From the NCBI RefSeq assembly GCF_947305105.1, contig NZ_CAMZCS010000028.1, forward strand, positions 1-42,468: a stretch of 42,468 nt of DNA. The letters are read 5' to 3'. Of this stretch, positions 1 to 42,468 are shown piece by piece; within the stretch, counting starts at the first letter, position 1; each line of letters starts with the position of its first letter. Source of the stretch: an uncultured Fibrobacter sp. (GTDB lineage Bacteria; Fibrobacterota; Fibrobacteria; Fibrobacterales; Fibrobacteraceae). The position numbers and the translations under genes were made by a program. The notes under the pieces were generated by a model. The model saw nothing but the letters and a program-made list of their open reading frames with translations. It did not search any database and had not been told where the DNA came from.

Positions 1-744
1 CTCATGGAAGAAATCCAGAACCTCCGCGAAAAGGGCAAGATCAAGTGGCTCCGCCCGGATGCCAAGTCCCAGGTCACCGTGGAATACGACGAAAACGACA
101 AGCCGGTGCGCGTCGACACCGTCGTCATCTCCACCCAGCACGACGACAAGGTGAACGGCAAGGAACTCAAGCATTCCCAGATCGAAAAGGAAATCATCGA
201 GAAGCTCATCAAGAAGGTCATCCCGGCCAAGCTCCTCGACAAGAAGACCCGTTACCTCGTGAACCCGACCGGCAAGTTCGTTGTCGGCGGCCCGCACGGC
301 GACTGCGGCCTCACCGGCCGTAAGATCATCGTCGACACCTACGGCGGCATGGGTCGCCATGGTGGTGGCGCATTCAGCGGCAAGGACCCCTCCAAGGTCG
401 ACCGCAGTGCAGCATACGCTGCCCGCTACGTGGCCAAGAACATCGTGGCTGCCGGCCTCGCCTATCGCTGCGAAGTCCAGCTCGCCTACGCCATCGGTTA
501 CTCCAAGCCCGTGTCCGTGCTCGTGAATACCTTCGGTACCGGCAAGATCGACGACCGCAAGATCGAAGAAATCGTCGCGAAAAACTTCGACCTCTCCCCG
601 GCCGGCATCGAGAAGATGCTCGACCTGAGGAAGCCCGGCTACGTGCAGACCGCCGCTCTCGGCCACTTCGGCCGCACGGGTGCTCGCTTCACGTGGGAAA
701 AGACCGACAAGGCTGATGCTTTGAAGAAAGCTGCGAAGATCTAG
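1..744 (+). CDS. metK: S-adenosylmethionine synthase, 3' part
   Basis: This is the C-terminal 247 residues of methionine adenosyltransferase, which makes S-adenosylmethionine from methionine and ATP in the cytoplasm. The reading frame is open through base 1, so the ATG at base 4 is internal and the gene begins outside the window. The family signature GGGAFSGKD is present near residue 121, preceded by [13 protein letters not shown] and followed by the conserved D-x-S-A-A-Y-A-A-R-Y stretch. The C-terminal subdomain, with a conserved FGRTG near the end, is complete. The gene ends at TAG and is followed by a strong hairpin, so it probably ends its transcript. I am confident of the identity; only the missing N-terminus limits the entry. 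Confidence 0.96.
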
Positions 745-787
745 AAAATTTCGCGGGAATTGAACTGCGACAACAATTCAGTATAGA

Positions 788-818
788 AAAGCGCCCGGCA
801 GGTTATGCCGGGCGCTTT
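788..818. terminator. Hairpin terminator between metK and pectate lyase
   Basis: A perfect 13-bp stem (AAAGCGCCCGGCA, 788-800, with its complement at 806-818) closes a 5-base loop. It lies between two convergent genes, and the A/T ends of the stem allow it to act in both directions. Confidence 0.85.
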
Positions 819-837
819 GTTAGGTAGTATGAAGAAC

Positions 838-2253
838 TCATTTAACGACGACGAAGGAACGGCGGTCCACGCCGGGAGCCTTCACGCGCATCACATAGAC
901 CCCTGCGGGTAAGCTCCGCGTAATCCAAGCCGTATTGCCCATTTTCGCAGGCAAGACATCGACACGGCGAACTAACGCACCCTTCGTATTAAAGAGGCTC
1001 ACGCGGTAAAGGCCCAGCACAGGGACATCAGCAATTTTTAGAACTATACGATTCGAAGATGTATCCTCCGGGGTCGAATCGCGGACAACAGAATCTTGTG
1101 GAATGGAATCGCTTGCAGCGGTATCACGAGATGCCGTATCTTGAACTACGGTGTCTCGAGTTGTCGTGTCCTGGGTTGTCGAATCTTGCTTGGCCGTATC
1201 TGCCACGGTCGTATCTTCGGTAGCGCTGTAACATTCGGCAATATTTTCAAGGTTGGCTCCGGCACCGGCTTTCACCGCAGCTTCCACTTCGCTCGCCTTG
1301 AGCATGAAACTTTCGTATTCATACGGCGGCATAAAGGATTTTCCCGTTCCCTTCGTATTGCCCGAGCAGTTCGTGAAGATGTTGTCGATAGTCTCGTTCA
1401 CGCCCGTACCGTTCGCGTTGCCGGTATAAATCGGGTTCGATTCGTTGATGAACACGTTCCTTTCGGTACGGACCGTACACATGTGACCCGCCGAAACGCC
1501 CAGCACGTCCGTCCCGTTCGTGATGCTTGCGTCGCCAGTCAGGAGGTTGTTCACCACGTGCACGTTCCCGTAACGACAGCGCGGTTTGCGCTGGTTCGCA
1601 GCCTGCCACCAGTTGAACATGTAGGTCACGTTCAGCTTACCCTCGCTTACAGGCTCGTTGTCGGAACTGCCAATGAGGTTCGAAAGGTTGTGCGTGCTCT
1701 TTTTCTTGTAGCCGAAAATGCACCACGTAAACGTTACGTTGTCCGCACCCTTCACCACGTCGGCATTGCCGTCCTGGCCGTCCCAGAATTCGCAGTGGTC
1801 AATCCAGATGTTCTTCGCCTCGCCCTCGATGGTGAGGTTGTCCCACGCCTGGTCGGCATTGCTGCCCGGCCCCTGGATGACAATGTTACGCACGATGATG
1901 TTCGAAGCCTTGTTCGTGATATGGATGGGAGCCTTCAAAAGCGTCCCCGGTTTGAGACCGATAATCGTCTTGTTCGAAGCCGTAATGTTCAGGCGGCTGC
2001 CAGAAGTACCGCTCCAGCCATCCCCGAGAGTCCCATCAATATAGATGATACGCGGAGAAGAATCCTTCGCGTACTTTTGCAAGTCAGAAAAAGTCCTAAC
2101 GGTATCGGGAACGGCATTTCCGCCACCCGTCACATTGAATTCGCCACCGGTACGCCCTTCACGGGTCGCCCAGCCAATCGGCTGACAGACATCCATGGCG
2201 GCAAGCGCATATACGGGTAAAAAAGAAAGCAATAATGCTAGCTTCAACTTCAT
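838..2253 (-). CDS. Secreted pectate lyase (PL1 family) with C-terminal sorting-like domain
   Basis: This is a predicted secreted enzyme that cleaves pectate by beta-elimination. I place the start at 2253: the following M-K-L-K-L-A-L-L-L segment is a clean signal peptide ending near ALAA, and a GAGG sits 9 bases upstream. The upstream in-frame ATGs at 2313, 2301 and 2262 would bury the signal peptide. The parallel beta-helix body has the PL1 features IWIDHCEFWDG and NADVVKGADNVTFTWC, and an R-K-P-R-C-R-Y-G stretch that carries the catalytic arginine. A linker of about 50 residues follows, made of degenerate Asp-Thr/Ser repeats (xxDTxxQDS). The last 70 residues are beta-rich (GLYRVSLFNTKG, LPAGVYVMRV) and end in basic and hydrophobic residues, like type IX secretion sorting domains. 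The sorting role is inference. Confidence 0.88.
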   Translation of the reverse strand: MKLKLALLLSFLPVYALAAMDVCQPIGWATREGRTGGEFNVTGGGNAVPDTVRTFSDLQKYAKDSSPRIIYIDGTLGDGWSGTSGSRLNITASNKTIIGLKPGTLLKAPIHITNKASNIIVRNIVIQGPGSNADQAWDNLTIEGEAKNIWIDHCEFWDGQDGNADVVKGADNVTFTWCIFGYKKKSTHNLSNLIGSSDNEPVSEGKLNVTYMFNWWQAANQRKPRCRYGNVHVVNNLLTGDASITNGTDVLGVSAGHMCTVRTERNVFINESNPIYTGNANGTGVNETIDNIFTNCSGNTKGTGKSFMPPYEYESFMLKASEVEAAVKAGAGANLENIAECYSATEDTTVADTAKQDSTTQDTTTRDTVVQDTASRDTAASDSIPQDSVVRDSTPEDTSSNRIVLKIADVPVLGLYRVSLFNTKGALVRRVDVLPAKMGNTAWITRSLPAGVYVMRVKAPGVDRRSFVVVK

Positions 2254-2365
2254 ATCAAACATCCTCACCTTGAATCTATATAGTTTTTGAGGATATGACA
2301 TTAAAAAACGCAAAAAAGCATTTACGAATTGTCTATAAACAGCCCAAATTTACAGCGAATATGAT

Positions 2366-2632
2366 TTAAATCACAAAAAGAGCTAGAGCGACAATCAATC
2401 CGGCAAAGAGCACGAATATGGGCAAGAGCAAAAGCATGCAGCGGAACGCAATTTTCGCATCGTAAAAGAACAGGCGACGGCGGCCCTTCTTGGTCTTTTC
2501 CATTTCGGCACGACACTCGGGGCAAATGTTCCCGACCCTATTGCGTACACGGATAGCCATGTTGCTTTGCATCGGGGACATTCCGACCTTGTCGTTAAAT
2601 AACTTATTGCATTTGGAACAGGTAGCTTGCAT
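2366..2632 (-). CDS. Small zinc-ribbon protein with C-terminal membrane helix
   Basis: This 88-residue protein has two CxxC pairs, CSKC near residue 5 and CPEC near residue 37, spaced as in a treble-clef or zinc-ribbon fold. A basic stretch (K-K-G-R-R-R) follows, then one long hydrophobic helix (MLLLLPIFVLFAGLIVALAL) at the C-terminus. It is probably a tail-anchored inner-membrane protein with a cytoplasmic metal-binding head. I do not recognise a named family and assign no function. A TATATT box ends 7 bases before the ATG, so the transcript may be leaderless; no Shine-Dalgarno sequence is visible. Confidence 0.72.
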   Translation of the reverse strand: MQATCSKCNKLFNDKVGMSPMQSNMAIRVRNRVGNICPECRAEMEKTKKGRRRLFFYDAKIAFRCMLLLLPIFVLFAGLIVALALFVI

Positions 2633-2639
2633 ATCGAGG

Positions 2640-2645
2640 AATATA
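2640..2645 (-). promoter_or_regulatory. Possible -10 box (TATATT) of the zinc-ribbon gene
   Basis: TATATT on the minus strand ends 7 bases before the ATG at 2632. At that distance, initiation would fall at or next to the start codon. No convincing -35 box is visible; the position where it would lie is inside heptamer repeat DNA. Confidence 0.4.
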
Positions 2646-2653
2646 GTAAATAG

Positions 2654-2890
2654 TGGTTACGGGGTGAGTAGGAAGTAGACAGTAGGAAGTGGTTAGGGAT
2701 TAGGATCTAGAATCTAGGGGCTAGGGAGAAATATCACGGCTTCGCCGTCTTATATTGACGCACGAAGTGCGTGATTCTTTTCACTAGCCTCTATTCTCTA
2801 GTCTCTCAAAGACTCACTGCTCACCGCTCACGGCTCATGGCTCATAGCTCATAGCTCATCGCTCGTGCCTCGAGCCTGGAGCCTCCCTAC
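2654..2890. repeat. Heptamer tandem array with two-hairpin core (locus A)
   Basis: Nearly the whole gap can be read in consecutive 7-bp units. From 2668 the units are GTAGGAA, GTAGACA, GTAGGAA, GTGGTTA, GGGATTA, GGATCTA, GAATCTA and GGGGCTA. From 2784 they are CTAGCCT, CTATTCT, CTAGTCT and so on, drifting to GCTCATA/GCTCATC types and then CCTCGAG and CCTGGAG up to the eamA stop codon. A 60-bp core (2724-2783) separates the two arrays. It holds the hairpins ACGGC-TTC-GCCGT and CGCAC-GAA-GTGCG. The same core recurs at 33214, 37021 and, shortened, 33867. Confidence 0.9.
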
Positions 2891-3754
2891 TCATTTCCTC
2901 TTGGCCGCGATGAGTACGACAGAGCCAAGAATCAGAATAATGCCCGCGACAAGCCTGCCTGTGAGGATTTCGCCAAAGACAAGCACTCCGATTGCCACGG
3001 CCGTCACGGGCTCGAGCGCACCGAGAATCGCCGTGGGCGTCGACCCGATAATCTTCACCGCCTTCACCATGAATATGAGCGAAAGCACCGTCGGCACAAG
3101 GCCCAGCATGAAGCCCCAACCCCAAGAACTCGCCTGCGTAAAGAGCGGAGGCAGCCCCGAGCCGAACGTCACGGAATAGAGCAACAAAAAGACCAAGCAA
3201 AAACAAATGGCGTAAAAAGTCATCTTCACGGAGCCCATCTGCAAGTTGATACGGTTCGCCATCACCATGTAAATCGCGTACGAAAGTGACGAGGCAAACA
3301 CGAGCACAAGGCCTGCGGTGCTCAGAGGCACTCCGTCATCGCCACGGTACAACAGAGCGACCCCCGACATCGAAACGGCAATGGAAACGACCATCCAGGC
3401 TTTAATCTTCTCCTTGAAGAATATCGCCATCAAAACCGAGACTTCGAGCGGATAGAGGAAGAGGAGCGTCGAGGCAAGCCCTGCATCCATGTACTTGAAC
3501 GAGGCATAATACGTGAGCGAACTGACCGCAAACAAAAAACCAAAGGCGACGAGCGCCCCAAATTCCTTGAGCGTAATCTTAAAATGCGAACCTTTCGCGA
3601 GAATCACCGCAAAAAGAAGTAGCGCCGCCGTGAAAAAACGGTAAAAAAGGACGTTTTCGGGAGAATAGCCCTGGGAATAGAGGTTCAGCGCCCCCAGAGG
3701 GTTCGTGCCATAACAGATGGCGGAAAGAGCAGCAAAAATAAAGCCTTTTATCAT
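2891..3754 (-). CDS. EamA/DMT-family transporter
   Basis: This 287-residue polytopic protein belongs to the drug/metabolite transporter superfamily. It has about ten hydrophobic helices in two EamA repeats (roughly residues 2-138 and 148-284). The first repeat begins with the typical A-I-C-Y-G-T-N-P stretch, and the second ends with the family-typical LEPVTAVAIGVLVFGE followed by a final helix and a K-R-K tail. The substrate cannot be told from sequence. The start codon is directly preceded by heptamer repeat DNA with no Shine-Dalgarno sequence. The gene lies 66 bases downstream of smc on the same strand, so the two could share a transcript. Confidence 0.88.
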   Translation of the reverse strand: MIKGFIFAALSAICYGTNPLGALNLYSQGYSPENVLFYRFFTAALLLFAVILAKGSHFKITLKEFGALVAFGFLFAVSSLTYYASFKYMDAGLASTLLFLYPLEVSVLMAIFFKEKIKAWMVVSIAVSMSGVALLYRGDDGVPLSTAGLVLVFASSLSYAIYMVMANRINLQMGSVKMTFYAICFCLVFLLLYSVTFGSGLPPLFTQASSWGWGFMLGLVPTVLSLIFMVKAVKIIGSTPTAILGALEPVTAVAIGVLVFGEILTGRLVAGIILILGSVVLIAAKRK

Positions 3755-3820
3755 AGTAGGAAGTCGGAAGTAGGAAGTAGGAAGTTACTGTCTACTGTCT
3801 ACTTCCTACTGTCTACTAAA
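3755..3820. repeat. Head-to-head heptamer array (locus B)
   Basis: The whole gap between the smc stop and the eamA start is heptamers. GTAGGAA, GTCGGAA, GTAGGAA, GTAGGAA run one way, then TACTGTC, TACTGTC, TACTTCC, TACTGTC, the reverse complements of GTAGACA/GTAGGAA types. The two halves form an inverted repeat. There is no hairpin core here. Confidence 0.88.
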
Positions 3821-6800
3821 TTAAATTGCGAACTTGGTGGCGTCGGCAAGCTGCACGCTCGCGATGCGGGAAATACCCTTGATTTCCTGCGTCACACCGT
3901 AAAGCATGTCGGCTTCGGCCATGGTACGCTTGTTATGCGTCACCACGATGAACAAGGTCTGCTTGCTGAATTCGCGGAGGAGCGCCATGAAGCGGCCCAC
4001 GTTCGCATCGTCCAGCGGGCCGTCGACTTCGTCCAGCACGCAGTACGGCGAGGGCTTTTCCATGTAGATGGCAAACAGCAAGGCCGTTGCGGTCAAAGCG
4101 TGTTCACCACCGGAAAGCGCCTTGATTCCGCGCATCTTCTTGCCGGTCGGGCGGACGTTGATTTCGATGTCGGCATCCAGGATGTCCATGGGCTTGCCCA
4201 TTTCGTCGAGTTTTTCGACAAGGCTCATCTTGGTTTCACCGTTCAGGAACAGTTTGCTGAACACGAACTGGAAGTTCTTCTGGATACGGGCAAACGTGTC
4301 GAGGTAGCGCTGGCGGGCAATATCGTCGAGCTTAGTGATGGTGCGGTCGAGCGAGGCGCGGGCACGGTCTAGGTCGTCGAACTGCTTCTCGACTTCTTCC
4401 AGGCGCTTCTTTTCGCCCTCGTAGTCGTCCATCACGTTGACGTTGATGGGGCCGAGTTCCTTGATCTTGCCACGGAGTTCACGGATTTCGCGGTCGGCGT
4501 CGGGCTGGCTGTATTCCACACGTTCGACACCTTCCGGGTTGTCCACGTCGACGGACCAGTCGTTGGAAATGCGTTCGCGGAGGCGGTCCACGTTGTTCTG
4601 CAGGGATTCCTGGCGACGTCCGACGTCGTTCAATTCCTTCATCCGGTCGATCATCTCGTCGCGGAGGCGGTTGCTTTCGTCTTGCCAGGCGCCAAGGTCG
4701 CCGCTCACCACGTCGTAACGTTCGCGGGCAATGTCGCGAGCCTGTTCGAGTTCGCGGAGCACGGCATCCTTTTCTTGCGCCTGGTCGGCGAGTTTCGTGC
4801 CGTCTTCCTCGAGCTTTGCAATATTGACGGTATTCTTTTCGATATCATCACGGCGGGCACGGATGGTGCTCTCGAGGAATTCTATCTGGTCGGCGATAGC
4901 GCGGAGCCTGTTCTCGTTCTGGGCAAGCCTGGAATTCTTGTCTTGAGTGGAGCGTTCCAGCTCGCGGACGTCCTCTTCCTTTTCGCGGAGCATCGTCTCG
5001 TGTTCCGCAAGCTGATCGGAGACGGCCTGGTACTGGGTTTCCACTTTTTCGACACAGGATTCGGCCTCGGCAAGTTCCGCATCCGCATTTTTTGACTCAG
5101 CGGCAGCCGAAATACGGCCCATAGCGGTGTTGCAGTCCGTTTGTAGTTGCTGGATGCGCCTTTCAAAGGCGGCCAAATCGTTACGGCGGATGCTTATGGC
5201 AGTGTCGTTTCCGCGCAAAGAGTCGCGTTTCGCCAAAATTTCGCCATTTACCGATTCAAGCATACGGGATTCTTCGTCGACAATCCCCTGCAAACGTTCA
5301 AAATCTTGTTCTTTCTGTGCGATATCGGCGACAACACCCTCCAAAAGCGCAGTCGCCTCGGCAATTTCATTCTTACGGGAAAGGGCTCCCGAAGTGGCCG
5401 CGCCAAAACTTACGAGGCCATTCGTGCGGACAATCGCGTCGGGAGCGACAAAACTCAGGTTTTCCCCGCGGAACTCCCCGGCCAACTCGATCGCGGTCTG
5501 GAGCGAATTGACTATAAAGTAACGGGAAAGGATGCCCGAAAGCCAGGCAGATACTTTGTCATCATCGCTTTTCACGAATCCGGCAAGCGAGCCGACAACA
5601 CCCGGGCGTTCAATAGCTTTGCCGTAGGCAGGCGAAGGAGCAGCAACCAAGGCGAGCAGGGCCTTGCCCACGTTCTCGTTCTTTGCCGATTCCACAATAT
5701 CGCCGATAGAGGCGTCGGCATGCACAACGGCCGCATCCAAAATGTCGCCCAATGCAGTTTCTACGTAAGCAGCGTATTCTGGAGCCGCTTCGATGCGTTC
5801 GGAAACAATACCGCCGATAAGGTCGGCTTTTTTCTCACAAAGCCAGCGGCTTGCGTCGGTGCCTTCGTCGGCAACGCTCTGTAAAACGTCAATTCTCGAT
5901 TGCAGGCGGGCTTCTTCGTTCTTTAAACCTTGGAGCTTTTGAGTCGCCTCGGCCAGTTCAGCCCTTGCAGATTCAAGGCGTTCTTCGCGGACGGATTTTT
6001 GCTCCTCGAGGTTCTCGATTTCGCGGTTGGCTTCCTCGATTTGAGCCAAAATTCCGTTCACAGCGGCTTCGGCCTCGCCCTTTTGCGCATTGAGATTTTC
6101 AATTTCGCCCTTCCACTTCTCGATGTTGCCCTGCAACATCTGCGATTCGGCATCGAGGCGTTCGAAACGGCTACGGAGGCTGTTGGCCCGGTTATTGGCC
6201 TGCACACGCTCGTTCGCGAGCTCGCGGGACTGGCCACGCAGGTCGTCCACCTTATCGCGCATGACCTGGAGCGTTTCTTGTTCCCGTTCCAGGAGGGCGT
6301 TCATTTCTTCGACATCGTTGTCGGATTGGAGAACCTGGTTTTCCTCTTCGAGGCGGGCCTTTTCTTCGGAAATTTCGTTCAACTTGGCCTCGGAACGGGT
6401 AATTTCGTCCTGAGCCTTTTCGCTTGCCGCCACAATCGACGATATGGAGTCGCGTGTACGGCCAATGTTGTTGTTGATGTCGTTCAAGGCAATCGTCGCG
6501 GCCTGGACCTGGCGTTCCAGGTCTCGGAAGGCGTTTTCGTCTTCGCTGATAGCGAGGCGCTTTTCCTCGATTTTCGCCTGGAGTTCCGTTGCCTTGGTCT
6601 TGGCCGACTCCACTTCGTGGTTCATGCGCTTGGAGGTGGAATCCAAGGTCGCCAGACCGTCCTTGAAATCTTCGTACTTGTCCAAACTAACCGAAAGGTC
6701 CAACTCACGGAGCCGGTTGTTCAAACGTTTATACTCATTGACCTTCTCGGCCTGGGTCTCGTAAAGCCTCACGGAGCGGCGAACGCTCCTCAAGTTGTCC

Positions 6801-7378
6801 TCGACGCGCTCCATGTCCAGCTGGACCCTTTCCAACTGGCGGCGGGTTTCCTTGCGCTGCTGCTTGTACTTGCTCACCCCAGCGGCTTCCTCGAACAGGA
6901 TGCGGCGGTCGTCTGCCTTGTCGCTCAAAACGGACTTGATCATGTCGGCGTTCATCTGCGAGTAGGTGCTGGACCCGAGGCCGGAGTCGAACAGCAATGC
7001 ATGGACATCGCGCAGGCGGCATTCCTGGTTGTTAATCAGGTATTCGCCGGAACCGTCGCGATGTACGCGGCGGGTCACGATGACTTCGGAATATTCAGAA
7101 TTGAGGGAACCATCACTATTATCAATAACGATGGAGACTTCGGCAAGGCTCATGGCGGCACGTTCTTCGGTACCGCTGAAAATCACATCCTGCATCTTGC
7201 TCATACGGAGCGACGCAGCTTTCTGTTCGCCCAAAACCCAGCGGATGGCATCCGTGATGTTGGACTTGCCACAGCCGTTCGGTCCCACCACGGCAGTCAG
7301 GCCTTTCGTGGGGAAGTTGATTTCGGTCCTCTGGGCGAAGGACTTGAATCCAAAAATCTTTAACTTCGTAATCTGCAC
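3821..7378 (-). CDS. smc: Chromosome segregation protein SMC
   Basis: This is the structural maintenance of chromosomes ATPase, the motor of the bacterial condensin. At 1185 residues it has the usual length. The N-terminal head has Walker A GPNGCGKSN (residues 32-40). Two long heptad-rich coiled coils flank a hinge near residues 500-670 (DASRWLCEKKADLIGG, ETALGDILDAAVV). The C-terminal head has the signature ALSGGE and Walker B YCVLDEVDGPLDDAN. The start is GTG at 7378, giving the expected M-Q-I-T-K-L-K-I-F-G-F-K-S-F N-terminus; I see no strong Shine-Dalgarno sequence before it. The kleisin partners ScpA and ScpB are not in the window. Confidence 0.97.
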   Translation of the reverse strand: MQITKLKIFGFKSFAQRTEINFPTKGLTAVVGPNGCGKSNITDAIRWVLGEQKAASLRMSKMQDVIFSGTEERAAMSLAEVSIVIDNSDGSLNSEYSEVIVTRRVHRDGSGEYLINNQECRLRDVHALLFDSGLGSSTYSQMNADMIKSVLSDKADDRRILFEEAAGVSKYKQQRKETRRQLERVQLDMERVEDNLRSVRRSVRLYETQAEKVNEYKRLNNRLRELDLSVSLDKYEDFKDGLATLDSTSKRMNHEVESAKTKATELQAKIEEKRLAISEDENAFRDLERQVQAATIALNDINNNIGRTRDSISSIVAASEKAQDEITRSEAKLNEISEEKARLEEENQVLQSDNDVEEMNALLEREQETLQVMRDKVDDLRGQSRELANERVQANNRANSLRSRFERLDAESQMLQGNIEKWKGEIENLNAQKGEAEAAVNGILAQIEEANREIENLEEQKSVREERLESARAELAEATQKLQGLKNEEARLQSRIDVLQSVADEGTDASRWLCEKKADLIGGIVSERIEAAPEYAAYVETALGDILDAAVVHADASIGDIVESAKNENVGKALLALVAAPSPAYGKAIERPGVVGSLAGFVKSDDDKVSAWLSGILSRYFIVNSLQTAIELAGEFRGENLSFVAPDAIVRTNGLVSFGAATSGALSRKNEIAEATALLEGVVADIAQKEQDFERLQGIVDEESRMLESVNGEILAKRDSLRGNDTAISIRRNDLAAFERRIQQLQTDCNTAMGRISAAAESKNADAELAEAESCVEKVETQYQAVSDQLAEHETMLREKEEDVRELERSTQDKNSRLAQNENRLRAIADQIEFLESTIRARRDDIEKNTVNIAKLEEDGTKLADQAQEKDAVLRELEQARDIARERYDVVSGDLGAWQDESNRLRDEMIDRMKELNDVGRRQESLQNNVDRLRERISNDWSVDVDNPEGVERVEYSQPDADREIRELRGKIKELGPINVNVMDDYEGEKKRLEEVEKQFDDLDRARASLDRTITKLDDIARQRYLDTFARIQKNFQFVFSKLFLNGETKMSLVEKLDEMGKPMDILDADIEINVRPTGKKMRGIKALSGGEHALTATALLFAIYMEKPSPYCVLDEVDGPLDDANVGRFMALLREFSKQTLFIVVTHNKRTMAEADMLYGVTQEIKGISRIASVQLADATKFAI

Positions 7379-7517
7379 AACGAGGAAAAAAATAACATTT
7401 TTTTATCAATTCAAAGTCCTTGCGGAACGCAAATGCCACCTTCCCCCCGACCCGTTCCAAGAACCTCAATTTCAGCCCACTCCTGCTCCGAACAAACTTG
7501 CAGAAAAACTTTTTTTC

Positions 7518-7523
7518 TATATT
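7518..7523 (+). promoter_or_regulatory. Possible -10 box (TATATT) before the DUF4321 gene
   Basis: TATATT ends 8 bases before the ATG at 7532, so a transcript from it would have almost no leader. A TTGCAG at 7498 is the nearest -35-like hexamer, but the 14-base spacing is too short to be convincing. Confidence 0.4.
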
Positions 7524-7531
7524 CGCACCAT

Positions 7532-7855
7532 ATGACACATAAGAATAGTTTCGCACGTCTCGTGCTCTTTATTGTTATCGGCCTCCTCATTGGCGGAATT
7601 TTGGGAGAATGCTTAGGTCTTCTGTTCGGCCAGCTCGGCCAACTCATGAACGCCGGCGGTTACGACAATATCGTCCGTAACTTCTTTGTTTCGTCGTTCG
7701 ACCTGAATATCGGGACGGGAAAGGGCGAAACCCCGATAATGCTCGACCTCTACATGGTCAAGCTCGCCCTCGGGTTCGGCATCAAGTTTAACATCGTCAG
7801 TATCATCGGTATGATCATCTCGATCTACATCATGAAATGGTCCGGAGATAGGTAA
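7532..7855 (+). CDS. DUF4321-type small membrane protein
   Basis: This 107-residue protein has two hydrophobic helices, LFIVIGLLIGGILGECLGLLF near the N-terminus and FNIVSIIGMIISIYIM at the C-terminus. The roughly 45-residue segment between them includes LDLYMVKLALGFGIKFN. The arrangement fits the DUF4321 family of small bacterial membrane proteins of unknown role. I chose the ATG at 7532 because translation from upstream in-frame codons would add an unlike, proline-rich stretch. The stop codon overlaps the gatA start (TAATG), which implies translational coupling with gatA. Confidence 0.75.
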   Translation: MTHKNSFARLVLFIVIGLLIGGILGECLGLLFGQLGQLMNAGGYDNIVRNFFVSSFDLNIGTGKGETPIMLDLYMVKLALGFGIKFNIVSIIGMIISIYIMKWSGDR

Positions 7856-9273
7856 TGCAAACCATCCAAGAATTGAAGGCCCAGCTCGAAAGCGGCAGCA
7901 CGACTGCCGAAAAGCTCGCACAGGCCTCGCTCGAAAAGATTGAATCCACCAAGAATCTCAACGCTTATATTTCTGTCTTGAACGAACGCGCCCTGGCCAA
8001 GGCCAAGGAAAGCGACCTCCGCCGAGCCGAAGGCAAGGCCCTCGGCCCCCTCGACGGTATTCCCGTCGCCGTGAAGGACAACATGTGTCTCGAAGGCACG
8101 CGCACCACGGCCGCCTCCAAGATTCTTGAAAACTTTGTCGCCCCCTACACCGCAACCGCCGTCGAAAAACTCGAAGCGGCAGGTGCCATCATCGTGGGCA
8201 AGACGAACATGGACGAATTCGCCATGGGTTCGAGCAACGAGACCTCTTACTTTGGCCCGGTCAAGAACCCGCTCGACGAATCCCGCGTCCCCGGCGGCTC
8301 CTCGGGCGGATCCGCCGTCGCCGTTGCATCCGGCACGGTACCCTGCGCTCTTGGTTCCGACACTGGTGGATCTATCCGCCAGCCGGCCGCATGCACCGGC
8401 GTCGTGGGCCTCAAGCCCACTTACGGCCGCGTCTCCCGCTACGGCCTGCTCGCCTACGCAAGTTCTCTGGACCAGATCGGCCCCTTCGGTTCTACCGTCG
8501 CCGACTGCGCCACGCTCCTTAACGCCATCTGCGGTATCGACCCGCACGACAACACCACCAGCACCCGCGAACCCGAAGACTTCGCCGCGAAGCTCGATGC
8601 GGGCGTGAAGGGCAAAGTCATTGGCGTCCCGAAGGAATACTTTGCCGAAGGGCTCGACCCGGAATGCAAGGCCGCCATCGACAACATGCTGAAGAAGCTC
8701 GAAGCCGAAGGCGCCACGCTCAAGGAAGTGAGCCTCCCCCACATCGGTTACGCTGTTTCCAGCTACTACATCATCGCGACCGCCGAGGCCAGTTCGAACC
8801 TCAGCCGCTACGACGGCGTGCGCTACGGCTACCGCAGCAAGGACGCCCGCAAGCTGTTCGACCTGTACGCGAAGTCCAGGAGCGAAGGTTTCGGTAAGGA
8901 AGTCCAGCGTCGCATCCTCCTTGGCAGTTACGTGCTCAGCGCCGGCTTCTACGACGCCTACTACGTGCAAGCCCAAAAGGTGCGCCGCCTCATCACCGAC
9001 GACTTCAACAAGGCTTTCGAAAGCTGCGACGTGATCGCAAGCCCGACGATGCCGGGCCTGCCCCTCAAGTGTGGCATGAACGAGTCCGACCCGATGGCCG
9101 TGTACCTCTCCGACATCTACACCGTGAGCCTGAACCTTTCCGGCCTCCCGGGCGTAAGCGTGCCCTGCGGCATGGCAGGCGGGCTCCCTGTGGGCCTGCA
9201 GTGGATTGGCAAACCATTCCAGGAAACGGACCTGCTCTCCATCGCCTCCGCCACCGAACGCCTGAACAAGTAA
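7855..9273 (+). CDS. gatA: Asp/Glu-tRNA amidotransferase subunit A
   Basis: This is the amidase subunit of GatCAB, which releases ammonia from glutamine and converts Glu-tRNA(Gln) or Asp-tRNA(Asn) to the amidated forms. The 472-residue protein has the full amidase-signature set: Lys74 in VAVKDN, the cis-Ser in GGSSGGSA (about 149-150) and the nucleophile Ser173 in GSDTGGSIRQPAA. The C-terminal NLSGLPGVSVPCG is also typical. It overlaps the DUF4321 gene by one base. The gatB and gatC genes are not in the window, so the complex is encoded at split loci. Confidence 0.97.
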   Translation: MQTIQELKAQLESGSTTAEKLAQASLEKIESTKNLNAYISVLNERALAKAKESDLRRAEGKALGPLDGIPVAVKDNMCLEGTRTTAASKILENFVAPYTATAVEKLEAAGAIIVGKTNMDEFAMGSSNETSYFGPVKNPLDESRVPGGSSGGSAVAVASGTVPCALGSDTGGSIRQPAACTGVVGLKPTYGRVSRYGLLAYASSLDQIGPFGSTVADCATLLNAICGIDPHDNTTSTREPEDFAAKLDAGVKGKVIGVPKEYFAEGLDPECKAAIDNMLKKLEAEGATLKEVSLPHIGYAVSSYYIIATAEASSNLSRYDGVRYGYRSKDARKLFDLYAKSRSEGFGKEVQRRILLGSYVLSAGFYDAYYVQAQKVRRLITDDFNKAFESCDVIASPTMPGLPLKCGMNESDPMAVYLSDIYTVSLNLSGLPGVSVPCGMAGGLPVGLQWIGKPFQETDLLSIASATERLNK

Positions 9274-9289
9274 AATCTGGCATAAAAAA

Positions 9290-10024
9290 ATGAAGATCAA
9301 GGCTAGTTTATTCGCACTTCTGGTCGTTGCTGTCTGCGCCTTTTCGCAAGACGCAACGGCATTTGATTCCCTCATGCAGGCGTACTCCGGCGCAGGCATG
9401 ACCTCTCTCGACTCGGCCACGCAAGACTCCCTCGCAAAGGATTCTACGGCCAATGACTCCACCCAGGCGGAATCCTCCTCCTCAGGCGAAGGCCTCGTCC
9501 TCTACGATGGGCAATCTTCGTCTTCTTCGGCGGTGAGGCACATCGGCGTGGACGCCCCCGTGTACAAGTATCAAGTCACAGTCGGCCTGCAATCCCCGAG
9601 CCGCGGAATTGTCTCGCTAGAATACATCTTCGCCCAGGAAATCTTCAACGTCAACGTCCACTTTACCGACTATAACAGCCATCTCCTGCAGATCGGCGTA
9701 TCGGCAATCTATTATCCCATGTCGATGCGCTATTTCTACACATTCCTCACCTCCGACTGGTTCAAAGGCAAATACGATAGAGAACGCCACAAATCGGGCG
9801 GACAATACGAAGAATACACCGAAAATGTCAATTACTGGCGCGTCGTGGCAGGCATCGGCACAGAATTCCTGTTCTTGGAACACTTTGGAGCCTACCTGGA
9901 AGCTGGATTTGAGTTCTTTGCCGGCAATGGGAGCTACTACACGCACCTGAACAAGGACTACGGAACGCTTGATAACGACAATATCAAGCTACCTTACGGC
10001 TTCGGACTTCTGTTCCCATTCTAG
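9290..10024 (+). CDS. Secreted outer-membrane-type protein, unknown function
   Basis: The 244-residue product begins with a signal peptide (M-K-I-K-A-S-L-F-A-L-L-V-V-A-V-C-A-F-S-Q). A low-complexity stretch of about 55 residues rich in Ser, Asp, Thr and Ala follows, containing two poly-Ser clusters. The rest is a domain with alternating hydrophobic and aromatic residues that ends in GFGLLFPF. A terminal Phe and amphipathic strands are typical of outer-membrane beta-barrels, but about 150 residues would make only a small barrel. It starts 16 bases after gatA and may be read from the same transcript. I do not recognise a family. Confidence 0.7.
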   Translation: MKIKASLFALLVVAVCAFSQDATAFDSLMQAYSGAGMTSLDSATQDSLAKDSTANDSTQAESSSSGEGLVLYDGQSSSSSAVRHIGVDAPVYKYQVTVGLQSPSRGIVSLEYIFAQEIFNVNVHFTDYNSHLLQIGVSAIYYPMSMRYFYTFLTSDWFKGKYDRERHKSGGQYEEYTENVNYWRVVAGIGTEFLFLEHFGAYLEAGFEFFAGNGSYYTHLNKDYGTLDNDNIKLPYGFGLLFPF

Positions 10025-10118
10025 GTCATTTTTTTCGACGTTTTTCGACAGCTTTTTTTCCGAAAAAAAATATTTTACATCAAACACCCCTTTTTTAAAA
10101 AAATGATTACGAAAAGGT

Positions 10119-10146
10119 ATTGCAAAACGGCCTTCCGTTTTGCAAT
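10119..10146. terminator. Hairpin in the AT-rich gap after the beta-barrel-like gene
   Basis: A 12-bp perfect stem (ATTGCAAAACGG with its complement at 10135-10146) closes the loop CCTT. The surrounding 10025-10200 is rich in A and T runs. It could end the gatA transcript, although no long T tract follows directly. Nothing else is evident in this gap. Confidence 0.5.
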
Positions 10147-10200
10147 ATTTGTAGACACTCAAAAATACTATTTCGCACAGACATTCAACTGGGGAAACAG

Positions 10201-10491
10201 ATGGGGTTGGATAAAAAGAATGATTTGCCGCAAAGCGCAGACGACATAGACAACACAAATTCAAAGGAGCCGACAGAGCAGCCAGTCTACGCTCTGAACA
10301 TCGCCAAAATCGAAAGCAAGGGGAACGAGCCCCATACAATTCCCTTCCCTTGGGATTGTATAAAAGACCACCTCTATCCCGAAACGAAACACCTGTGCAA
10401 CATCAGGAATATGACGCTCCAAGAGCAAATATCCACCATACGGACATACATTTCAAACGTATTTGCGACTAAGAAAAGCAATAAGCGCTAA
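10201..10491 (+). CDS. Small hypothetical protein
   Basis: This is a predicted 96-residue soluble protein, charged and without a signal peptide or membrane segment. I chose the ATG at 10201 because a GGGGA lies about 7 bases upstream; an in-frame ATG at 10120 would place coding sequence over the hairpin. Nothing in the sequence points to a family. It precedes the DUF4230 gene by 64 bases on the same strand. The coding call itself is moderately supported. Confidence 0.5.
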   Translation: MGLDKKNDLPQSADDIDNTNSKEPTEQPVYALNIAKIESKGNEPHTIPFPWDCIKDHLYPETKHLCNIRNMTLQEQISTIRTYISNVFATKKSNKR

Positions 10492-10555
10492 CCGGTTGCC
10501 AAATAAATTTGTAATATCAAAGAAAGTGTAACGCGTTTCAAAAGGGTGTCCAGCA

Positions 10556-11221
10556 ATGAAATTGACGATCAAGCTAATCTTCGCATTCATCCTCGTATGC
10601 GCAACGGTCGTTGCGACCGTTTTCGTCATGAAAAAAATTGAAAGCAGCGAAACGACGGGCCCCAAAATTACCAGCGAATTTATCGAGCACCAAATCAGCG
10701 AAATCTCCGAACTGGCCACCCTGCACCACCACTACAGAAAAAACGCAAATTACCAGGACGCCAAGAAACTCCTGGACTACATGCCCAACTGGAGAATCAA
10801 TCAATCCATAAAAGAATTCATGCTGATATACCAGGGCGACGTCAAGCTGGGCTACGACCTGAAAGACATCAAGATCCACGTCGAGCCCATCACGAAGACA
10901 ATCCTCATCTACCTCCCCGAGCCCAAGATTCTGAGCCACAGCATCAACTTCGAGAGCATCCAGGTCTTTTGGGAAAAGAAAGGCTGGCTCAACGACATCA
11001 AGTTCGAGGACTTCAAACAGTTCTTTATCGCCGAGCAGAAAAAATACGAAGAGGAAAACATCACCGAACTCAAGCGCAGAGCACGGGAACACGCCAAAAA
11101 GATCATCCGTCTCTATCTCGGTTCGGTCGTCAAATTGGCCGATCCTCCCGAAAACACCCAAAAGTCGTTCATAAAAAAATGGCTTCACCCCGACGACGGT
11201 TACCAGATCAAAGTGGACTGA
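10556..11221 (+). CDS. DUF4230-like membrane-anchored protein
   Basis: The 221-residue product has one N-terminal membrane helix (residues about 4-25) that probably acts as an uncleaved anchor. A mixed alpha/beta domain follows. The I-S-E-I-S-E-L-A-T-L-H-H-H-Y segment, then K-L-G-Y-D-L-K-D-I-K-I-H-V and the I-L-I-Y-L-P-E-P-K-I-L-S stretch match what I know of DUF4230 proteins, which have no established function. A Lys/Glu-rich helix leads to the C-terminus. The gene lies about 90 bases before a PotD-like lipoprotein gene, so both products would face the periplasm. Confidence 0.68.
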   Translation: MKLTIKLIFAFILVCATVVATVFVMKKIESSETTGPKITSEFIEHQISEISELATLHHHYRKNANYQDAKKLLDYMPNWRINQSIKEFMLIYQGDVKLGYDLKDIKIHVEPITKTILIYLPEPKILSHSINFESIQVFWEKKGWLNDIKFEDFKQFFIAEQKKYEEENITELKRRAREHAKKIIRLYLGSVVKLADPPENTQKSFIKKWLHPDDGYQIKVD

Positions 11222-11312
11222 ACCGTCCCCAATTTCATCGTTTTTTCCAAAAACAAGCACAAATCCTGTCAAATAATATTATTTTATCTAAAAAAAGAAC
11301 AGGAAAAAACTC

Positions 11313-12371
11313 ATGAAGCATTTCCTCCTCGCCTTATTCATCATCACCGCCGCGGCCCTCATCGCCTGCAAAGAACAAAAGCAGGAACAGGCGCTCAAAC
11401 CGGTTTCTGTGATGATATACAGCGAATATATCGATCCGGCCATGCTTGACGACTTCGAAAGAAAAACAGGGTACAAAATACATTTGGAACTCTACGAAGC
11501 CCAGGAGGAGATGATTGGTAAACTTCTGTCCATGGGCCCAAGCCAGTACGACGTCATCATCGCCTCCGACGTGGTCATCCAGCAGATGCTTCGTCTAGGG
11601 TTGATTACGGCAATCGATGCAGAAAAAGTGCCCAACCGCAAAAACATCGCCGTGCAGTTTTTCAACCGTCCCTACGACCCGACAAACACCTACACCATCC
11701 CCTACCTCTGGGGAACCACAGGCATCCTTTACCGCGACAAGTCGATTGACCCGGACAGCGTAAGCTATTCCATGCTGTTCAACTCGAGCAAGACCAAGGG
11801 GAATTTCAGTTTCTTGAACGAGAGCCGTTCCATGCTCGCCCTCGCCCTCCTCGCCATCGGTTTCGACGCAAACAGCACCAGCCAAACCGAAATCAACAAG
11901 GCCGTGGAACACATCCTTCAGGCAAAAAAAGACCCGCATTTCATCGGCTTCGACGGATCCGTTGGCGGCAAAGAAAAGGTGCTGTCCGGCATGAACTGGG
12001 CGGCTATCGTATTCAACGGCGACGCACAGGCTGCAATCTATGAGGACTCGACACTCCAGTTCGCCATCCCGAAGGAGGGTTCGTTCTTGTGGGTCGATGC
12101 CATGACACTCAGTTCCAACGCCCCGAACCCCGACGGAGCATACGCATTCATGAACTACATCCTCGACGTGAAAAACGGCGCACAGCTTGCCCAGTACATC
12201 AACTACGCGACCCCAAACAAGGCAAGCCTTGAAATTCTTGACTCCACGTACAAGAAAAACCGGATTATCAACCCGCCACACGAAACATTCGCAAGGATGG
12301 AATACCTGAAAGATTTGGGCGAAGCCGCCATGATGTACGACGAGGCCTGGACCACCGTCAAGACACGTTAG
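11313..12371 (+). CDS. PotD-like polyamine-type substrate-binding lipoprotein
   Basis: The 352-residue product has a lipoprotein signal ending in A-L-I-A-C (Cys at about residue 19), then a fold like the spermidine/putrescine-binding protein PotD. Recognisable parts are V-M-I-Y-S-E-Y-I-D-P near the mature N-terminus, QYDVIIASDVVIQQM, and the hinge segment T-I-P-Y-L-W-G-T-T-G-I-L-Y, which is highly typical of the family. No permease or ATPase genes (potABC) flank it, which is unusual for a transport binding protein. It may serve a transporter encoded elsewhere, or act as a sensor. Its stop codon overlaps the exoA stop by 4 bases, tail to tail. Confidence 0.82.
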   Translation: MKHFLLALFIITAAALIACKEQKQEQALKPVSVMIYSEYIDPAMLDDFERKTGYKIHLELYEAQEEMIGKLLSMGPSQYDVIIASDVVIQQMLRLGLITAIDAEKVPNRKNIAVQFFNRPYDPTNTYTIPYLWGTTGILYRDKSIDPDSVSYSMLFNSSKTKGNFSFLNESRSMLALALLAIGFDANSTSQTEINKAVEHILQAKKDPHFIGFDGSVGGKEKVLSGMNWAAIVFNGDAQAAIYEDSTLQFAIPKEGSFLWVDAMTLSSNAPNPDGAYAFMNYILDVKNGAQLAQYINYATPNKASLEILDSTYKKNRIINPPHETFARMEYLKDLGEAAMMYDEAWTTVKTR

Positions 12372-13180
12372 TCGATACTATTCGTCGGGCTTATGGGCTG
12401 GGGCGGGAACGGAGGCTCCAGCTCGATGCTTATTGGGCAGTGGTCCGAACCCATGACCGACGGATGAATTTCCGAGTTCACGATATTGGGAACAAGCCCC
12501 GCATCGACAAAGGCATAATCCAAACGCCAACCCACGTTCCTGCTGCGGGCACCGAAGCGATTGGACCACCAGGAATAAGCATCCCGTGTATCTGGATGGA
12601 GCAGGCGGAAGGAATCGACAAAGCCGTTCTCGACATACTTGTCCATCCAAGCCCTCTCGATGGGCAAGAACCCGCTCACGTTCTCGTTTTCCTTAGGACG
12701 CGCGATATCAATCTCTTTGTGGCAGGTATTGTAGTCGCCGACCGTCACCACATGTTTACCATTCTCGAGCCAATGACGGCTGTTGTCGAGGAACGCATCA
12801 TAGAAACGCAACTTGTAGTCCAGGCGATCATCGCCCTGTCCACCGTTCGGGAAATAGATGGAATTGAGGACCCAGTCCGGGAAAACAAGCTGGACGACAC
12901 GGCCTTCCTCGTCGAACTCCTCGATGTCGAAACCGTAGTTCACGGCATCCGGTTCTATCTGAGAAAAGACGGCGACACCGCTATAGCCTTTCTTGCGGCG
13001 GCACGGATTCCAGTAGGAATAATAGCCTTCCGGCTTCTGCAGGGACTCAGGAACCTGGTCCACGTCGGCACGGGTCTCCTGGAGGCACAGTATGTCCGGG
13101 CGAGTCGCCGCGAACCAGTCCTCGAAACCTTTCTTCACCGCCGAGCGGATTCCGTTGACATTCCAGCTGTAGATATTCAT
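12368..13180 (-). CDS. exoA: Exodeoxyribonuclease III-family AP endonuclease
   Basis: This is a base-excision repair enzyme that cuts DNA at abasic sites. The 270-residue protein starts M-N-I-Y-S-W-N-V-N-G-I-R-S, the family N-terminus. It has D-I-L-C-L-Q-E-T-R (metal-binding Glu), Y-S-G-V-A-V-F-S, G-D-Y-N-T-C-H (catalytic Asp and Asn), W-R-L-D-Y-A-F-V and the C-terminal GSDHCPISIEL with the catalytic His. An in-frame GTG lies 9 bases upstream (13189), but family alignment favours 13180. The gene converges on the PotD-like gene with a 4-base overlap and no terminator between them, so antisense read-through is likely. Confidence 0.94.
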   Translation of the reverse strand: MNIYSWNVNGIRSAVKKGFEDWFAATRPDILCLQETRADVDQVPESLQKPEGYYSYWNPCRRKKGYSGVAVFSQIEPDAVNYGFDIEEFDEEGRVVQLVFPDWVLNSIYFPNGGQGDDRLDYKLRFYDAFLDNSRHWLENGKHVVTVGDYNTCHKEIDIARPKENENVSGFLPIERAWMDKYVENGFVDSFRLLHPDTRDAYSWWSNRFGARSRNVGWRLDYAFVDAGLVPNIVNSEIHPSVMGSDHCPISIELEPPFPPQPISPTNSID

Positions 13181-13330
13181 TTTAACCACAATCCATCGTT
13201 TTATCTGTAAAAGATAGCTTTTTTATTGTCAAAATCCAATTTTGGTGGTCAAAAAGCACCCTCTTGGTGAAAAAAAGGGGTTTTAGTTAAAAACAAAAGA
13301 AAAAAATATCAATTTCGGCGCTAAAGAGAC

Positions 13331-13336
13331 TATATT
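13331..13336 (+). promoter_or_regulatory. Possible -10 box (TATATT) before the lipoprotein gene
   Basis: TATATT ends 7 bases before the ATG at 13344, the same geometry as at 2640 and 7518. There is no Shine-Dalgarno sequence in between. The upstream 13190-13330 is A-rich and has no clear -35 box. Confidence 0.45.
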
Positions 13337-13343
13337 TATAAGC

Positions 13344-13943
13344 ATGAAATGTAAAATATTTTTTCTGACGGCTAGCTTCCTCCTGGTTTCCCTGATGCAG
13401 CTATCGGGATGCGCAGGATCATCCAATGGAGAGGACCTCGAAGTCCCGACCAACTTGCCTCCGATCTGCCGCGACATCGACTTTGTCTCCCAGCCAGACA
13501 TGCGCGAAATGTGCGGCGTGCGCAAAGTCCACAACCGCGCGTACAAGAACATCCCGCAGCAACGCTACCTCATCAAGCCGGCAGAGACATCCATCGTCAA
13601 GACAAACGACAAGCTGGAACTCAGGTTCCAGAACGCACTTCCGCTCACGCTCGAAGGCCCGATTGTAAACGAACTTGAATTCAACCACGACAAGCGCCTC
13701 GAGAAAATCAAGAACTCTTACGATTACCACGAAATCTACACCCAGGGGAACAAGCGCCTGCGCATATTCAAGATGGGCATCCCCACCGACAGAGGCAACA
13801 CTTACCACTTCTGTTTCCGCGTTCCCGAACGCAAGGGCGGCAACGAAAGGACCAGGAGCAAGGCCATGGGCAACCACATCGAAGCCATGACTTGCGAAGA
13901 CTACGACATGCTGTTACAGAACCACGCAAGCAACAAGCGATAA
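13344..13943 (+). CDS. Lipoprotein, unknown function
   Basis: The 199-residue product has a lipoprotein signal peptide with the lipobox L-S-G-C (Cys at about residue 23), then a soluble domain of about 175 residues. It contains C-R-D-I-D-F-V-S-Q near the N-terminus and two further cysteines, and has a basic C-terminus. No family is recognised. It stands alone: the gene before it runs the other way, and a strong terminator follows. The start codon sits 7 bases after a TATATT box with no ribosome-binding sequence, so the message is likely leaderless. Confidence 0.78.
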   Translation: MKCKIFFLTASFLLVSLMQLSGCAGSSNGEDLEVPTNLPPICRDIDFVSQPDMREMCGVRKVHNRAYKNIPQQRYLIKPAETSIVKTNDKLELRFQNALPLTLEGPIVNELEFNHDKRLEKIKNSYDYHEIYTQGNKRLRIFKMGIPTDRGNTYHFCFRVPERKGGNERTRSKAMGNHIEAMTCEDYDMLLQNHASNKR

Positions 13944-13969
13944 TCCAGCACCGTCAAGATATCAAGGAA

Positions 13970-14001
13970 AGGCCCGCTCCAAGAGCGGGCCTCCCTTTTT
14001 T
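13970..14001 (+). terminator. Rho-independent terminator
   Basis: A 10-bp perfect stem (AGGCCCGCTC paired with GAGCGGGCCT) closes a CAA loop and is followed by CCC and a run of six T. This is a strong plus-strand terminator for the lipoprotein gene. Confidence 0.93.
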
Positions 14002-14048
14002 CTTGCGCACTTGTTAAACATTTTTCTATTTTTGCGACCGGTAACAAC

Positions 14049-14939
14049 GTGACATCCGAAAACAGACACATCCATAACGCATTGAAGCAGGTCAAGATCG
14101 ACACGCCGTGTTCGAAGTTGTCCGGTTTTTCCATATCCGGCTTGGCCACTTACCTGCAGATGCCGGAACTTGACTTTTGCATCGACATGGGCGAATGCCC
14201 GCTCAGCGCCACCCCGATAAACCATGTGTTCCTGACGCATGCCCATGGCGACCACGCCCGCTGCCTCATGCGTCACCACAGCCTGCGCAAGATGATGGGC
14301 GTCGAACGCGACAGCGTCTACTACGTTCCCGAAAGCATTTACGAAGGGGCCAAAGCCTGGATCAAGGCGGAAGCCATGTTCGAAGGCGTCAGCGAAGCAA
14401 AATTCCGCTATCCGCAAATTGTCCCCGTATCCGCCCACAAGCGGTTCTTTCTTGAATACCGCAAGGACTTAGCGCTAGAGACTTTCGAAGTAAAGCATTC
14501 TATCCCGTCGATGGGCGGCACACTCTATTTCTACAAGAAAAAACTCAAGGACGAATTCTTCGGGAAGACTCCGGCGGAGCTCATCGAACTGCGAAAACAG
14601 AACGTCGAGATTACACGCGAGGTGTACGACCCGCTCGTAAGCTTCACGGGAGACTGCCTCGGAGAATCCCTCCTCGACAACCGGGATGTTTTCAAGTCAA
14701 AAGTACTCATCACCGAATGCACATTCCTTGACGACGGCGAAGAGCAGATGGCACACCAGAAAGGTCACACCCATATTGCCGACATCGTCCACGCACTCAA
14801 CGAACTGGACAGCGACGTAAAGTGCGACATGATTATCCTCAACCATTTTTCCATGAAGTACGCAGAAAAGCACATCCGCGAAAGAATCGCCAAAGAAATC
14901 CCGGCGCAATTTTCGGACAAGGTGGTTGCGCTCATCTAG
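14049..14939 (+). CDS. MBL-fold metallo-hydrolase (RNase Z-like)
   Basis: The 296-residue protein has the metallo-beta-lactamase zinc motif H-A-H-G-D-H at about residues 64-69, after N-H-V-F-L-T. The strand D-F-C-I-D-M-G-E-C-P-L-S precedes it, as in RNase Z-like phosphodiesterases. Later zinc ligands are plausible in S-F-T-G-D-C-L and the C-terminal I-L-N-H-F-S. It may process RNA or hydrolyse another phosphodiester; which one cannot be told. The start is a GTG at 14049, as the next in-frame ATG would remove the first strands. It lies 19 bases upstream of trmB, so the pair looks like an operon. Confidence 0.8.
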   Translation: MTSENRHIHNALKQVKIDTPCSKLSGFSISGLATYLQMPELDFCIDMGECPLSATPINHVFLTHAHGDHARCLMRHHSLRKMMGVERDSVYYVPESIYEGAKAWIKAEAMFEGVSEAKFRYPQIVPVSAHKRFFLEYRKDLALETFEVKHSIPSMGGTLYFYKKKLKDEFFGKTPAELIELRKQNVEITREVYDPLVSFTGDCLGESLLDNRDVFKSKVLITECTFLDDGEEQMAHQKGHTHIADIVHALNELDSDVKCDMIILNHFSMKYAEKHIRERIAKEIPAQFSDKVVALI

Positions 14940-14958
14940 GCGGAAACAGGTACGCACA

Positions 14959-15705
14959 ATGAACAACGAAGAAACAGTAAACGAGCTTACCGAAGAATCC
15001 TGCGAAAAACAGGTCGTCATTCCTGAATTCTATAGAGACCTGAAGCAGGACGAAAAAGACAGAGGAATCTGGCACTATGTGTTCCGCACCAACGGTGACC
15101 GCAAGCCCATCAAGACACCCGACAACCTGCCGCACAAGCTGGACTTCAACTGGACCGACATGTTCCCCGACTGCAATGGCCATGTAGAAGTGGAAATCGG
15201 CAGCGGCAAGGGCAACTTCATGACGGACTACGCCGAGCGGCACCCGGACATCTTCATCATGGGCAGCGAATGGGACTACACCTGGGCCGCATTCGCGCAC
15301 GAGCGCATGAAAAAGCGCGGCGTACTGGGCAACGCGGCAATGTTGCGCGGCGACGTGTTCTACTTCTTGCGCGATGCCGTCAAGGACAATACCGTGGATG
15401 CGTTCCACATGTATTTCCCGGACCCGTGGCCCAAGGAAAGACACCACAAGAACAGGCTCCTGCGCCCCGACTTCTTGGCCGAAGTCGCACGCGTGCTCAA
15501 GCCCGGCAAACGCATTTTCTACTGGGGCACCGACCACAAGGAATACAACGAGATCGCGCTCGAAACCTTCGACGCCTTCCCCACCTGCAAAGTCGTCGTC
15601 CGCAACACGGCCGAACCCACCGAAGGGATCGAGACCGGATTCGAACGCAAGTACAAGAAGGAAGGCCGTCCCATCTACCGGAGCATTATCGAATTTTTCA
15701 AATAA
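14959..15705 (+). CDS. trmB: tRNA (guanine-N7-)-methyltransferase
   Basis: This enzyme methylates guanine 46 in the variable loop of tRNAs using S-adenosylmethionine. The 248-residue protein has the class I cofactor motif V-E-I-G-S-G-K-G-N-F, the acidic strand I-M-G-S-E-W-D, the highly diagnostic M-Y-F-P-D-P-W-P-K-E-R-H-H-K-N-R-L, and L-K-P-G-K-R-I-F-Y-W-G-T-D-H. About 60 acidic residues precede the core. I chose the ATG at 14959, which leaves an AGG 8 bases upstream and a short gap after the MBL gene. Identification is firm. Confidence 0.95.
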   Translation: MNNEETVNELTEESCEKQVVIPEFYRDLKQDEKDRGIWHYVFRTNGDRKPIKTPDNLPHKLDFNWTDMFPDCNGHVEVEIGSGKGNFMTDYAERHPDIFIMGSEWDYTWAAFAHERMKKRGVLGNAAMLRGDVFYFLRDAVKDNTVDAFHMYFPDPWPKERHHKNRLLRPDFLAEVARVLKPGKRIFYWGTDHKEYNEIALETFDAFPTCKVVVRNTAEPTEGIETGFERKYKKEGRPIYRSIIEFFK

Positions 15706-15767
15706 TTTGGGGTCAGGCCCCATATTGACATATTCTGACATCCAAATATTTATAGTTTAGTATAACC

Positions 15768-17417
15768 ATGCTAAAACAGCTTTCGATAGACTCTTTCACA
15801 CTGATTTCCAAAGCGGAAGTCCCTTTCCGTAACGGCTTTACCGCCATCACTGGCGAAACCGGAGCCGGTAAGTCCGTATTGCTGAAGGCACTCCGCCTTG
15901 TCTGCGGAGACAAGGCACAAGCTTCGCTTGTCCGTAGCGGCGAATCCAAGGCCGTGGTCGAGGCCCTGTTCGACATTTCCAAAGAACCGCAAGTCAAAAA
16001 AATCCTGGACGAACTCGAAATCGACTCCGACGACGAACTTATCATCCGTCGCGAAATCCTTGATAACGGCAAGGGCCGCGCCCGCGTGAACGGCAACGTC
16101 GTGAGCCAGTCCGACCTGCAACGCCTCGGCGAAGAACTGGTGCAGATGCACGGCCAGAGCGAACAGATCCTGCTCCGCGATACCCGGACCCATGCGCAAA
16201 TGCTCGACGACTACGCCGGCAACGGCGATTTGCTGAAGGAATACGCAGTCCACTGGAATGAATGGAACCGCATCCAGGCCAAAATAGAGGAAACGGAAAA
16301 ACGCGCCAAGGACCTCGCCGCACAGAAGGATTTTCTCAAGTTCCAATTCGACGAGTTGCAGAAAGCCGCCCTCAAGGATGGTGAAGAAGAAGAACTCGAA
16401 GAAAGGGTGGGCGCAGCGAGCAAGAGCGAAATCGAACGCCGTTACTTGAACGAAATCCAGGCCATGCTCGGCAACGAAAAAGGCATCCTGGACCAGGCCC
16501 GCGTATTGCAGTCGAAGATACGCGCACTGGCATCGAAACTCCCGCAGTACGATCCCCAATTGCAATCGTTCGAAGACGCGTTCGATCCGTTCGAATGTTG
16601 CTGCAAGGAACTGCTCCGGTTGAGCCCGTCGAGGACCATGAGCGAAGCCGACATCGACAAGGCGAACGCACGCATCGCCCTCATACAGAAACTCAAACGG
16701 AAATACCGCACCGACGTTCCCGGTCTCATCGCGCTCACGGCACAGCGCAAAGAGGAACTCGAATGCCTCGAGAACCTGGACGCAGACCTTGAAGAACTCG
16801 CCAAGCAGGCGACTGGCGCCCATGCCGCACTGGAGTGCGGCGCGGCAAGGCTCTCGGAGAGCCGTGCCGAGGCGGCTCGGCGGTTCGACACCGCCGTCGA
16901 AGGGTTCCTCCGCGAACTCGGCATGCCCAAGGCTTCGTTCAAGACATCCGTCACCGCCCAGCCGCTGGGCGCCACCGGTGCCGACAAGATCGAATTCCTG
17001 CTCGCCCCGAACCCCGGCGAAGGCGAAAAGTCCTTGCAGAAGGCCGTCTCGGGCGGCGAACTCAGCCGCGTCCTGCTCGCCATCAAGAGCGTCATGGCCG
17101 AACTGGACCGCGTCCCTCTCCTGATTTTCGACGAAGTCGACTCCGGCATCAGCGGCGAAGTCGGCAACAAGATTGGCGAAGCTCTCAGCAATCTGGGCCG
17201 CCACCACCAAGTCTTGACCATCACTCACCTACACCAAGTAGCGAGCCGCGCACAAAATCAGCTTGCCGTGAGCAAAAAAGAAGAGGACGGTCGCACATTT
17301 ACCTCCGTGAAAGAGCTAGATTATGAGGGACGTGTACAAGAATTGGTCCGAATGCTCGGTGGCGAATCGGAAACCGTCTGGGAACACGCAAGGCAACTTC
17401 TGGAGGCGAATAAGTGA
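15768..17417 (+). CDS. recN: DNA repair protein RecN
   Basis: RecN is an SMC-like ATPase that acts early in double-strand break repair. The 549-residue protein has Walker A GETGAGKS (residues 29-36), then R-S-G-E-S-K-A-V-V-E-A-L-F. A central coiled coil spans about 160-380. The C-terminal head has the signature S-G-G-E-L-S-R-V-L-L-A-I-K and Walker B L-I-F-D-E-V-D-S-G-I-S-G, followed by TITHLHQVAS. Length and order match the family. A TTGACA at 15725 may be its -35, but the -10 is unclear and I see no LexA operator. Its last four bases overlap the GTG of the next gene. Confidence 0.97.
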   Translation: MLKQLSIDSFTLISKAEVPFRNGFTAITGETGAGKSVLLKALRLVCGDKAQASLVRSGESKAVVEALFDISKEPQVKKILDELEIDSDDELIIRREILDNGKGRARVNGNVVSQSDLQRLGEELVQMHGQSEQILLRDTRTHAQMLDDYAGNGDLLKEYAVHWNEWNRIQAKIEETEKRAKDLAAQKDFLKFQFDELQKAALKDGEEEELEERVGAASKSEIERRYLNEIQAMLGNEKGILDQARVLQSKIRALASKLPQYDPQLQSFEDAFDPFECCCKELLRLSPSRTMSEADIDKANARIALIQKLKRKYRTDVPGLIALTAQRKEELECLENLDADLEELAKQATGAHAALECGAARLSESRAEAARRFDTAVEGFLRELGMPKASFKTSVTAQPLGATGADKIEFLLAPNPGEGEKSLQKAVSGGELSRVLLAIKSVMAELDRVPLLIFDEVDSGISGEVGNKIGEALSNLGRHHQVLTITHLHQVASRAQNQLAVSKKEEDGRTFTSVKELDYEGRVQELVRMLGGESETVWEHARQLLEANK

Positions 17418-18568
17418 CGAATAAGGCATCTGGCGTAAGGCTCCGCACCCGGATATGGAGCATCCTCAGAGCAATCGTTTTCATATGCGTGATTGTGTTC
17501 ATCTGGATGGGCATGGCCAAGACGGCCACGGCCTTCGTCGGCATAGCACTTGTCATGGGCTGGGTAAACCTGTTCCAGCTCCGTTCCCAGGAAATCGAGA
17601 AACCCTACTATAGGCTTTGGCTCAACTTTATCGACGGGCTCCTGCAGTTCAGCGTCATGACAAGCATTTTTGTCCGCGAACTGATTCTCCAGGAAAATAC
17701 AGAAAAGCTCCTCGGAGTCGGCTGTACATTCCTGCTCGCCCGCCTCATTGCAAACAACCTTTTCAACCTGGGCGTACTGCGCGAAGGCAAGTCGCTCCCC
17801 CGCAAGCGCCGTTGGAGCAAGTTCGCAAATATCGCCGTCACCATAACGATGGGCGTCTACCTGCTCAACCTCGAAGATTACAAGCAGATATGCATGGTGG
17901 CCTCCATCTTGCTGATGATTGCCTCCACCGTCGCTTATGCCTACTGGTACTATCGCGATCCCGCGCACCGCAAACCGCTCTCCATCGCAAGCCAGCTCAC
18001 CATGAGCCGCATCGTGCTTACGCCGTTCTTCCTCTGGGTATTCTTCTACGACAACGACCTGGACTACAGCAACAACAGTCTCGTATTCAAGAGCCTCGCC
18101 CTCATCATGGTTCTCGGGTTCATGCTGACCGACTTCCTTGACGGCAAACTCGCACGCGCCATGGGCGAAGTGAGCACACTGGGCAAGTACCTCGATCCGT
18201 TCAGCGACAAGATTTCGAACATGACCATCTTCATGTGCTTCATCGCGACGGGATATGCGCCCGTGTGGATGGTCGCCCTCATCTACTTCCGTGAATCCAG
18301 CGTGGAAACGCTCAGGACGCTCGCGGCAAGCGAAGGACTCGTAATGCCCGCACGCCGGAGCGGCAAATGGAAAACGGCTTTGCAGGGAGTCGGCATCATC
18401 GCCATTCTTGTCGGAGCACTCGATCCGATGGCACATGTCATCCCCAACTATCAGGAATTCTGGAGCATTTTCCCGACTGCCGTGATGGCATCGATTACCG
18501 CGATTACAATCATCAGCGGTGTGGACTATTTTGTCGCAAGCAAGCACATCCTGAAAAAATTCGTGTAA
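17414..18568 (+). CDS. CDP-alcohol phosphatidyltransferase (PgsA-like) with extra N-terminal membrane domain
   Basis: The C-terminal half carries the full CDP-alcohol phosphotransferase motif: Asp240, Asp243-Gly244, Ala247-Arg248, Gly257, Asp261 and Asp265. It most resembles phosphatidylglycerophosphate synthase, which joins CDP-diacylglycerol and glycerol 3-phosphate in the inner membrane. L-T-M-S-R-I-V-L-T-P-F-F at about 195 is where a normal 180-200-residue PgsA would begin. The first 190 residues are extra: about five hydrophobic helices with a basic loop (L-P-R-K-R-R-W-S-K). The start is GTG, overlapping recN by four bases, so it is translationally coupled to recN. PgsA activity is likely; another alcohol substrate is possible. 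Confidence 0.82.
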   Translation: MTNKASGVRLRTRIWSILRAIVFICVIVFIWMGMAKTATAFVGIALVMGWVNLFQLRSQEIEKPYYRLWLNFIDGLLQFSVMTSIFVRELILQENTEKLLGVGCTFLLARLIANNLFNLGVLREGKSLPRKRRWSKFANIAVTITMGVYLLNLEDYKQICMVASILLMIASTVAYAYWYYRDPAHRKPLSIASQLTMSRIVLTPFFLWVFFYDNDLDYSNNSLVFKSLALIMVLGFMLTDFLDGKLARAMGEVSTLGKYLDPFSDKISNMTIFMCFIATGYAPVWMVALIYFRESSVETLRTLAASEGLVMPARRSGKWKTALQGVGIIAILVGALDPMAHVIPNYQEFWSIFPTAVMASITAITIISGVDYFVASKHILKKFV

Positions 18569-18651
18569 CACCGACTCACGCAGAACAACCTTACAATATG
18601 CTTAAATCGTGCGAATTTAGGCATATTTTTTTTACAATCCAACAAAAAGCC

Positions 18652-18680
18652 TTGCCAAAACAGGACATTTTTTCTATATA
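18652..18680 (+). promoter_or_regulatory. Promoter of tRNA-fMet
   Basis: TTGCCA (-35, 18652-18657) and TATATA (-10, 18675-18680) are separated by 17 bases. The mature tRNA begins 14 bases after the -10 box. This is one of the two clearest promoters in the window. Confidence 0.8.
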
Positions 18681-18694
18681 TGGGTCAACCTCGA

Positions 18695-18768
<74 letters not shown>

Positions 18769-18772
18769 CTAC

Positions 18773-18802
18773 AAAAGGACCTGGAATACTCCGGGTCCTT
18801 TT
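18773..18802. terminator. Terminator after tRNA-fMet
   Basis: AAAAGGACC (18773-18781) pairs perfectly with GGTCCTTTT (18794-18802), followed by further T-rich sequence. It lies between the tRNA and the end of the convergent FISUMP gene and could serve both. Confidence 0.8.
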
Positions 18803-18829
18803 GCTTTTGTGTCCAATAATGAAGCGATT

Positions 18830-19738
18830 TTATTCAGCGTTCTTGACGCAACGCAGCGAATATCCCGTGGATTTCAGGTTGTTGTACACGCCCAAGAAAT
18901 CCTCGTTCGCAAAGTAGAGATTCCAGTAAGGCGCACGGCCCGCCTCGGAAGCCTCAGTGGCGACCCAGAAGTTGCAATCCTGGCCTAGATAGTTGAACAC
19001 TCCGTTAGAATTGCGGTAACCGCCCGGCACAGCGCCGAACCCGAACCGGTCTGTTCCCGGCGGGGCCTCGTCACTCTCTTCCCAGCCATCCTTTTTCTTC
19101 AGGCTGGTCCCGACGCCCTCTACAACGGAATCCTTGAGATCTTTCAACCTCTTGCGCAAACTGGAGTAGAGAGACTTCATCTCAGCGCTTGTCGGCACAT
19201 GCCAGCCTTCAGGACAAATTCCACGACGTTCCGCCGTGAGAGAATCCTTTGCGGACTTGTTCAAGAAGGAATCGTCAAGCCCTACAGCCGTAGTCCACTT
19301 GTAAAGCCTGCCATAAGCAGAACAATTCTCCTGCTTATCCTCGTAGCACCAGCTTCCGGGTGCATTGAACTTCAGGTTTTCCGCCATCCAGAGCTGCCCA
19401 CCCAAACGGACAGTGCGGTAAATACGGCCATCGCGTTTGTCGCACAAGCCCGCATTCAAAGCCTCGGCGCACAAGTCCGGTGCCACAGACGAGGACGACG
19501 GCACCGGCTTAGGAGGACGCGGTGCCATCGAAGACGAACTTGGCGGAACCTCAACACTAGTCGGCACAACGACTTCGGAAGACGACGACTCAATCTCCTC
19601 CGAAGAGGAGGTTTCAATAATCAGTTCTGACGAAGAAGATAACAGAGGCCTCGGCATTTCCTTGACATCGGAACATGCACAAAACAAAGTCGCCAAAACG
19701 GCAACAGAAAATGCGGGAATTAAGCGATAATTCTTCAA
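18830..19738 (-). CDS. FISUMP-domain lipoprotein
   Basis: The 302-residue surface lipoprotein has a signal peptide with lipobox F-C-A-C (Cys at about 22). A linker of about 65 residues rich in Ser clusters, Glu and Pro follows. The C-terminal domain is the Fibrobacter major paralogous (TIGR02145, FISUMP) domain: D-G-R-I-Y-R-T-V-R-L-G-G-Q-L-W-M-A-E-N-L, Y-G-R-L-Y-K-W, C-P-E-G-W-H-V-P-T, F-G-F-G-A-V-P-G-G-Y and a final Y-S-L-R-C-V-K. The family is abundant in Fibrobacter, and its molecular role is not established. Four Cys in the domain probably form disulphides. Confidence 0.9.
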   Translation of the reverse strand: MKNYRLIPAFSVAVLATLFCACSDVKEMPRPLLSSSSELIIETSSSEEIESSSSEVVVPTSVEVPPSSSSMAPRPPKPVPSSSSVAPDLCAEALNAGLCDKRDGRIYRTVRLGGQLWMAENLKFNAPGSWCYEDKQENCSAYGRLYKWTTAVGLDDSFLNKSAKDSLTAERRGICPEGWHVPTSAEMKSLYSSLRKRLKDLKDSVVEGVGTSLKKKDGWEESDEAPPGTDRFGFGAVPGGYRNSNGVFNYLGQDCNFWVATEASEAGRAPYWNLYFANEDFLGVYNNLKSTGYSLRCVKNAE

Positions 19739-19847
19739 TTTTTTCCTTCTTAGTTATCAAAGAATATATAAAAATCAGCCAAGATGCGCTAGATTTTCCC
19801 AAAAAAAGCCCCATTCCAAACGTTTATTATCAATATTTGAGCCCCCT

Positions 19848-20181
19848 CGGGATATATCTCAGCCTGGTAGAGCGTCTGCTTTGGGAGCAGAATGTCGTCA
19901 GTTCGACAAAATACGCGGTGAACGAAGGCAACCGAAAAAAATTGCTTTGATTAAAAAAATTTGAGCGAGACCAAGTGCAGGCAGGAACGAAAAGAGGCGA
20001 ATACTGGAGGTATTTGCCTCTTTGAGTGACGAACCGGCACGCCGGTCGCAGCCAAATTTTTGAAAATGAATTTTTTGAGGTTGCCTAAAGTGAATAAAAG
20101 CGTATTTTGCGCGGCATCTGTAAGGATGACGCCCGAAGGGCAAAATGGAGCAAAGCGACATTTTGCAATCTGGCTACCCAA
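19848..20181 (+). pseudogene. Interrupted copy of tRNA-Pro(TGG)
   Basis: Bases 19848-19906 copy the first 59 bases of the intact tRNA-Pro at 20264, identical from the D arm through the anticodon (TTTGGGA loop) to GTTCGA in the T loop. The tRNA sequence resumes at 20168 with ATCTGGCTACCC. The 261 bases between are foreign. The acceptor stem has decayed (CGGGATA against TACCCAA), so the copy cannot be functional. About 50 bases upstream of both copies are also related (for example CCATTCC at the same distance), so the original duplication included the leader. Confidence 0.85.
19907..20167. repeat. Palindromic element inserted in the T arm of the tRNA-Pro copy
   Basis: The main part, 19907-20109, is one long imperfect inverted repeat. 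CAAAATACGC (19907) pairs with GCGTATTTTG (20100), and GGCAACC (19927) pairs with GGTTGCC (20079). The apical stem AAAGAGGCGAATAC (19991-20004) pairs with 20010-20023 around a TGGAG loop, with one G-T wobble. A tail (20110-20167) has the hairpin GCCC-GAA-GGGC and the inverted pair GCAAAATG/CATTTTGC (20140, 20159). It contains no credible gene. It resembles a miniature inverted-repeat element or a structured RNA. Confidence 0.82.
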
Positions 20182-20247
20182 ATTATAAAAACTTCCTAGA
20201 GAAACTAGAATTTCCAAGAAAAAGTTCCATTCCGGGCGTTAATTTGC

Positions 20248-20253
20248 TATATT
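20248..20253 (+). promoter_or_regulatory. Probable -10 box of tRNA-Pro
   Basis: TATATT lies 10 bases before the tRNA. A matching -35 is weak (TTCCAT at 20225, 17 bases upstream). The broken copy has a related upstream region with CAATATTTG at the same place. Confidence 0.5.
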
Positions 20254-20263
20254 TGAACCACCT

Positions 20264-20337
20264 CGGGGTGTAGCTCAGCCTGGTAGAGCGTCTGCTTTGG
20301 GAGCAGAATGTCGTCAGTTCGAATCTGGCTACCCCGA
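20264..20337 (+). tRNA. tRNA-Pro (anticodon TGG)
   Basis: This is a complete 74-nt cloverleaf: acceptor CGGGGTG/TACCCCG, D arm GCTC/GAGC, anticodon stem TCTGC/GCAGA with loop TTTGGGA, and T loop TTCGAAT. The discriminator is A; CCA is not encoded. A strong terminator begins within its last bases. Confidence 0.97.
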
Positions 20338-20376
20338 TACAATAAATGCACCCCTCGCGGGTGCATTTATTGTATC
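20338..20376. terminator. Terminator after tRNA-Pro
   Basis: An 18-bp perfect stem runs from 20336 (inside the tRNA acceptor end) to 20353 and from 20359 to 20376, with loop CTCGC. The right arm contains TTTATT. Because the stem shares the last bases of the tRNA, folding of the terminator and of the tRNA acceptor stem may compete. Confidence 0.85.
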
Positions 20377-20379
20377 TCA

Positions 20380-20434
20380 GGTAGATAGTGAGAACTGACG
20401 AAGTCAGTTCAACATTTTGCTATCTGGCTACCCC
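20380..20434. repeat. tRNA-Pro 3'-end-derived hairpin
   Basis: GTCAGTTC and ATCTGGCTACCCC, both from the tRNA-Pro T arm and acceptor end, occur here separated by AACATTTTGCT. The inner hairpin is GAACTGAC-GAA-GTCAGTTC (8 perfect pairs). GGTAGATAG and CTATCTGGCTACC form an outer stem. The segment ACATTTTGC-ATCTGGCTACCC is almost identical to the right junction of the palindromic element at 20158-20179. Confidence 0.75.
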
Positions 20435-20455
20435 ATTTACCACCATATCCAAAAA

Positions 20456-20485
20456 GAACGACGAAGTCAGTTCGACAAAATTCGC
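20456..20485. repeat. Second T-arm-derived hairpin with left element end
   Basis: GAAC-GAC-GAA-GTC-A-GTTC folds as a bulged hairpin and is followed by GACAAAATTCGC. That matches the left junction of the palindromic element (GACAAAATACGC at 19905) at 11 of 12 positions. The rest of the gap, 20486-20657, is AT-rich and shows no other clear element. Confidence 0.65.
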
Positions 20486-20657
20486 AATCCTCTCTCCCCT
20501 GTATCATATACCTTCCGAGTGATTCATTTAGCCTATTTTCTTTTCACTTTCCAAATTTTTTAGCGAAATTTGAGAAAGAACAAATACTTTGTATCATCAA
20601 CAATGTTTTCCTCGAGAAAAAAAATTTATATATGAATCATCAGAATGGAGGTCTTGA

Positions 20658-21473
20658 ATGAAGCCGATAACCGAATATCAAGATTACCGAAAATACTTAT
20701 TGGACTACTTTGACTGGCGCAAAAGAACATCCGCATTCTCGTGGCGCGAATTTTCCAAACAGGCCGGGTTTGCATCGCCGTCGTACATCAAGCTCGTCTG
20801 CGACGGCAAGAGTTCCCTCAGCCGTGTGGGCGTGCCTCTGGTTGCGGCAGCCATGAACCTTTGCGACTACGAATGCGACTATTTCAAGTACATGGTCGAC
20901 TTCACGAACGCGAAAGATGACGACAAGAAAAAAGAAGCCTTCCGCAAAATGGAAGAAATCGCGAAGGAGCAGCATGCTCGCGTTCTCAATGCAGATGCGT
21001 TCGACTATTACGAATCGGCAGTGAACTCCATCGTCCGTGAATTGGCTCCGCTGATGCCGGGAGCGCTTCCGGGCGACATCGCCAAAAAAATCAAGCATAA
21101 CTTTACGGCTCAGGAAGTCCGCGACGCATTGAAACTCTTGGTCAAGCTCAACATCCTCACGACCCAGGGCAAGGATGCCTACAAGCAGACCGACAAGATC
21201 ATCACCGGTTCCAGCGAATCGCTCATGCTGGCGCTGCGTTCCATGAACCGCCAGATGATCGACCTCGCCCGCGAGGCCATCGATAAAGTCAAACCGGCAG
21301 AGCGCAACATCTCGGGCGTGACCGTGGGCGTCGATGCCAAGGCGTTGAAGCGCATATCGGACGAAGTAGACCGTTGCCGCAAAAAAGCCATCGCCATTGC
21401 TGGCGAATGCGACAACGCCGACCAAGTCTACCGCCTAAACTTGCAACTTTTCCCGCTGACAGAAAAAATATAA
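20658..21473 (+). CDS. TIGR02147-family (DUF4423-like) protein
   Basis: This 271-residue soluble protein belongs to the second large paralogous family described in F. succinogenes. The N-terminus I-T-E-Y-Q-D-Y-R-K-Y-L-L-D-Y-F, then F-S-W-R-E-F-S-K-Q-A-G-F-A-S-P-S-Y-I-K-L-V and the G-K-S-S-L-S segment are diagnostic. The first 70 residues read as a helix-turn-helix-like unit, so a transcriptional role is often supposed but not shown. The middle part is also winged-helix-like (L-L-V-K-L-N-I-L). A good GGAGGT precedes the start, and the next lipoprotein gene follows by 10 bases, so this protein may control or accompany that lipoprotein. Confidence 0.85.
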   Translation: MKPITEYQDYRKYLLDYFDWRKRTSAFSWREFSKQAGFASPSYIKLVCDGKSSLSRVGVPLVAAAMNLCDYECDYFKYMVDFTNAKDDDKKKEAFRKMEEIAKEQHARVLNADAFDYYESAVNSIVRELAPLMPGALPGDIAKKIKHNFTAQEVRDALKLLVKLNILTTQGKDAYKQTDKIITGSSESLMLALRSMNRQMIDLAREAIDKVKPAERNISGVTVGVDAKALKRISDEVDRCRKKAIAIAGECDNADQVYRLNLQLFPLTEKI

Positions 21474-21483
21474 GGAGGATCAC

Positions 21484-22341
21484 ATGAATTTCAAAAAACT
21501 TATTTCGATTTCTTTTGGTACATTGGGTATAATCGGCGCATTAAGCGCCTGTTCCAGCGACGACAACGTTGCGGGTGCCGACGAACAGCCCAACACCATG
21601 GCAACGCAATCGAGTTCTTCCCAGGAGCCCTCATCTGCAAGCCGCACAAATGACTTGTTGGCCAGTTTAAAGAAATTCAACAACAAGCCCGAGCCTGTCA
21701 CGATTTCTATTTCGGAAACAGGAAAAACCATCGAAGATACCGTCAACGCCCAAGCATCTTTTGATGCAGCCTACCAAGCAATTGTAGCGGACGATTCTAT
21801 CACATGGATTAACGTGGAAGAACATCAAGACGTGTGCAACTCGGACAGTTGTTACGCTCTTACAGCAATGCTGGACAGCGAAAAAATAGTGCATGGTCCC
21901 ATCGGTTTCGGGAGCAGTCCCATAAACAAACAAATCGTCTGCTTAAACAACAAAAAGTTGTTGTACACTATAGGATTCGGAGATGGCTACATAGAAAAAA
22001 CCTTACTAAAAGAACAAACCGACTACCCAAACGATTCCATCACCATGGATCAATTTAAAGATGAATGTAGCGAAGAAAACGGAGAATTCTATTCTGCCGT
22101 AAGCAAGGCAAAAGGTCGACCGATAGAAATCACCGAGGAAGGGACCGTTTTTGCTCCTGACGATATTGATTCCACAGGAACCTGCAGAATTGAGTTTGTA
22201 AAACACCACTGTGACCCGGAAACAGGAATCTGCGAAACCGAAGAAATCCCGGCAGACACAACCTTTGGATACAGAGATCCCTATTGGGAAAAACATGTCA
22301 AACATATTTTTGACAATTGCGTATCCGAATTAGAATCCTAG
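21484..22341 (+). CDS. Lipoprotein in operon with TIGR02147 gene
   Basis: This is a 285-residue lipoprotein with lipobox L-S-A-C (Cys at about 23), a short Ser-rich linker and a C-terminal domain of about 230 residues. That domain holds seven or more cysteines in pairs such as C-N-S-D-S-C and C-D-P-E-T-G-I-C, so disulphide bonds are likely. No known family is recognised. AAGGAGG lies 6 bases before the start, and the upstream TIGR02147 stop is 10 bases away. The codons are richer in A and T than those of the housekeeping genes, suggesting fast divergence or a different origin. Confidence 0.8.
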   Translation: MNFKKLISISFGTLGIIGALSACSSDDNVAGADEQPNTMATQSSSSQEPSSASRTNDLLASLKKFNNKPEPVTISISETGKTIEDTVNAQASFDAAYQAIVADDSITWINVEEHQDVCNSDSCYALTAMLDSEKIVHGPIGFGSSPINKQIVCLNNKKLLYTIGFGDGYIEKTLLKEQTDYPNDSITMDQFKDECSEENGEFYSAVSKAKGRPIEITEEGTVFAPDDIDSTGTCRIEFVKHHCDPETGICETEEIPADTTFGYRDPYWEKHVKHIFDNCVSELES

Positions 22342-22365
22342 CCTAATTCTCAAATTTTTCTCAAG

Positions 22366-22391
22366 AATGCACCCGTTTGGGTGCATTTTTT
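22366..22391 (+). terminator. Rho-independent terminator
   Basis: AATGCACCC (22366-22374) pairs with GGGTGCATT (22379-22387) around GTTT, followed by further T. It ends the TIGR02147-lipoprotein transcript. Its stem sequence resembles the terminator after tRNA-Pro. Confidence 0.92.
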
Positions 22392-22462
22392 GACCCTTTA
22401 CGATAAATCACCCACGTAATCTAAAATAAATTATATTACCTTATTGTAAGAGGGATTTTATT

Positions 22463-23773
22463 ATGAGAAAACTTTGTCTTCTTTGGTTAGCTGCATTTCT
22501 GTTGTGGTCCTGCGGTGACAGCGAAAGTACAACTAGTGCAACAAACATCATCGACATTGATAAACCCCATGTAACAAAATCTTCGTCAAGTGAAGAAGAA
22601 TCCTCATCAAGTGAAATTCAGAGTTCATCCAGTTCTGAACCCGATGAGGATGAATCATGCAGTTCTAGCACAGAAGAAAATGAAGAATCTTCGTCTATTG
22701 ACCAGGAGAGTTCTTCTAGTTCTAAAAAAGCAAGATCAAGTTCTTCCAAGTCTAAATCAAAGTCTTCAAGTTCTAGCAATTCAAAAACAAAATCGTCCAG
22801 TTCAAGCAACTCTATAACTAGTTCTTCTAGTGTAGCGTCCAGCAATCCCGCGCAAACATCTTCTTCATCAATATGCATAACAGAAGTTTCCCCCATTCAA
22901 ATCCTGCCACTTACGGCCAAACCCAATGCAAATAAATCTGAATTCACCTTTACCGGCGGAGCCGTCATGAGCGAAACCGAAACGTGTTATGAACACGAGA
23001 CTGAGGCCGAGCTGTTTTTTACAAATGTTCGTCTAGAACTTGTCCGTGTAAACGAACATGGCCAGAACGAAGTAAGTCCAATTAAACTCCAATATACGCC
23101 GCCAACATTGCCTGCGACAGTAATTAATCTTGCTGAAATGGGAGTAAAAATAAGCGATTCGGCAAAAACCCAATGCGGAAATTTCAAGTTGTTCGTTGAT
23201 TTCACGGCGACGGACGACCCCAATAATCCTGAGAGGTTTCTCGGCTGGGATTCCATAGAATTCGTTCGTGAGCCCATATACTGTGAGGCGGAACCGAAAT
23301 CATCCTCCAGCGCTGCTATAGACTCTGTCGTGCGAAAAGTTGAAATTAGGCAATTTAACGGTCTAATGTCCACTTCGGAAACTAGAGGATATTCGTTCAA
23401 AGAAGATGCCGAGGTCCCTATAGAGCGAGCCCAAATTCAAGTGAAACAAGGGCGAGACGGAGGACTAATGCTCTATGGCGTTAATGGTCACAAAGTCACC
23501 ATGTACGACAATTTCAGAGACAGAACTACCTACAGTGATGATTGGTATAGTGGCGACCTACCCCCCTCTCCCGTCCACACGACCGATTTCAAATTTACAG
23601 AAGCTAATCTCACAGACTCAACTTATTTCGATGTGGACGCATTCTGGATAGTCATTGGCCCTGCCTTCAACAAAGAAACCGCAGAGGATTTTTACACCAT
23701 TACACTGAAAACAATGGAAAGAGCAAACGAAGAAGGTGTCCGTCCGTTAAAAATTATCTACTACAAGAAATAG
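22463..23773 (+). CDS. Lipoprotein with long Ser/Glu/Lys linker
   Basis: The 436-residue product has lipobox L-W-S-C (Cys at about 17). A linker of about 105 residues follows, made almost wholly of Ser runs broken by Glu and then by Lys (K-S-S-S-S-S-N-S-K types), giving an acidic and then a basic half. The remaining 300 residues form beta-rich domains with four or five cysteines. No known family is recognised. An AAGAGGG lies 9 bases before the start. The codon use is AT-rich, like the gene before it. It is probably displayed at the cell surface, with the linker as a spacer. Confidence 0.8.
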   Translation: MRKLCLLWLAAFLLWSCGDSESTTSATNIIDIDKPHVTKSSSSEEESSSSEIQSSSSSEPDEDESCSSSTEENEESSSIDQESSSSSKKARSSSSKSKSKSSSSSNSKTKSSSSSNSITSSSSVASSNPAQTSSSSICITEVSPIQILPLTAKPNANKSEFTFTGGAVMSETETCYEHETEAELFFTNVRLELVRVNEHGQNEVSPIKLQYTPPTLPATVINLAEMGVKISDSAKTQCGNFKLFVDFTATDDPNNPERFLGWDSIEFVREPIYCEAEPKSSSSAAIDSVVRKVEIRQFNGLMSTSETRGYSFKEDAEVPIERAQIQVKQGRDGGLMLYGVNGHKVTMYDNFRDRTTYSDDWYSGDLPPSPVHTTDFKFTEANLTDSTYFDVDAFWIVIGPAFNKETAEDFYTITLKTMERANEEGVRPLKIIYYKK

Positions 23774-23833
23774 CGAATTACATCCATCATAATACAACAG
23801 ATTGCATCTAACGGAGAATATAAAAGACACCGT

Positions 23834-23860
23834 TTTTGGGGTAAAAGATACGCCCCAAAA
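23834..23860. terminator. Weak hairpin after the Ser-linker lipoprotein gene
   Basis: TTTTGGGG (23834-23841) pairs with CCCCAAAA (23853-23860). There is no long T tract on the plus strand, so termination is uncertain. The gap 23774-23965 is otherwise AT-rich. Confidence 0.45.
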
Positions 23861-23965
23861 TATCCAGAAAAATTTGTTTTCGTATTTTTTCACACGACTT
23901 CCCACCCCCGTTAATTTAGTTTTATGTATTTTTATGGGGAATAGTTTATCCAGGATAGTAGCAAC

Positions 23966-25303
23966 ATGAAAAAAATCGCACTCTTGGCCGGGACCTGCGC
24001 TCTGTTCATTCTTGTCGCCTGCGGCGGCGATTCCTCCACAAGTGCGTCGAAAAACGACCTGTCCGACCCCGCCGAAGCAACCGCTCCAAAAGAAACGGAC
24101 CCAAAAGATTCCGGTAGCACCGTAAAAGAAGCGGCAGAAGACTCCGACATTATCAGCGACGGGGATTCCACAAATGTGTCCACAGGAAAAAGTTCTTCTT
24201 CCGTAAAAGCAGAAAACACATCTTCTGCTGAACAAACAAAGAGTTCTTCCTCCGTAAAAGCGAGAAGTTCCTCTTCTTCTGTAAAAGCAGCGAGTTCTTC
24301 GTCCGAAACGCCTGTTGGAACTTCTTCTTCCGCCAAGGAAGAGACTGTTGTTTCCTCCTCCGGCCCGTTCAATCCCTGCAGCGAGGCCCCAGCCCTTAAA
24401 GAAAACTGGAAATACTTGAACCCAGACGTTCAGTATGGCTGTTTCAAGGATTCCAGAGACAATCAATACTATGCGACCGTCAAAATCGGCAATTATACCT
24501 GGATGGCCGAAAACCTGGCATACGATTATATATATGCCCCCCGCACACAAGATTCATGGTACGGATACAGCAAAAAAGGAGCCGATGACCAGAATCACCG
24601 AGGATACCTGTATACCTGGGACCTCGCGATGGCCGATACAAACTGCCGCAGAGAAAACTTATGCAAACCACGAGGCCAAATGCGCGGCCTCTGCCCAGAA
24701 GGGTTCCACATTCCCTCTTACTGGGAATGGCAAGACCTTTTCAATGCCGTTGGCGGAGTAGACATAGCAGCCCGCGAACTCAAGTCTACAGAGGTTTGGG
24801 ACAACACGGCAAAAGGTACAAACAAGTACGGTTTTAGCGTGATTCCTAACGGGCCTCGATACGGAGCAGGGTATTCCAATCCTGTTGATTTCAATACAGA
24901 CTTTTGGACTTCCGAAGAAACCGGAAAGAATGTAACCATTTCCATAGTTTTTTTAAGCGACGACAAAGTCAATTCATTGGCATTTGAAAATAAGGAATAC
25001 GGCTTTTCCGTTCGCTGCCTCATGGATCATCCAGAACAAGAAACGCCCCATTCTGGCATACCCCATGATCCAGATAAATTATACCAGTGCGACGAAATGC
25101 TAATGGACGACATAAATACCTGGCATTTCAAAAACGAATCACAAACTGAATTCCAGTACTTTATTGACGACCGTGATTCAATATCTGTTCGTATAAAAGA
25201 CTCCTATTCAGATCACACATCTAAATCAGGCTACGCCAACAACGAGTACGATCTTTACATTATGTTCTGGGCAGCCTTGAACAGCTGTTTGCCACGCTAC
25301 TAA
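23966..25303 (+). CDS. FISUMP-domain lipoprotein with C-terminal extension
   Basis: This 445-residue lipoprotein has lipobox L-V-A-C (Cys at about 19), a linker of about 110 residues with Ser clusters alternating with V-K-A, and then a FISUMP domain. The landmarks are Y-A-T-V-K-I-G-N-Y-T-W-M-A-E-N-L, G-Y-L-Y-T-W, L-C-P-E-G-F-H-I-P-S, Y-G-F-S-V-I-P-N-G and the terminal Y-G-F-S-V-R-C-L. About 90 further residues follow with no recognised domain. An AGGATAG sits before the start. It is a paralogue of the gene at 18830 but with an extra C-terminal part. Confidence 0.88.
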   Translation: MKKIALLAGTCALFILVACGGDSSTSASKNDLSDPAEATAPKETDPKDSGSTVKEAAEDSDIISDGDSTNVSTGKSSSSVKAENTSSAEQTKSSSSVKARSSSSSVKAASSSSETPVGTSSSAKEETVVSSSGPFNPCSEAPALKENWKYLNPDVQYGCFKDSRDNQYYATVKIGNYTWMAENLAYDYIYAPRTQDSWYGYSKKGADDQNHRGYLYTWDLAMADTNCRRENLCKPRGQMRGLCPEGFHIPSYWEWQDLFNAVGGVDIAARELKSTEVWDNTAKGTNKYGFSVIPNGPRYGAGYSNPVDFNTDFWTSEETGKNVTISIVFLSDDKVNSLAFENKEYGFSVRCLMDHPEQETPHSGIPHDPDKLYQCDEMLMDDINTWHFKNESQTEFQYFIDDRDSISVRIKDSYSDHTSKSGYANNEYDLYIMFWAALNSCLPRY

Positions 25304-25390
25304 CACCGCGACCCCCTCCCCTCGCACCAGCAATACGGAATGGCTTGACAGAGCCATGCAAAAAAAGTGAAAAAATGTGCAGTGAACCTA

Positions 25391-25419
25391 TTGACATTTG
25401 TCCAAGAGTGCACTATATT
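25391..25419 (+). promoter_or_regulatory. lexA promoter
   Basis: A perfect TTGACA (25391-25396) is separated by 17 bases from TATATT (25414-25419). The lexA ATG is at 25463, leaving a leader of about 35-40 bases. Confidence 0.88.
25399..25412. promoter_or_regulatory. LexA operator in the lexA promoter
   Basis: TGTCCAAGAGTGCA lies wholly between the -35 and -10 boxes. From memory, the F. succinogenes LexA site is TGC-N-C-N4-GTGCA; this matches with one change (third base T for C). Its position would block RNA polymerase, giving autoregulation. Confidence 0.75.
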
Positions 25420-25462
25420 TATATACGATGTCGCAAAAAAACAACCAACTGCGAGGCTAAAG

Positions 25463-26113
25463 ATGGATTACACAAAGAAAAAGGAACTGACAAGCCGTCA
25501 AGAAGAAATCCTGGAATACATCAAGAAGTACTCCAAAGAGAACCACATGCCGCCGACCGTGCGCGAAATCGGGAACCATTTCGAGATTTCGTCTACGAAC
25601 GGTGTACGCTCCATCCTCGCCGCCCTCATCAAGAAGGGCTACATCAACCGCTCTCCGCGCCTCAGCCGCGGGATCGAAATTCTTTCGTCCGATGCTGACG
25701 CTTCGGAAAACCAGGCACCGAGCAATACCATAGAAATTCCCATCGTCGGCCGCGTGGCCGCCGGTACGCCTATTCTCGCCGTGCAGAACCTCGAAGGCAC
25801 CGTCACCATCGACCGCGACTTCCTCGCCTGCCGTAGCGACGTGTTCGCCCTCCGCGTCAAGGGCGACTCCATGATCAATGCAGGCATCTTCGACGGGGAC
25901 CTCATTTTCGCGCGCCAGCAGAAAAACGCAGAACAGGGCGAAATCGTCGTCGCGCAGATTGACAACGAGGCGACCGTCAAGTACTACCACCCCAGTTCCG
26001 ACCACATCGAACTGCGCCCGGCCAACCCGAAATACCGCCCGATTATCGTGAACAATCGCAAGGACTTCTCCATTGCAGGTCGCGTCATCGGCGTGATGCG
26101 CAGGGTCAGCTAA
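25463..26113 (+). CDS. lexA: LexA repressor
   Basis: LexA represses the SOS DNA-damage genes until RecA filaments trigger its self-cleavage. The 216-residue protein begins [17 protein letters not shown]. It has the winged-helix domain with P-P-T-V-R-E-I (about 30-36) and recognition helix S-S-T-N-G-V-R-S, then the cleavage site Ala100-Gly101 in [10 protein letters not shown]. Catalytic Ser136 lies in G-D-S-M and Lys173 in A-T-V-K-Y-Y. I chose the ATG at 25463, which keeps the promoter outside the gene; in-frame codons upstream would include it. The gene appears to be monocistronic. Confidence 0.96.
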
Positions 26114-26160
26114 GCCCTACCGGCCAAACAACGACCAGCCCGCACATTTTATACAACATA

Positions 26161-26184
26161 AAAAGGACCCCTGAAGGGTCCTTT
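26161..26184. terminator. Bidirectional terminator between lexA and the zinc-ribbon gene
   Basis: AAAAGGACCC pairs perfectly with GGGTCCTTTT around a four-base loop, with T-rich sequence after it. It sits between two convergent genes. Confidence 0.9.
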
Positions 26185-26211
26185 TCATTTTAGACTTGTG
26201 CGAGATTTCGC

Positions 26212-27375
26212 CTATTCGAAATCGGCGAACTCTTCTTCGGCGTCCTTGATGTCGGCGGCATCCGGTCCTTCGCCAAACTCGCTATCATCCTCAGCCTCGT
26301 CCAGGGAGTCACCCCCCATGGCGCCCAGCTGGTATTCGACCTTGCGGGCTTCCTTGGACTGGCCCAACTTGAGGATTGCGGCGCACTCTTCGCAGTAACC
26401 CAAGTGCTTGTCTACCCAGAATTCGGGAGAGACCAGATTCTTGTTGCAGCGGGTACAAATCTGGGTTGCCGCTTCGCGGGTAAACGCGAGATTCTGTTCT
26501 TCGAGTTCCTTGAGCAAGCGCTCGGTCAGTTCTTCCTGCGTTTCTTCGGCGAGGGAAATCTTGTGACGGATAGCCGAGGTCGGCTTCATGTCGAGGTTCT
26601 TCATTTCAGAAGAAACCTTCTTCTTGTTGGCGCGTTCCTCGTTCTCATCGATTTCGAAGAAGAAAATGGACTTGTTCAGTTTTTTCCCGCCTTCGAGGAG
26701 GACGGCGTAAGGGAGCTCGACCTTTTCCTTGCCCCCCTTCTTGGCCTTCACTTCTTCGGCGACTTTCGAAGTATCTTCGACAGGAGCCTCTATTTCAGGC
26801 ACATCTACTTGCGGTACTTCTTTCTTTACGACCTTGACTTCCGGCTCGGGTTTCGCGACCGGCTTGGCGGCAGGCTTTGCGACCGGCTTAGCAGCAGGCT
26901 TTGCGGCCGGCTTGGCAGCAGGCTTGACCGCCGGCTTAGCAGCGGGCTTTGCAGCAGACTTAGCAACAGGCTTTGCACTCGGCTTCGGGGCCGGTTTTGC
27001 AACCGGTTTCGCCTTCGCAGCCGGCTTGGCAACGGGCTTTGCAGCAGGCTTCTTTGCCGGAGCCTTCGGAGCGGGCTTCGAACTGGACTTTGCCACCGGC
27101 TTAGATGCAGGCTTTGCAGCCGGTTTGGCGGCAGGCTTCTTTGTTGCGGCCTTCGGTGCCGGTTTGGACGGTTTCGTCGGCTTGGCTGCGGGCTTAGCCG
27201 ACTTCGGAGCAGGCTTTGCAGCAGGCTTGGACGCAGACTTCGCGGCAGGTTTGGCAGCCGGCTTCTTTGCCGGAGCCTTTGGAGCGGGCTTAGGGGCAGC
27301 CTTCTTAGCGACAGGCTTCTTTGCCGGAGCACTCTTTGCAGCGGAGTTTTTCGAAGACACTTTCTTAGAGCTCAT
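26212..27375 (-). CDS. Histone H1-like Lys/Ala/Pro-rich protein with zinc ribbon
   Basis: This 387-residue protein has three parts. Residues 1 to about 190 are a near-continuous Lys-Pro-Ala-Ala repeat, like the C-terminal tail of histone H1 or bacterial AlgP/HctB-type DNA-compacting proteins. A middle part (Y-A-V-L-L-E-G-G-K-K-L-N-K) leads to a zinc-ribbon unit with C-T-R-C and C-E-E-C near residues 305-335, reminiscent of DksA/TraR fingers. The tail is very acidic (E-D-D-S-E-F-G-E-G-P). Nucleic-acid binding is likely; the exact role is unknown. It starts 2 bases after the cyclophilin gene, so the two form an operon. The repeats in the DNA are coding, not a CRISPR. Confidence 0.78.
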   Translation of the reverse strand: MSSKKVSSKNSAAKSAPAKKPVAKKAAPKPAPKAPAKKPAAKPAAKSASKPAAKPAPKSAKPAAKPTKPSKPAPKAATKKPAAKPAAKPASKPVAKSSSKPAPKAPAKKPAAKPVAKPAAKAKPVAKPAPKPSAKPVAKSAAKPAAKPAVKPAAKPAAKPAAKPVAKPAAKPVAKPEPEVKVVKKEVPQVDVPEIEAPVEDTSKVAEEVKAKKGGKEKVELPYAVLLEGGKKLNKSIFFFEIDENEERANKKKVSSEMKNLDMKPTSAIRHKISLAEETQEELTERLLKELEEQNLAFTREAATQICTRCNKNLVSPEFWVDKHLGYCEECAAILKLGQSKEARKVEYQLGAMGGDSLDEAEDDSEFGEGPDAADIKDAEEEFADFE

Positions 27376-27377
27376 AC

Positions 27378-27905
27378 TTATTTCTTTTCCAGAATTTTGA
27401 TGTTTATAATTCTATCAAACTGTTCAATGCGGCACACGACGTCGTGGCCCTTGGTGACACGGCCAAACACGGTATGCTTCCCGTCCAGGTGATGCTGGGC
27501 CATCTGCGTGATAAAGAACTGCGAGCCGGCCGTATTCGGGCCACGGTTCGCCATGGAGATGACGCCATATTCATGGAGCAACTTGTTCGGTTCGTCGTCA
27601 ATGGTATAGCCCGGACCGCCGGTCCCGTTCGCATCGGGGTCACCGCCCTGAATCATGAAACCGTTGATAACGCGGTGGAACGTCAAGCCGTCGTAGAAAC
27701 CCTTCTCCGCAAGGTCCACAAAATTGGCGACCGTATTCGGAGCTTCCTTGAAGTTCAAGTCAAGGACAATCTCGCCCTCGTCGGTGGTGATTGTCGCCTG
27801 AATTTCCTTGATTCCTGAATAATCTTTGTTAAACACCTTCCCCTCGGCAAACGCCAGGGAACATAGCCCGAAAAGGGACAGAAAGAGAATGAATTTTTTT
27901 ACCAC
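27378..27905 (-). CDS. Exported peptidyl-prolyl isomerase (cyclophilin)
   Basis: This cyclophilin-type isomerase speeds proline cis-trans turns in exported proteins. The 175-residue protein starts at a GTG (27905) and opens with a signal peptide [15 protein letters not shown] ending near A-F-A. The catalytic core is complete: L-T-F-H-R-V-I (Arg), [21 protein letters not shown] and [15 protein letters not shown] lies 9 bases upstream of the GTG. A longer reading from 27956 would hide the signal peptide, so I rejected it. It is first in an operon with the zinc-ribbon gene and diverges from lepA. Confidence 0.93.
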
Positions 27906-27921
27906 GTTCAGAACTCTCAAT

Positions 27922-27936
27922 GTTGTGCAGCACAAC
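27922..27936. promoter_or_regulatory. Perfect 15-bp palindrome before the cyclophilin gene
   Basis: GTTGTGC-A-GCACAAC lies in the leader of the cyclophilin gene. It could be a protein-binding site or a leader hairpin; it does not fit the LexA motif. Confidence 0.45.
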
Positions 27937-28070
27937 GCACGGAATGTGCATCCCAAATATACAATTTTTCAAATCAAATATTGCGCCGGGCATGCGGTGG
28001 CCCTCGTCAATCGCCTATTTTTCTATATTTACCCCCAAAAAAGACTCACAACGATATTCTTATCGCACCT

Positions 28071-29891
28071 ATGCCGCAAAACGACAACATCAGAAATTTC
28101 AGTATTATCGCCCACATTGACCACGGCAAATCAACACTTGCCGACCGCATGATCGAACTGACCAAGACCGTCTCGAAAAACGAGATGACGAACCAGCTCC
28201 TGGACGACATGGATTTGGAACGCGAACGCGGCATCACCATCAAGGCGCACGCCATCCGCATGGTGTACGAACGCGACGGCAAGGAATATATCCTGAACAT
28301 GATCGACACGCCGGGGCACGTGGACTTCACGTACGAAGTGAGCCGCTCGCTCGCCGCCTGCGAGGGCGCAATCCTCGTGGTGGACGCAAGCCAGGGCATC
28401 GAAGCGCAGACGCTTTCTAACCTCTACCTCGCACTCGAAAACGACCTCGAAATTATCCCGGTGCTCAACAAGGTCGATTTGCCGGGTGCCCAACCCGACC
28501 ATGTGGCACAGCTCGTAGGCGACCTGCTGGGCTACGACCCCGACAGCATCCCGCGCATTTCCGCAAAGACGGGCCTCAACGTGGAACAAGTACTCGACAA
28601 GATTGTCGACGAAATCCCCGCCCCCAAAGGCGACAGCGGCAAACCGCTCAAGGCGCTGATCTTTGACTCCGTGTACGACTCCTACCGCGGCGTCATCAAC
28701 TACATCCGCATTGTGGAAGGCACGCTCAAGGCCGGCATGAAAATCAAGATGATGAAGACCGGCGCCGAGTACATGGTCACCGAAGTCGGAACCTTCAGCA
28801 TGCGCCGCGACCCGCGCGACGAACTTTCCGAAGGCATGGTGGGCTACGTGCTCGCGAACGTGAAGACGATTAGCGACGTGAAAATCGGCGACACGCTCAC
28901 CGACGCATCGAACCCCGCCACCGAACCGCTCCCGGGCTACAAGGATATCTTGCCGATGATCTATTCCGGCATCTACCCCATCAACCCGGAAGACTACAAG
29001 GACTTGCGCGAAGCCCTGGAAAAGCTCCGCCTGAACGACTCCGCTATCAGTTGGGAACCGGAAACCTCCGAAGCGCTCGGATTCGGCTTCCGTACAGGCT
29101 TCCTCGGGCTGTTGCACATGGAAATCGTGCAAGAACGCCTCGACCGCGAATTCAACGTGGACATCATCACCACAGTGCCGAACGTGGAATACCATGTGTA
29201 CATGAGCGACGGCACGATGGTGAAAATCGAAAGTCCCTCCAAGCTCCCCGACGCAAGCCGCTACGACCACATCGAAGAACCCTACGTGAAGGCGCAAATC
29301 TTCACGCCCAAGGAATACGTGGGTGCCCTCATGACGCTCTGCGACGAGAAGCGCGGCGAGTTCGAGACCATGGAATACATCGACGAAGCGAAGGTCATCC
29401 TCAAGTACAACCTGCCACTCGCCGAAATCATGTTCGACTTCTACGACCGCCTCAAGTCGGTCAGCCGCGGCTACGCCGGCCTCGACTACGCCCCGAGCGA
29501 ATACCGCAGGAACAACCTCGTAAAGCTCGACATTCTGTTGAACGGCGACCCGGTGGATGCGTTCTCCGTGATTATCCACAAGGACAAGGCGCACACCTAC
29601 GCGAACGCCATCTGCGTGAAGCTCAAAGACCTCATTCCGCGCCAGCAGTTCGACGTGGCCATCCAAGGCGCAATTGGCGGAAAGATTATCAGCCGTTCTA
29701 CCGTGAAGGCAGTGCGCAAGGATGTGCTTGCCAAGTGCTACGGCGGTGACATCACCCGTAAGCGCAAGCTCCTCGAAAAGCAGAAGGAAGGCAAGAAGCG
29801 CATGAAGAGCATCGGCTTGGTGGAAGTGCCGCAGAAGGCGTTCCTCGCCGTGCTTTCGCTTTCGGACAACTCCACGAACAACGGCGACTAA
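28071..29891 (+). CDS. lepA: Elongation factor 4 (LepA)
   Basis: This ribosome-bound GTPase is thought to back-translocate stalled ribosomes or aid initiation. The 606-residue protein starts [22 protein letters not shown], with the G1 loop at about 14-21. It has [15 protein letters not shown] and N-K-V-D-L-P, then the LepA-specific C-terminal domain ([13 protein letters not shown]). I chose 28071; an upstream in-frame ATG at 27981 would add 30 unlike residues. TATATT at 28024 may be the -10. A probable operon with the signal-peptidase-like gene 17 bases downstream mirrors the lepA-lepB pair of other bacteria. Confidence 0.97.
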
Positions 29892-29908
29892 TTTATTTTT
29901 CAAAAGCG

Positions 29909-31030
29909 ATGGCATACCTGGACAGAAACGTGAGGCGCTTACAGTGGAGGACATCCAAGTCCCGCCTCTTTGTTGCTGTCTTCATTATGCTCGTGGCCTT
30001 CACCGGAGCACTCGCCATCCGCTACTACGCCGTCGAACCGATTCTTTTGCAAGACACAGCCATGCAGCCCCGCATCAAGAAGGGCTCGCTAATATGGGTC
30101 TGTAGGCTCCCCCAGTGCATCGACAAAGCGACTTTTGGCGAAATTGTCTGGGCCAGGCAACCGAACAACGAAACACTTGTCCGCAAGATTATCGGCTACC
30201 CCGGCGACACTATCGAAATTTCGGACAAAGGGCGCATAAAGACAAAGCAGAAGCGCTTTATGTGGCGTGGCGAAGATTCCTTTATCGAAACGCGCAAGTT
30301 CTACGTTCCCAGGCAAGGCGACACGATACTCCTCTCCACGCTCAACGACGTGGAAGAAGACTACATTCTTAGGCTGATGAACGAGCAGGGGCTCCCCATC
30401 ACCATCAAGTCGACCCTTTGGCAAGGAAACCGCGAAATTTCCATTGAGCGAATAGGCTCGACCAAGCTGGGGCACCGCCTCGTGAGCTTGAAGGAGCTGG
30501 ATGTGCTCCCCTGGCAAGACCGGCGACTCATCGAAATGCAAATCCGCCAAGCAGAACCCGGCAACGCACCAATTAAGATCAAGCGCCAGTTCTTCGTCGA
30601 AGGCGATTCCGTCCCGATGGACACGTTCATCGTCGCAAGCGACAACTACTACCTCGCCTGCGAACAAGGGAACCATTGCGTCGACTCGCGTGAACTCGGA
30701 TTTTTCACCAAGGAAAGGATTCTCGGGCGCTACATCAAACAACCCGACATCGTAAAGCAATTTGTCCTAAAAAAAGCGCAAGAGTTTCAGAAGACATTCT
30801 TCCCCATCAAAAAGAAAGAAGCCGAGAAGATTCCTCCGAAAGAAGAACCTAAAAAGATCAAGAGCGAAGTTGAGACCATCAAGGTAGAAATCGACGAGAA
30901 CGGCGAAACAAAGCCTATCCGGGATATCAAGCCCAACAACGGCCCCGAACGAGTCCAACAAATCAAAAGGCCACACGCCATCAAGGCAATCGATCCCATA
31001 AAGGAGCCCACGAAAGGGCAAAAAAAATAA
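29909..31030 (+). CDS. Signal peptidase I-like protein lacking catalytic residues
   Basis: The protein keeps the layout of S26 signal peptidase I: a basic N-terminus, one membrane helix (about 20-38), then box B, D and E regions. Where active enzymes have S-M-x-P, this one reads T-A-M-Q-P, so Ala51 replaces the catalytic Ser. Where they have I-K-R-x-x-G-x-P-G-D, it reads V-R-K-I-I-G-Y-P-G-D, so Arg92 takes the catalytic Lys place. The late G-D-N box is S-D-N, but D-S-R is kept. At 373 residues it is long, with a Lys/Glu-rich tail of about 100 residues ending in G-Q-K-K. It lies in the position normally held by lepB, next to lepA, and is probably inactive as a peptidase. Confidence 0.78.
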   Translation: MAYLDRNVRRLQWRTSKSRLFVAVFIMLVAFTGALAIRYYAVEPILLQDTAMQPRIKKGSLIWVCRLPQCIDKATFGEIVWARQPNNETLVRKIIGYPGDTIEISDKGRIKTKQKRFMWRGEDSFIETRKFYVPRQGDTILLSTLNDVEEDYILRLMNEQGLPITIKSTLWQGNREISIERIGSTKLGHRLVSLKELDVLPWQDRRLIEMQIRQAEPGNAPIKIKRQFFVEGDSVPMDTFIVASDNYYLACEQGNHCVDSRELGFFTKERILGRYIKQPDIVKQFVLKKAQEFQKTFFPIKKKEAEKIPPKEEPKKIKSEVETIKVEIDENGETKPIRDIKPNNGPERVQQIKRPHAIKAIDPIKEPTKGQKK

Positions 31031-31056
31031 CCCCGGACAGCGCGAACCATCCGGGG
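31031..31056. terminator. Hairpin between convergent genes
   Basis: CCCCGGA (31031-31037) pairs with TCCGGGG (31050-31056). The T tract is poor, so termination strength is uncertain. Confidence 0.6.
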
Positions 31057-31076
31057 CAAATTCCAACTAAGGTAAA

Positions 31077-32918
31077 TTAGTCGAGCGAGTGGACCAGCAG
31101 GCCGTCGCGGAGCTTGGGTTCAAACCAAGTGCTCTTGGGCGGCATGATTTCGCCGGCATCGGCAATGTTCATCAGCTGGTCGAGCGTCGTCGGGTACATG
31201 GCGAAGGCGCAGGCACATTCACCGCTATCCACGCGCTTCACAAGTTCGCCCAGGCCACGAATGCCACCGACAAAGTCGATGCGCTTGGAAGTACGCGGGT
31301 CGTCGATATCGAAGAGCGGTTTGAGGATCAGCTTCTGCAAGAGAGCCACGTCGAGGCTATCAACCGGGCCCAGGTTCTTGAGGTATTCTGCCTTGAAGCT
31401 GCAAGCATACCACTTGCCGCCCATGTAGAAGTTCACCTGGTTCTGCTTGGCAGGGCTCTGCATGCTGTCGAGTTCGACAATATCGAACACCTTCTTCATC
31501 TCGGCCATGAGCTGTTCCGGAGTACGGCCGTTCAAGTCCTTGAGCACGCGGTTGTAGTCGAGAATCTTGAGCTGGGTGCTCGGGAAGAGGATGGCGAGGT
31601 AACGGTTGTATTCCTCGGCACCCGTATTGTTCGGGTTCTGCTGAGCGCGGTAGCTTGCGGCGCGGGCGCCGGCAGCGCTCCTGTGGTGGCCGTCGGCGAT
31701 GTAGCTCACCGGCACAGCCTCGAAGGACTTGCGGATAGCTTCGATTTCGGCGTCATCGTCGATAATCCACACCGTGTGGCCAAAGCCATCGCCCTTGCTT
31801 ACGAAGTCGTAGACCGGCGGACGCTTGGTCACGGCGCCGAACACGTCGAACTGGCCCTGGTCGCGGTAAGTGAGGAACACCGGACCGGTGTTGGCGTTCG
31901 TGGCGAGCACGTGACGCAGACGGTCTTCTTCCTTGTCGGCGCGGGTAAGTTCGTGCTTCTTGATGATGCCGTTGAAGTAGTCGGCGGCGGGCACGCAGCA
32001 CACCAGGCCGTACTGTTCACGGCCGTTCATCGTCTGGCGGTAAACATAGAGGCAAGGCTTCTTGTCGTAGGCAATCACGCCATCGGCAATCATCTTGTCC
32101 AAGTTCTCGCGGGCATGCGCATAGACCTTCGGGTCGTAGGCGTCCACGGAGTCGGGCAACTCAAGTTCCGCACGCGTGACGCGGAGATAGGAGTGCGGGA
32201 GCCCTTCGGCCATAGCTTTGGCCTCGGCGCGATTCATCACGTCGTACGGGAGGGCGGAAATAGTTTCGGCTTCGGCCGGGTTGACCGGACGCAAGGCCTT
32301 GAACGGATAGATGTGCATCATAGGCTTCTTTCCTTTGTGGGATTCCTTAATTAAAACTTCGTCCTCAGAGATGAGGTTGTGGATGTAGCCGGTCTTGCCG
32401 TCAATCCATTTCTTCTTGCGGTAGCTCACCACGAAATACGCAATGGCAAAGAACACGAACGCCGTTGCAGCGGCCATGATGGTGATACCGATTAGGAACG
32501 CAATCAAGTGATCGGCGGCATTCACCCAGAGGTTCTCGAGAATCACAGCGCAGTTGCGTATGGACATGCGCTCGAACTCGCCCAAGAAGTCAAAGGAGAT
32601 GGAGTCCGGATTGTAAATCTTGCAGCCGATGTAGTATCCGCCCGGGTAGAAAAACCCGAACTGCGTAACAGGATTCGCGACAAAATCCGCGATAACGCCA
32701 GGAACCTTGGGGAGCCTGAAAACGGCACAAAGGGCAACAGTGAGAATAATGGCAAAACCAATCGTGGGCCAAACGCCAATAAAAACACCAATAAACACGG
32801 ACCACGCAACCTTGAGGGCATCTTGGCGGCGCGGGAACATACGATTATAGTAAATACGGCTGAGTCGCTTGTACTTCGACTCATTACGATCAATAGGGGT
32901 GTGCTTAAAACGAATCAT
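31077..32918 (-). CDS. DUF2062-DUF1015 (SerK-like) fusion protein
   Basis: The 613-residue reading frame joins two usually separate families. Residues 1 to about 185 match DUF2062: Y-Y-N-R-M-F-P-R, then helices with G-V-F-I-G-V-W-P-T-I-G-F and N-P-V-T-Q-F-G-F-F. From residue 201 (M-H-I-Y-P-F-K-A-L-R-P-V) comes a complete DUF1015 domain of 413 residues with L-P-Y-D-V-M, I-A-D-G-H-H-R-S-A-A and R-I-D-F-V-G-G-I-R-G. The DUF1015 family includes ADP-dependent serine kinase SerK. An AAAGGAAAG lies 7 bases before two adjacent ATGs at 32321 and 32318, so the DUF1015 part may also be made alone. The sequence does not decide between one fused protein and two products. Confidence 0.8.
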   Translation of the reverse strand: MIRFKHTPIDRNESKYKRLSRIYYNRMFPRRQDALKVAWSVFIGVFIGVWPTIGFAIILTVALCAVFRLPKVPGVIADFVANPVTQFGFFYPGGYYIGCKIYNPDSISFDFLGEFERMSIRNCAVILENLWVNAADHLIAFLIGITIMAAATAFVFFAIAYFVVSYRKKKWIDGKTGYIHNLISEDEVLIKESHKGKKPMMHIYPFKALRPVNPAEAETISALPYDVMNRAEAKAMAEGLPHSYLRVTRAELELPDSVDAYDPKVYAHARENLDKMIADGVIAYDKKPCLYVYRQTMNGREQYGLVCCVPAADYFNGIIKKHELTRADKEEDRLRHVLATNANTGPVFLTYRDQGQFDVFGAVTKRPPVYDFVSKGDGFGHTVWIIDDDAEIEAIRKSFEAVPVSYIADGHHRSAAGARAASYRAQQNPNNTGAEEYNRYLAILFPSTQLKILDYNRVLKDLNGRTPEQLMAEMKKVFDIVELDSMQSPAKQNQVNFYMGGKWYACSFKAEYLKNLGPVDSLDVALLQKLILKPLFDIDDPRTSKRIDFVGGIRGLGELVKRVDSGECACAFAMYPTTLDQLMNIADAGEIMPPKSTWFEPKLRDGLLVHSLD

Positions 32919-32941
32919 TGCGTGCCAAATATAGAAAATTA

Positions 32942-33049
32942 GGGGCTAGAATCTAGGGGTTAGAGGCGATGAGGTCGGGGCTAAAGCCCCTTTGAGGTGT
33001 GAGGAAAGTAGGAAGTAGGAAGTAGACAGTAGACAGTAGGAAGTAGGAC
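32942..33049. repeat. Heptamer array (locus C, left part)
   Basis: Units of 7 bp run from GGGGCTA, GAATCTA, GGGGTTA (32942) through an irregular zone with the hairpin GGGGCT-AA-AGCCCC (32977-32990). From 33008 they continue as GTAGGAA, GTAGGAA, GTAGACA, GTAGACA, GTAGGAA and GTAGGAC. The array stops where the next palindrome begins. Confidence 0.85.
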
Positions 33050-33107
33050 AAATGCGTAAGGCGAGTGCCGCGGTCAAGCTTGCTTGAACATGGCCGAGCC
33101 GAGCATT
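33050..33107. repeat. 58-bp imperfect palindrome
   Basis: AAATGC (33050) and GCATTT (33102) form the ends, and GGTCAAGC with CTTGAACATGGCC forms the centre around TTG, with smaller matches between. It interrupts the heptamer array and looks like a small inverted-repeat insertion. Confidence 0.65.
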
Positions 33108-33109
33108 TG

Positions 33110-33183
33110 GTACTTGAGCTATACGAAACTTGGCAATTTATTGCCTTAGTTGAGTTATCCTCTATGAGGAGTAGCGAGAGTAC
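33110..33183. other. 74-nt three-way-junction fold
   Basis: The ends GTACTTGAGCTA and TAGCGAGAGTAC pair at 10 of 12 positions (one of them a G-U), the exceptions being a tandem G-A/A-G mismatch at 33116-33117. Two hairpins lie inside. The first is AACT-GGCAA-TTTA-TTGCC-AGTT (33127-33151, small internal loop). The second is TCCTC-TAT-GAGGA (33158-33170). This could be a small RNA, a structured insertion or a decayed RNA gene; no anticodon-like arm identifies it as a tRNA. Confidence 0.55.
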
Positions 33184-33185
33184 AA

Positions 33186-33351
33186 GTAGGAAGTGGTTAG
33201 GGGTTAGGATCTAGGGAGAAATATCACGGCTTCGCCGTCTGTTACTAACGCACGAAGTGCGTGATTCTCATTCACTAGCCTCGAGCCTGGAGGCTCGAGC
33301 CTCATACCTCATCGCTCATTGCTCACTGCTCGGGCCTCGAGCCCCGAGCCT
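33186..33351. repeat. Heptamer arrays flanking the two-hairpin core (locus C, right part)
   Basis: The left units are GTAGGAA, GTGGTTA, GGGGTTA and GGATCTA. The core is 33214-33274 (61 bp). The right units from 33275 are CTAGCCT, CGAGCCT, GGAGGCT, CGAGCCT, CATACCT, CATCGCT, CATTGCT, CACTGCT, CGGGCCT, CGAGCCC and CGAGCCT. The core is almost identical to the inverted one at 37021. The greA -10 box follows immediately. Confidence 0.92.
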
Positions 33352-33356
33352 TTTTA

Positions 33357-33362
33357 TATATT
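33357..33362 (+). promoter_or_regulatory. Possible -10 box of greA
   Basis: TATATT ends 9 bases before the greA ATG. The -35 position falls in the last heptamer units (GAGCCCCGAG), with no TTGACA-like sequence. Confidence 0.4.
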
Positions 33363-33371
33363 TTACAATCT

Positions 33372-33839
33372 ATGAAGCATTTGATTTCCAAAGAGGGTTT
33401 CGAAAAACTCAAGGCCGAATGGGAACACCTCAAGTACGAGGAACGCCCCGCCATGATCAACCAAGTGCAGGCCGCCGCCGCCGAAGGCGACCGCAGCGAA
33501 AACGCAGCCTACACCTACGGCCGCATGCGCGTCCGCGAGATTGACCGCCGCCTGCGCGAACTGGACCGCATCCTGGATGGCGCAAAGATTGTCGAAAACG
33601 TCGCTCCCGAAGACGGATCCATCAAGTTCGGTGCGACAATCAAGATGGTGGACATCAAGACCAAGCGCGAAAAGACTTACAGCATCGTCGGTGAAAAGGA
33701 AATTGACCCGCTCAAAGGCCGCATCAGCATGAAGTCGCCCATCGGCGAAGCGCTGCTCGGCAAAAAGAAGGGCGAAACCGTGCAAGTACAAGCCCCCCGC
33801 GGAACGATTACTTACGAAATCCTGGAAGTTACTTATTAG
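33372..33839 (+). CDS. greA: Transcription elongation factor GreA
   Basis: GreA enters the secondary channel of stalled RNA polymerase and stimulates cleavage of the backtracked transcript. The 155-residue protein has the N-terminal coiled coil (L-I-S-K-E-G-F-E-K-L-K-A-E-W) with the functional acidic tip in A-A-A-E-G-D-R-S-E-N-A-A-Y. The C-terminal FKBP-like domain has the S-I-V-G-E-K-E-I-D-P pattern, I-S-M-K-S-P-I-G-E-A-L-L-G-K-K and a final strand. Length is normal. There is no Shine-Dalgarno sequence, and a TATATT box lies 9 bases upstream, so the message may be nearly leaderless. Repeat DNA flanks the gene on both sides. Confidence 0.95.
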   Translation: MKHLISKEGFEKLKAEWEHLKYEERPAMINQVQAAAAEGDRSENAAYTYGRMRVREIDRRLRELDRILDGAKIVENVAPEDGSIKFGATIKMVDIKTKREKTYSIVGEKEIDPLKGRISMKSPIGEALLGKKKGETVQVQAPRGTITYEILEVTY

Positions 33840-33941
33840 AATCTAGAGAATAGGATCTAGGGGCTAGAGAAAATTTAGACGCACGAAGTGCGTGATTCTT
33901 ATTCACTAGATCCTAATCTCTAGCCTCTAACCACTAGCATC
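33840..33941. repeat. Heptamer array with shortened core (locus D)
   Basis: The whole gap between the greA stop and the tatD start is repeat. The units are GAATCTA (starting in the greA stop codon), GAGAATA, GGATCTA and GGGGCTA. A core keeps only the second hairpin (CGCAC-GAA-GTGCG), and CTAGATC, CTAATCT, CTAGCCT, CTAACCA and CTAGCAT run up to the ATG. The first hairpin of the core is deleted here. Confidence 0.9.
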
Positions 33942-34745
33942 ATGTTCATCGATACTCACTGCCATATTGATTCCTACGAGCGGCATGCCGGCGAAAGCTT
34001 CGACGCCCTCCTCGCCCGCATCCCTAGCGACACAGACGATAAAGTTCAATTACCCGAAGCGTTCATCCACGTAGCCTGCGACCCTGCCGATTTTGATTAC
34101 GCCCGCGAACTCAGCGAGAAATACCCGAACGTCTACACCGCCTACGGCATCCACCCGGAATACGTCGAAACAGAAACCGCCGAAGACGAACTGCGCATGA
34201 TGGAATTTCTCAAGCACCCCAAGTGCGTCGCCTGCGGGGAATTCGGGCTTGATTACCACTATGGTGCCGAAACAAAGGCAAAGCAAGTTGAACTGTTCGA
34301 GCGACACCTGCAACTCGGCATCGAAAGCGGCAAACCCCTGGTACTACACCTGCGCGAAGCCGACGACGATGCACTCGCCGTACTCCGTAACGCCGATATC
34401 CAAGGCAAAAAAATCCATGTCCATTGCTTTACAGGTTCGCCCGAATTTTGCAAACAAATGCTCGACCTGGGTTCCAAAGGCGTCGAAATCTATGTTGGCT
34501 TTACCGGAATCATCACGTTCAAGAACGCGCAAAACGTCCGCGATGCTGCCGCTATCGTACCACCAAGCCAAATGCTCCTAGAAACGGATTCCCCCTACAT
34601 GGCGCCCATCCCCTACCGTGGCAAACCATGCCATTCCGGCTATATCCCTTACATCGCGCAAGCGCTCGCCACAATAAAAAATTTGCCCGTAGAGGAACTC
34701 TACAGGCACTGTCGCGAAAACACTCGCCACTGTTACGGCATCTGA
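33942..34745 (+). CDS. tatD: TatD-family metal-dependent DNase
   Basis: This is a TIM-barrel hydrolase of the TatD/YcfH family, linked to 3' exonuclease activity on DNA. The 267-residue protein opens with the metal motif F-I-D-T-H-C-H-I-D. It has G-E-F-G-L-D-Y-H (about 98-105), V-L-H-L-R-E-A-D, I-H-V-H-C-F-T-G and L-L-E-T-D-S-P-Y-M-A-P near residue 210. All expected ligands are present. The start codon follows heptamer repeat directly, without a ribosome-binding site. The end overlaps the convergent GGDEF-EAL gene by 13 bases. The exact paralogue (TatD or YcfH type) is not resolved. Confidence 0.9.
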   Translation: MFIDTHCHIDSYERHAGESFDALLARIPSDTDDKVQLPEAFIHVACDPADFDYARELSEKYPNVYTAYGIHPEYVETETAEDELRMMEFLKHPKCVACGEFGLDYHYGAETKAKQVELFERHLQLGIESGKPLVLHLREADDDALAVLRNADIQGKKIHVHCFTGSPEFCKQMLDLGSKGVEIYVGFTGIITFKNAQNVRDAAAIVPPSQMLLETDSPYMAPIPYRGKPCHSGYIPYIAQALATIKNLPVEELYRHCRENTRHCYGI

Positions 34746-36727
34746 AACGCCATGGAAACCTGCGAAGGGGTCGACTCCCCTTTGTAATGCCTGCGCAAGT
34801 ACGCAAGCGCCGCCTCGGAATTGAGCGGTTTGCTGAAGTAGTAACCCTGAATAAACTGGCAACCCTCGCTCCTCAAGAAGTCGAGCTGGTCGCGAGTTTC
34901 GACGCCTTCGGCAATCAGGCCCATATTCATTGAATGCGCGATGCCGATAACCATGCGTGCAAAAGAAGCGTCTTCTTCGTCGTCTGTCACGTGGTCGACA
35001 AAAGACTTATCCATCTTGAGAGTATGCACCGGGAAGCGCTTCAAATAGGCCAGGCTGCTGTAACCTGTACCGAAATCGTCTATGGAAATCTGCAAGCCCA
35101 TGCTGGCGAGGGCGCGCATCATCTTGATTGTCTTCTCCGATTCACGCAAAGCCGTATATTCCGTAATTTCGAGCTTCAAGTTCTTCGGGTTCAGTTTCGT
35201 CTCTTGCAATATGCGTCGGACATCATCGACCATGTTATCAAGCGCAAACTGCTTGGCACTGAAATTGACCGACACCTGGATATTCTCGTAACCCATGTCG
35301 ACCCAAATCTTGGTCTGTTCGCAAGCCATACGCAGAATCTGGGCACCCATCGGGACAATCAAACCCGTTTCTTCGGCAATAGGAATAAACTCACCCGGAG
35401 AAATCACGCCCCGTTCACTGTTGTTCCAGCGGACAAGCGCCTCGAAACCGACAATGCGGTCACCGTTGACAATATCCACAATGGGCTGGTACACCAACAC
35501 GAATTCGCGAGCCTGTATAGCCCTGCGAATTTCAAATTCCAGCTTGTAGAGGTTCATCGCCTTTTCGCGGATTCCACCCGTAAAGAACTGCACCCCACCA
35601 TGGTTGACGCCCTTCTTCATGTCGCGCAAGACAGCGTTCGCATTCGCCAGCAAGTCTTCTACACAATCGCCGTCCTTGTTCACCACAACAGACATCGAAA
35701 CACTGATGTAGAGTTCCTTACCCTCCAATTTAAGAGGCATCTTGACCTTGGCGTGGAGATTGCGCACAATGGAAATAAGTTCCGCATTGACATCACTCCC
35801 TTGGATATTCCGGAATATCAGGGCGAACACATCCGGGCCAATTCGGGCAACGCAATCTCCCGAACGAGACGAAGCGTTGATGCGGTCGGCAACAATTCTC
35901 AAAACTTGGTCACCCACGTCGATGGAATAGGAATCGTTAATCGCGGCAAAGCTGTCGATATCCAAAAGGGCAAGGGCAAAAATATAGTCCGGACGGTCCG
36001 TAGACTTCTTGACATCCTTCGCAAGTTCATTCAAGAACTCCTGGCGGTTACTCACGCCAGTCAGCGAATCACATGTCGAAAGGAAATCATTTTCACGAAC
36101 GAGGTTGCGCGAATCCTGGATAGCCGAAAGAGAACCGATTACACGAATCAGGAGCCCGGCCTCGTTGCACTGCGGACGCCCCGAAATGACAATCGCCTCG
36201 CAATTAGCCATTTTATTCAAAAGGCGCATGCGAATCGTGAAATTGCGTTTTTCATTCAGGCATTCCTGCAAAGACTTGCGGAAAGACTCCCAGTCACTTT
36301 CCAGAACACACCCCTTCACCACTTCGAACGAATCACCCAGGGCATCTATACCAAGAATTTTGCCCACCTTGTTCGACCAGAATACCTTATTCGAAGAAAC
36401 ATCAAATGTCCAGAACCCTTCAGAAGAAACATCAATCATCATCTGGAAAAGTCGATCTTTCTCGATGAGGTCCCGTTCGTAATTACGAATGGGTTCAAGA
36501 ACGACCTCATTCACATTGACATCGCTACGGATTTTTTTCTGGGAATTAGAAGAAGGGAATCTATAAAAAACGGCAAGGTAATCCAAAAACAGAATGGATA
36601 TGACATAAGGAATAACAACGACAATATTATCGGAATGTTCCACAAAGTCGGGAATAACCGCAGCAAAAAGGAAACTGGTTATCAACAGTGCGAATCGCAA
36701 AACAACATGTTCATCAAAAAGTTTCAT
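34733..36727 (-). CDS. PAS-GGDEF-EAL protein, likely c-di-GMP phosphodiesterase
   Basis: The 664-residue protein has two N-terminal membrane helices (about 8-65), a PAS-like sensor (about 95-215), a GGDEF domain (about 225-395) and an EAL domain (about 405-650). The GGDEF signature is changed to G-P-D-V-F, so cyclase activity is unlikely, although D-I-D-S-F and the overall fold remain. The EAL domain has all expected catalytic parts: F-E-A-L-V-R-W, S-V-N-F-S-A, L-E-I-T-E, I-D-D-F-G-T-G, L-K-M-D-K and A-E-G-V-E-T. It should therefore break down cyclic di-GMP, with the altered GGDEF as a possible regulatory site. It stands alone and overlaps tatD by 13 bases at its end. Confidence 0.9.
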   Translation of the reverse strand: MKLFDEHVVLRFALLITSFLFAAVIPDFVEHSDNIVVVIPYVISILFLDYLAVFYRFPSSNSQKKIRSDVNVNEVVLEPIRNYERDLIEKDRLFQMMIDVSSEGFWTFDVSSNKVFWSNKVGKILGIDALGDSFEVVKGCVLESDWESFRKSLQECLNEKRNFTIRMRLLNKMANCEAIVISGRPQCNEAGLLIRVIGSLSAIQDSRNLVRENDFLSTCDSLTGVSNRQEFLNELAKDVKKSTDRPDYIFALALLDIDSFAAINDSYSIDVGDQVLRIVADRINASSRSGDCVARIGPDVFALIFRNIQGSDVNAELISIVRNLHAKVKMPLKLEGKELYISVSMSVVVNKDGDCVEDLLANANAVLRDMKKGVNHGGVQFFTGGIREKAMNLYKLEFEIRRAIQAREFVLVYQPIVDIVNGDRIVGFEALVRWNNSERGVISPGEFIPIAEETGLIVPMGAQILRMACEQTKIWVDMGYENIQVSVNFSAKQFALDNMVDDVRRILQETKLNPKNLKLEITEYTALRESEKTIKMMRALASMGLQISIDDFGTGYSSLAYLKRFPVHTLKMDKSFVDHVTDDEEDASFARMVIGIAHSMNMGLIAEGVETRDQLDFLRSEGCQFIQGYYFSKPLNSEAALAYLRRHYKGESTPSQVSMAFQMP

Positions 36728-36985
36728 TTATGCTCCAAATTATTGCAAAAAATATACATTCAAAAACAAAATGGGTGCAGAAATAATGTTTATAAAAAGA
36801 ATACATTCTCTTTTCAAAAAACAACCAGCCAAAAAATCGCTCCAAAACGCCCAAAATCGCCCCAAAAAACGGCTTTTTTGAGCACTGCATATAAAATAAC
36901 ATAAATAAAGGCGATAACGCAAGTGTGAGCCAGCCCACACAACGAACAAACGAAAAACATGACGCCAATCACATTCGAAGGAAAA
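36728..36985. other. AT-rich gap upstream of the EAL gene
   Basis: No gene is seen. The only marked features are CAAAAAA-CGGC-TTTTTTG (around 36865) and the imperfect palindrome GTGTGAGC-CA-GCCCACAC at 36923-36940, which could be a binding site for the EAL gene promoter. Confidence 0.35.
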
Positions 36986-37115
36986 TGGCTCCAGGCTCGG
37001 GGCACGAGGCTCGAGGCAAGTGAATGAGAATCACGCACTTCGTGCGTTAATAACAGACGGCGAAGCCGTGATATTTCTCCCTAGTCTCTATATCCTAGCC
37101 TCTAGATTCTCTAAT
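36986..37115. repeat. Heptamer arrays and core in inverted orientation (locus E)
   Basis: The units TGGCTCC, AGGCTCG, GGGCACG, AGGCTCG and AGGCAAG lead into a 61-bp core (37021-37081). This is the reverse complement of the core at 33214, with only one or two differences. TAGTCTC, TATATCC, TAGCCTC and TAGATTC follow. Confidence 0.9.
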
Positions 37116-37151
37116 GGAGATTGCTCCAGGCGCGAGGAATTTAATGGGAAC

Positions 37152-37184
37152 AAAAAAGCCCCCGGCTTTGAACCGGAGGCCTTT
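37152..37184 (-). terminator. Terminator of gdhA
   Basis: On the minus strand AAAGGCCTCCGG pairs with CCGGGGGCTTTTTT around a TTCAAAG loop, ending in a run of six T. It lies about 75 bases after the gdhA stop, beyond the heptamer array. Confidence 0.88.
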
Positions 37185-37192
37185 GTGTTGTT

Positions 37193-37259
37193 ACTCAAAA
37201 CTGAGAACTGATAACTCAAAACTGAGAACTCAAAACTGAGAACTGATAACTCAGAACTA
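37193..37259. repeat. ACTSANA heptamer array (locus F)
   Basis: Ten perfect 7-bp steps: ACTCAAA, ACTGAGA, ACTGATA, ACTCAAA, ACTGAGA, ACTCAAA, ACTGAGA, ACTGATA, ACTCAGA, then ACTATTA, whose last three bases are the gdhA stop codon. The array lies between gdhA and its terminator, so it would be transcribed. Confidence 0.93.
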
Positions 37260-38639
<1,380 letters not shown>

Positions 38640-38714
38640 TTAAAGTTTTTAACGGGTCTAAAGATAGCAAACCCGCGACAAAAAATGAAAAAACCAGCCG
38701 GAAATCTTCAATTT

Positions 38715-38730
38715 CTTACATTTTTGTAAG
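38715..38730. promoter_or_regulatory. Palindrome 1 upstream of gdhA
   Basis: CTTAC-ATTTTT-GTAAG lies about 105 bases before the gdhA start. Together with the second copy at 38797 it suggests an operator pair for a regulator not identified here. Confidence 0.5.
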
Positions 38731-38796
38731 TTAGTATTTTGCAAGTTTTATAAATTGCCTTTTTTCGTTAAATTTCAAGGCATGAAATAGCAAAAA

Positions 38797-38812
38797 CCTA
38801 CATTTTTGTAAG
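38797..38812. promoter_or_regulatory. Palindrome 2 upstream of gdhA
   Basis: CCTAC-ATTTTT-GTAAG repeats palindrome 1 with one mismatch, 82 bases further upstream. Both copies continue into GTAAGTT, and a TTTGCAA or TTTTGCAA follows nearby. Confidence 0.5.
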
Positions 38813-38865
38813 TTTGCAAATTTACCTATCAGAAGTAAAAATCATTTTACAAAATAAAGCGGGAG

Positions 38866-38886
38866 ATGCCCGGTCAAGCCGGGCAT
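38866..38886 (-). terminator. Hairpin after the inositol monophosphatase gene
   Basis: ATGCCCGG pairs with CCGGGCAT around TCAAG. It lies about 30 bases after the stop of the minus-strand gene. The T tract is weak. Confidence 0.6.
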
Positions 38887-38916
38887 GACAAGGGAAGAGC
38901 CTAATTATATGACCAG

Positions 38917-39705
38917 CTACTTTACGCAGTCCACGAGCGTTTCGTGCAGGATGCCGTTCGAAAAGACGACCTGTTCGCTGTCAACGAACTGCATCGGGGA
39001 GCCGTCAATGTGCGTTGACTTTCCGCCAGCCTCTTCGACAATCAGCGCAATCGCCGCAATGTCCCACGGGTAGCTCATCGTCATCACAAAGCAGTCGATG
39101 CGGCCACACGCAGTAAAGCACCCCTCCACCACTGCCGAACCAAAACATTTCACGCGCTCGAACACTTCTGCCTCGCGAGCAAAGTTACGCGAATTCTGCG
39201 AATTGATCTTTTCGGGATTGCCCACGTTAAAATCGCCGTTCGAAACTATGGCGTGTACTGGGTCCGCTTCGTCGCTCACATGGATAGCCTTGCCATTCAT
39301 GAAGGCACCGCCATCCTTCATCGCCGTAAACAGCTCGCCAAGCCGGGGCAGGTTCACGACCGCGACCAACGGTTTGCCCTCGAGATGGAGAGCGATGGAA
39401 ATTCCCCAGAACGGAATGCCGCGGCTAAAATTGACCGTGCCGTCCACCGGGTCGATAATCCAGCAGTAGCGCGGATCCGCGCCCTCGATGACGCCCGCTT
39501 CTTCGGTGCGGATGGAATGCGTCGGGAATGCGTTACGCAATCCTTCGACAATCAGTTTCTCGCTCGCGATATCGGCGCGAGTCACAACGTCTTTCTTGGA
39601 CTTGTATTTTACGTCGCCCAAGTTGTTCTGGAATTCAAGGCAAAGAGCCCCCGTCTGTTTCGCGAGAGCTTCTGCAACAGATAAAAATTGTTGATAATCG
39701 GACAT
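38917..39705 (-). CDS. Inositol monophosphatase-family phosphatase
   Basis: The 262-residue protein belongs to the metal-dependent IMPase/SuhB family, which removes phosphate from inositol phosphate, histidinol phosphate or related sugars. It has T-E-E-A-G (about 70), the metal site W-I-I-D-P-V-D-G-T-V-N-F (about 80-91), V-N-L-P-R-L-G-E-L-F and the late Y-P-W-D-I-A-A-I-A-L-I-V-E-E-A-G-G. I chose the ATG at 39705; the longer frame would add 58 residues encoded partly by heptamer repeat DNA. No Shine-Dalgarno sequence precedes it. The substrate is not determined by the sequence. Confidence 0.9.
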   Translation of the reverse strand: MSDYQQFLSVAEALAKQTGALCLEFQNNLGDVKYKSKKDVVTRADIASEKLIVEGLRNAFPTHSIRTEEAGVIEGADPRYCWIIDPVDGTVNFSRGIPFWGISIALHLEGKPLVAVVNLPRLGELFTAMKDGGAFMNGKAIHVSDEADPVHAIVSNGDFNVGNPEKINSQNSRNFAREAEVFERVKCFGSAVVEGCFTACGRIDCFVMTMSYPWDIAAIALIVEEAGGKSTHIDGSPMQFVDSEQVVFSNGILHETLVDCVK

Positions 39706-39706
39706 A

Positions 39707-39748
39707 TGGGTTAGCGATGAGCTATGAGCGGCGAGCCATGAGGGACTA
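39707..39748. repeat. Heptamer array (locus G)
   Basis: Six steps, TGGGTTA, GCGATGA, GCTATGA, GCGGCGA, GCCATGA and GGGACTA, run from one base before the phosphatase start. GCTATGA and GCGATGA are related to the reverse complements of the GCTCATA/GCTCATC units in locus A. Confidence 0.8.
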
Positions 39749-39760
39749 CTCACGGTCAGC

Positions 39761-42055
39761 TTATTCAGGGTATGCGCAGCAACGGAAGCCAATTGACGAC
39801 GACCTGTAGAACGAGGATGCCTCTCTATAAACCACTTTCTCGCCCGTGAAGAAGACCTTCTCGACATGATCAGGCACATACACCAAGCCGTTGGAGATGG
39901 TTTTCAGCCATTCGTCGCCACCATTCTTGTATTCCGCATAAGGCACATAATCGACACCGATGGAGTTCCCGTTGGAATCCTGCACATCGAAGAACTGCAG
40001 AGAATCCTTGAAATCCTTCTTGGTCAGCTTTGCATACAATGTGCGCGAAGTATCCACTTCGAATACCGTATCCACCTTGGTCCCTTCGCGGTAAAGGTAA
40101 ACAGGATCTACCGTATAGCCAACACGTGTGAAGAACGGGAAGCTACGGCTTGTACACCTAGAAATGGATTCACGGTCTGAACCAACGAAAACTTTATAGC
40201 TAGCGCCTTTGACTACAGCCGCAGTATCCTCGGAACGGCCCATCACCCATTCCTGATAATGCCCAGGCATATCATGGACACCCATCGGGTTTACGCAATG
40301 GCGATTGCGCTTGGATACATCAGCCGAAGCGAGAGAATCCTCTGTACCGACATTGCACATTTTATAAAGGTATTCCACGGCATCGGACGCAGAATCCTCT
40401 ATCACACCATAGTCAAGGCGACCGCCAGACAAACAAACCAGTTCCCAATCGCGCTCGTTGCACAGGGAAACCTTAAAACCATCTGCAGATACTGCCTCGC
40501 AGGCCGCGACAGCCTCGGAGTGGAGCACGTTGCGAACAAATTCTCCAGAATCGTTCTGATGCTCATATTTTTCCATGCAGAACTTATTCGTATCAGAAAA
40601 AGAAACAGGAACGAATCCTTCGGGGCATTCTATTTCTTGAGCCAAAGCTCCCGGAGAAACATAGAGGGTATCAATCAACGCATGGGAATAATAACCAGAC
40701 GCATCCCTTGAACGTATGCGTAGAATAATCGTATCACCCGGAGCGACCCAACGAATTGTATCGACGACAAATCGACCGCCGTCGACGACAACCATTTCGC
40801 CATCGTCCCAATCATATTCTTTAATATAATGCTCACTGGAGCCACCCGCAAAGGTGACCGAATCCCAAGTCCCACTGGAAGGATTGTATTGTCTAATTTC
40901 ATAAGACGCTACAGTATCGTAGCAATCATAAATCAAGCACTCTCTCGGGAACTCCAGTACAGAATCAACCTTGATTCCATGATCTTTTATAACCGGATCG
41001 ACAGAACGGCTCCAGAAAATGCGCATACGGTTATTGCTATCCAATTGCACAAAGCCAGACCCAGGGTACAGCGAATCTTCTATTGTGAAGATCGATGTTG
41101 GCATAAGCGGCGCAATGGAATCTGTCGTGAGAATTGCTTTAGTCACTTCTTTCGAATTATTCCCCGAAGAATCCCACGAAGTAATTCCAATGGAATAATG
41201 GGATTCCGCACGGAGCCCCTTGATTGTGAGCCTAAACCAGTTAGCAGAATCGTTCTCCGAATCATAGCCTTTCCCGTCAAGGACGACAAGACGGAGCTTA
41301 TTCTTATCCTTTGAAGAATGCGATGCAGAATCGACGATGATGCTGTCGTGGTAAAAATCAATCCTCGCATGGCGGATGGTATCCGAGAATGCGCCTTCTA
41401 TAGAAATTTTAGCTTTCCGCAAGTCCTCTTCTGTATTTTCCGACGAAATGACAACGTTGTAGCCGACAATCGGTCCGGATATTTCAGCCGGAGTATAGAA
41501 GTCCGTCTGATCCGTCGGGCGAGACCATTCGAACCAGGCACCCGTAGTCCAGATTGAATCGTGAATGGCGACAAGCGAAGGTTCCTGAGTATCGCCCAAA
41601 AGGAGAAACACTCTCTGGACAGCCCCCGGATCCCCCTTGGAATACTTGCAGAATAGGGCAACCTGGAGACTGTCGTAGCCTTCCTTGAGGTAATCCTTGA
41701 CCTTTTCGGTCAAGTCAATCGTGTCGTAATCCTTGCCCTTCTTGCTATCGTATTCTATAACCGAATCGGCCTTATCGCGTTGCGAAGCAGAAACCGACCT
41801 AGACGTATCGTCAACAACGGTCGTATCGAGCCACAAGAGGATAGACTCAAGCCTATCGGTCTTGATCGGGTAACGGAAACTGATCCGGAAACATGTATCT
41901 ACAGAATTGGCCTTAACACCACAAGACCGAGTGACGCTCATTTCCATGACTTCGCGATCAAACGGGTAATCCGTACCATCATCGTCATCGGAACAAGCAA
42001 AAAACATGGACGCCAGCAGCGGGAGCATCAAAAATTTGAAAAAACGCATAATCAT
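39761..42055 (-). CDS. Large lipoprotein with C-terminal FGE/SUMF1-like domain
   Basis: The 764-residue product has a lipoprotein signal with Cys at about 21 (F-F-A-C-S-D-D-D-D). Beta-rich middle domains follow, at least one with a fibronectin III look (L-T-I-K-G-L-R-A-E-S-H-Y-S-I-G-I). The last 300 residues resemble the formylglycine-generating enzyme fold: G-F-V-P-V-S-F, F-C-M-E-K-Y-E, V-S-L-C-N-E-R-D-W-E, C-V-N-P-M-G-V-H-D-M-P-G-H-Y-Q-E-W and a final S-I-G-F-R-C-C. Many FGE-like domains in surface proteins are not enzymes, and catalysis is not claimed. An alternative start lies two codons downstream (42049). It may be co-transcribed with the phosphatase gene after it. Confidence 0.78.
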   Translation of the reverse strand: MIMRFFKFLMLPLLASMFFACSDDDDGTDYPFDREVMEMSVTRSCGVKANSVDTCFRISFRYPIKTDRLESILLWLDTTVVDDTSRSVSASQRDKADSVIEYDSKKGKDYDTIDLTEKVKDYLKEGYDSLQVALFCKYSKGDPGAVQRVFLLLGDTQEPSLVAIHDSIWTTGAWFEWSRPTDQTDFYTPAEISGPIVGYNVVISSENTEEDLRKAKISIEGAFSDTIRHARIDFYHDSIIVDSASHSSKDKNKLRLVVLDGKGYDSENDSANWFRLTIKGLRAESHYSIGITSWDSSGNNSKEVTKAILTTDSIAPLMPTSIFTIEDSLYPGSGFVQLDSNNRMRIFWSRSVDPVIKDHGIKVDSVLEFPRECLIYDCYDTVASYEIRQYNPSSGTWDSVTFAGGSSEHYIKEYDWDDGEMVVVDGGRFVVDTIRWVAPGDTIILRIRSRDASGYYSHALIDTLYVSPGALAQEIECPEGFVPVSFSDTNKFCMEKYEHQNDSGEFVRNVLHSEAVAACEAVSADGFKVSLCNERDWELVCLSGGRLDYGVIEDSASDAVEYLYKMCNVGTEDSLASADVSKRNRHCVNPMGVHDMPGHYQEWVMGRSEDTAAVVKGASYKVFVGSDRESISRCTSRSFPFFTRVGYTVDPVYLYREGTKVDTVFEVDTSRTLYAKLTKKDFKDSLQFFDVQDSNGNSIGVDYVPYAEYKNGGDEWLKTISNGLVYVPDHVEKVFFTGEKVVYREASSFYRSSSIGFRCCAYPE

Positions 42056-42077
42056 CGTAGCTTAATTTAGCAAAAAA

Positions 42078-42098
42078 CCGGACGCTAGAGGCGTCCGG
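42078..42098 (-). terminator. Terminator of the rplU-rpmA operon
   Basis: CCGGACGC pairs with GCGTCCGG around TAGAG. On the minus strand the stem is followed by a run of six T, a strong terminator after rpmA. Confidence 0.93.
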
Positions 42099-42123
42099 CT
42101 TTCAAATTCAAACGAAGTAAAAG

Positions 42124-42387
42124 TTAGTTGGCTTCGTCCGGATAGACGGAGACCTTCTGACGCTTCGCATCGAGGCGTTCAAACTTCACCTTGCCATCAA
42201 CGAGGGAGAACAGGGTAAAGTCCTTGCCCATACCGACGTTGGTGCCCTTGTGGAAGTGAGAACCGCGCTGACGAACGATGATGTTGCCAGCCTTGACGGT
42301 TTCGCCCGCGTACTTCTTGACACCAAGATACTTGGCGTTACTGTCGCGGCCGTTACGTACTGAACCTTGACCTTTCTTATGTGCCAT
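42124..42387 (-). CDS. rpmA: 50S ribosomal protein L27
   Basis: L27 reaches toward the peptidyl transferase centre with its N-terminal tail. The 87-residue protein begins [16 protein letters not shown] and contains [15 protein letters not shown], both diagnostic. An AAGGAGG lies 8 bases before the ATG, overlapping the end of the preceding gene. There is no N-terminal propeptide of the Firmicutes type. Confidence 0.98.
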
Positions 42388-42390
42388 GGA

Positions 42391-42468
42391 TTAAGCCTCC
42401 TTAGCCTTGCGGAGAGAGTTCTTCTTGACCTTGGCCGGCTTGGCGATGCCCTGAGCGATCTTTTCCTT
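42391..42468 (-). CDS. rplU: 3' end of the gene before rpmA, probably ribosomal protein L21
   Basis: Only the last 25 codons lie in the window, encoding a basic Lys/Ala-rich tail (I-A-K-P-A-K-V-K-K-N). In most bacteria rplU directly precedes rpmA, and the 3-base gap fits that operon. The tail itself is not diagnostic, so the name rests on position. Confidence 0.6.
   Translation of the reverse strand, partial: KEKIAQGIAKPAKVKKNSLRKAKEA

Follow-up and report, generated by a model that had tools for sequence, protein, structure and literature searches.

Intergenic DNA of an uncultured Fibrobacter sp. carries numerous arrays of 7-bp units that abut stop codons, run into gaps with a consistent polarity, share dispersed hairpin cores, are polymorphic in 7-bp steps and turn over among relatives. 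On balance, we favor viewing them as a Fibrobacter radiation of known prokaryotic heptamer repeats that spread by copying from one gene border to another and become longer or shorter by 7 bp at a time. We infer dispersal by copying from identical cores, from unit families that keep a constant order and from the replacement of arrays. The window analyzed here is a stretch of 42,468 nucleotides, in which the original prediction had read seven gaps as consecutive heptamers. All seven carry 7-bp periodic arrays (lag-7 identity 0.44-0.73), distributed over the following features.

2654-2890: two-armed heptamer element (AG-type arm on the left, CT-type on the right) in the gap between eamA and the following gene
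2717-2793, + strand: conserved core of the dispersed element (fold z = -6.4)
2891-3754, - strand: eamA
3755-3820: AGTAGGA arm and its complement, occupying the entire gap from the smc-like stop codon to the eamA start codon
32942-33049: AG-type arm (GGGGCTA, TGAGGTC hairpin, AGTAGGA units)
33050-33185: separate dispersed module between TAGG heptamers (GACAAATGCGTAAGG...GTACAAG)
33186-33351: two-armed element containing the core, upstream of greA
33840-33941: array from the greA stop codon to the start codon of a TatD-like gene (fold z = -5.1)
36986-37115, - strand: element with core (fold z only -0.36)
37193-37259: one-armed array of AACTGAG / AACTCAA / AACTGAT units, directly adjoining the stop codon of a - strand gene (37260-38609)
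39707-39748: short AGCNATG array, a weak example

As predicted, the arrays are neither coding nor CRISPRs; identical 21-40 bp repeats with unique spacers are absent. The array at 39707-39748 is heptameric but short and weak, and its fold, tested against shuffles, is not significant. Positions 32942-33049 and 33186-33351, originally taken as one array locus, do consist of heptamers, but the interval at 33050-33185 is a different dispersed module of ~135 bp. Window positions 33038-33212 match other loci in three relatives at 88-97% (G013:C72, G043:C134 and G060:C60), and the orthologous site of the module is occupied in G043 and free of it in G008 and G013. Four blocks share the core (2654-2890, 33186-33351, 36986-37115 and, in part, 33840-33941). 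In the copy at 2717-2793, an ATCACG...CGTGAT inverted repeat encloses two GC hairpins, with borders CTAGGGGCTAG and CTAGCCTC.

Genome-wide counts covered 767 kb of the window's own genome (G000) and samples of relatives, with 99 kb of intergenic DNA; gene borders came from a simple home-made gene caller, and the relatives are draft assemblies. Intergenic DNA contained 98 lag-7 arrays versus 1.4 expected from dinucleotide shuffles, the excess over shuffled sequence that had been anticipated, and 81 lag-14 arrays. Every other lag between 4 and 16 gave 1-7 intergenic arrays, with a maximum of 7. A lag-7 array was present in 15.9% of gaps of at least 28 bp. Coding DNA showed lags 6, 9, 12 and 15, as expected, and few arrays at 7. 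Exact copies of AGTAGGAAGTAGGAAGT numbered 49 in the genome, with none of the reversed control. Arrays are patchy within the genus: some species have the commonest family in abundance, whereas others lack it and have different heptamer families instead. The reversed control pattern GGATGAAGGATGAAGGATGA was itself found 5 and 11 times in G009 and G011, respectively; a GGATGAA family of heptamers therefore exists in both species.

The arrays are chiral, palindromic, composite and dispersed. Most consist of inverted arm pairs around a center rather than one-way drifts, with G-rich units anchored on AG and C-rich units, their reverse complement, forming the second arm. Neighboring arms run G-rich then C-rich in 43 pairs and the reverse in 2. 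Polarity by position in the gap agreed in 84 cases and disagreed in 15 in the own genome (p = 8e-13), whereas array-free gaps had no such bias (393:497). In 120 of 174 arms, counting ties, no dinucleotide was more phase-invariant than AG. Unit order along an arm is nearly constant (AGTAGGA, AGTGGTT, AGGGGTT, AGGATCT, AGGGGCT, then the core) and recurs at distant loci. The core, ~64-77 bp with two GC hairpins, reaches up to 100% identity at many loci and is present in ~50-70 copies per genome; one of its halves occurs 53 times and the other 66 times, most of them ~25 bp from each other and some unpaired. The gradual unit change along an array that was originally described is not one-way, and nearly the same order is found at many loci. 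For the most part, therefore, copies bring the apparent drift with them, and it does not arise afresh.

A purely local origin would have each array grow in place by 7-nt slippage and hairpin template switching, with no dispersal. Several observations are in keeping with this idea, including 7-bp indels, an empty site at C1:202745 that holds GATTA and so resembles the array unit GATTAGT, and the proposal, cited in PMC4692102, that 7 nt is the stretch of DNA held by polymerase. We nevertheless consider it unlikely, because near-identical cores number in the dozens and unit families follow one another in almost the same order at loci that are unrelated. A purely local origin is also at odds with arm pairing, as arms belonging to one Fibrobacter array are no more complementary than arms shuffled within the genome (duplex energies of -0.732 versus -0.737 kcal/mol per nt). 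Arm-family similarity was weakly above chance by permutation.

Under the favored reading of dispersal by copying, each array copy would be a short non-coding palindromic repeat element with two arms of heptamers. Either strand, read into the gap from the flanking gene, presents AG-anchored G-rich units, with a spacer or the GC hairpin core between the arms. Replication slippage or unequal exchange among units may make arms longer or shorter, and new arrays may be copied from others, either by transposition in trans or through homology-directed copying from arm to arm. Arrays would accumulate at gene borders, presumably harmless only there, and are probably mainly selfish or neutral.

Among close relatives, the same junction can contain a whole array, no array or one of another heptamer family. 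A loosely aligned indel tally (21/72) was too noisy, as unrelated arrays became aligned, and was repeated with strict alignments. In strictly aligned orthologous gaps, multiples of 7 made up 8 of the 10 clean indels in arrays and 2 of 25 indels elsewhere (Fisher p = 7.5e-5); the two exceptions among array indels represent the same difference, that of the whole 65-bp smc-eamA array. Comparison of array lengths between strains, as the original prediction had suggested, thereby bears out a 7-bp step. The copying it had put forward beside slippage agrees with near-identical dispersed cores and array replacement; a picture of simple slippage in which the unit gradually changes is not supported. An array was present in one or both genomes of 70 orthologous gap pairs; in 26 of these, only one genome carried it. 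Presence and absence were polarized by parsimony alone, and array deletion or whole-region recombination between strains could be the source of part of this pattern.

Individual junctions illustrate the turnover. The smc-eamA gap (3755-3820 in the window) holds the AGTAGGA hairpin in G000 and G043 and the same hairpin minus one heptamer in G018. The array is a 65-bp insertion relative to G013 and G060, where the gap reads TAATATG or TAGTATG (a TAA|TATG empty site), and G008 has a different element. Another empty site, ccatGATTA(c/t)gcc, is found in G008, G018, G060 and G064. Downstream of eamA (2654-2890), exactly one heptamer is missing in G013 and only a remnant is left in G060. At the site of 36986-37115, G013 is without the core, and the flanking heptamers there are still in phase. 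Array length at 37193-37259 differs strongly among G000, G013 and G043, while the array at 39707-39748 is shorter in G060 and of another family in G018. On the 3' side of greA, 30 species display heptamer families that are numerous and unrelated to one another, minimal gaps or repeats of other kinds, such that other heptamer families take the place of 33840-33941 in other species. The greA 3' array of G016 is 100% identical to that of G069, with flanks of 90% identity upstream and 81%, falling to 63%, downstream.

Arrays lie close behind genes. In tandem gene pairs, the median distance was 1 bp from stop codon to array and 25 bp from array to next start. Predicted RNA folding was strong for several arrays (z of -4 to -6.4), including the - strand of 2654-2890 (z = -5.2) and 3755-3820 (z = -3.95), and not or hardly better than shuffles for 37193-37259. 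Stop-codon abutment, these folds and the terminator-like stems on both core strands would suit selected RNA or DNA elements, namely 3'-end hairpins that stabilize mRNA or terminate transcription bidirectionally and are REP/BIME-like in effect. Such selection accounts poorly for arrays that are absent or replaced at the same gene in close relatives, for the lack of locus-specific arm complementarity and for 36986-37115 and 39707-39748, whose folds are not significant. Furthermore, an Rfam search of the window returned two tRNAs only and no match to the arrays. A selected hairpin is possible for some copies; as the explanation of the arrays, we judge it quite improbable.

TAG stops are enriched beside arrays (27/50 versus 146/535, p = 1.6e-4), and the array at 33840-33941 shares its phase with the greA stop codon, the TAG at 33837-33839. 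This enrichment is what would be expected of stop-codon arrays, in which a TAG every 7 nt places stops in all three frames. However, periods of 4, 5 and 8 would serve equally and are not enriched, and viral contigs carry AGCAG, AGAAG and AGGAG arrays in similar numbers to AGTAG (93, 81 and 44 versus 88 contigs). One third to two thirds of the AGCAG, AGAAG and AGGAG arrays lie inside ORFs; those outside have a polarity like AGTAG, in smaller numbers. Since these heptamers share the polarity, TAG is not the cause. Stop-codon function as a general cause is largely refuted, and we rate it very unlikely. In viral AGTAGNN arrays, the C-rich arm was only downstream in 29 cases and only upstream in none, and 74 of the 99 with a nearby sense ORF start -20 to +15 bp from its stop codon. 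Across contigs, unit variants of the two arms agree (0.59 versus 0.15); because own arms in Fibrobacter pair no better than shuffled ones, this agreement indicates only a family shared genome-wide.

Heptamers are the commonest intergenic tandem repeats in the SPADE survey of 7006 prokaryotic genomes, with no clear functional clue (PMC6344855). Fibrobacter arrays display the excess over chance, the 7-bp unit variation and the convergent polarity with closeness to the upstream ORF that characterize prokaryotic intergenic heptamers. GGGAATC arrays of Xanthomonas occur as convergent pairs (70 and 75 cases) and lie nearer the 5' ORF (28 versus 160 nt), and the heptamers of Xanthomonas and Nostoc, GGGGA(T/C)T in the latter, lie preferentially on the coding strand where they follow an ORF and on the non-coding strand where they precede one (PMC4692102), again the polarity of Fibrobacter. 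Like those repeats, Fibrobacter arrays have a 7-bp unit, are intergenic and dispersed, contain degenerate positions and vary in length and sequence between relatives. The Xanthomonas polarity, with its convergent pairs and closeness to the upstream ORF, is that of Fibrobacter. Unlike the Xanthomonas, Nostoc and SPADE-survey heptamers, Fibrobacter has many families per genome, a nearly fixed family order, a hairpin core of ~50-70 copies and no G-quadruplex runs.

TAACTGA repeats are known from Beggiatoaceae, Cyanobacteria and some Bacteroidetes, where in Beggiatoaceae they are forward and just upstream of start codons; MacGregor proposed a role in translational regulation, and array differences between related Cyanothece strains are mostly 7-nt steps (PMC4679880). 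By sequence, the array at 37193-37259 belongs to the same heptamer family, and a forward TAACTGA upstream of starts follows the CT-type rule of Fibrobacter arrays. The family is only one of many in Fibrobacter and, unlike in Beggiatoaceae, usually lies within two-armed arrays. The nearest parallel to array replacement is a hairpin stem, P6b, in the group I intron of Nostoc tRNA-Leu; it is built of complementary heptamers of Class I (TDNGATT) or Class II (NNTGAGT), changes length by 7-nt units and has repeatedly seen one heptamer class replaced wholesale by another at the same site (PMC4476775). P6b is a single site within an intron, whereas Fibrobacter arrays are genome-wide and at gene borders. 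The cyanobacterial comparison drawn in the original prediction is apt. Its statement of knowing no description of a comparable Fibrobacter family agrees with our search of the open-access literature, outside which most subscription journals lie and in which we found none, but such arrays are known from many prokaryotes (PMC6344855, PMC4692102, PMC4679880).

As short dispersed palindromes 3' of genes, Fibrobacter arrays also recall REP/BIME elements and MITEs. They differ in their tandem-heptamer arms and the lack of a RAYT gene; of MITE features, inverted arms are present, and inspection of empty sites by eye revealed no target-site duplication. REP-like elements mobilized by a RAYT/Y1 transposase, which involve a GTAG tetranucleotide and hairpins, might be suspected from the GTAG within the commonest unit, the palindromes and the 3' positions. 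Yet Y1_Tnp (PF01797) had 0 matches in the nearly complete G000, although arrays abound there, and was found in only 20 of 61 genus members, making this mode of movement highly improbable. Our searches detected no transposase or autonomous partner of the arrays, which, like the absence of a visible target-site duplication, weighs against the favored reading.

A scan of species genomes with GTAGGAAGTAGACAGTAG gave, among the matches listed, mostly Fibrobacter. The others listed were a deltaproteobacterium, a Vogelbacterium, a WOR-3 bacterium and a Selenomonadaceae genome, each with its own genomic setting; a Prevotella contig (L252) was left out as it looks like misbinned Fibrobacter (GC 0.52). 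Matches of the (GTAGNNA)4 type numbered 11, 7, 10 and 182, respectively, with none for the reversed control. For arrays detected regardless of sequence, polarity was significant in Selenomonadaceae (34:8, p = 7e-5) and not separately so in the small samples from WOR-3 (3:2), Vogelbacteria (13:6) and the deltaproteobacterium (11:5). Contamination of metagenome-assembled genomes may lie behind non-Fibrobacter matches; the own unit variants (TG, TA, TT) among the 182 Selenomonadaceae matches speak against it in that genome.

One and the same process of copying, moving in 7-nt steps and inherently polar in that purine-type units read into the gap from both genes, might make and replace arrays at gene borders of many bacterial phyla and of phages or prophages, a broader proposal that we regard as possible but doubtful. 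If it were true, the rapid replacement at single junctions would make Fibrobacter the place to catch the process acting. The polarity rule brings together separate observations made in Xanthomonas, Nostoc and Beggiatoa. Common bacterial 7-base repeats have no accepted explanation, and Fibrobacter arrays make one easier to test: their fast gain, loss and replacement at defined junctions offer a practical system for studying the 7-nt step and array movement.

Additional features were observed in and around the arrays. Heptamer arms downstream of eamA in G013 and upstream of greA in G043 contain a clean insertion of a 54-bp hairpin module, CCACCTAAAGGTGGCCATGCCCACATAAGTG(C/A)TAAAGCACTAAGTGGTCAAAGG. 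Elhai and colleagues reportedly described, in 2008, small dispersed repeats nested in cyanobacterial heptamers, an arrangement similar to this module within arrays but of different sequence and phylum. The intergenic repeat GTCATTGCGAGG...GAAGCAATCTCC adjoins heptamer arms at several loci (own C1:201060-201467 and G000:C5:20071-20330). Core copies often lie within ~250 bp of G000 contig ends (C7, C27, C32, C44, C53, C57 and C63); the elements therefore probably break short-read assemblies. On the - strand, window positions 2641-2653 read TTTACTATATT; similar motifs recur 10-20 bp before many start codons, frequently end CT-type arms and are possibly a Fibrobacter -10 element. The window also contains coding tandem repeats: a 51-bp repeat at 24187-24305 within the ORF at 23966-25303, and 12/24-bp repeats at 26855-27321 within the ORF at 26212-27375 (- strand), which therefore encodes a low-complexity protein.

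Follow-up and report, generated by a model that had tools for sequence, protein, structure and literature searches.

Why should a second copy of a tRNA gene be broken at one exact point of its T loop by a long palindromic insert? The question is raised by positions 19848-20181 of the window, by which we mean the whole 42,468-nt stretch of DNA analysed here, all of contig C28 of an uncultured Fibrobacter sp. Our reading, to which we give a probability of about 0.75, is that the split copy is a decayed duplicate of tRNA-Pro(TGG), that the core of an RtT-like unit has been joined into its T loop, and that a MITE-like palindrome was inserted later in the tip of hairpin P3 of that unit. The features concerned are as follows.

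19771-19847, plus strand: second copy of the tRNA-Pro(TGG) 5' flank, formerly a promoter region, 82% identical to 20187-20263, within repeat D1.
19848-19906, plus strand: 5' part of the decayed tRNA-Pro(TGG) duplicate, from the 5' acceptor strand to the T-loop TTCGA; it matches the intact gene, and genome G071 has a 99% identical split copy.
19907-20109, plus strand: hairpin P3 of the RtT-like unit, which the nested palindrome has made longer, with outer stem CAAAATACGC/GCGTATTTTG; G071 and other genomes have P3 without the nested palindrome.
19927-20085, plus strand: nested MITE-like palindrome with ends GGCAACC/GGTTGCC, which has dispersed matches and is missing from the orthologous split copy of G071; its ends were set from a 20-copy alignment.
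20111-20132, plus strand: hairpin P4 of the unit, from the fold and the unit alignment.
20132-20140, plus strand: hairpin P5, CCCGAAGGG (signature CCCGNAGGG); profile model R1 matches 20052-20180 with E 8e-10.
20140-20166, plus strand: hairpin P6, GCAAAATGGAGCAAAGCGACATTTTGC, from the fold and the unit alignment.
20168-20179, plus strand: 3' part of tRNA-Pro (3' strand of the T arm and part of the acceptor strand), ATCTGGCTACCC, direct repeat D4.
20263-20338, plus strand: intact tRNA-Pro(TGG), called by ARAGORN and by the Rfam tRNA model (63.7 bits).
20336-20376, plus strand: terminator-like hairpin 3' of the intact tRNA, with 18-bp perfect arms (inverted repeat I1).
20380-20434, plus strand: internally deleted RtT-like unit consisting of T-arm hairpin GAACTGACGAAGTCAGTTC, the end of P6 and the tRNA 3' end (R1 34.5 bits, E 3.1e-7); its full-length counterpart is in genome G080 (locus L068).
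20460-20485, plus strand: remnant of another unit (GACGAAGTCAGTTCGACAAAATTCGC), repeats D2 and D5, with just 13 bits against R1.

Read directly in the window, the segment 19848-19906 matches the intact tRNA-Pro(TGG) gene over its 5' portion; that gene starts 416 bp further on. The copy breaks after TTCGA (19906) and ATCTGGCTACCC picks up again at 20168, so that the insert comprises 261 bp (19907-20167), the first part of which is a 203-bp hairpin ending in CAAAATACGC (19907-19916) and GCGTATTTTG (20100-20109). The strand 19902-20170 folded at -105.4 kcal/mol, against -64.7 +/- 4.4 for shuffled sequences (z -9.3; 0 of 200 as good), so the hairpin is not due to chance. The direct reading and the fold thus bear out the break, the insert length and the hairpin described in an earlier note on this DNA. 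The duplication also includes the 5' flank, since 19771-19906 matches 20187-20322 at 82% (repeat D1, 136 nt). Two further pieces of units, 20380-20434 (GAACTGACGAAGTCAGTTC...ATCTGGCTACCCC) and 20460-20485, are found 3' of the intact gene and its terminator-like hairpin. These two pieces, the acceptor-stem substitutions and the nested palindrome described below are additions to the earlier note. The neighbouring segments 18830-19738, 20658-21473 and 23966-25303 encode paralogous FISUMP-domain and TIGR02147 proteins typical of Fibrobacter.

The acceptor strand of the split copy reads CGGGATA where the intact gene has CGGGGTG, substitutions that disrupt the acceptor stem, and neither ARAGORN nor Rfam called a tRNA at 19848-20181. 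Split copies joined at TTCGA were present in at least five other genomes: G071, G096 (in tandem), G079 and G124, as well as G074 for Pro(CGG). The G071 copy is 99% identical to that of the window over 78 bp, and its acceptor stem is likewise broken by substitutions. The split copies of G079 and G124 do not differ from the intact gene in their 5' half, and their 3' end, by reading, still fits the acceptor stem. This identity, and the recurrence of split copies in several genomes, would be expected of a working split tRNA, either one whose insert is excised in the manner of an intron or one that, with its enlarged T loop, serves as a decoy. We regard such a function as extremely improbable given the broken acceptor stems in the window and G071, the failure of both programs to call the window copy, the intact gene that lies 3' of every split copy read, within about 210-420 bp, and an insert unlike any known intron.

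The insert itself consists of two nested things, an outer RtT-like unit and a palindrome of ~159 bp (19927-20085) within P3. Copies matching the palindrome were scattered through 35 of 80 Fibrobacter genomes, and an alignment of 20 copies showed terminal inverted repeats of the type GGNNACC...GGTNNCC. The palindrome is also short and non-coding and is MITE-like; no constant duplication was seen by eye in the flanks of the 20 copies. The earlier note had proposed a miniature inverted-repeat element that uses tRNA T arms. The first half of that proposal holds for the inner ~159 bp, but the targeting does not, as a tRNA gene was found within ~1.5 kb at none of the 19 other palindrome loci read. 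In the sister species G071 the same site lacks the nested palindrome and P3 is short (GGTGAATGAAATGAACATTAGCG), which most simply means that the ~159 bp arrived later in the window. That the whole 203-bp hairpin is a single MITE inserted into a tRNA copy by targeting the T arm would account for the dispersal and terminal inverted repeats of the inner palindrome. It is, however, very improbable, because the inner copies lie away from tRNA genes, while the outer part, P3-P6, sits behind tRNAs, is not dispersed and clusters by tRNA type. The same G071 junction, with the outer unit and without the inner one, refutes the whole insert as one MITE. Nor is the insert unique, as relatives of both the unit and the nested palindrome are present in dozens of genomes.

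The outer part can therefore be considered separately from its MITE-like passenger. From 5' to 3', a unit has the tRNA 3' end and T arm in inverted copy, then the T-arm hairpin P2 (with a GAA loop and ending in GTTCGA), hairpins P3, P4, P5 and P6, and lastly the tRNA 3' end; in many cases a terminator comes next. The units are non-coding and almost wholly palindromic. The N of the P5 signature CCCGNAGGG was A in 33, T in 8, G in 8 and C in 2 cases. Among 16 distinct 5' arms of P3, 12 had a perfect 9/9 partner, and P3 arms were complementary at 8.28 of 9 positions to their own partners vs 4.13 of 9 to swapped ones. Tandem G-A tips (GA..GA; e.g., GAACGAAGTGAA), recognised by their letters, occur in P3 and P6, and the loops on the tRNA strand are C-GNA-G and C-GNNA-G with any N. 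In the Pro(CGG) loci L060 and L081 one unit holds two P3-P6 cores back to back with no T arm between them, indicating that cores can be concatenated. In another genus, the P4 hairpin of a Pro(CGG) unit (L346, G057:C21) is enlarged by a palindrome that resembles part of the dispersed MITE-like element.

Across Fibrobacter, units were found behind tRNA-Pro(TGG), Pro(CGG), Ser(CGA) and Gly genes, usually past a terminator. The genome of the window has a like arrangement behind Pro(CGG) and Ser(CGA), each with the sequence of its own tRNA: the T arm of the respective tRNA forms the end of a hairpin (GTGAGTTCGAC, GAGGGTTCGAC) and more hairpins come next, followed at the Ser(CGA) locus by copies of the tRNA 3' end. 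Of 167 genomes from the phylum, 44 had the T-arm hairpin pattern GAACNNNCGAAGNNNGTTCGAC, every one of them in this genus, vs near 0 hits for the reversed-pattern control, and the pattern matched solely Pro-CGG, Pro-TGG and Ser-CGA/Gly-CCC T arms. The tRNA survey combined a family search with sequence stretches, and the taxa of the contig-wide scan are those among the matches listed. At loci with a callable tRNA the first hairpin is on the tRNA's strand, ~50-65 bp behind it. Profile R1 was made from 26 units, of Fibrobacter only; beyond this genus it matched units in four more genera of the family, and none in 14 genomes from other families of the phylum. A literature search on palindromes at Fibrobacter tRNA genes, mostly outside subscription journals, returned nothing relevant.

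Units are sometimes repeated in tandem with a period of 190-200 bp, in up to six copies. In the six-unit array of G128 the period is 190-250 bp, and each unit is followed by the tRNA 3' end and mostly by a terminator-like hairpin, which varies among the units. Contigs G000:C9 (97348) and G000:C60 (L338), and likewise several contigs of relatives, end inside Pro-CGG units. Assemblies thus break at these arrays, and unit copy numbers based on short reads are probably underestimated.

In a set of 34 Pro(TGG) loci fetched by tRNA sequence or place, and so chosen independently of the T-arm hairpin pattern, ~25 had pieces of their own T arm within 300 bp or an R1 match. About eight, all with the same downstream gene, were empty, which indicates that the element is dispensable there; one clade has no units. 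Unit cores clustered by tRNA type for 50 of 53 nearest neighbours, indicating that units mostly evolve in place and rarely switch tRNA.

The connection between unit and T arm was evaluated by swapping tRNAs. Pieces of a tRNA's own T arm were found downstream of 45% (5') and 50% (3') of tRNAs vs 7% and 3% after swapping. In two groups of mixed taxonomy, inverted copies of the 5' strand were found for 32-46% of own vs 1-2% of swapped tRNAs. Many loci had been fetched by a pattern containing GTTCGAC, which inflates the absolute rates and leaves the contrast between own and swapped unaffected. These controls rule out chance repeats. In G044, of another genus of the Fibrobacteraceae, the T arm of tRNA-Ser has GAGAG for GAGGG and the unit follows suit. 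Tracking is imperfect in the Gly(GCC) units of L031 (G000:C2), L339 and L344, which have GGTGCGAC or GGGCCGAC where the tRNA has GGTCCGAG. Two other T-arm repeats in G000 were set aside, that of Asp(GTC) being a plain tandem tRNA and that of Arg(ACG) a different type of repeat. At L042 (G000:C1), behind tRNA-Arg(ACG), the tRNA 3' end and a terminator are in tandem with GNRA-loop palindromes between them and no T-arm interruption. The link to the T loop suspected in the earlier note is real; it belongs to the outer unit, which carries T-arm copies of the tRNA ahead of it, and not to the palindrome.

The T loop is a known class of integration site. The junction TTCGA^ATC within it, together with the restoration of the tRNA 3' end in each unit, could mark attachment sites left by the integrases of phages or integrative elements. 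Such a footprint is improbable, as attachment sites have no need of inverted T-arm copies or of a conserved series of hairpins. In agreement with the earlier note, the flanking genes examined included no integrase; as far as tested, no att-type cargo is involved either. The T-arm hairpin pattern was present in 16 viral contigs, but in 0 of 16 beside a tRNA, and a phage origin of the hairpin was rejected on this basis. For the split copies, recombination through the shared T arm best explains the junctions. Recombination between the repeated tRNA 3' ends and T arms would add and remove units, and a split copy would arise when, in a duplicated tRNA locus, the exchange falls in the T-arm 5' strand common to unit and tRNA. 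The direct evidence from Fibrobacter comprises the anatomy of the units, their tracking of the T arm in both orientations, the tandem arrays, presence or absence between species and the constant split junction.

RtT RNA (Rfam RF00391) corresponds to the ~178-bp terminal repeats (rttR) of the E. coli tyrT operon. It has been known in E. coli for decades and, to our knowledge, has no agreed function. It is reported there as an RNA (PMC4986893, PMC8092127), released from tRNA operon transcripts, and in a Pasteurellaceae genome it adjoins the tRNAs for Asn and Lys (PMC4986893). RtT carries a tandem G-A motif (PMC7657543), varies in copy number in Salmonella, as rtT (PMC2658671), and is cold-induced in Thioalkalivibrio (PMC8092127). 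In E. coli K-12 the parts of the tyrT repeats come in the same order as those of a Fibrobacter unit. R1 detected the three tyrT repeats and a fourth between tyrT and tyrV (E 3e-7 to 8e-5). It also detected gammaproteobacterial RtT loci, fetched by RF00391 and not by the T-arm hairpin pattern, behind tRNAs for Lys, Ser, Arg and Pro (L306, E 1.5e-8; L293, 2.9e-8; L316, 1e-6). The T arm, tRNA-derived everywhere, contributes part of this reciprocal signal. The repeat between tyrT and tyrV (L370, E. coli K-12 NC_000913.3:1286000-1288200, 1365-1482, minus strand; 30.6 bits, E 3e-7) is an RtT-like unit; the NC_000913.3 record annotates only rttR, behind tyrV.

In the other direction, RF00391 scored Fibrobacter units at 18.9-27.5 bits, under its gathering score of 45, and had no match at E<=1 in G000. 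All seven weak matches in Fibrobacter loci fell on units and on the right strand. The gathering score was reached in Marinobacter (47.4 bits, behind tRNA-Val), Buttiauxella and an Oceanospirillaceae genome. Since their covariance scores remain under the cut-off, we call the Fibrobacter units RtT-like rather than members of the family. They are a variant of the known, poorly understood RtT kind, here with an ordinary mobile palindrome nested in it. By analogy with E. coli RtT RNA, transcription from the tRNA promoter probably reads through into them, and their transcripts are probably processed at tRNA-like ends. The proposal, also made in the earlier note, of a structured RNA carried by a duplicated tRNA promoter came close for the outer part, an RtT-like repeat that normally lies behind tRNA genes.

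The stems of the units contained 5 G-T vs 6 A-C mismatches, whereas acceptor stems of tRNAs from the same genome contained 20 G-U vs 2 A-C (Fisher p 0.008). The absence of a G-U excess is unexpected if selection acts on RNA alone, and a DNA-level role, or palindrome-templated repair, is possible. Taken further, the units would act as DNA, with hairpins extruded in single strands during replication or recombination and RNA as a by-product, while palindrome-templated repair or a hairpin-binding protein would keep their stems perfect. Near-perfect Watson-Crick stems in 12-24 distinct arms, with A-C mismatches as frequent as G-T, speak for this, as do the loops, C-GNA-G and C-GNNA-G being a class of very stable DNA mini-hairpins. 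On balance this stronger form is doubtful, given the small mismatch counts, the stability of such loops in RNA too and the reports of RtT as an RNA in E. coli cited above. Broader still, and in our estimation unlikely, is the proposal that the units represent a class of hairpin-only elements in two phyla, anchored to tRNAs, with direct and inverted sequence rewritten to suit the T arm of the particular tRNA ahead of them, maintained at the DNA level as near-perfect palindromes and able to capture tRNA genes via the T loop; they would then be neither transposon, integron nor ordinary RNA gene, and E. coli rttR would be the best-studied case.

Returning to the RtT-like units as such, a puzzle familiar chiefly from a single locus of E. 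coli is now found in two distant phyla. The occurrence of this architecture across the Fibrobacteraceae and many gammaproteobacteria, on many tRNAs, turns an operon oddity into a problem that can be compared across dozens of natural replicates. It also provides a rule for such work, namely that each unit holds its own tRNA's T arm in direct and in inverted copy. In addition, the units account for a recurring kind of broken tRNA copy and call for caution with assemblies, which break at their arrays.

Among known systems, MITEs, REP/BIME and ERIC elements resemble the nested palindrome in being short, non-coding and dispersed with terminal inverted repeats, but differ from the outer unit, which is tRNA-anchored and not dispersed. 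Attachment sites of integrative elements in T loops share the position of the junction and the repeated 3' part of the tRNA; unlike them, the inserts studied here have inverted T-arm copies and consist of 110-260 bp made up wholly of hairpins, with no cargo and no integrase seen. Compared with RtT, the Fibrobacter units score under the Rfam cut-off, follow Pro, Ser and Gly tRNAs, mostly have a terminator before, and often also after, each unit, and are found as well in split tRNA copies, within the T loop, where the copy has an upstream flank of its own. What the two have in common is a position behind a tRNA gene, possession of that tRNA's 3' end, an inverted T-arm copy that closes the unit, a T-arm hairpin, the order of the hairpins, CCCGAAGGG, the tandem G-A tips and tandem copies of similar period.

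Follow-up and report, generated by a model that had tools for sequence, protein, structure and literature searches.

Candidate decayed units of a tRNA-linked palindromic repeat behind a tRNA-Pro gene of Fibrobacter

The tRNA-Pro locus and its fragments

The stretch of DNA analysed here (the window, 42,468 nucleotides of an uncultured Fibrobacter sp.) carries an intact tRNA-Pro(UGG) gene that is followed by a terminator palindrome and two fragments containing T-arm copies, and preceded by a duplicated, interrupted copy of the same tRNA (Table 1). Nothing in the window besides tRNAs matches Rfam at the curated cut-offs.

Table 1. Features around the tRNA-Pro(UGG) gene of the window
Feature	Position	Strand	Evidence
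5' part of duplicated, decayed tRNA-Pro(UGG), to T-loop position 58 (..GTCAGTTCGA)	19847..19906	+	direct repeat of the intact gene region (82%); copy interrupted likewise in G031
Cassette 5' piece (CAAAATACGC.., 5' arm of HII)	19907..19926	+	matches units of G008, G013, G018, G031
Nested MITE GGCAACC..GGTTGCC in HII apex, outside the family	19927..20089 (ends approximate)	.	tRNA-free copies elsewhere in the genus; missing in G031
Cassette 3' piece: remaining HII, HIII, CCCGAAGGG, HIV	20090..20167	+	53.7-bit match to the family model at 20051-20178
Closing part of the interrupted copy: 3' T-strand plus acceptor fragment ATCTGGCTACCC	20168..20179	+	direct reading, repeat finding
Intact tRNA-Pro(UGG)	20263..20338	+	ARAGORN; Rfam tRNA, 63.7 bits
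Terminator palindrome, perfect 18-bp arms	20336..20376	+	inverted repeat I5
Inverted T-strand GAACTGAC (end of decayed inverted T-arm), paired with 20403-20410 across GAA loop	20392..20399	+	direct reading
Unit 1: 5' T-strand, 11-nt cassette remnant, 3' T-strand/acceptor end; cassette minus 90 nt	20403..20434	+	alignment to full orthologous unit of G070
Unit 1 piece GTCAGTTC	20403-20410		direct reading
Unit 1 piece AACATTTTGCT	20411-20421		direct reading
Unit 1 piece ATCTGGCTACCCC	20422-20434		direct reading
Unit 2: GAAC-GAC-GAA hairpin, 5' T-strand GTCAGTTCGA, first 10 nt of cassette; 3' part lost	20456..20485	+	95% match to 19897-19916; truncated likewise in G070
Unit 2 piece GTCAGTTCGA	20466-20475		direct reading
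Unit 2 piece CAAAATTCGC	20476-20485		direct reading

The original prediction had placed T-arm copies, adjoining the right and left ends of an element, at 20403-20434 and 20466-20485, which direct reading confirms; the motifs it gave are right except for one A and one T too many. Both fragments also fold, as it had claimed, into hairpins with the T-arm sequence as one strand, the hairpin at 20392-20410 (GAACTGAC-GAA-GTCAGTTC) with perfect pairing and that at 20456-20473 (GAAC-GAC-GAA-GTCAGTTC) with one base bulged. Their proposed origin from the same element is upheld by repeat finding, in which 20412-20439 pairs with 20158-20185 (89%) and 20466-20485 with 19897-19916 (95%) of the upstream copy, and by the orthologous locus of genome G070. 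The latter holds a complete unit in the same place, to which unit 1 aligns on either side of a 90-nt gap, with deletion breakpoints at GACA..GACA microrepeats. Although 20403-20432 on its own matches the family covariance model weakly (13.3 bits, E 0.03), this orthologue settles the identity of unit 1 as a family member. The truncation of unit 2 is common to the window genome (G000) and G070 and predates the split between them. The fragments are neither clean excision scars nor minimal versions of the element, as had been suggested, unit 1 being a full unit with an internal deletion and unit 2 a truncated one. Both are best explained as decayed units of a tRNA-linked palindromic repeat specific to the Fibrobacteraceae.

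Beyond the array, a 271-aa open reading frame and a 285-aa lipoprotein-like one (window 20658-22341) precede the gene at 22463, whereas the orthologue of that gene in G018 (L050) lies immediately next to the array.

The upstream interrupted tRNA-Pro copy

The region upstream of the tRNA gene had been taken for one element spanning 19907-20167, which does not hold: its inner ~160 nt are an unrelated MITE that is missing from the G031 orthologue. In other genomes the 290-bp stretch 19897-20186 separates into two families, the inner part (query about 29-194) matching many sites without tRNAs (L021-L035, L038, L039, L043-L049) and the outer parts (query 1-31 and 192-283) matching solely beside tRNA-Pro. 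At the orthologous locus of G031 the tRNA-Pro copy is interrupted in the same way by the cassette but contains no MITE, so the MITE inserted into a cassette already residing in the T-loop of the duplicated copy. A single 260-bp element was rejected on these other-genome matches and the G031 orthologue, in favour of a cassette with a nested MITE. The inner part is an ordinary hairpin MITE, and the supposed upstream element is a tRNA-Pro pseudogene interrupted by the cassette in which this MITE is nested. The window array is dying, with one unit internally deleted, one truncated and one cassette invaded by a MITE; the array at Pro-CGG in this genome, by contrast, appears undamaged and has units at two contig ends. 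The ~160-bp hairpin MITE is dispersed in Fibrobacter genomes, and G000:C6:18881-18939 (L002) is a short piece related to it.

Several species have interrupted tRNA copies upstream of intact tRNAs, the cassette sitting directly in a copy that keeps its 5' half. In the copies of two species the anticodon loop has been replaced as well, and in the Ser copies it is altered. In L085 (about 1330-1510) and L146 (minus strand), the anticodon loop of the interrupted tRNA-Pro has given way to another structured insert (CGTGAGC..ACGCC..), and a conserved hairpin, GGTCCGTNAGGACC, follows the interrupted tRNA-Pro copy in L056, L085 and L146.

Anatomy of the repeat unit

Complete units are about 150-200 bp long, gene-free and without open reading frames of their own. 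Each consists, in order, of a terminator palindrome, an inverted T-arm (often with an inverted acceptor), a C-GNA-G loop, the 5' T-strand with TTCGA, the cassette, and (A)ATC with the 3' T-strand, the acceptor 3' strand and the discriminator, after which the next terminator begins. The cassette, of ~95-125 nt, contains the hairpins HII, HIII, CCC-GNA-GGG and HIV in this order; HII has an inner R-C-GNA-G-Y apex flanked by tandem G-A mismatches, and the only near-constant motif is CCC-GNA-GGG, the middle base of which varies. The cassette lies between T-loop positions 58 and 59 (TTCGA|ATC) without target duplication.

The sequences flanking the cassette copy the adjacent tRNA, at five tRNA types and in another genus: GTCAGTTCGA..ATCTGGC at Pro-UGG, GTGAGTTCGA..ATCTCGC at Pro-CGG, GAGGGTTCGA..ATCCCTC at Ser-CGA and GTGGGTCCGA..ATCCCGC in a sister genus (G158), the Gly flanks being less exact tRNA copies. 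An ATC..acceptor copy follows every unit, so that the intact tRNA and the displaced 3' fragment form a direct repeat. Empty units with an uninterrupted T-loop, looked for in the Pro types with a GAA loop, were not found in the 80 genomes.

Distribution and host tRNAs

The covariance model of the unit rests on a clean subset of sequences, RNAalifold having missed most helices on the first MAFFT alignment because of a one-base misalignment. It detects the unit in 74 of 80 Fibrobacter genomes, with 1-9 copies each, and within the phylum confines the family to the Fibrobacteraceae (Fibrobacter and five other genera). A single unit used as DNA query finds matches in 45 of the 80 Fibrobacter genomes; 29 of the 30 loci fetched from this search have tRNA-Pro UGG or CGG, and the remaining one begins at a contig end. 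The junction motifs were expected to recur beside tRNA genes across Fibrobacter, as they do: in the alignment of 132 units (A5), drawn from fetched loci that are a part of all listed matches, 124 lie near a same-strand tRNA gene and the other eight on loci cut by a contig end. The host tRNAs are Pro-UGG, Pro-CGG, Ser-CGA, Gly-GCC and Gly-CCC, with Arg-UCT as a sixth host of a divergent version that has a different cassette. A cassette-independent survey of all 51 tRNA matches in the well-assembled genome G081 found 3'-end copies at those five and at Arg-UCT.

Outside the family, a loose pattern scan of genome contigs returned mostly chance matches, and two pattern matches near tRNAs (L217 and L234) were rejected as they lack T-arm copies. 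Phage-borne cassettes were sought with two exact patterns, of which one hit no viral contig and the other hit two viral contigs that are unrelated and devoid of tRNAs. The repeat is apparently undescribed, searches of the open literature having returned no account of such arrays.

Arrays and cassettes as modules

The expectation that the site had been struck repeatedly is borne out. Downstream of the host tRNA genes, relatives carry single units or tandem arrays of two to at least six units (L050, L073, L128, L148; at least six in L128), and array makeup differs among species. True array lengths are underestimated because assembly contigs end within the tandem arrays, as at G000:C9 and C60 (L111, L110) and at G008:C8 and C12 (L157, L156). 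Cassettes look like insertable modules, since a T-loop may contain two unlike cassettes in direct succession between one 5' and one 3' T-strand: in L072, L103, L167 and L244 both are of the common architecture, whereas in L220 the first belongs to a second, different type and the next to the common one. A UGG-type cassette is also found within a CGG array (L073). Cassettes mostly group by tRNA locus, with 10 changes on a rough tree of few columns (minimum 3, shuffled 56), from which it follows that movement between tRNAs is rare. By these sequence comparisons, cassettes appear to behave as discrete modules that seldom move between tRNAs. The second cassette type (AGGCGAGCGTCGCG..ATGACCGAGCCGA) is common to L179 (Arg-UCT) and L220 (Pro-CGG, second unit) and is missed by the covariance model. 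In L128 (958-2100), hybrid terminator palindromes combine the left arm of one with the right arm of another, joined near the apex, which suggests template switching.

Pairing statistics and the level of folding

Among 125 distinct units, most stem positions show several or all four Watson-Crick pairs. In about 3,800 cassette pairs there are 36 G-T (1%) and 22 A-C pairs, compared with 73 G-T (8%) and no A-C among 956 pairs of 44 tRNAs of the same genus, and with 76 G-T (4%) and 21 A-C among 1,780 terminator pairs. Cassettes differ from tRNAs in G-T share (p 1e-26) and in the balance of G-T to A-C (p 1e-9), values that are too small given the kinship of the sequences; the contrast with terminators in this balance is weak (p 0.04, again too small for related sequences). 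GNA loops occupy 99 of 125 HII apices, 120 of 125 mini-hairpins and 60 of 64 T-strand hairpins. This is the loop type of exceptionally stable DNA minihairpins (PMC4686876). Because stems covary almost purely by Watson-Crick exchange and carry GNA triloops, folding is probably maintained at the level of DNA rather than RNA, either by selection or by template-switch repair of palindromes, which could also preserve Watson-Crick arms.

Proposed mechanism and alternatives

The best explanation overall, to which we assign a probability of about 0.5, is that the fragments are decayed tRNA-linked palindromic units whose cassettes entered the T-loop in single-stranded, folded form. Cassettes would be small non-autonomous elements that, as single-stranded DNA in its folded state, enter a copied tRNA 3' end at the T-loop and duplicate no target sequence; units would multiply or vanish through exchanges between the tRNA-derived repeats and the terminator palindromes, either by recombination or by template switching, and the functional tRNA would remain intact during gain and loss. 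Placement as a folded single strand is favoured by the lack of target duplication, the constant orientation, the fixed site, the stacking and the DNA-type folding. More tentatively, and with the odds against it, the cassettes may represent a new class of mobile DNA, in which gene-less hairpins of ~100 nt insert as single-stranded DNA into the T-loops of duplicated tRNA 3' ends and stack in an integron-like manner, flanked by local tRNA sequence, via some enzyme. A survey of Y1 transposases and tyrosine recombinases found no enzyme to explain the mobility. Y1 transposases occur in 27 of 80 genomes, are absent from the window genome and G081, which both bear the element, and are present in two genomes without it; REP elements driven by RAYT were rejected, since the distribution of Y1 transposases does not track the element. 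The window genome has two tyrosine recombinases, and none is linked to the arrays in the 11 genomes checked. No insertion in progress was caught among the loci compared.

Three other readings appear improbable, each to a similar degree. The units could be scars left by phages or integrative elements at tRNA 3' ends, with ATC..acceptor as att core and the hairpins as old attP arms. Such integration is a common source of tRNA fragments (PMC9897764), attB sites are known to lie in the 3' ends and T-loops of tRNA genes (Ms6, PMC1762012; Islander, PMC4383910), and the core is repeated at every unit end. This reading is unlikely, however, as no integrase is linked in the 11 genomes, the gene-free units of ~150-200 bp have the same covarying structure at five tRNAs and flanks that follow the tRNA of each species, and the 5' T-strand is also there with a split T-loop, which simple core duplication would not yield. 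It is likewise improbable that the units encode a structured non-coding or tRNA-like RNA processed from tRNA read-through transcripts, comparable to rtT of E. coli tyrT, as their conserved position behind tRNAs, their strong covariation and the location of interrupted tRNA copies behind a tRNA-like upstream region might suggest. A structured RNA would combine covariation with tolerated G-U pairs; here covariation is strong and the G-U tolerance is lacking, G-T pairs making up 1% as against 8% in tRNAs and 4% in terminators, with A-C almost as common as G-T. Moreover, a terminator precedes the downstream units, and in the window Rfam yields only the tRNAs.

The repeats might also be self-made quasi-palindromes, produced and corrected by replication template switching at tRNA and terminator hairpins with no insertion at all. 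The alternation of direct and inverted T-arm copies, the near-perfect arms (terminators included), the hybrid terminators joined near the hairpin apex in L128 and the lineages tied to loci all fit such a process, which nevertheless seems a poor candidate for the whole since it leaves unexplained the same cassette architecture at five different tRNAs, the exact back-to-back joins of different cassette families (L220, L244) and the UGG-type cassette in the CGG array of L073.

A bacterial family appears to carry, at a few tRNA genes, a structured DNA repeat that combines RNA-grade covariation with DNA base-pair statistics. It offers a natural system for testing the upkeep of single-stranded DNA folding in chromosomes, for studying how tRNA genes stay intact as elements accumulate behind them and for searching for the enzyme that recognises DNA hairpins shaped like a T-arm. 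A further lesson is that a tRNA 3'-end fragment need not be a phage or island scar and that such arrays break assemblies.

Relation to known systems

In kind, the repeat comes nearest to non-autonomous repeats that are short and palindromic, and its arrays are laid out like the E. coli tyrT repeats; the target and modular build match no family among those compared. The 178-bp tyrT repeat begins with 19 bp of one tRNA and gives an RNA, rtT. Both systems have tandem repeats right behind a tRNA gene, each with a copy of the 3' end of that tRNA, but the Fibrobacter copy is split in the T-loop, several tRNA genes are involved, folding looks DNA-based and Rfam has no match in the window; the pair statistics argue against a processed RNA product as in rtT. 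Integron cassettes, whose attC core sites are GTTRRRY and RYYYAAC, are likewise hairpin DNA modules stacked at one fixed site in one orientation, a likeness that extends to the double cassettes seen here. In contrast, no integron integrase is seen, the arrays of the 11 genomes checked having no tyrosine recombinase nearby, there is no cassette gene, and the junction GTTCGAC, or its equivalent, misfits GTTRRRY.

Phages and islands that integrate at tRNAs (Ms6, PMC1762012; Islander, PMC4383910) share the target gene class and leave tRNA 3'-end copies, and the attB of Ms6 lies in a tRNA T-loop (PMC1762012), whereas the Fibrobacter units are ~0.2 kb, integrase-free, split at 58|59 and in tandem with covarying hairpins. 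REP, REPIN and RAYT systems (PMC2817692, PMC3116915, PMC3733652) are similar in being short non-autonomous palindromic repeats with DNA hairpins and suspected single-strand handling. Compared with them, the Fibrobacter repeat is low-copy, restricted to tRNA 3' ends and uncorrelated with Y1 transposases, and its units lack the constant GTAG or CGTC tag that stands beside the REP palindrome. Runs of short hairpin repeats (GAGCGAAGCGAACGACTCAACCAG, CCCGAAGGGC) with no link to a tRNA lie at about 720-1350 of L293 (Saprospiraceae), where similar mini-hairpin motifs occur in an unrelated lineage.

Follow-up and report, generated by a model that had tools for sequence, protein, structure and literature searches.

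REP and BIME sequences are palindromic repeats tagged with GTAG or CGTC (Di Nocera 2013, PMC3733652). Stems in the CGTC family are 8-9 bp long, with loops of 4-5. Degenerate heptanucleotide repeats are known from the cyanobacterial STRR sequences and the P6b stem of the trnL intron (PMC3488679, in which Costa 2002 is cited), and TAACTGA heptamer arrays from Beggiatoaceae, Cyanobacteria, and Bacteroidetes (PMC4679880). Porphyromonas carries the BrickBuilt MITE (PMC4596501). We analyzed a 42,468-nt stretch of DNA from an uncultured Fibrobacter sp. (the window), in which a core of two hairpins recurs between arms of heptamer repeats. Our best reading is that the core belongs to a REP-like repeat family that does without a RAYT, conserves its structure, and is framed by STRR-like heptamer arms. 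The family is apparently undescribed in Fibrobacter, as no account of it was found in the literature outside subscription journals. We judge it about an even call that the core is a bidirectional transcript-end element of Fibrobacter gene ends, spread and exchanged mainly by recombination and slippage in the arms and not by a RAYT.

Like REP and BIME sequences, the core is a dispersed, multi-copy hairpin element of the kind often found as inverted dimers with a conserved spacer. It lies between codirectional and convergent genes, near stop codons, and its stems differ among subfamilies. Unlike them, it has neither a GTAG nor a CGTC tag, and the bases neighboring each hairpin, unpaired in the hairpin itself, are ATC or GAT. 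Its stems are 5-6 bp with loops of 3 nt, its genome lacks a RAYT, and long inverted arms of heptamers, which pair with each other and covary, surround the dimer. Two features that define RAYT-REPs, the tag and the enzyme, are therefore missing. The stem of hairpin 1 plus one base does read GCCGTC, but this candidate CGTC tag was rejected because stem, loop, and tail do not fit.

The arms resemble STRR and P6b in their degenerate 7-nt repeats, in pairing into a hairpin, in varying by whole units, and in containing non-motif inserts. A lag of 7 is unique among lags 5-11, and arm pairs show double changes, in line with the tandem 7-nt units and pairing arms of STRR-type repeats. However, P6b is a single stem in an intron, whereas Fibrobacter has many intergenic arrays of many heptamer families and a conserved two-hairpin center. 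TAACTGA arrays are likewise intergenic direct repeats of heptamers, and one array in the window, at 37187-37259, has similar units (GATAACT/AACTGAG), but those arrays repeat one fixed heptamer mostly upstream of start codons, whereas the Fibrobacter arms abut stop codons, are palindromic, and are of many kinds. BrickBuilt is similar in its intergenic position, internal tandem repeats, predicted long stem-loops, and presence or absence at orthologous gaps; unlike the core, it has 23-nt repeats inside IS5-like inverted ends, target duplications, and no two-hairpin core. Finally, the core resembles Rho-independent bidirectional terminators in a predicted GC-rich hairpin and U-rich tail on each strand, a position at gene ends, and fewer ordinary terminators adjacent to it. 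It differs from them in that its many copies are homologous, its fold includes a closing helix and long arms that pair, and its tail does not directly follow the stem.

Copies in the window and across genomes

A preliminary description of this DNA had reported a two-hairpin core at three sites and a fourth copy with one hairpin. Inspection of the sequence found all four, and the covariance model scores them at 89-98 and 53 bits, respectively (Table 1). Every full copy in the window reads ACGGC-TTC-GCCGT followed by ACGCAC-GAA-GTGCGT. The cores at 33214 and 37021, described as nearly identical, are indeed one spacer base apart (TGTTACTA / TGTTATTA). The array of the partial copy begins at the greA stop codon.

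Table 1. Core copies, hairpins, and heptamer arrays in the window.
Feature	Position	Strand	Basis
Core copy 1, full	2715-2789	+	Covariance model R2, 97.8 bits; sequence
Copy 1 hairpins	2736-2748 and 2758-2772	+	Within R2 model span
Copy 1 left arm, AGTAGGA/AGTAGAC, GTGGTTA, GGATCTA units	2667-2714	+	Sequence, AG every 7 bp
Copy 1 right arm, TCTATTC, GCTCACT, CTCGAGC units	2790-2885	+	TRF, period 7
Core-less heptamer palindrome, (AGTAGGA)n then (TACTGTC)n, filling the gap between two genes	3755-3817		TRF; sequence
Copy 2 left arm	33191-33204	+	Sequence
Core copy 2, full, element under study, predicted three-way junction	33205-33280	+	R2, 92.5 bits
Copy 2 hairpin 1, ACGGC-TTC-GCCGT	33226-33238	+	Sequence; stem covaries across species
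Copy 2 hairpin 2, ACGCAC-GAA-GTGCGT	33248-33262	+	Sequence; stem covaries across species
Copy 2 right arm, CTCGAGC / GCTCATT units	33281-33351	+	Sequence; TRF
Partial copy, greA-tatD gap, only hairpin 2 left, both CTAG arms	33837-33911	+	R2, 53 bits
Copy 3 arm, GGCTCGA units	36987-37014		TRF
Core copy 3, full, gap downstream of gdhA	37015-37090	-	R2, 89.0 bits
Copy 3 arm, CTAG units	37091-37113		Sequence
Core-less array, AACTGAG/AACTCAA/AACTGAT, abutting gdhA stop codon	37187-37259		TRF; sequence

The core also recurs elsewhere in the genome that contains the window (G000; 72 contigs, 3.57 Mb), where some of the copies lie at the ends of contigs. A search of G000 for the exact 16-mer CGCACGAAGTGCGTGA gave 68 matches, and for the same 16-mer read backwards 0, so its recurrence is not due to chance. 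Copy counts come from sequence searches and fetched stretches. A two-hairpin pattern allowing up to 3 mismatches gave 68 copies in G000, 64 in G012, 58 in G052, 36 in G013, 26 in G021, and 10 in G022, 0-2 in other Fibrobacter, and none in 87 genomes of the phylum outside Fibrobacter. The family is discrete: nearly all of the 203 matches in fetched DNA have 0-7 mismatches, with almost none beyond that up to 14. When a covariance model (R1) was built and searched over 167 genomes (80 Fibrobacter and 87 others of the phylum), it matched 40 of the 80 Fibrobacter genomes and gave one weak match outside the genus. A second model (R2) found 66 copies in G075, 60 in G071, 34 in G066, and 31 in G018. 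The core family is confined to Fibrobacter, with almost no matches in the rest of the phylum; a few species have many full copies, and the diverged subfamilies reach 40 of the 80 genomes. Titles of the named core-bearing records are of Fibrobacter metagenome-assembled genomes only, several of them from rumen, yak, or goat gut. Fibrobacter is a central genus in the breakdown of cellulose in the rumen, and this structurally conserved repeat family occurs in about half of it. Rfam gave no gathering-level match except tRNAs, and only chance-level matches around copy 2; a known RNA family was rejected as the identity of the core because no Rfam family fits.

A fold conserved while its letters change

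The fold of the core is kept while its letters change, and its stems covary strongly. Unprompted, RNAalifold predicted for 22 copies a three-way junction in which the CTAG arms pair as the outer helix and ATC pairs with GAT inside it, below the two hairpins. The consensus has an arm stem of 7-bp repeats, an invariant ATC/GAT closing helix, and hairpin loops TTC and GAA. With 24 copies aligned by MAFFT, both partners had changed in 11 of the 20 pairs (45 cells against 14.5 in shuffles, 0/500), and slid controls were near zero. Among 37 distinct rows, double changes occurred in 13 of 20 pairs (130 cells vs 47.7), including the arm pairs of helix 1, and the hairpins had near-invariant neighbors, ATC on the 5' side of hairpin 1 and GAT on the 3' side of hairpin 2. 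Copies gathered by a structure model lean towards structure, and alignment A4 was fitted to that structure; the first alignment (A1) was gathered by sequence instead, and a sequence-only pattern search recovered the paired double changes ACGGC/GCCGT, ATGGC/GCCAT, and GCGGC/GCCGC.

Diverged subfamilies carry other stems (GAGGC/GCCTC, GTGGC/GCCAC, and GTAGC/GCTAC; ACGAGC/GCTCGT, ATTCGC/GCGAAT, and ACATGC/GCATGT). They have TTAGG arms in place of CTAG, and their loops, closing helix, and spacing are mostly unchanged. The reverse complement of the core also matches the covariance model, and the element as modeled is a nearly symmetric inverted dimer. Fold z-scores were -2.4 for copy 2 as RNA and -4.6 for copy 1 with its arms as DNA.

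Orthologous copies are also conserved as sequence. Across 47 orthologous pairs, a set gathered with a near-consensus pattern and thus favoring conserved copies, mean identity was 99.0% in the core, 85.9% in the arms, and 90.8% in the gene flanks, and the core exceeded its flanks in 45 of the 47. The earlier view that the hairpin core is much better conserved than the heptamers is therefore supported. In a less biased comparison of G000 with G013, we reckon core divergence at about 4% against about 12% in flanks. Spacer type is the same in 78% of orthologous pairs, compared with 31% of non-orthologous ones, in a list that includes some noise from a repeated gene family. Because these site-specific spacers agree, the copies descend vertically, and gene conversion alone is insufficient to explain their uniformity.

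Placement at gene ends and a candidate terminator role

The core is depleted where two genes start. Among 46 classifiable copies, 31 lie in tandem, 12 in convergent, and 3 in divergent gaps, against a background of 152:40:85 (divergent depletion, p=0.0003). In other subfamilies, the modeled unit often starts 17-23 bp past a stop codon, and in two cases it exactly fills a convergent gap, of 113-115 bp. Within tandem gaps, 14 copies have the orientation of the genes and 17 the opposite one; this lack of preference fits a two-way element but proves nothing.

A terminator scan marked hairpin 2 as terminator-like on the plus strand (copy 2 tail GATTCTCATT) and hairpin 1 on the minus strand (copy 2 tail GATATTTCTC). 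Ordinary terminators were called at 4 of 46 core-facing gene ends and 93 of 259 core-free ends (p=0.0001). In this test, the G000 gaps were compared with those of another species, and both genes and terminators were called with home-made programs. Other species gave 5 of 32 core-facing ends (p=0.03), and G013 alone 3 of 17, which is not significant. Heptamer-only gaps showed no depletion (16 of 45). This pattern, read from sequence, fits the core standing in for ordinary terminators at gene ends, although insertion of the core into gaps that were already terminator-poor would look alike.

We regard a transcript-end role as a candidate function of the core. The element would form a closed three-way junction on the heptamer-arm stem, and its near-symmetry would place a hairpin and a U-rich tail on both strands, so that genes ending next to it could use it as a terminator or a 3'-end hairpin. 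Against this role, the U-rich tail begins 2-3 nt past the stem and would lie inside a stem if the arms pair. Under a stricter rule, which requires U in the first two bases of the tail, no terminator is called in the core. If the core does end transcripts both ways, it could be used directly in Fibrobacter operon annotation and genetic tools.

The near-symmetry, the DNA fold of copy 1 with its arms, and the lack of strand preference would also suit a DNA-level site, either protein-binding or cruciform, that serves nucleoid organization, segregation, or supercoiling and lies in convergent and codirectional gaps by chance. However, the depletion of ordinary terminators is limited to gaps with a core, which points to transcript ends, and no binding protein is known for such a site. 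We consider this explanation improbable.

Heptamer arms and arrays

The arms are tandem degenerate heptamers and form imperfect inverted repeats; AG recurs at 7-bp intervals upstream of the core, and CT does so downstream. The left arm of copy 2 is preceded by further modules, in a longer composite that reaches back to 32941. Heptamer arrays are not restricted to the core. In 1.2 Mb of the congener G013, 51 of 489 intergenic regions (about 10%) contain lag-7 arrays, against 0-2 for lags 5, 6, and 8-11. Across about 28 species, the greA-tatD gap is occupied by heptamer palindromes or other cassettes with hairpins, of which at least six are unrelated; in G026 the gap is just 4 bp long. The preliminary description suggested that the arrays may be a by-product of the core, a suggestion that did not survive, because arrays occur without it, both in the window (3755-3817 and 37187-37259) and in the same gaps of many core-less species, as at greA-tatD.

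Conversely, the core might be a by-product of replication, with heptamer slippage and palindrome-making template switches occurring everywhere and the core being one outcome kept by gene conversion. The frequency of lag-7 arrays, the unrelated palindromes at greA-tatD, and a flipped center described below are what such a process would produce, and it may explain the arms. As a full account of the core, it is strongly opposed by covariation and by the fixed features of one homologous family, whose loops, ATC/GAT closing helix, and spacer length are constant in 40 of 80 species. The survival of site-specific spacers in orthologous pairs likewise shows that conversion alone does not keep the core uniform. 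We regard this account as very unlikely. With a transcript-end role for the core, the bacterial heptamer-repeat puzzle of STRR and trnL P6b would be tied to a concrete and testable role at gene ends.

Presence, absence, and exchange at orthologous gaps

The core is a dispersed unit that is present or absent at orthologous gaps, in support of the mobile or functional unit suggested in the preliminary description. When 25 G000 sites were mapped into G013, 11 had a core, about 4 were degenerate, partial, or near-identical, and about 10 had none. With so many of the 25 sites lacking a counterpart in the other species, the core cannot be strictly required by any one gene, which weighs against our main reading. 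Clean empty sites exist at L041 (213 vs 9 bp) and L046 (247 vs 1 bp), where the inserted composite is ragged-ended and there is no clear target duplication. The 68 copies in G000 and these empty sites run counter to both outcomes that would have refuted the preliminary description, a lack of copies elsewhere in the genome and a lack of presence/absence differences.

Other gaps have exchanged their contents. At L016, L037, L003, and L049, a different heptamer-armed hairpin cassette occupies the gap between flanking genes that are 86-95% identical, and at greA-tatD G052 has a wholly different cassette although it is 96% identical to G000. At the L058 site, arms and core orientation are common to six loci, with 14-bp differences in arm length, but in G022 (L322) those arms enclose a center that is flipped and belongs to a different subtype (ATGGC). 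At L053, the arms are unchanged in G012, yet the core between them has switched to a different type of spacer. Judged from these alignments, the flip, the spacer switch, and the arm-length changes are probable marks of recombination and slippage within arms. On this reading, copies would spread and be exchanged mainly when heptamer arms slip or recombine, homologously or homeologously, events that would exchange or flip centers and add or remove 7 or 14 bp.

A dedicated mobilizing enzyme was not identified among Y1 transposases, reverse transcriptases, or copy-flanked genes. The suggested search for a RAYT/Y1 gene found no Y1 transposase (PF01797) in G000, where controls were positive, or in the copy-rich G013, G052, and G075, and a RAYT/Y1 mobilizer is rejected for this genome. 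Across Fibrobacter, Y1 genes are uncorrelated with core copy number, and two that were scanned from other Fibrobacter are of the IS200 type (NF033573), under the RAYT cut-off. Of the REP-like mechanism first envisaged, the REP-dimer-like organization and placement stand, but the RAYT does not. Reverse transcriptase was rejected as well, being absent from G000, G012, and G052 and not correlated with the core. An autonomous gene between clustered copies was also considered; the gene in this position on contig C5 encodes a mechanosensitive channel, and other neighbors are Fib_succ_major or VWA proteins.

These results bear on whether the core is simply selfish, a non-autonomous REP- or MITE-like repeat moved in trans by some transposase and tolerated at gene ends, with its hairpins kept for enzyme recognition. 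Bursts of subfamilies in six related species with 0-2 copies in most others, the clean empty sites, and the inverted-dimer layout seen in REP dimers are all as this would predict, and paired stem changes are expected of a folded recognition site. However, G000 has no Y1/RAYT or reverse transcriptase, target duplications are not recognizable, and what copies have in common is composite arms, not fixed ends. Moreover, orthologous copies are conserved beyond their gene flanks, which purely selfish DNA does not require. On balance, we find a selfish origin somewhat unlikely. Spread by arm recombination would instead offer a RAYT-free case of REP-like spread.

A broader proposal, which we offer tentatively as a possibility, is that gene ends are exchangeable slots, in which a recombinogenic heptamer frame lets centers be swapped, flipped, and spread without a dedicated transposase while a shared transcript-end function is kept. 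The centers so swapped would include the two-hairpin core, GAGGTC-hairpin-TTTGAG modules, and CGTC-type REPs. If the arms are exchange frames, orthologous gaps in about 80 species would form a natural record of intergenic rebuilding around fixed genes.

Other repeats and modules near the core

Very large paralogous genes are separated by core copies at L311, L154, L160, and L195; the L311 gene encodes a VWA / InlB-repeat protein of about 1,590 aa. Core repeats may help such gene families rearrange.

Several other modules are found in heptamer arms or beside core copies. GAGGTC-[hairpin]-TTTGAGG modules occur in the window at 32970-32998 and at L003, L009, and L053, with perfectly paired stems (GGCAC/GTGCC, GGGGC/GCCCC, GCGACC/GGTCGC, and GCGTCTC/GAGACGC). 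They suggest another structured family in heptamer frames, with a stem variety for which the GAGGTC...TTTGAG pattern is too loose to give a firm count, some stems occurring in shuffles too. The GTCATTGCGAGGGGCGAAGCCCTGAAGCAATCTC modules nested in left arms at L022, L026, L046, and others resemble REP repeats of the known CGTC class. At no fewer than three loci (L023, L048, and 33051-33190 in the window), core copies are adjoined by a longer module that is itself repeated (AAATGCGTAAGGCGAGTGCCGCGGTCAAGCTTGCTTGAACATGGCCGAGCCGAGCATTTGG...GAGTACAAGTAG). A second module of about 54 bp (CCACCTAAAGGTGGCCATGCCCACATAAGTGCTAAAGCACTAAGTGGTCAAAGG), with two hairpins, lies inside heptamer arms (L007 vs L171; also L026, L034, and L053). 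It is found in either orientation, and in the cases read it follows a C and precedes TA. The empty site is clean and no duplication can be seen, so that its insertion resembles site-specific single-strand insertion.
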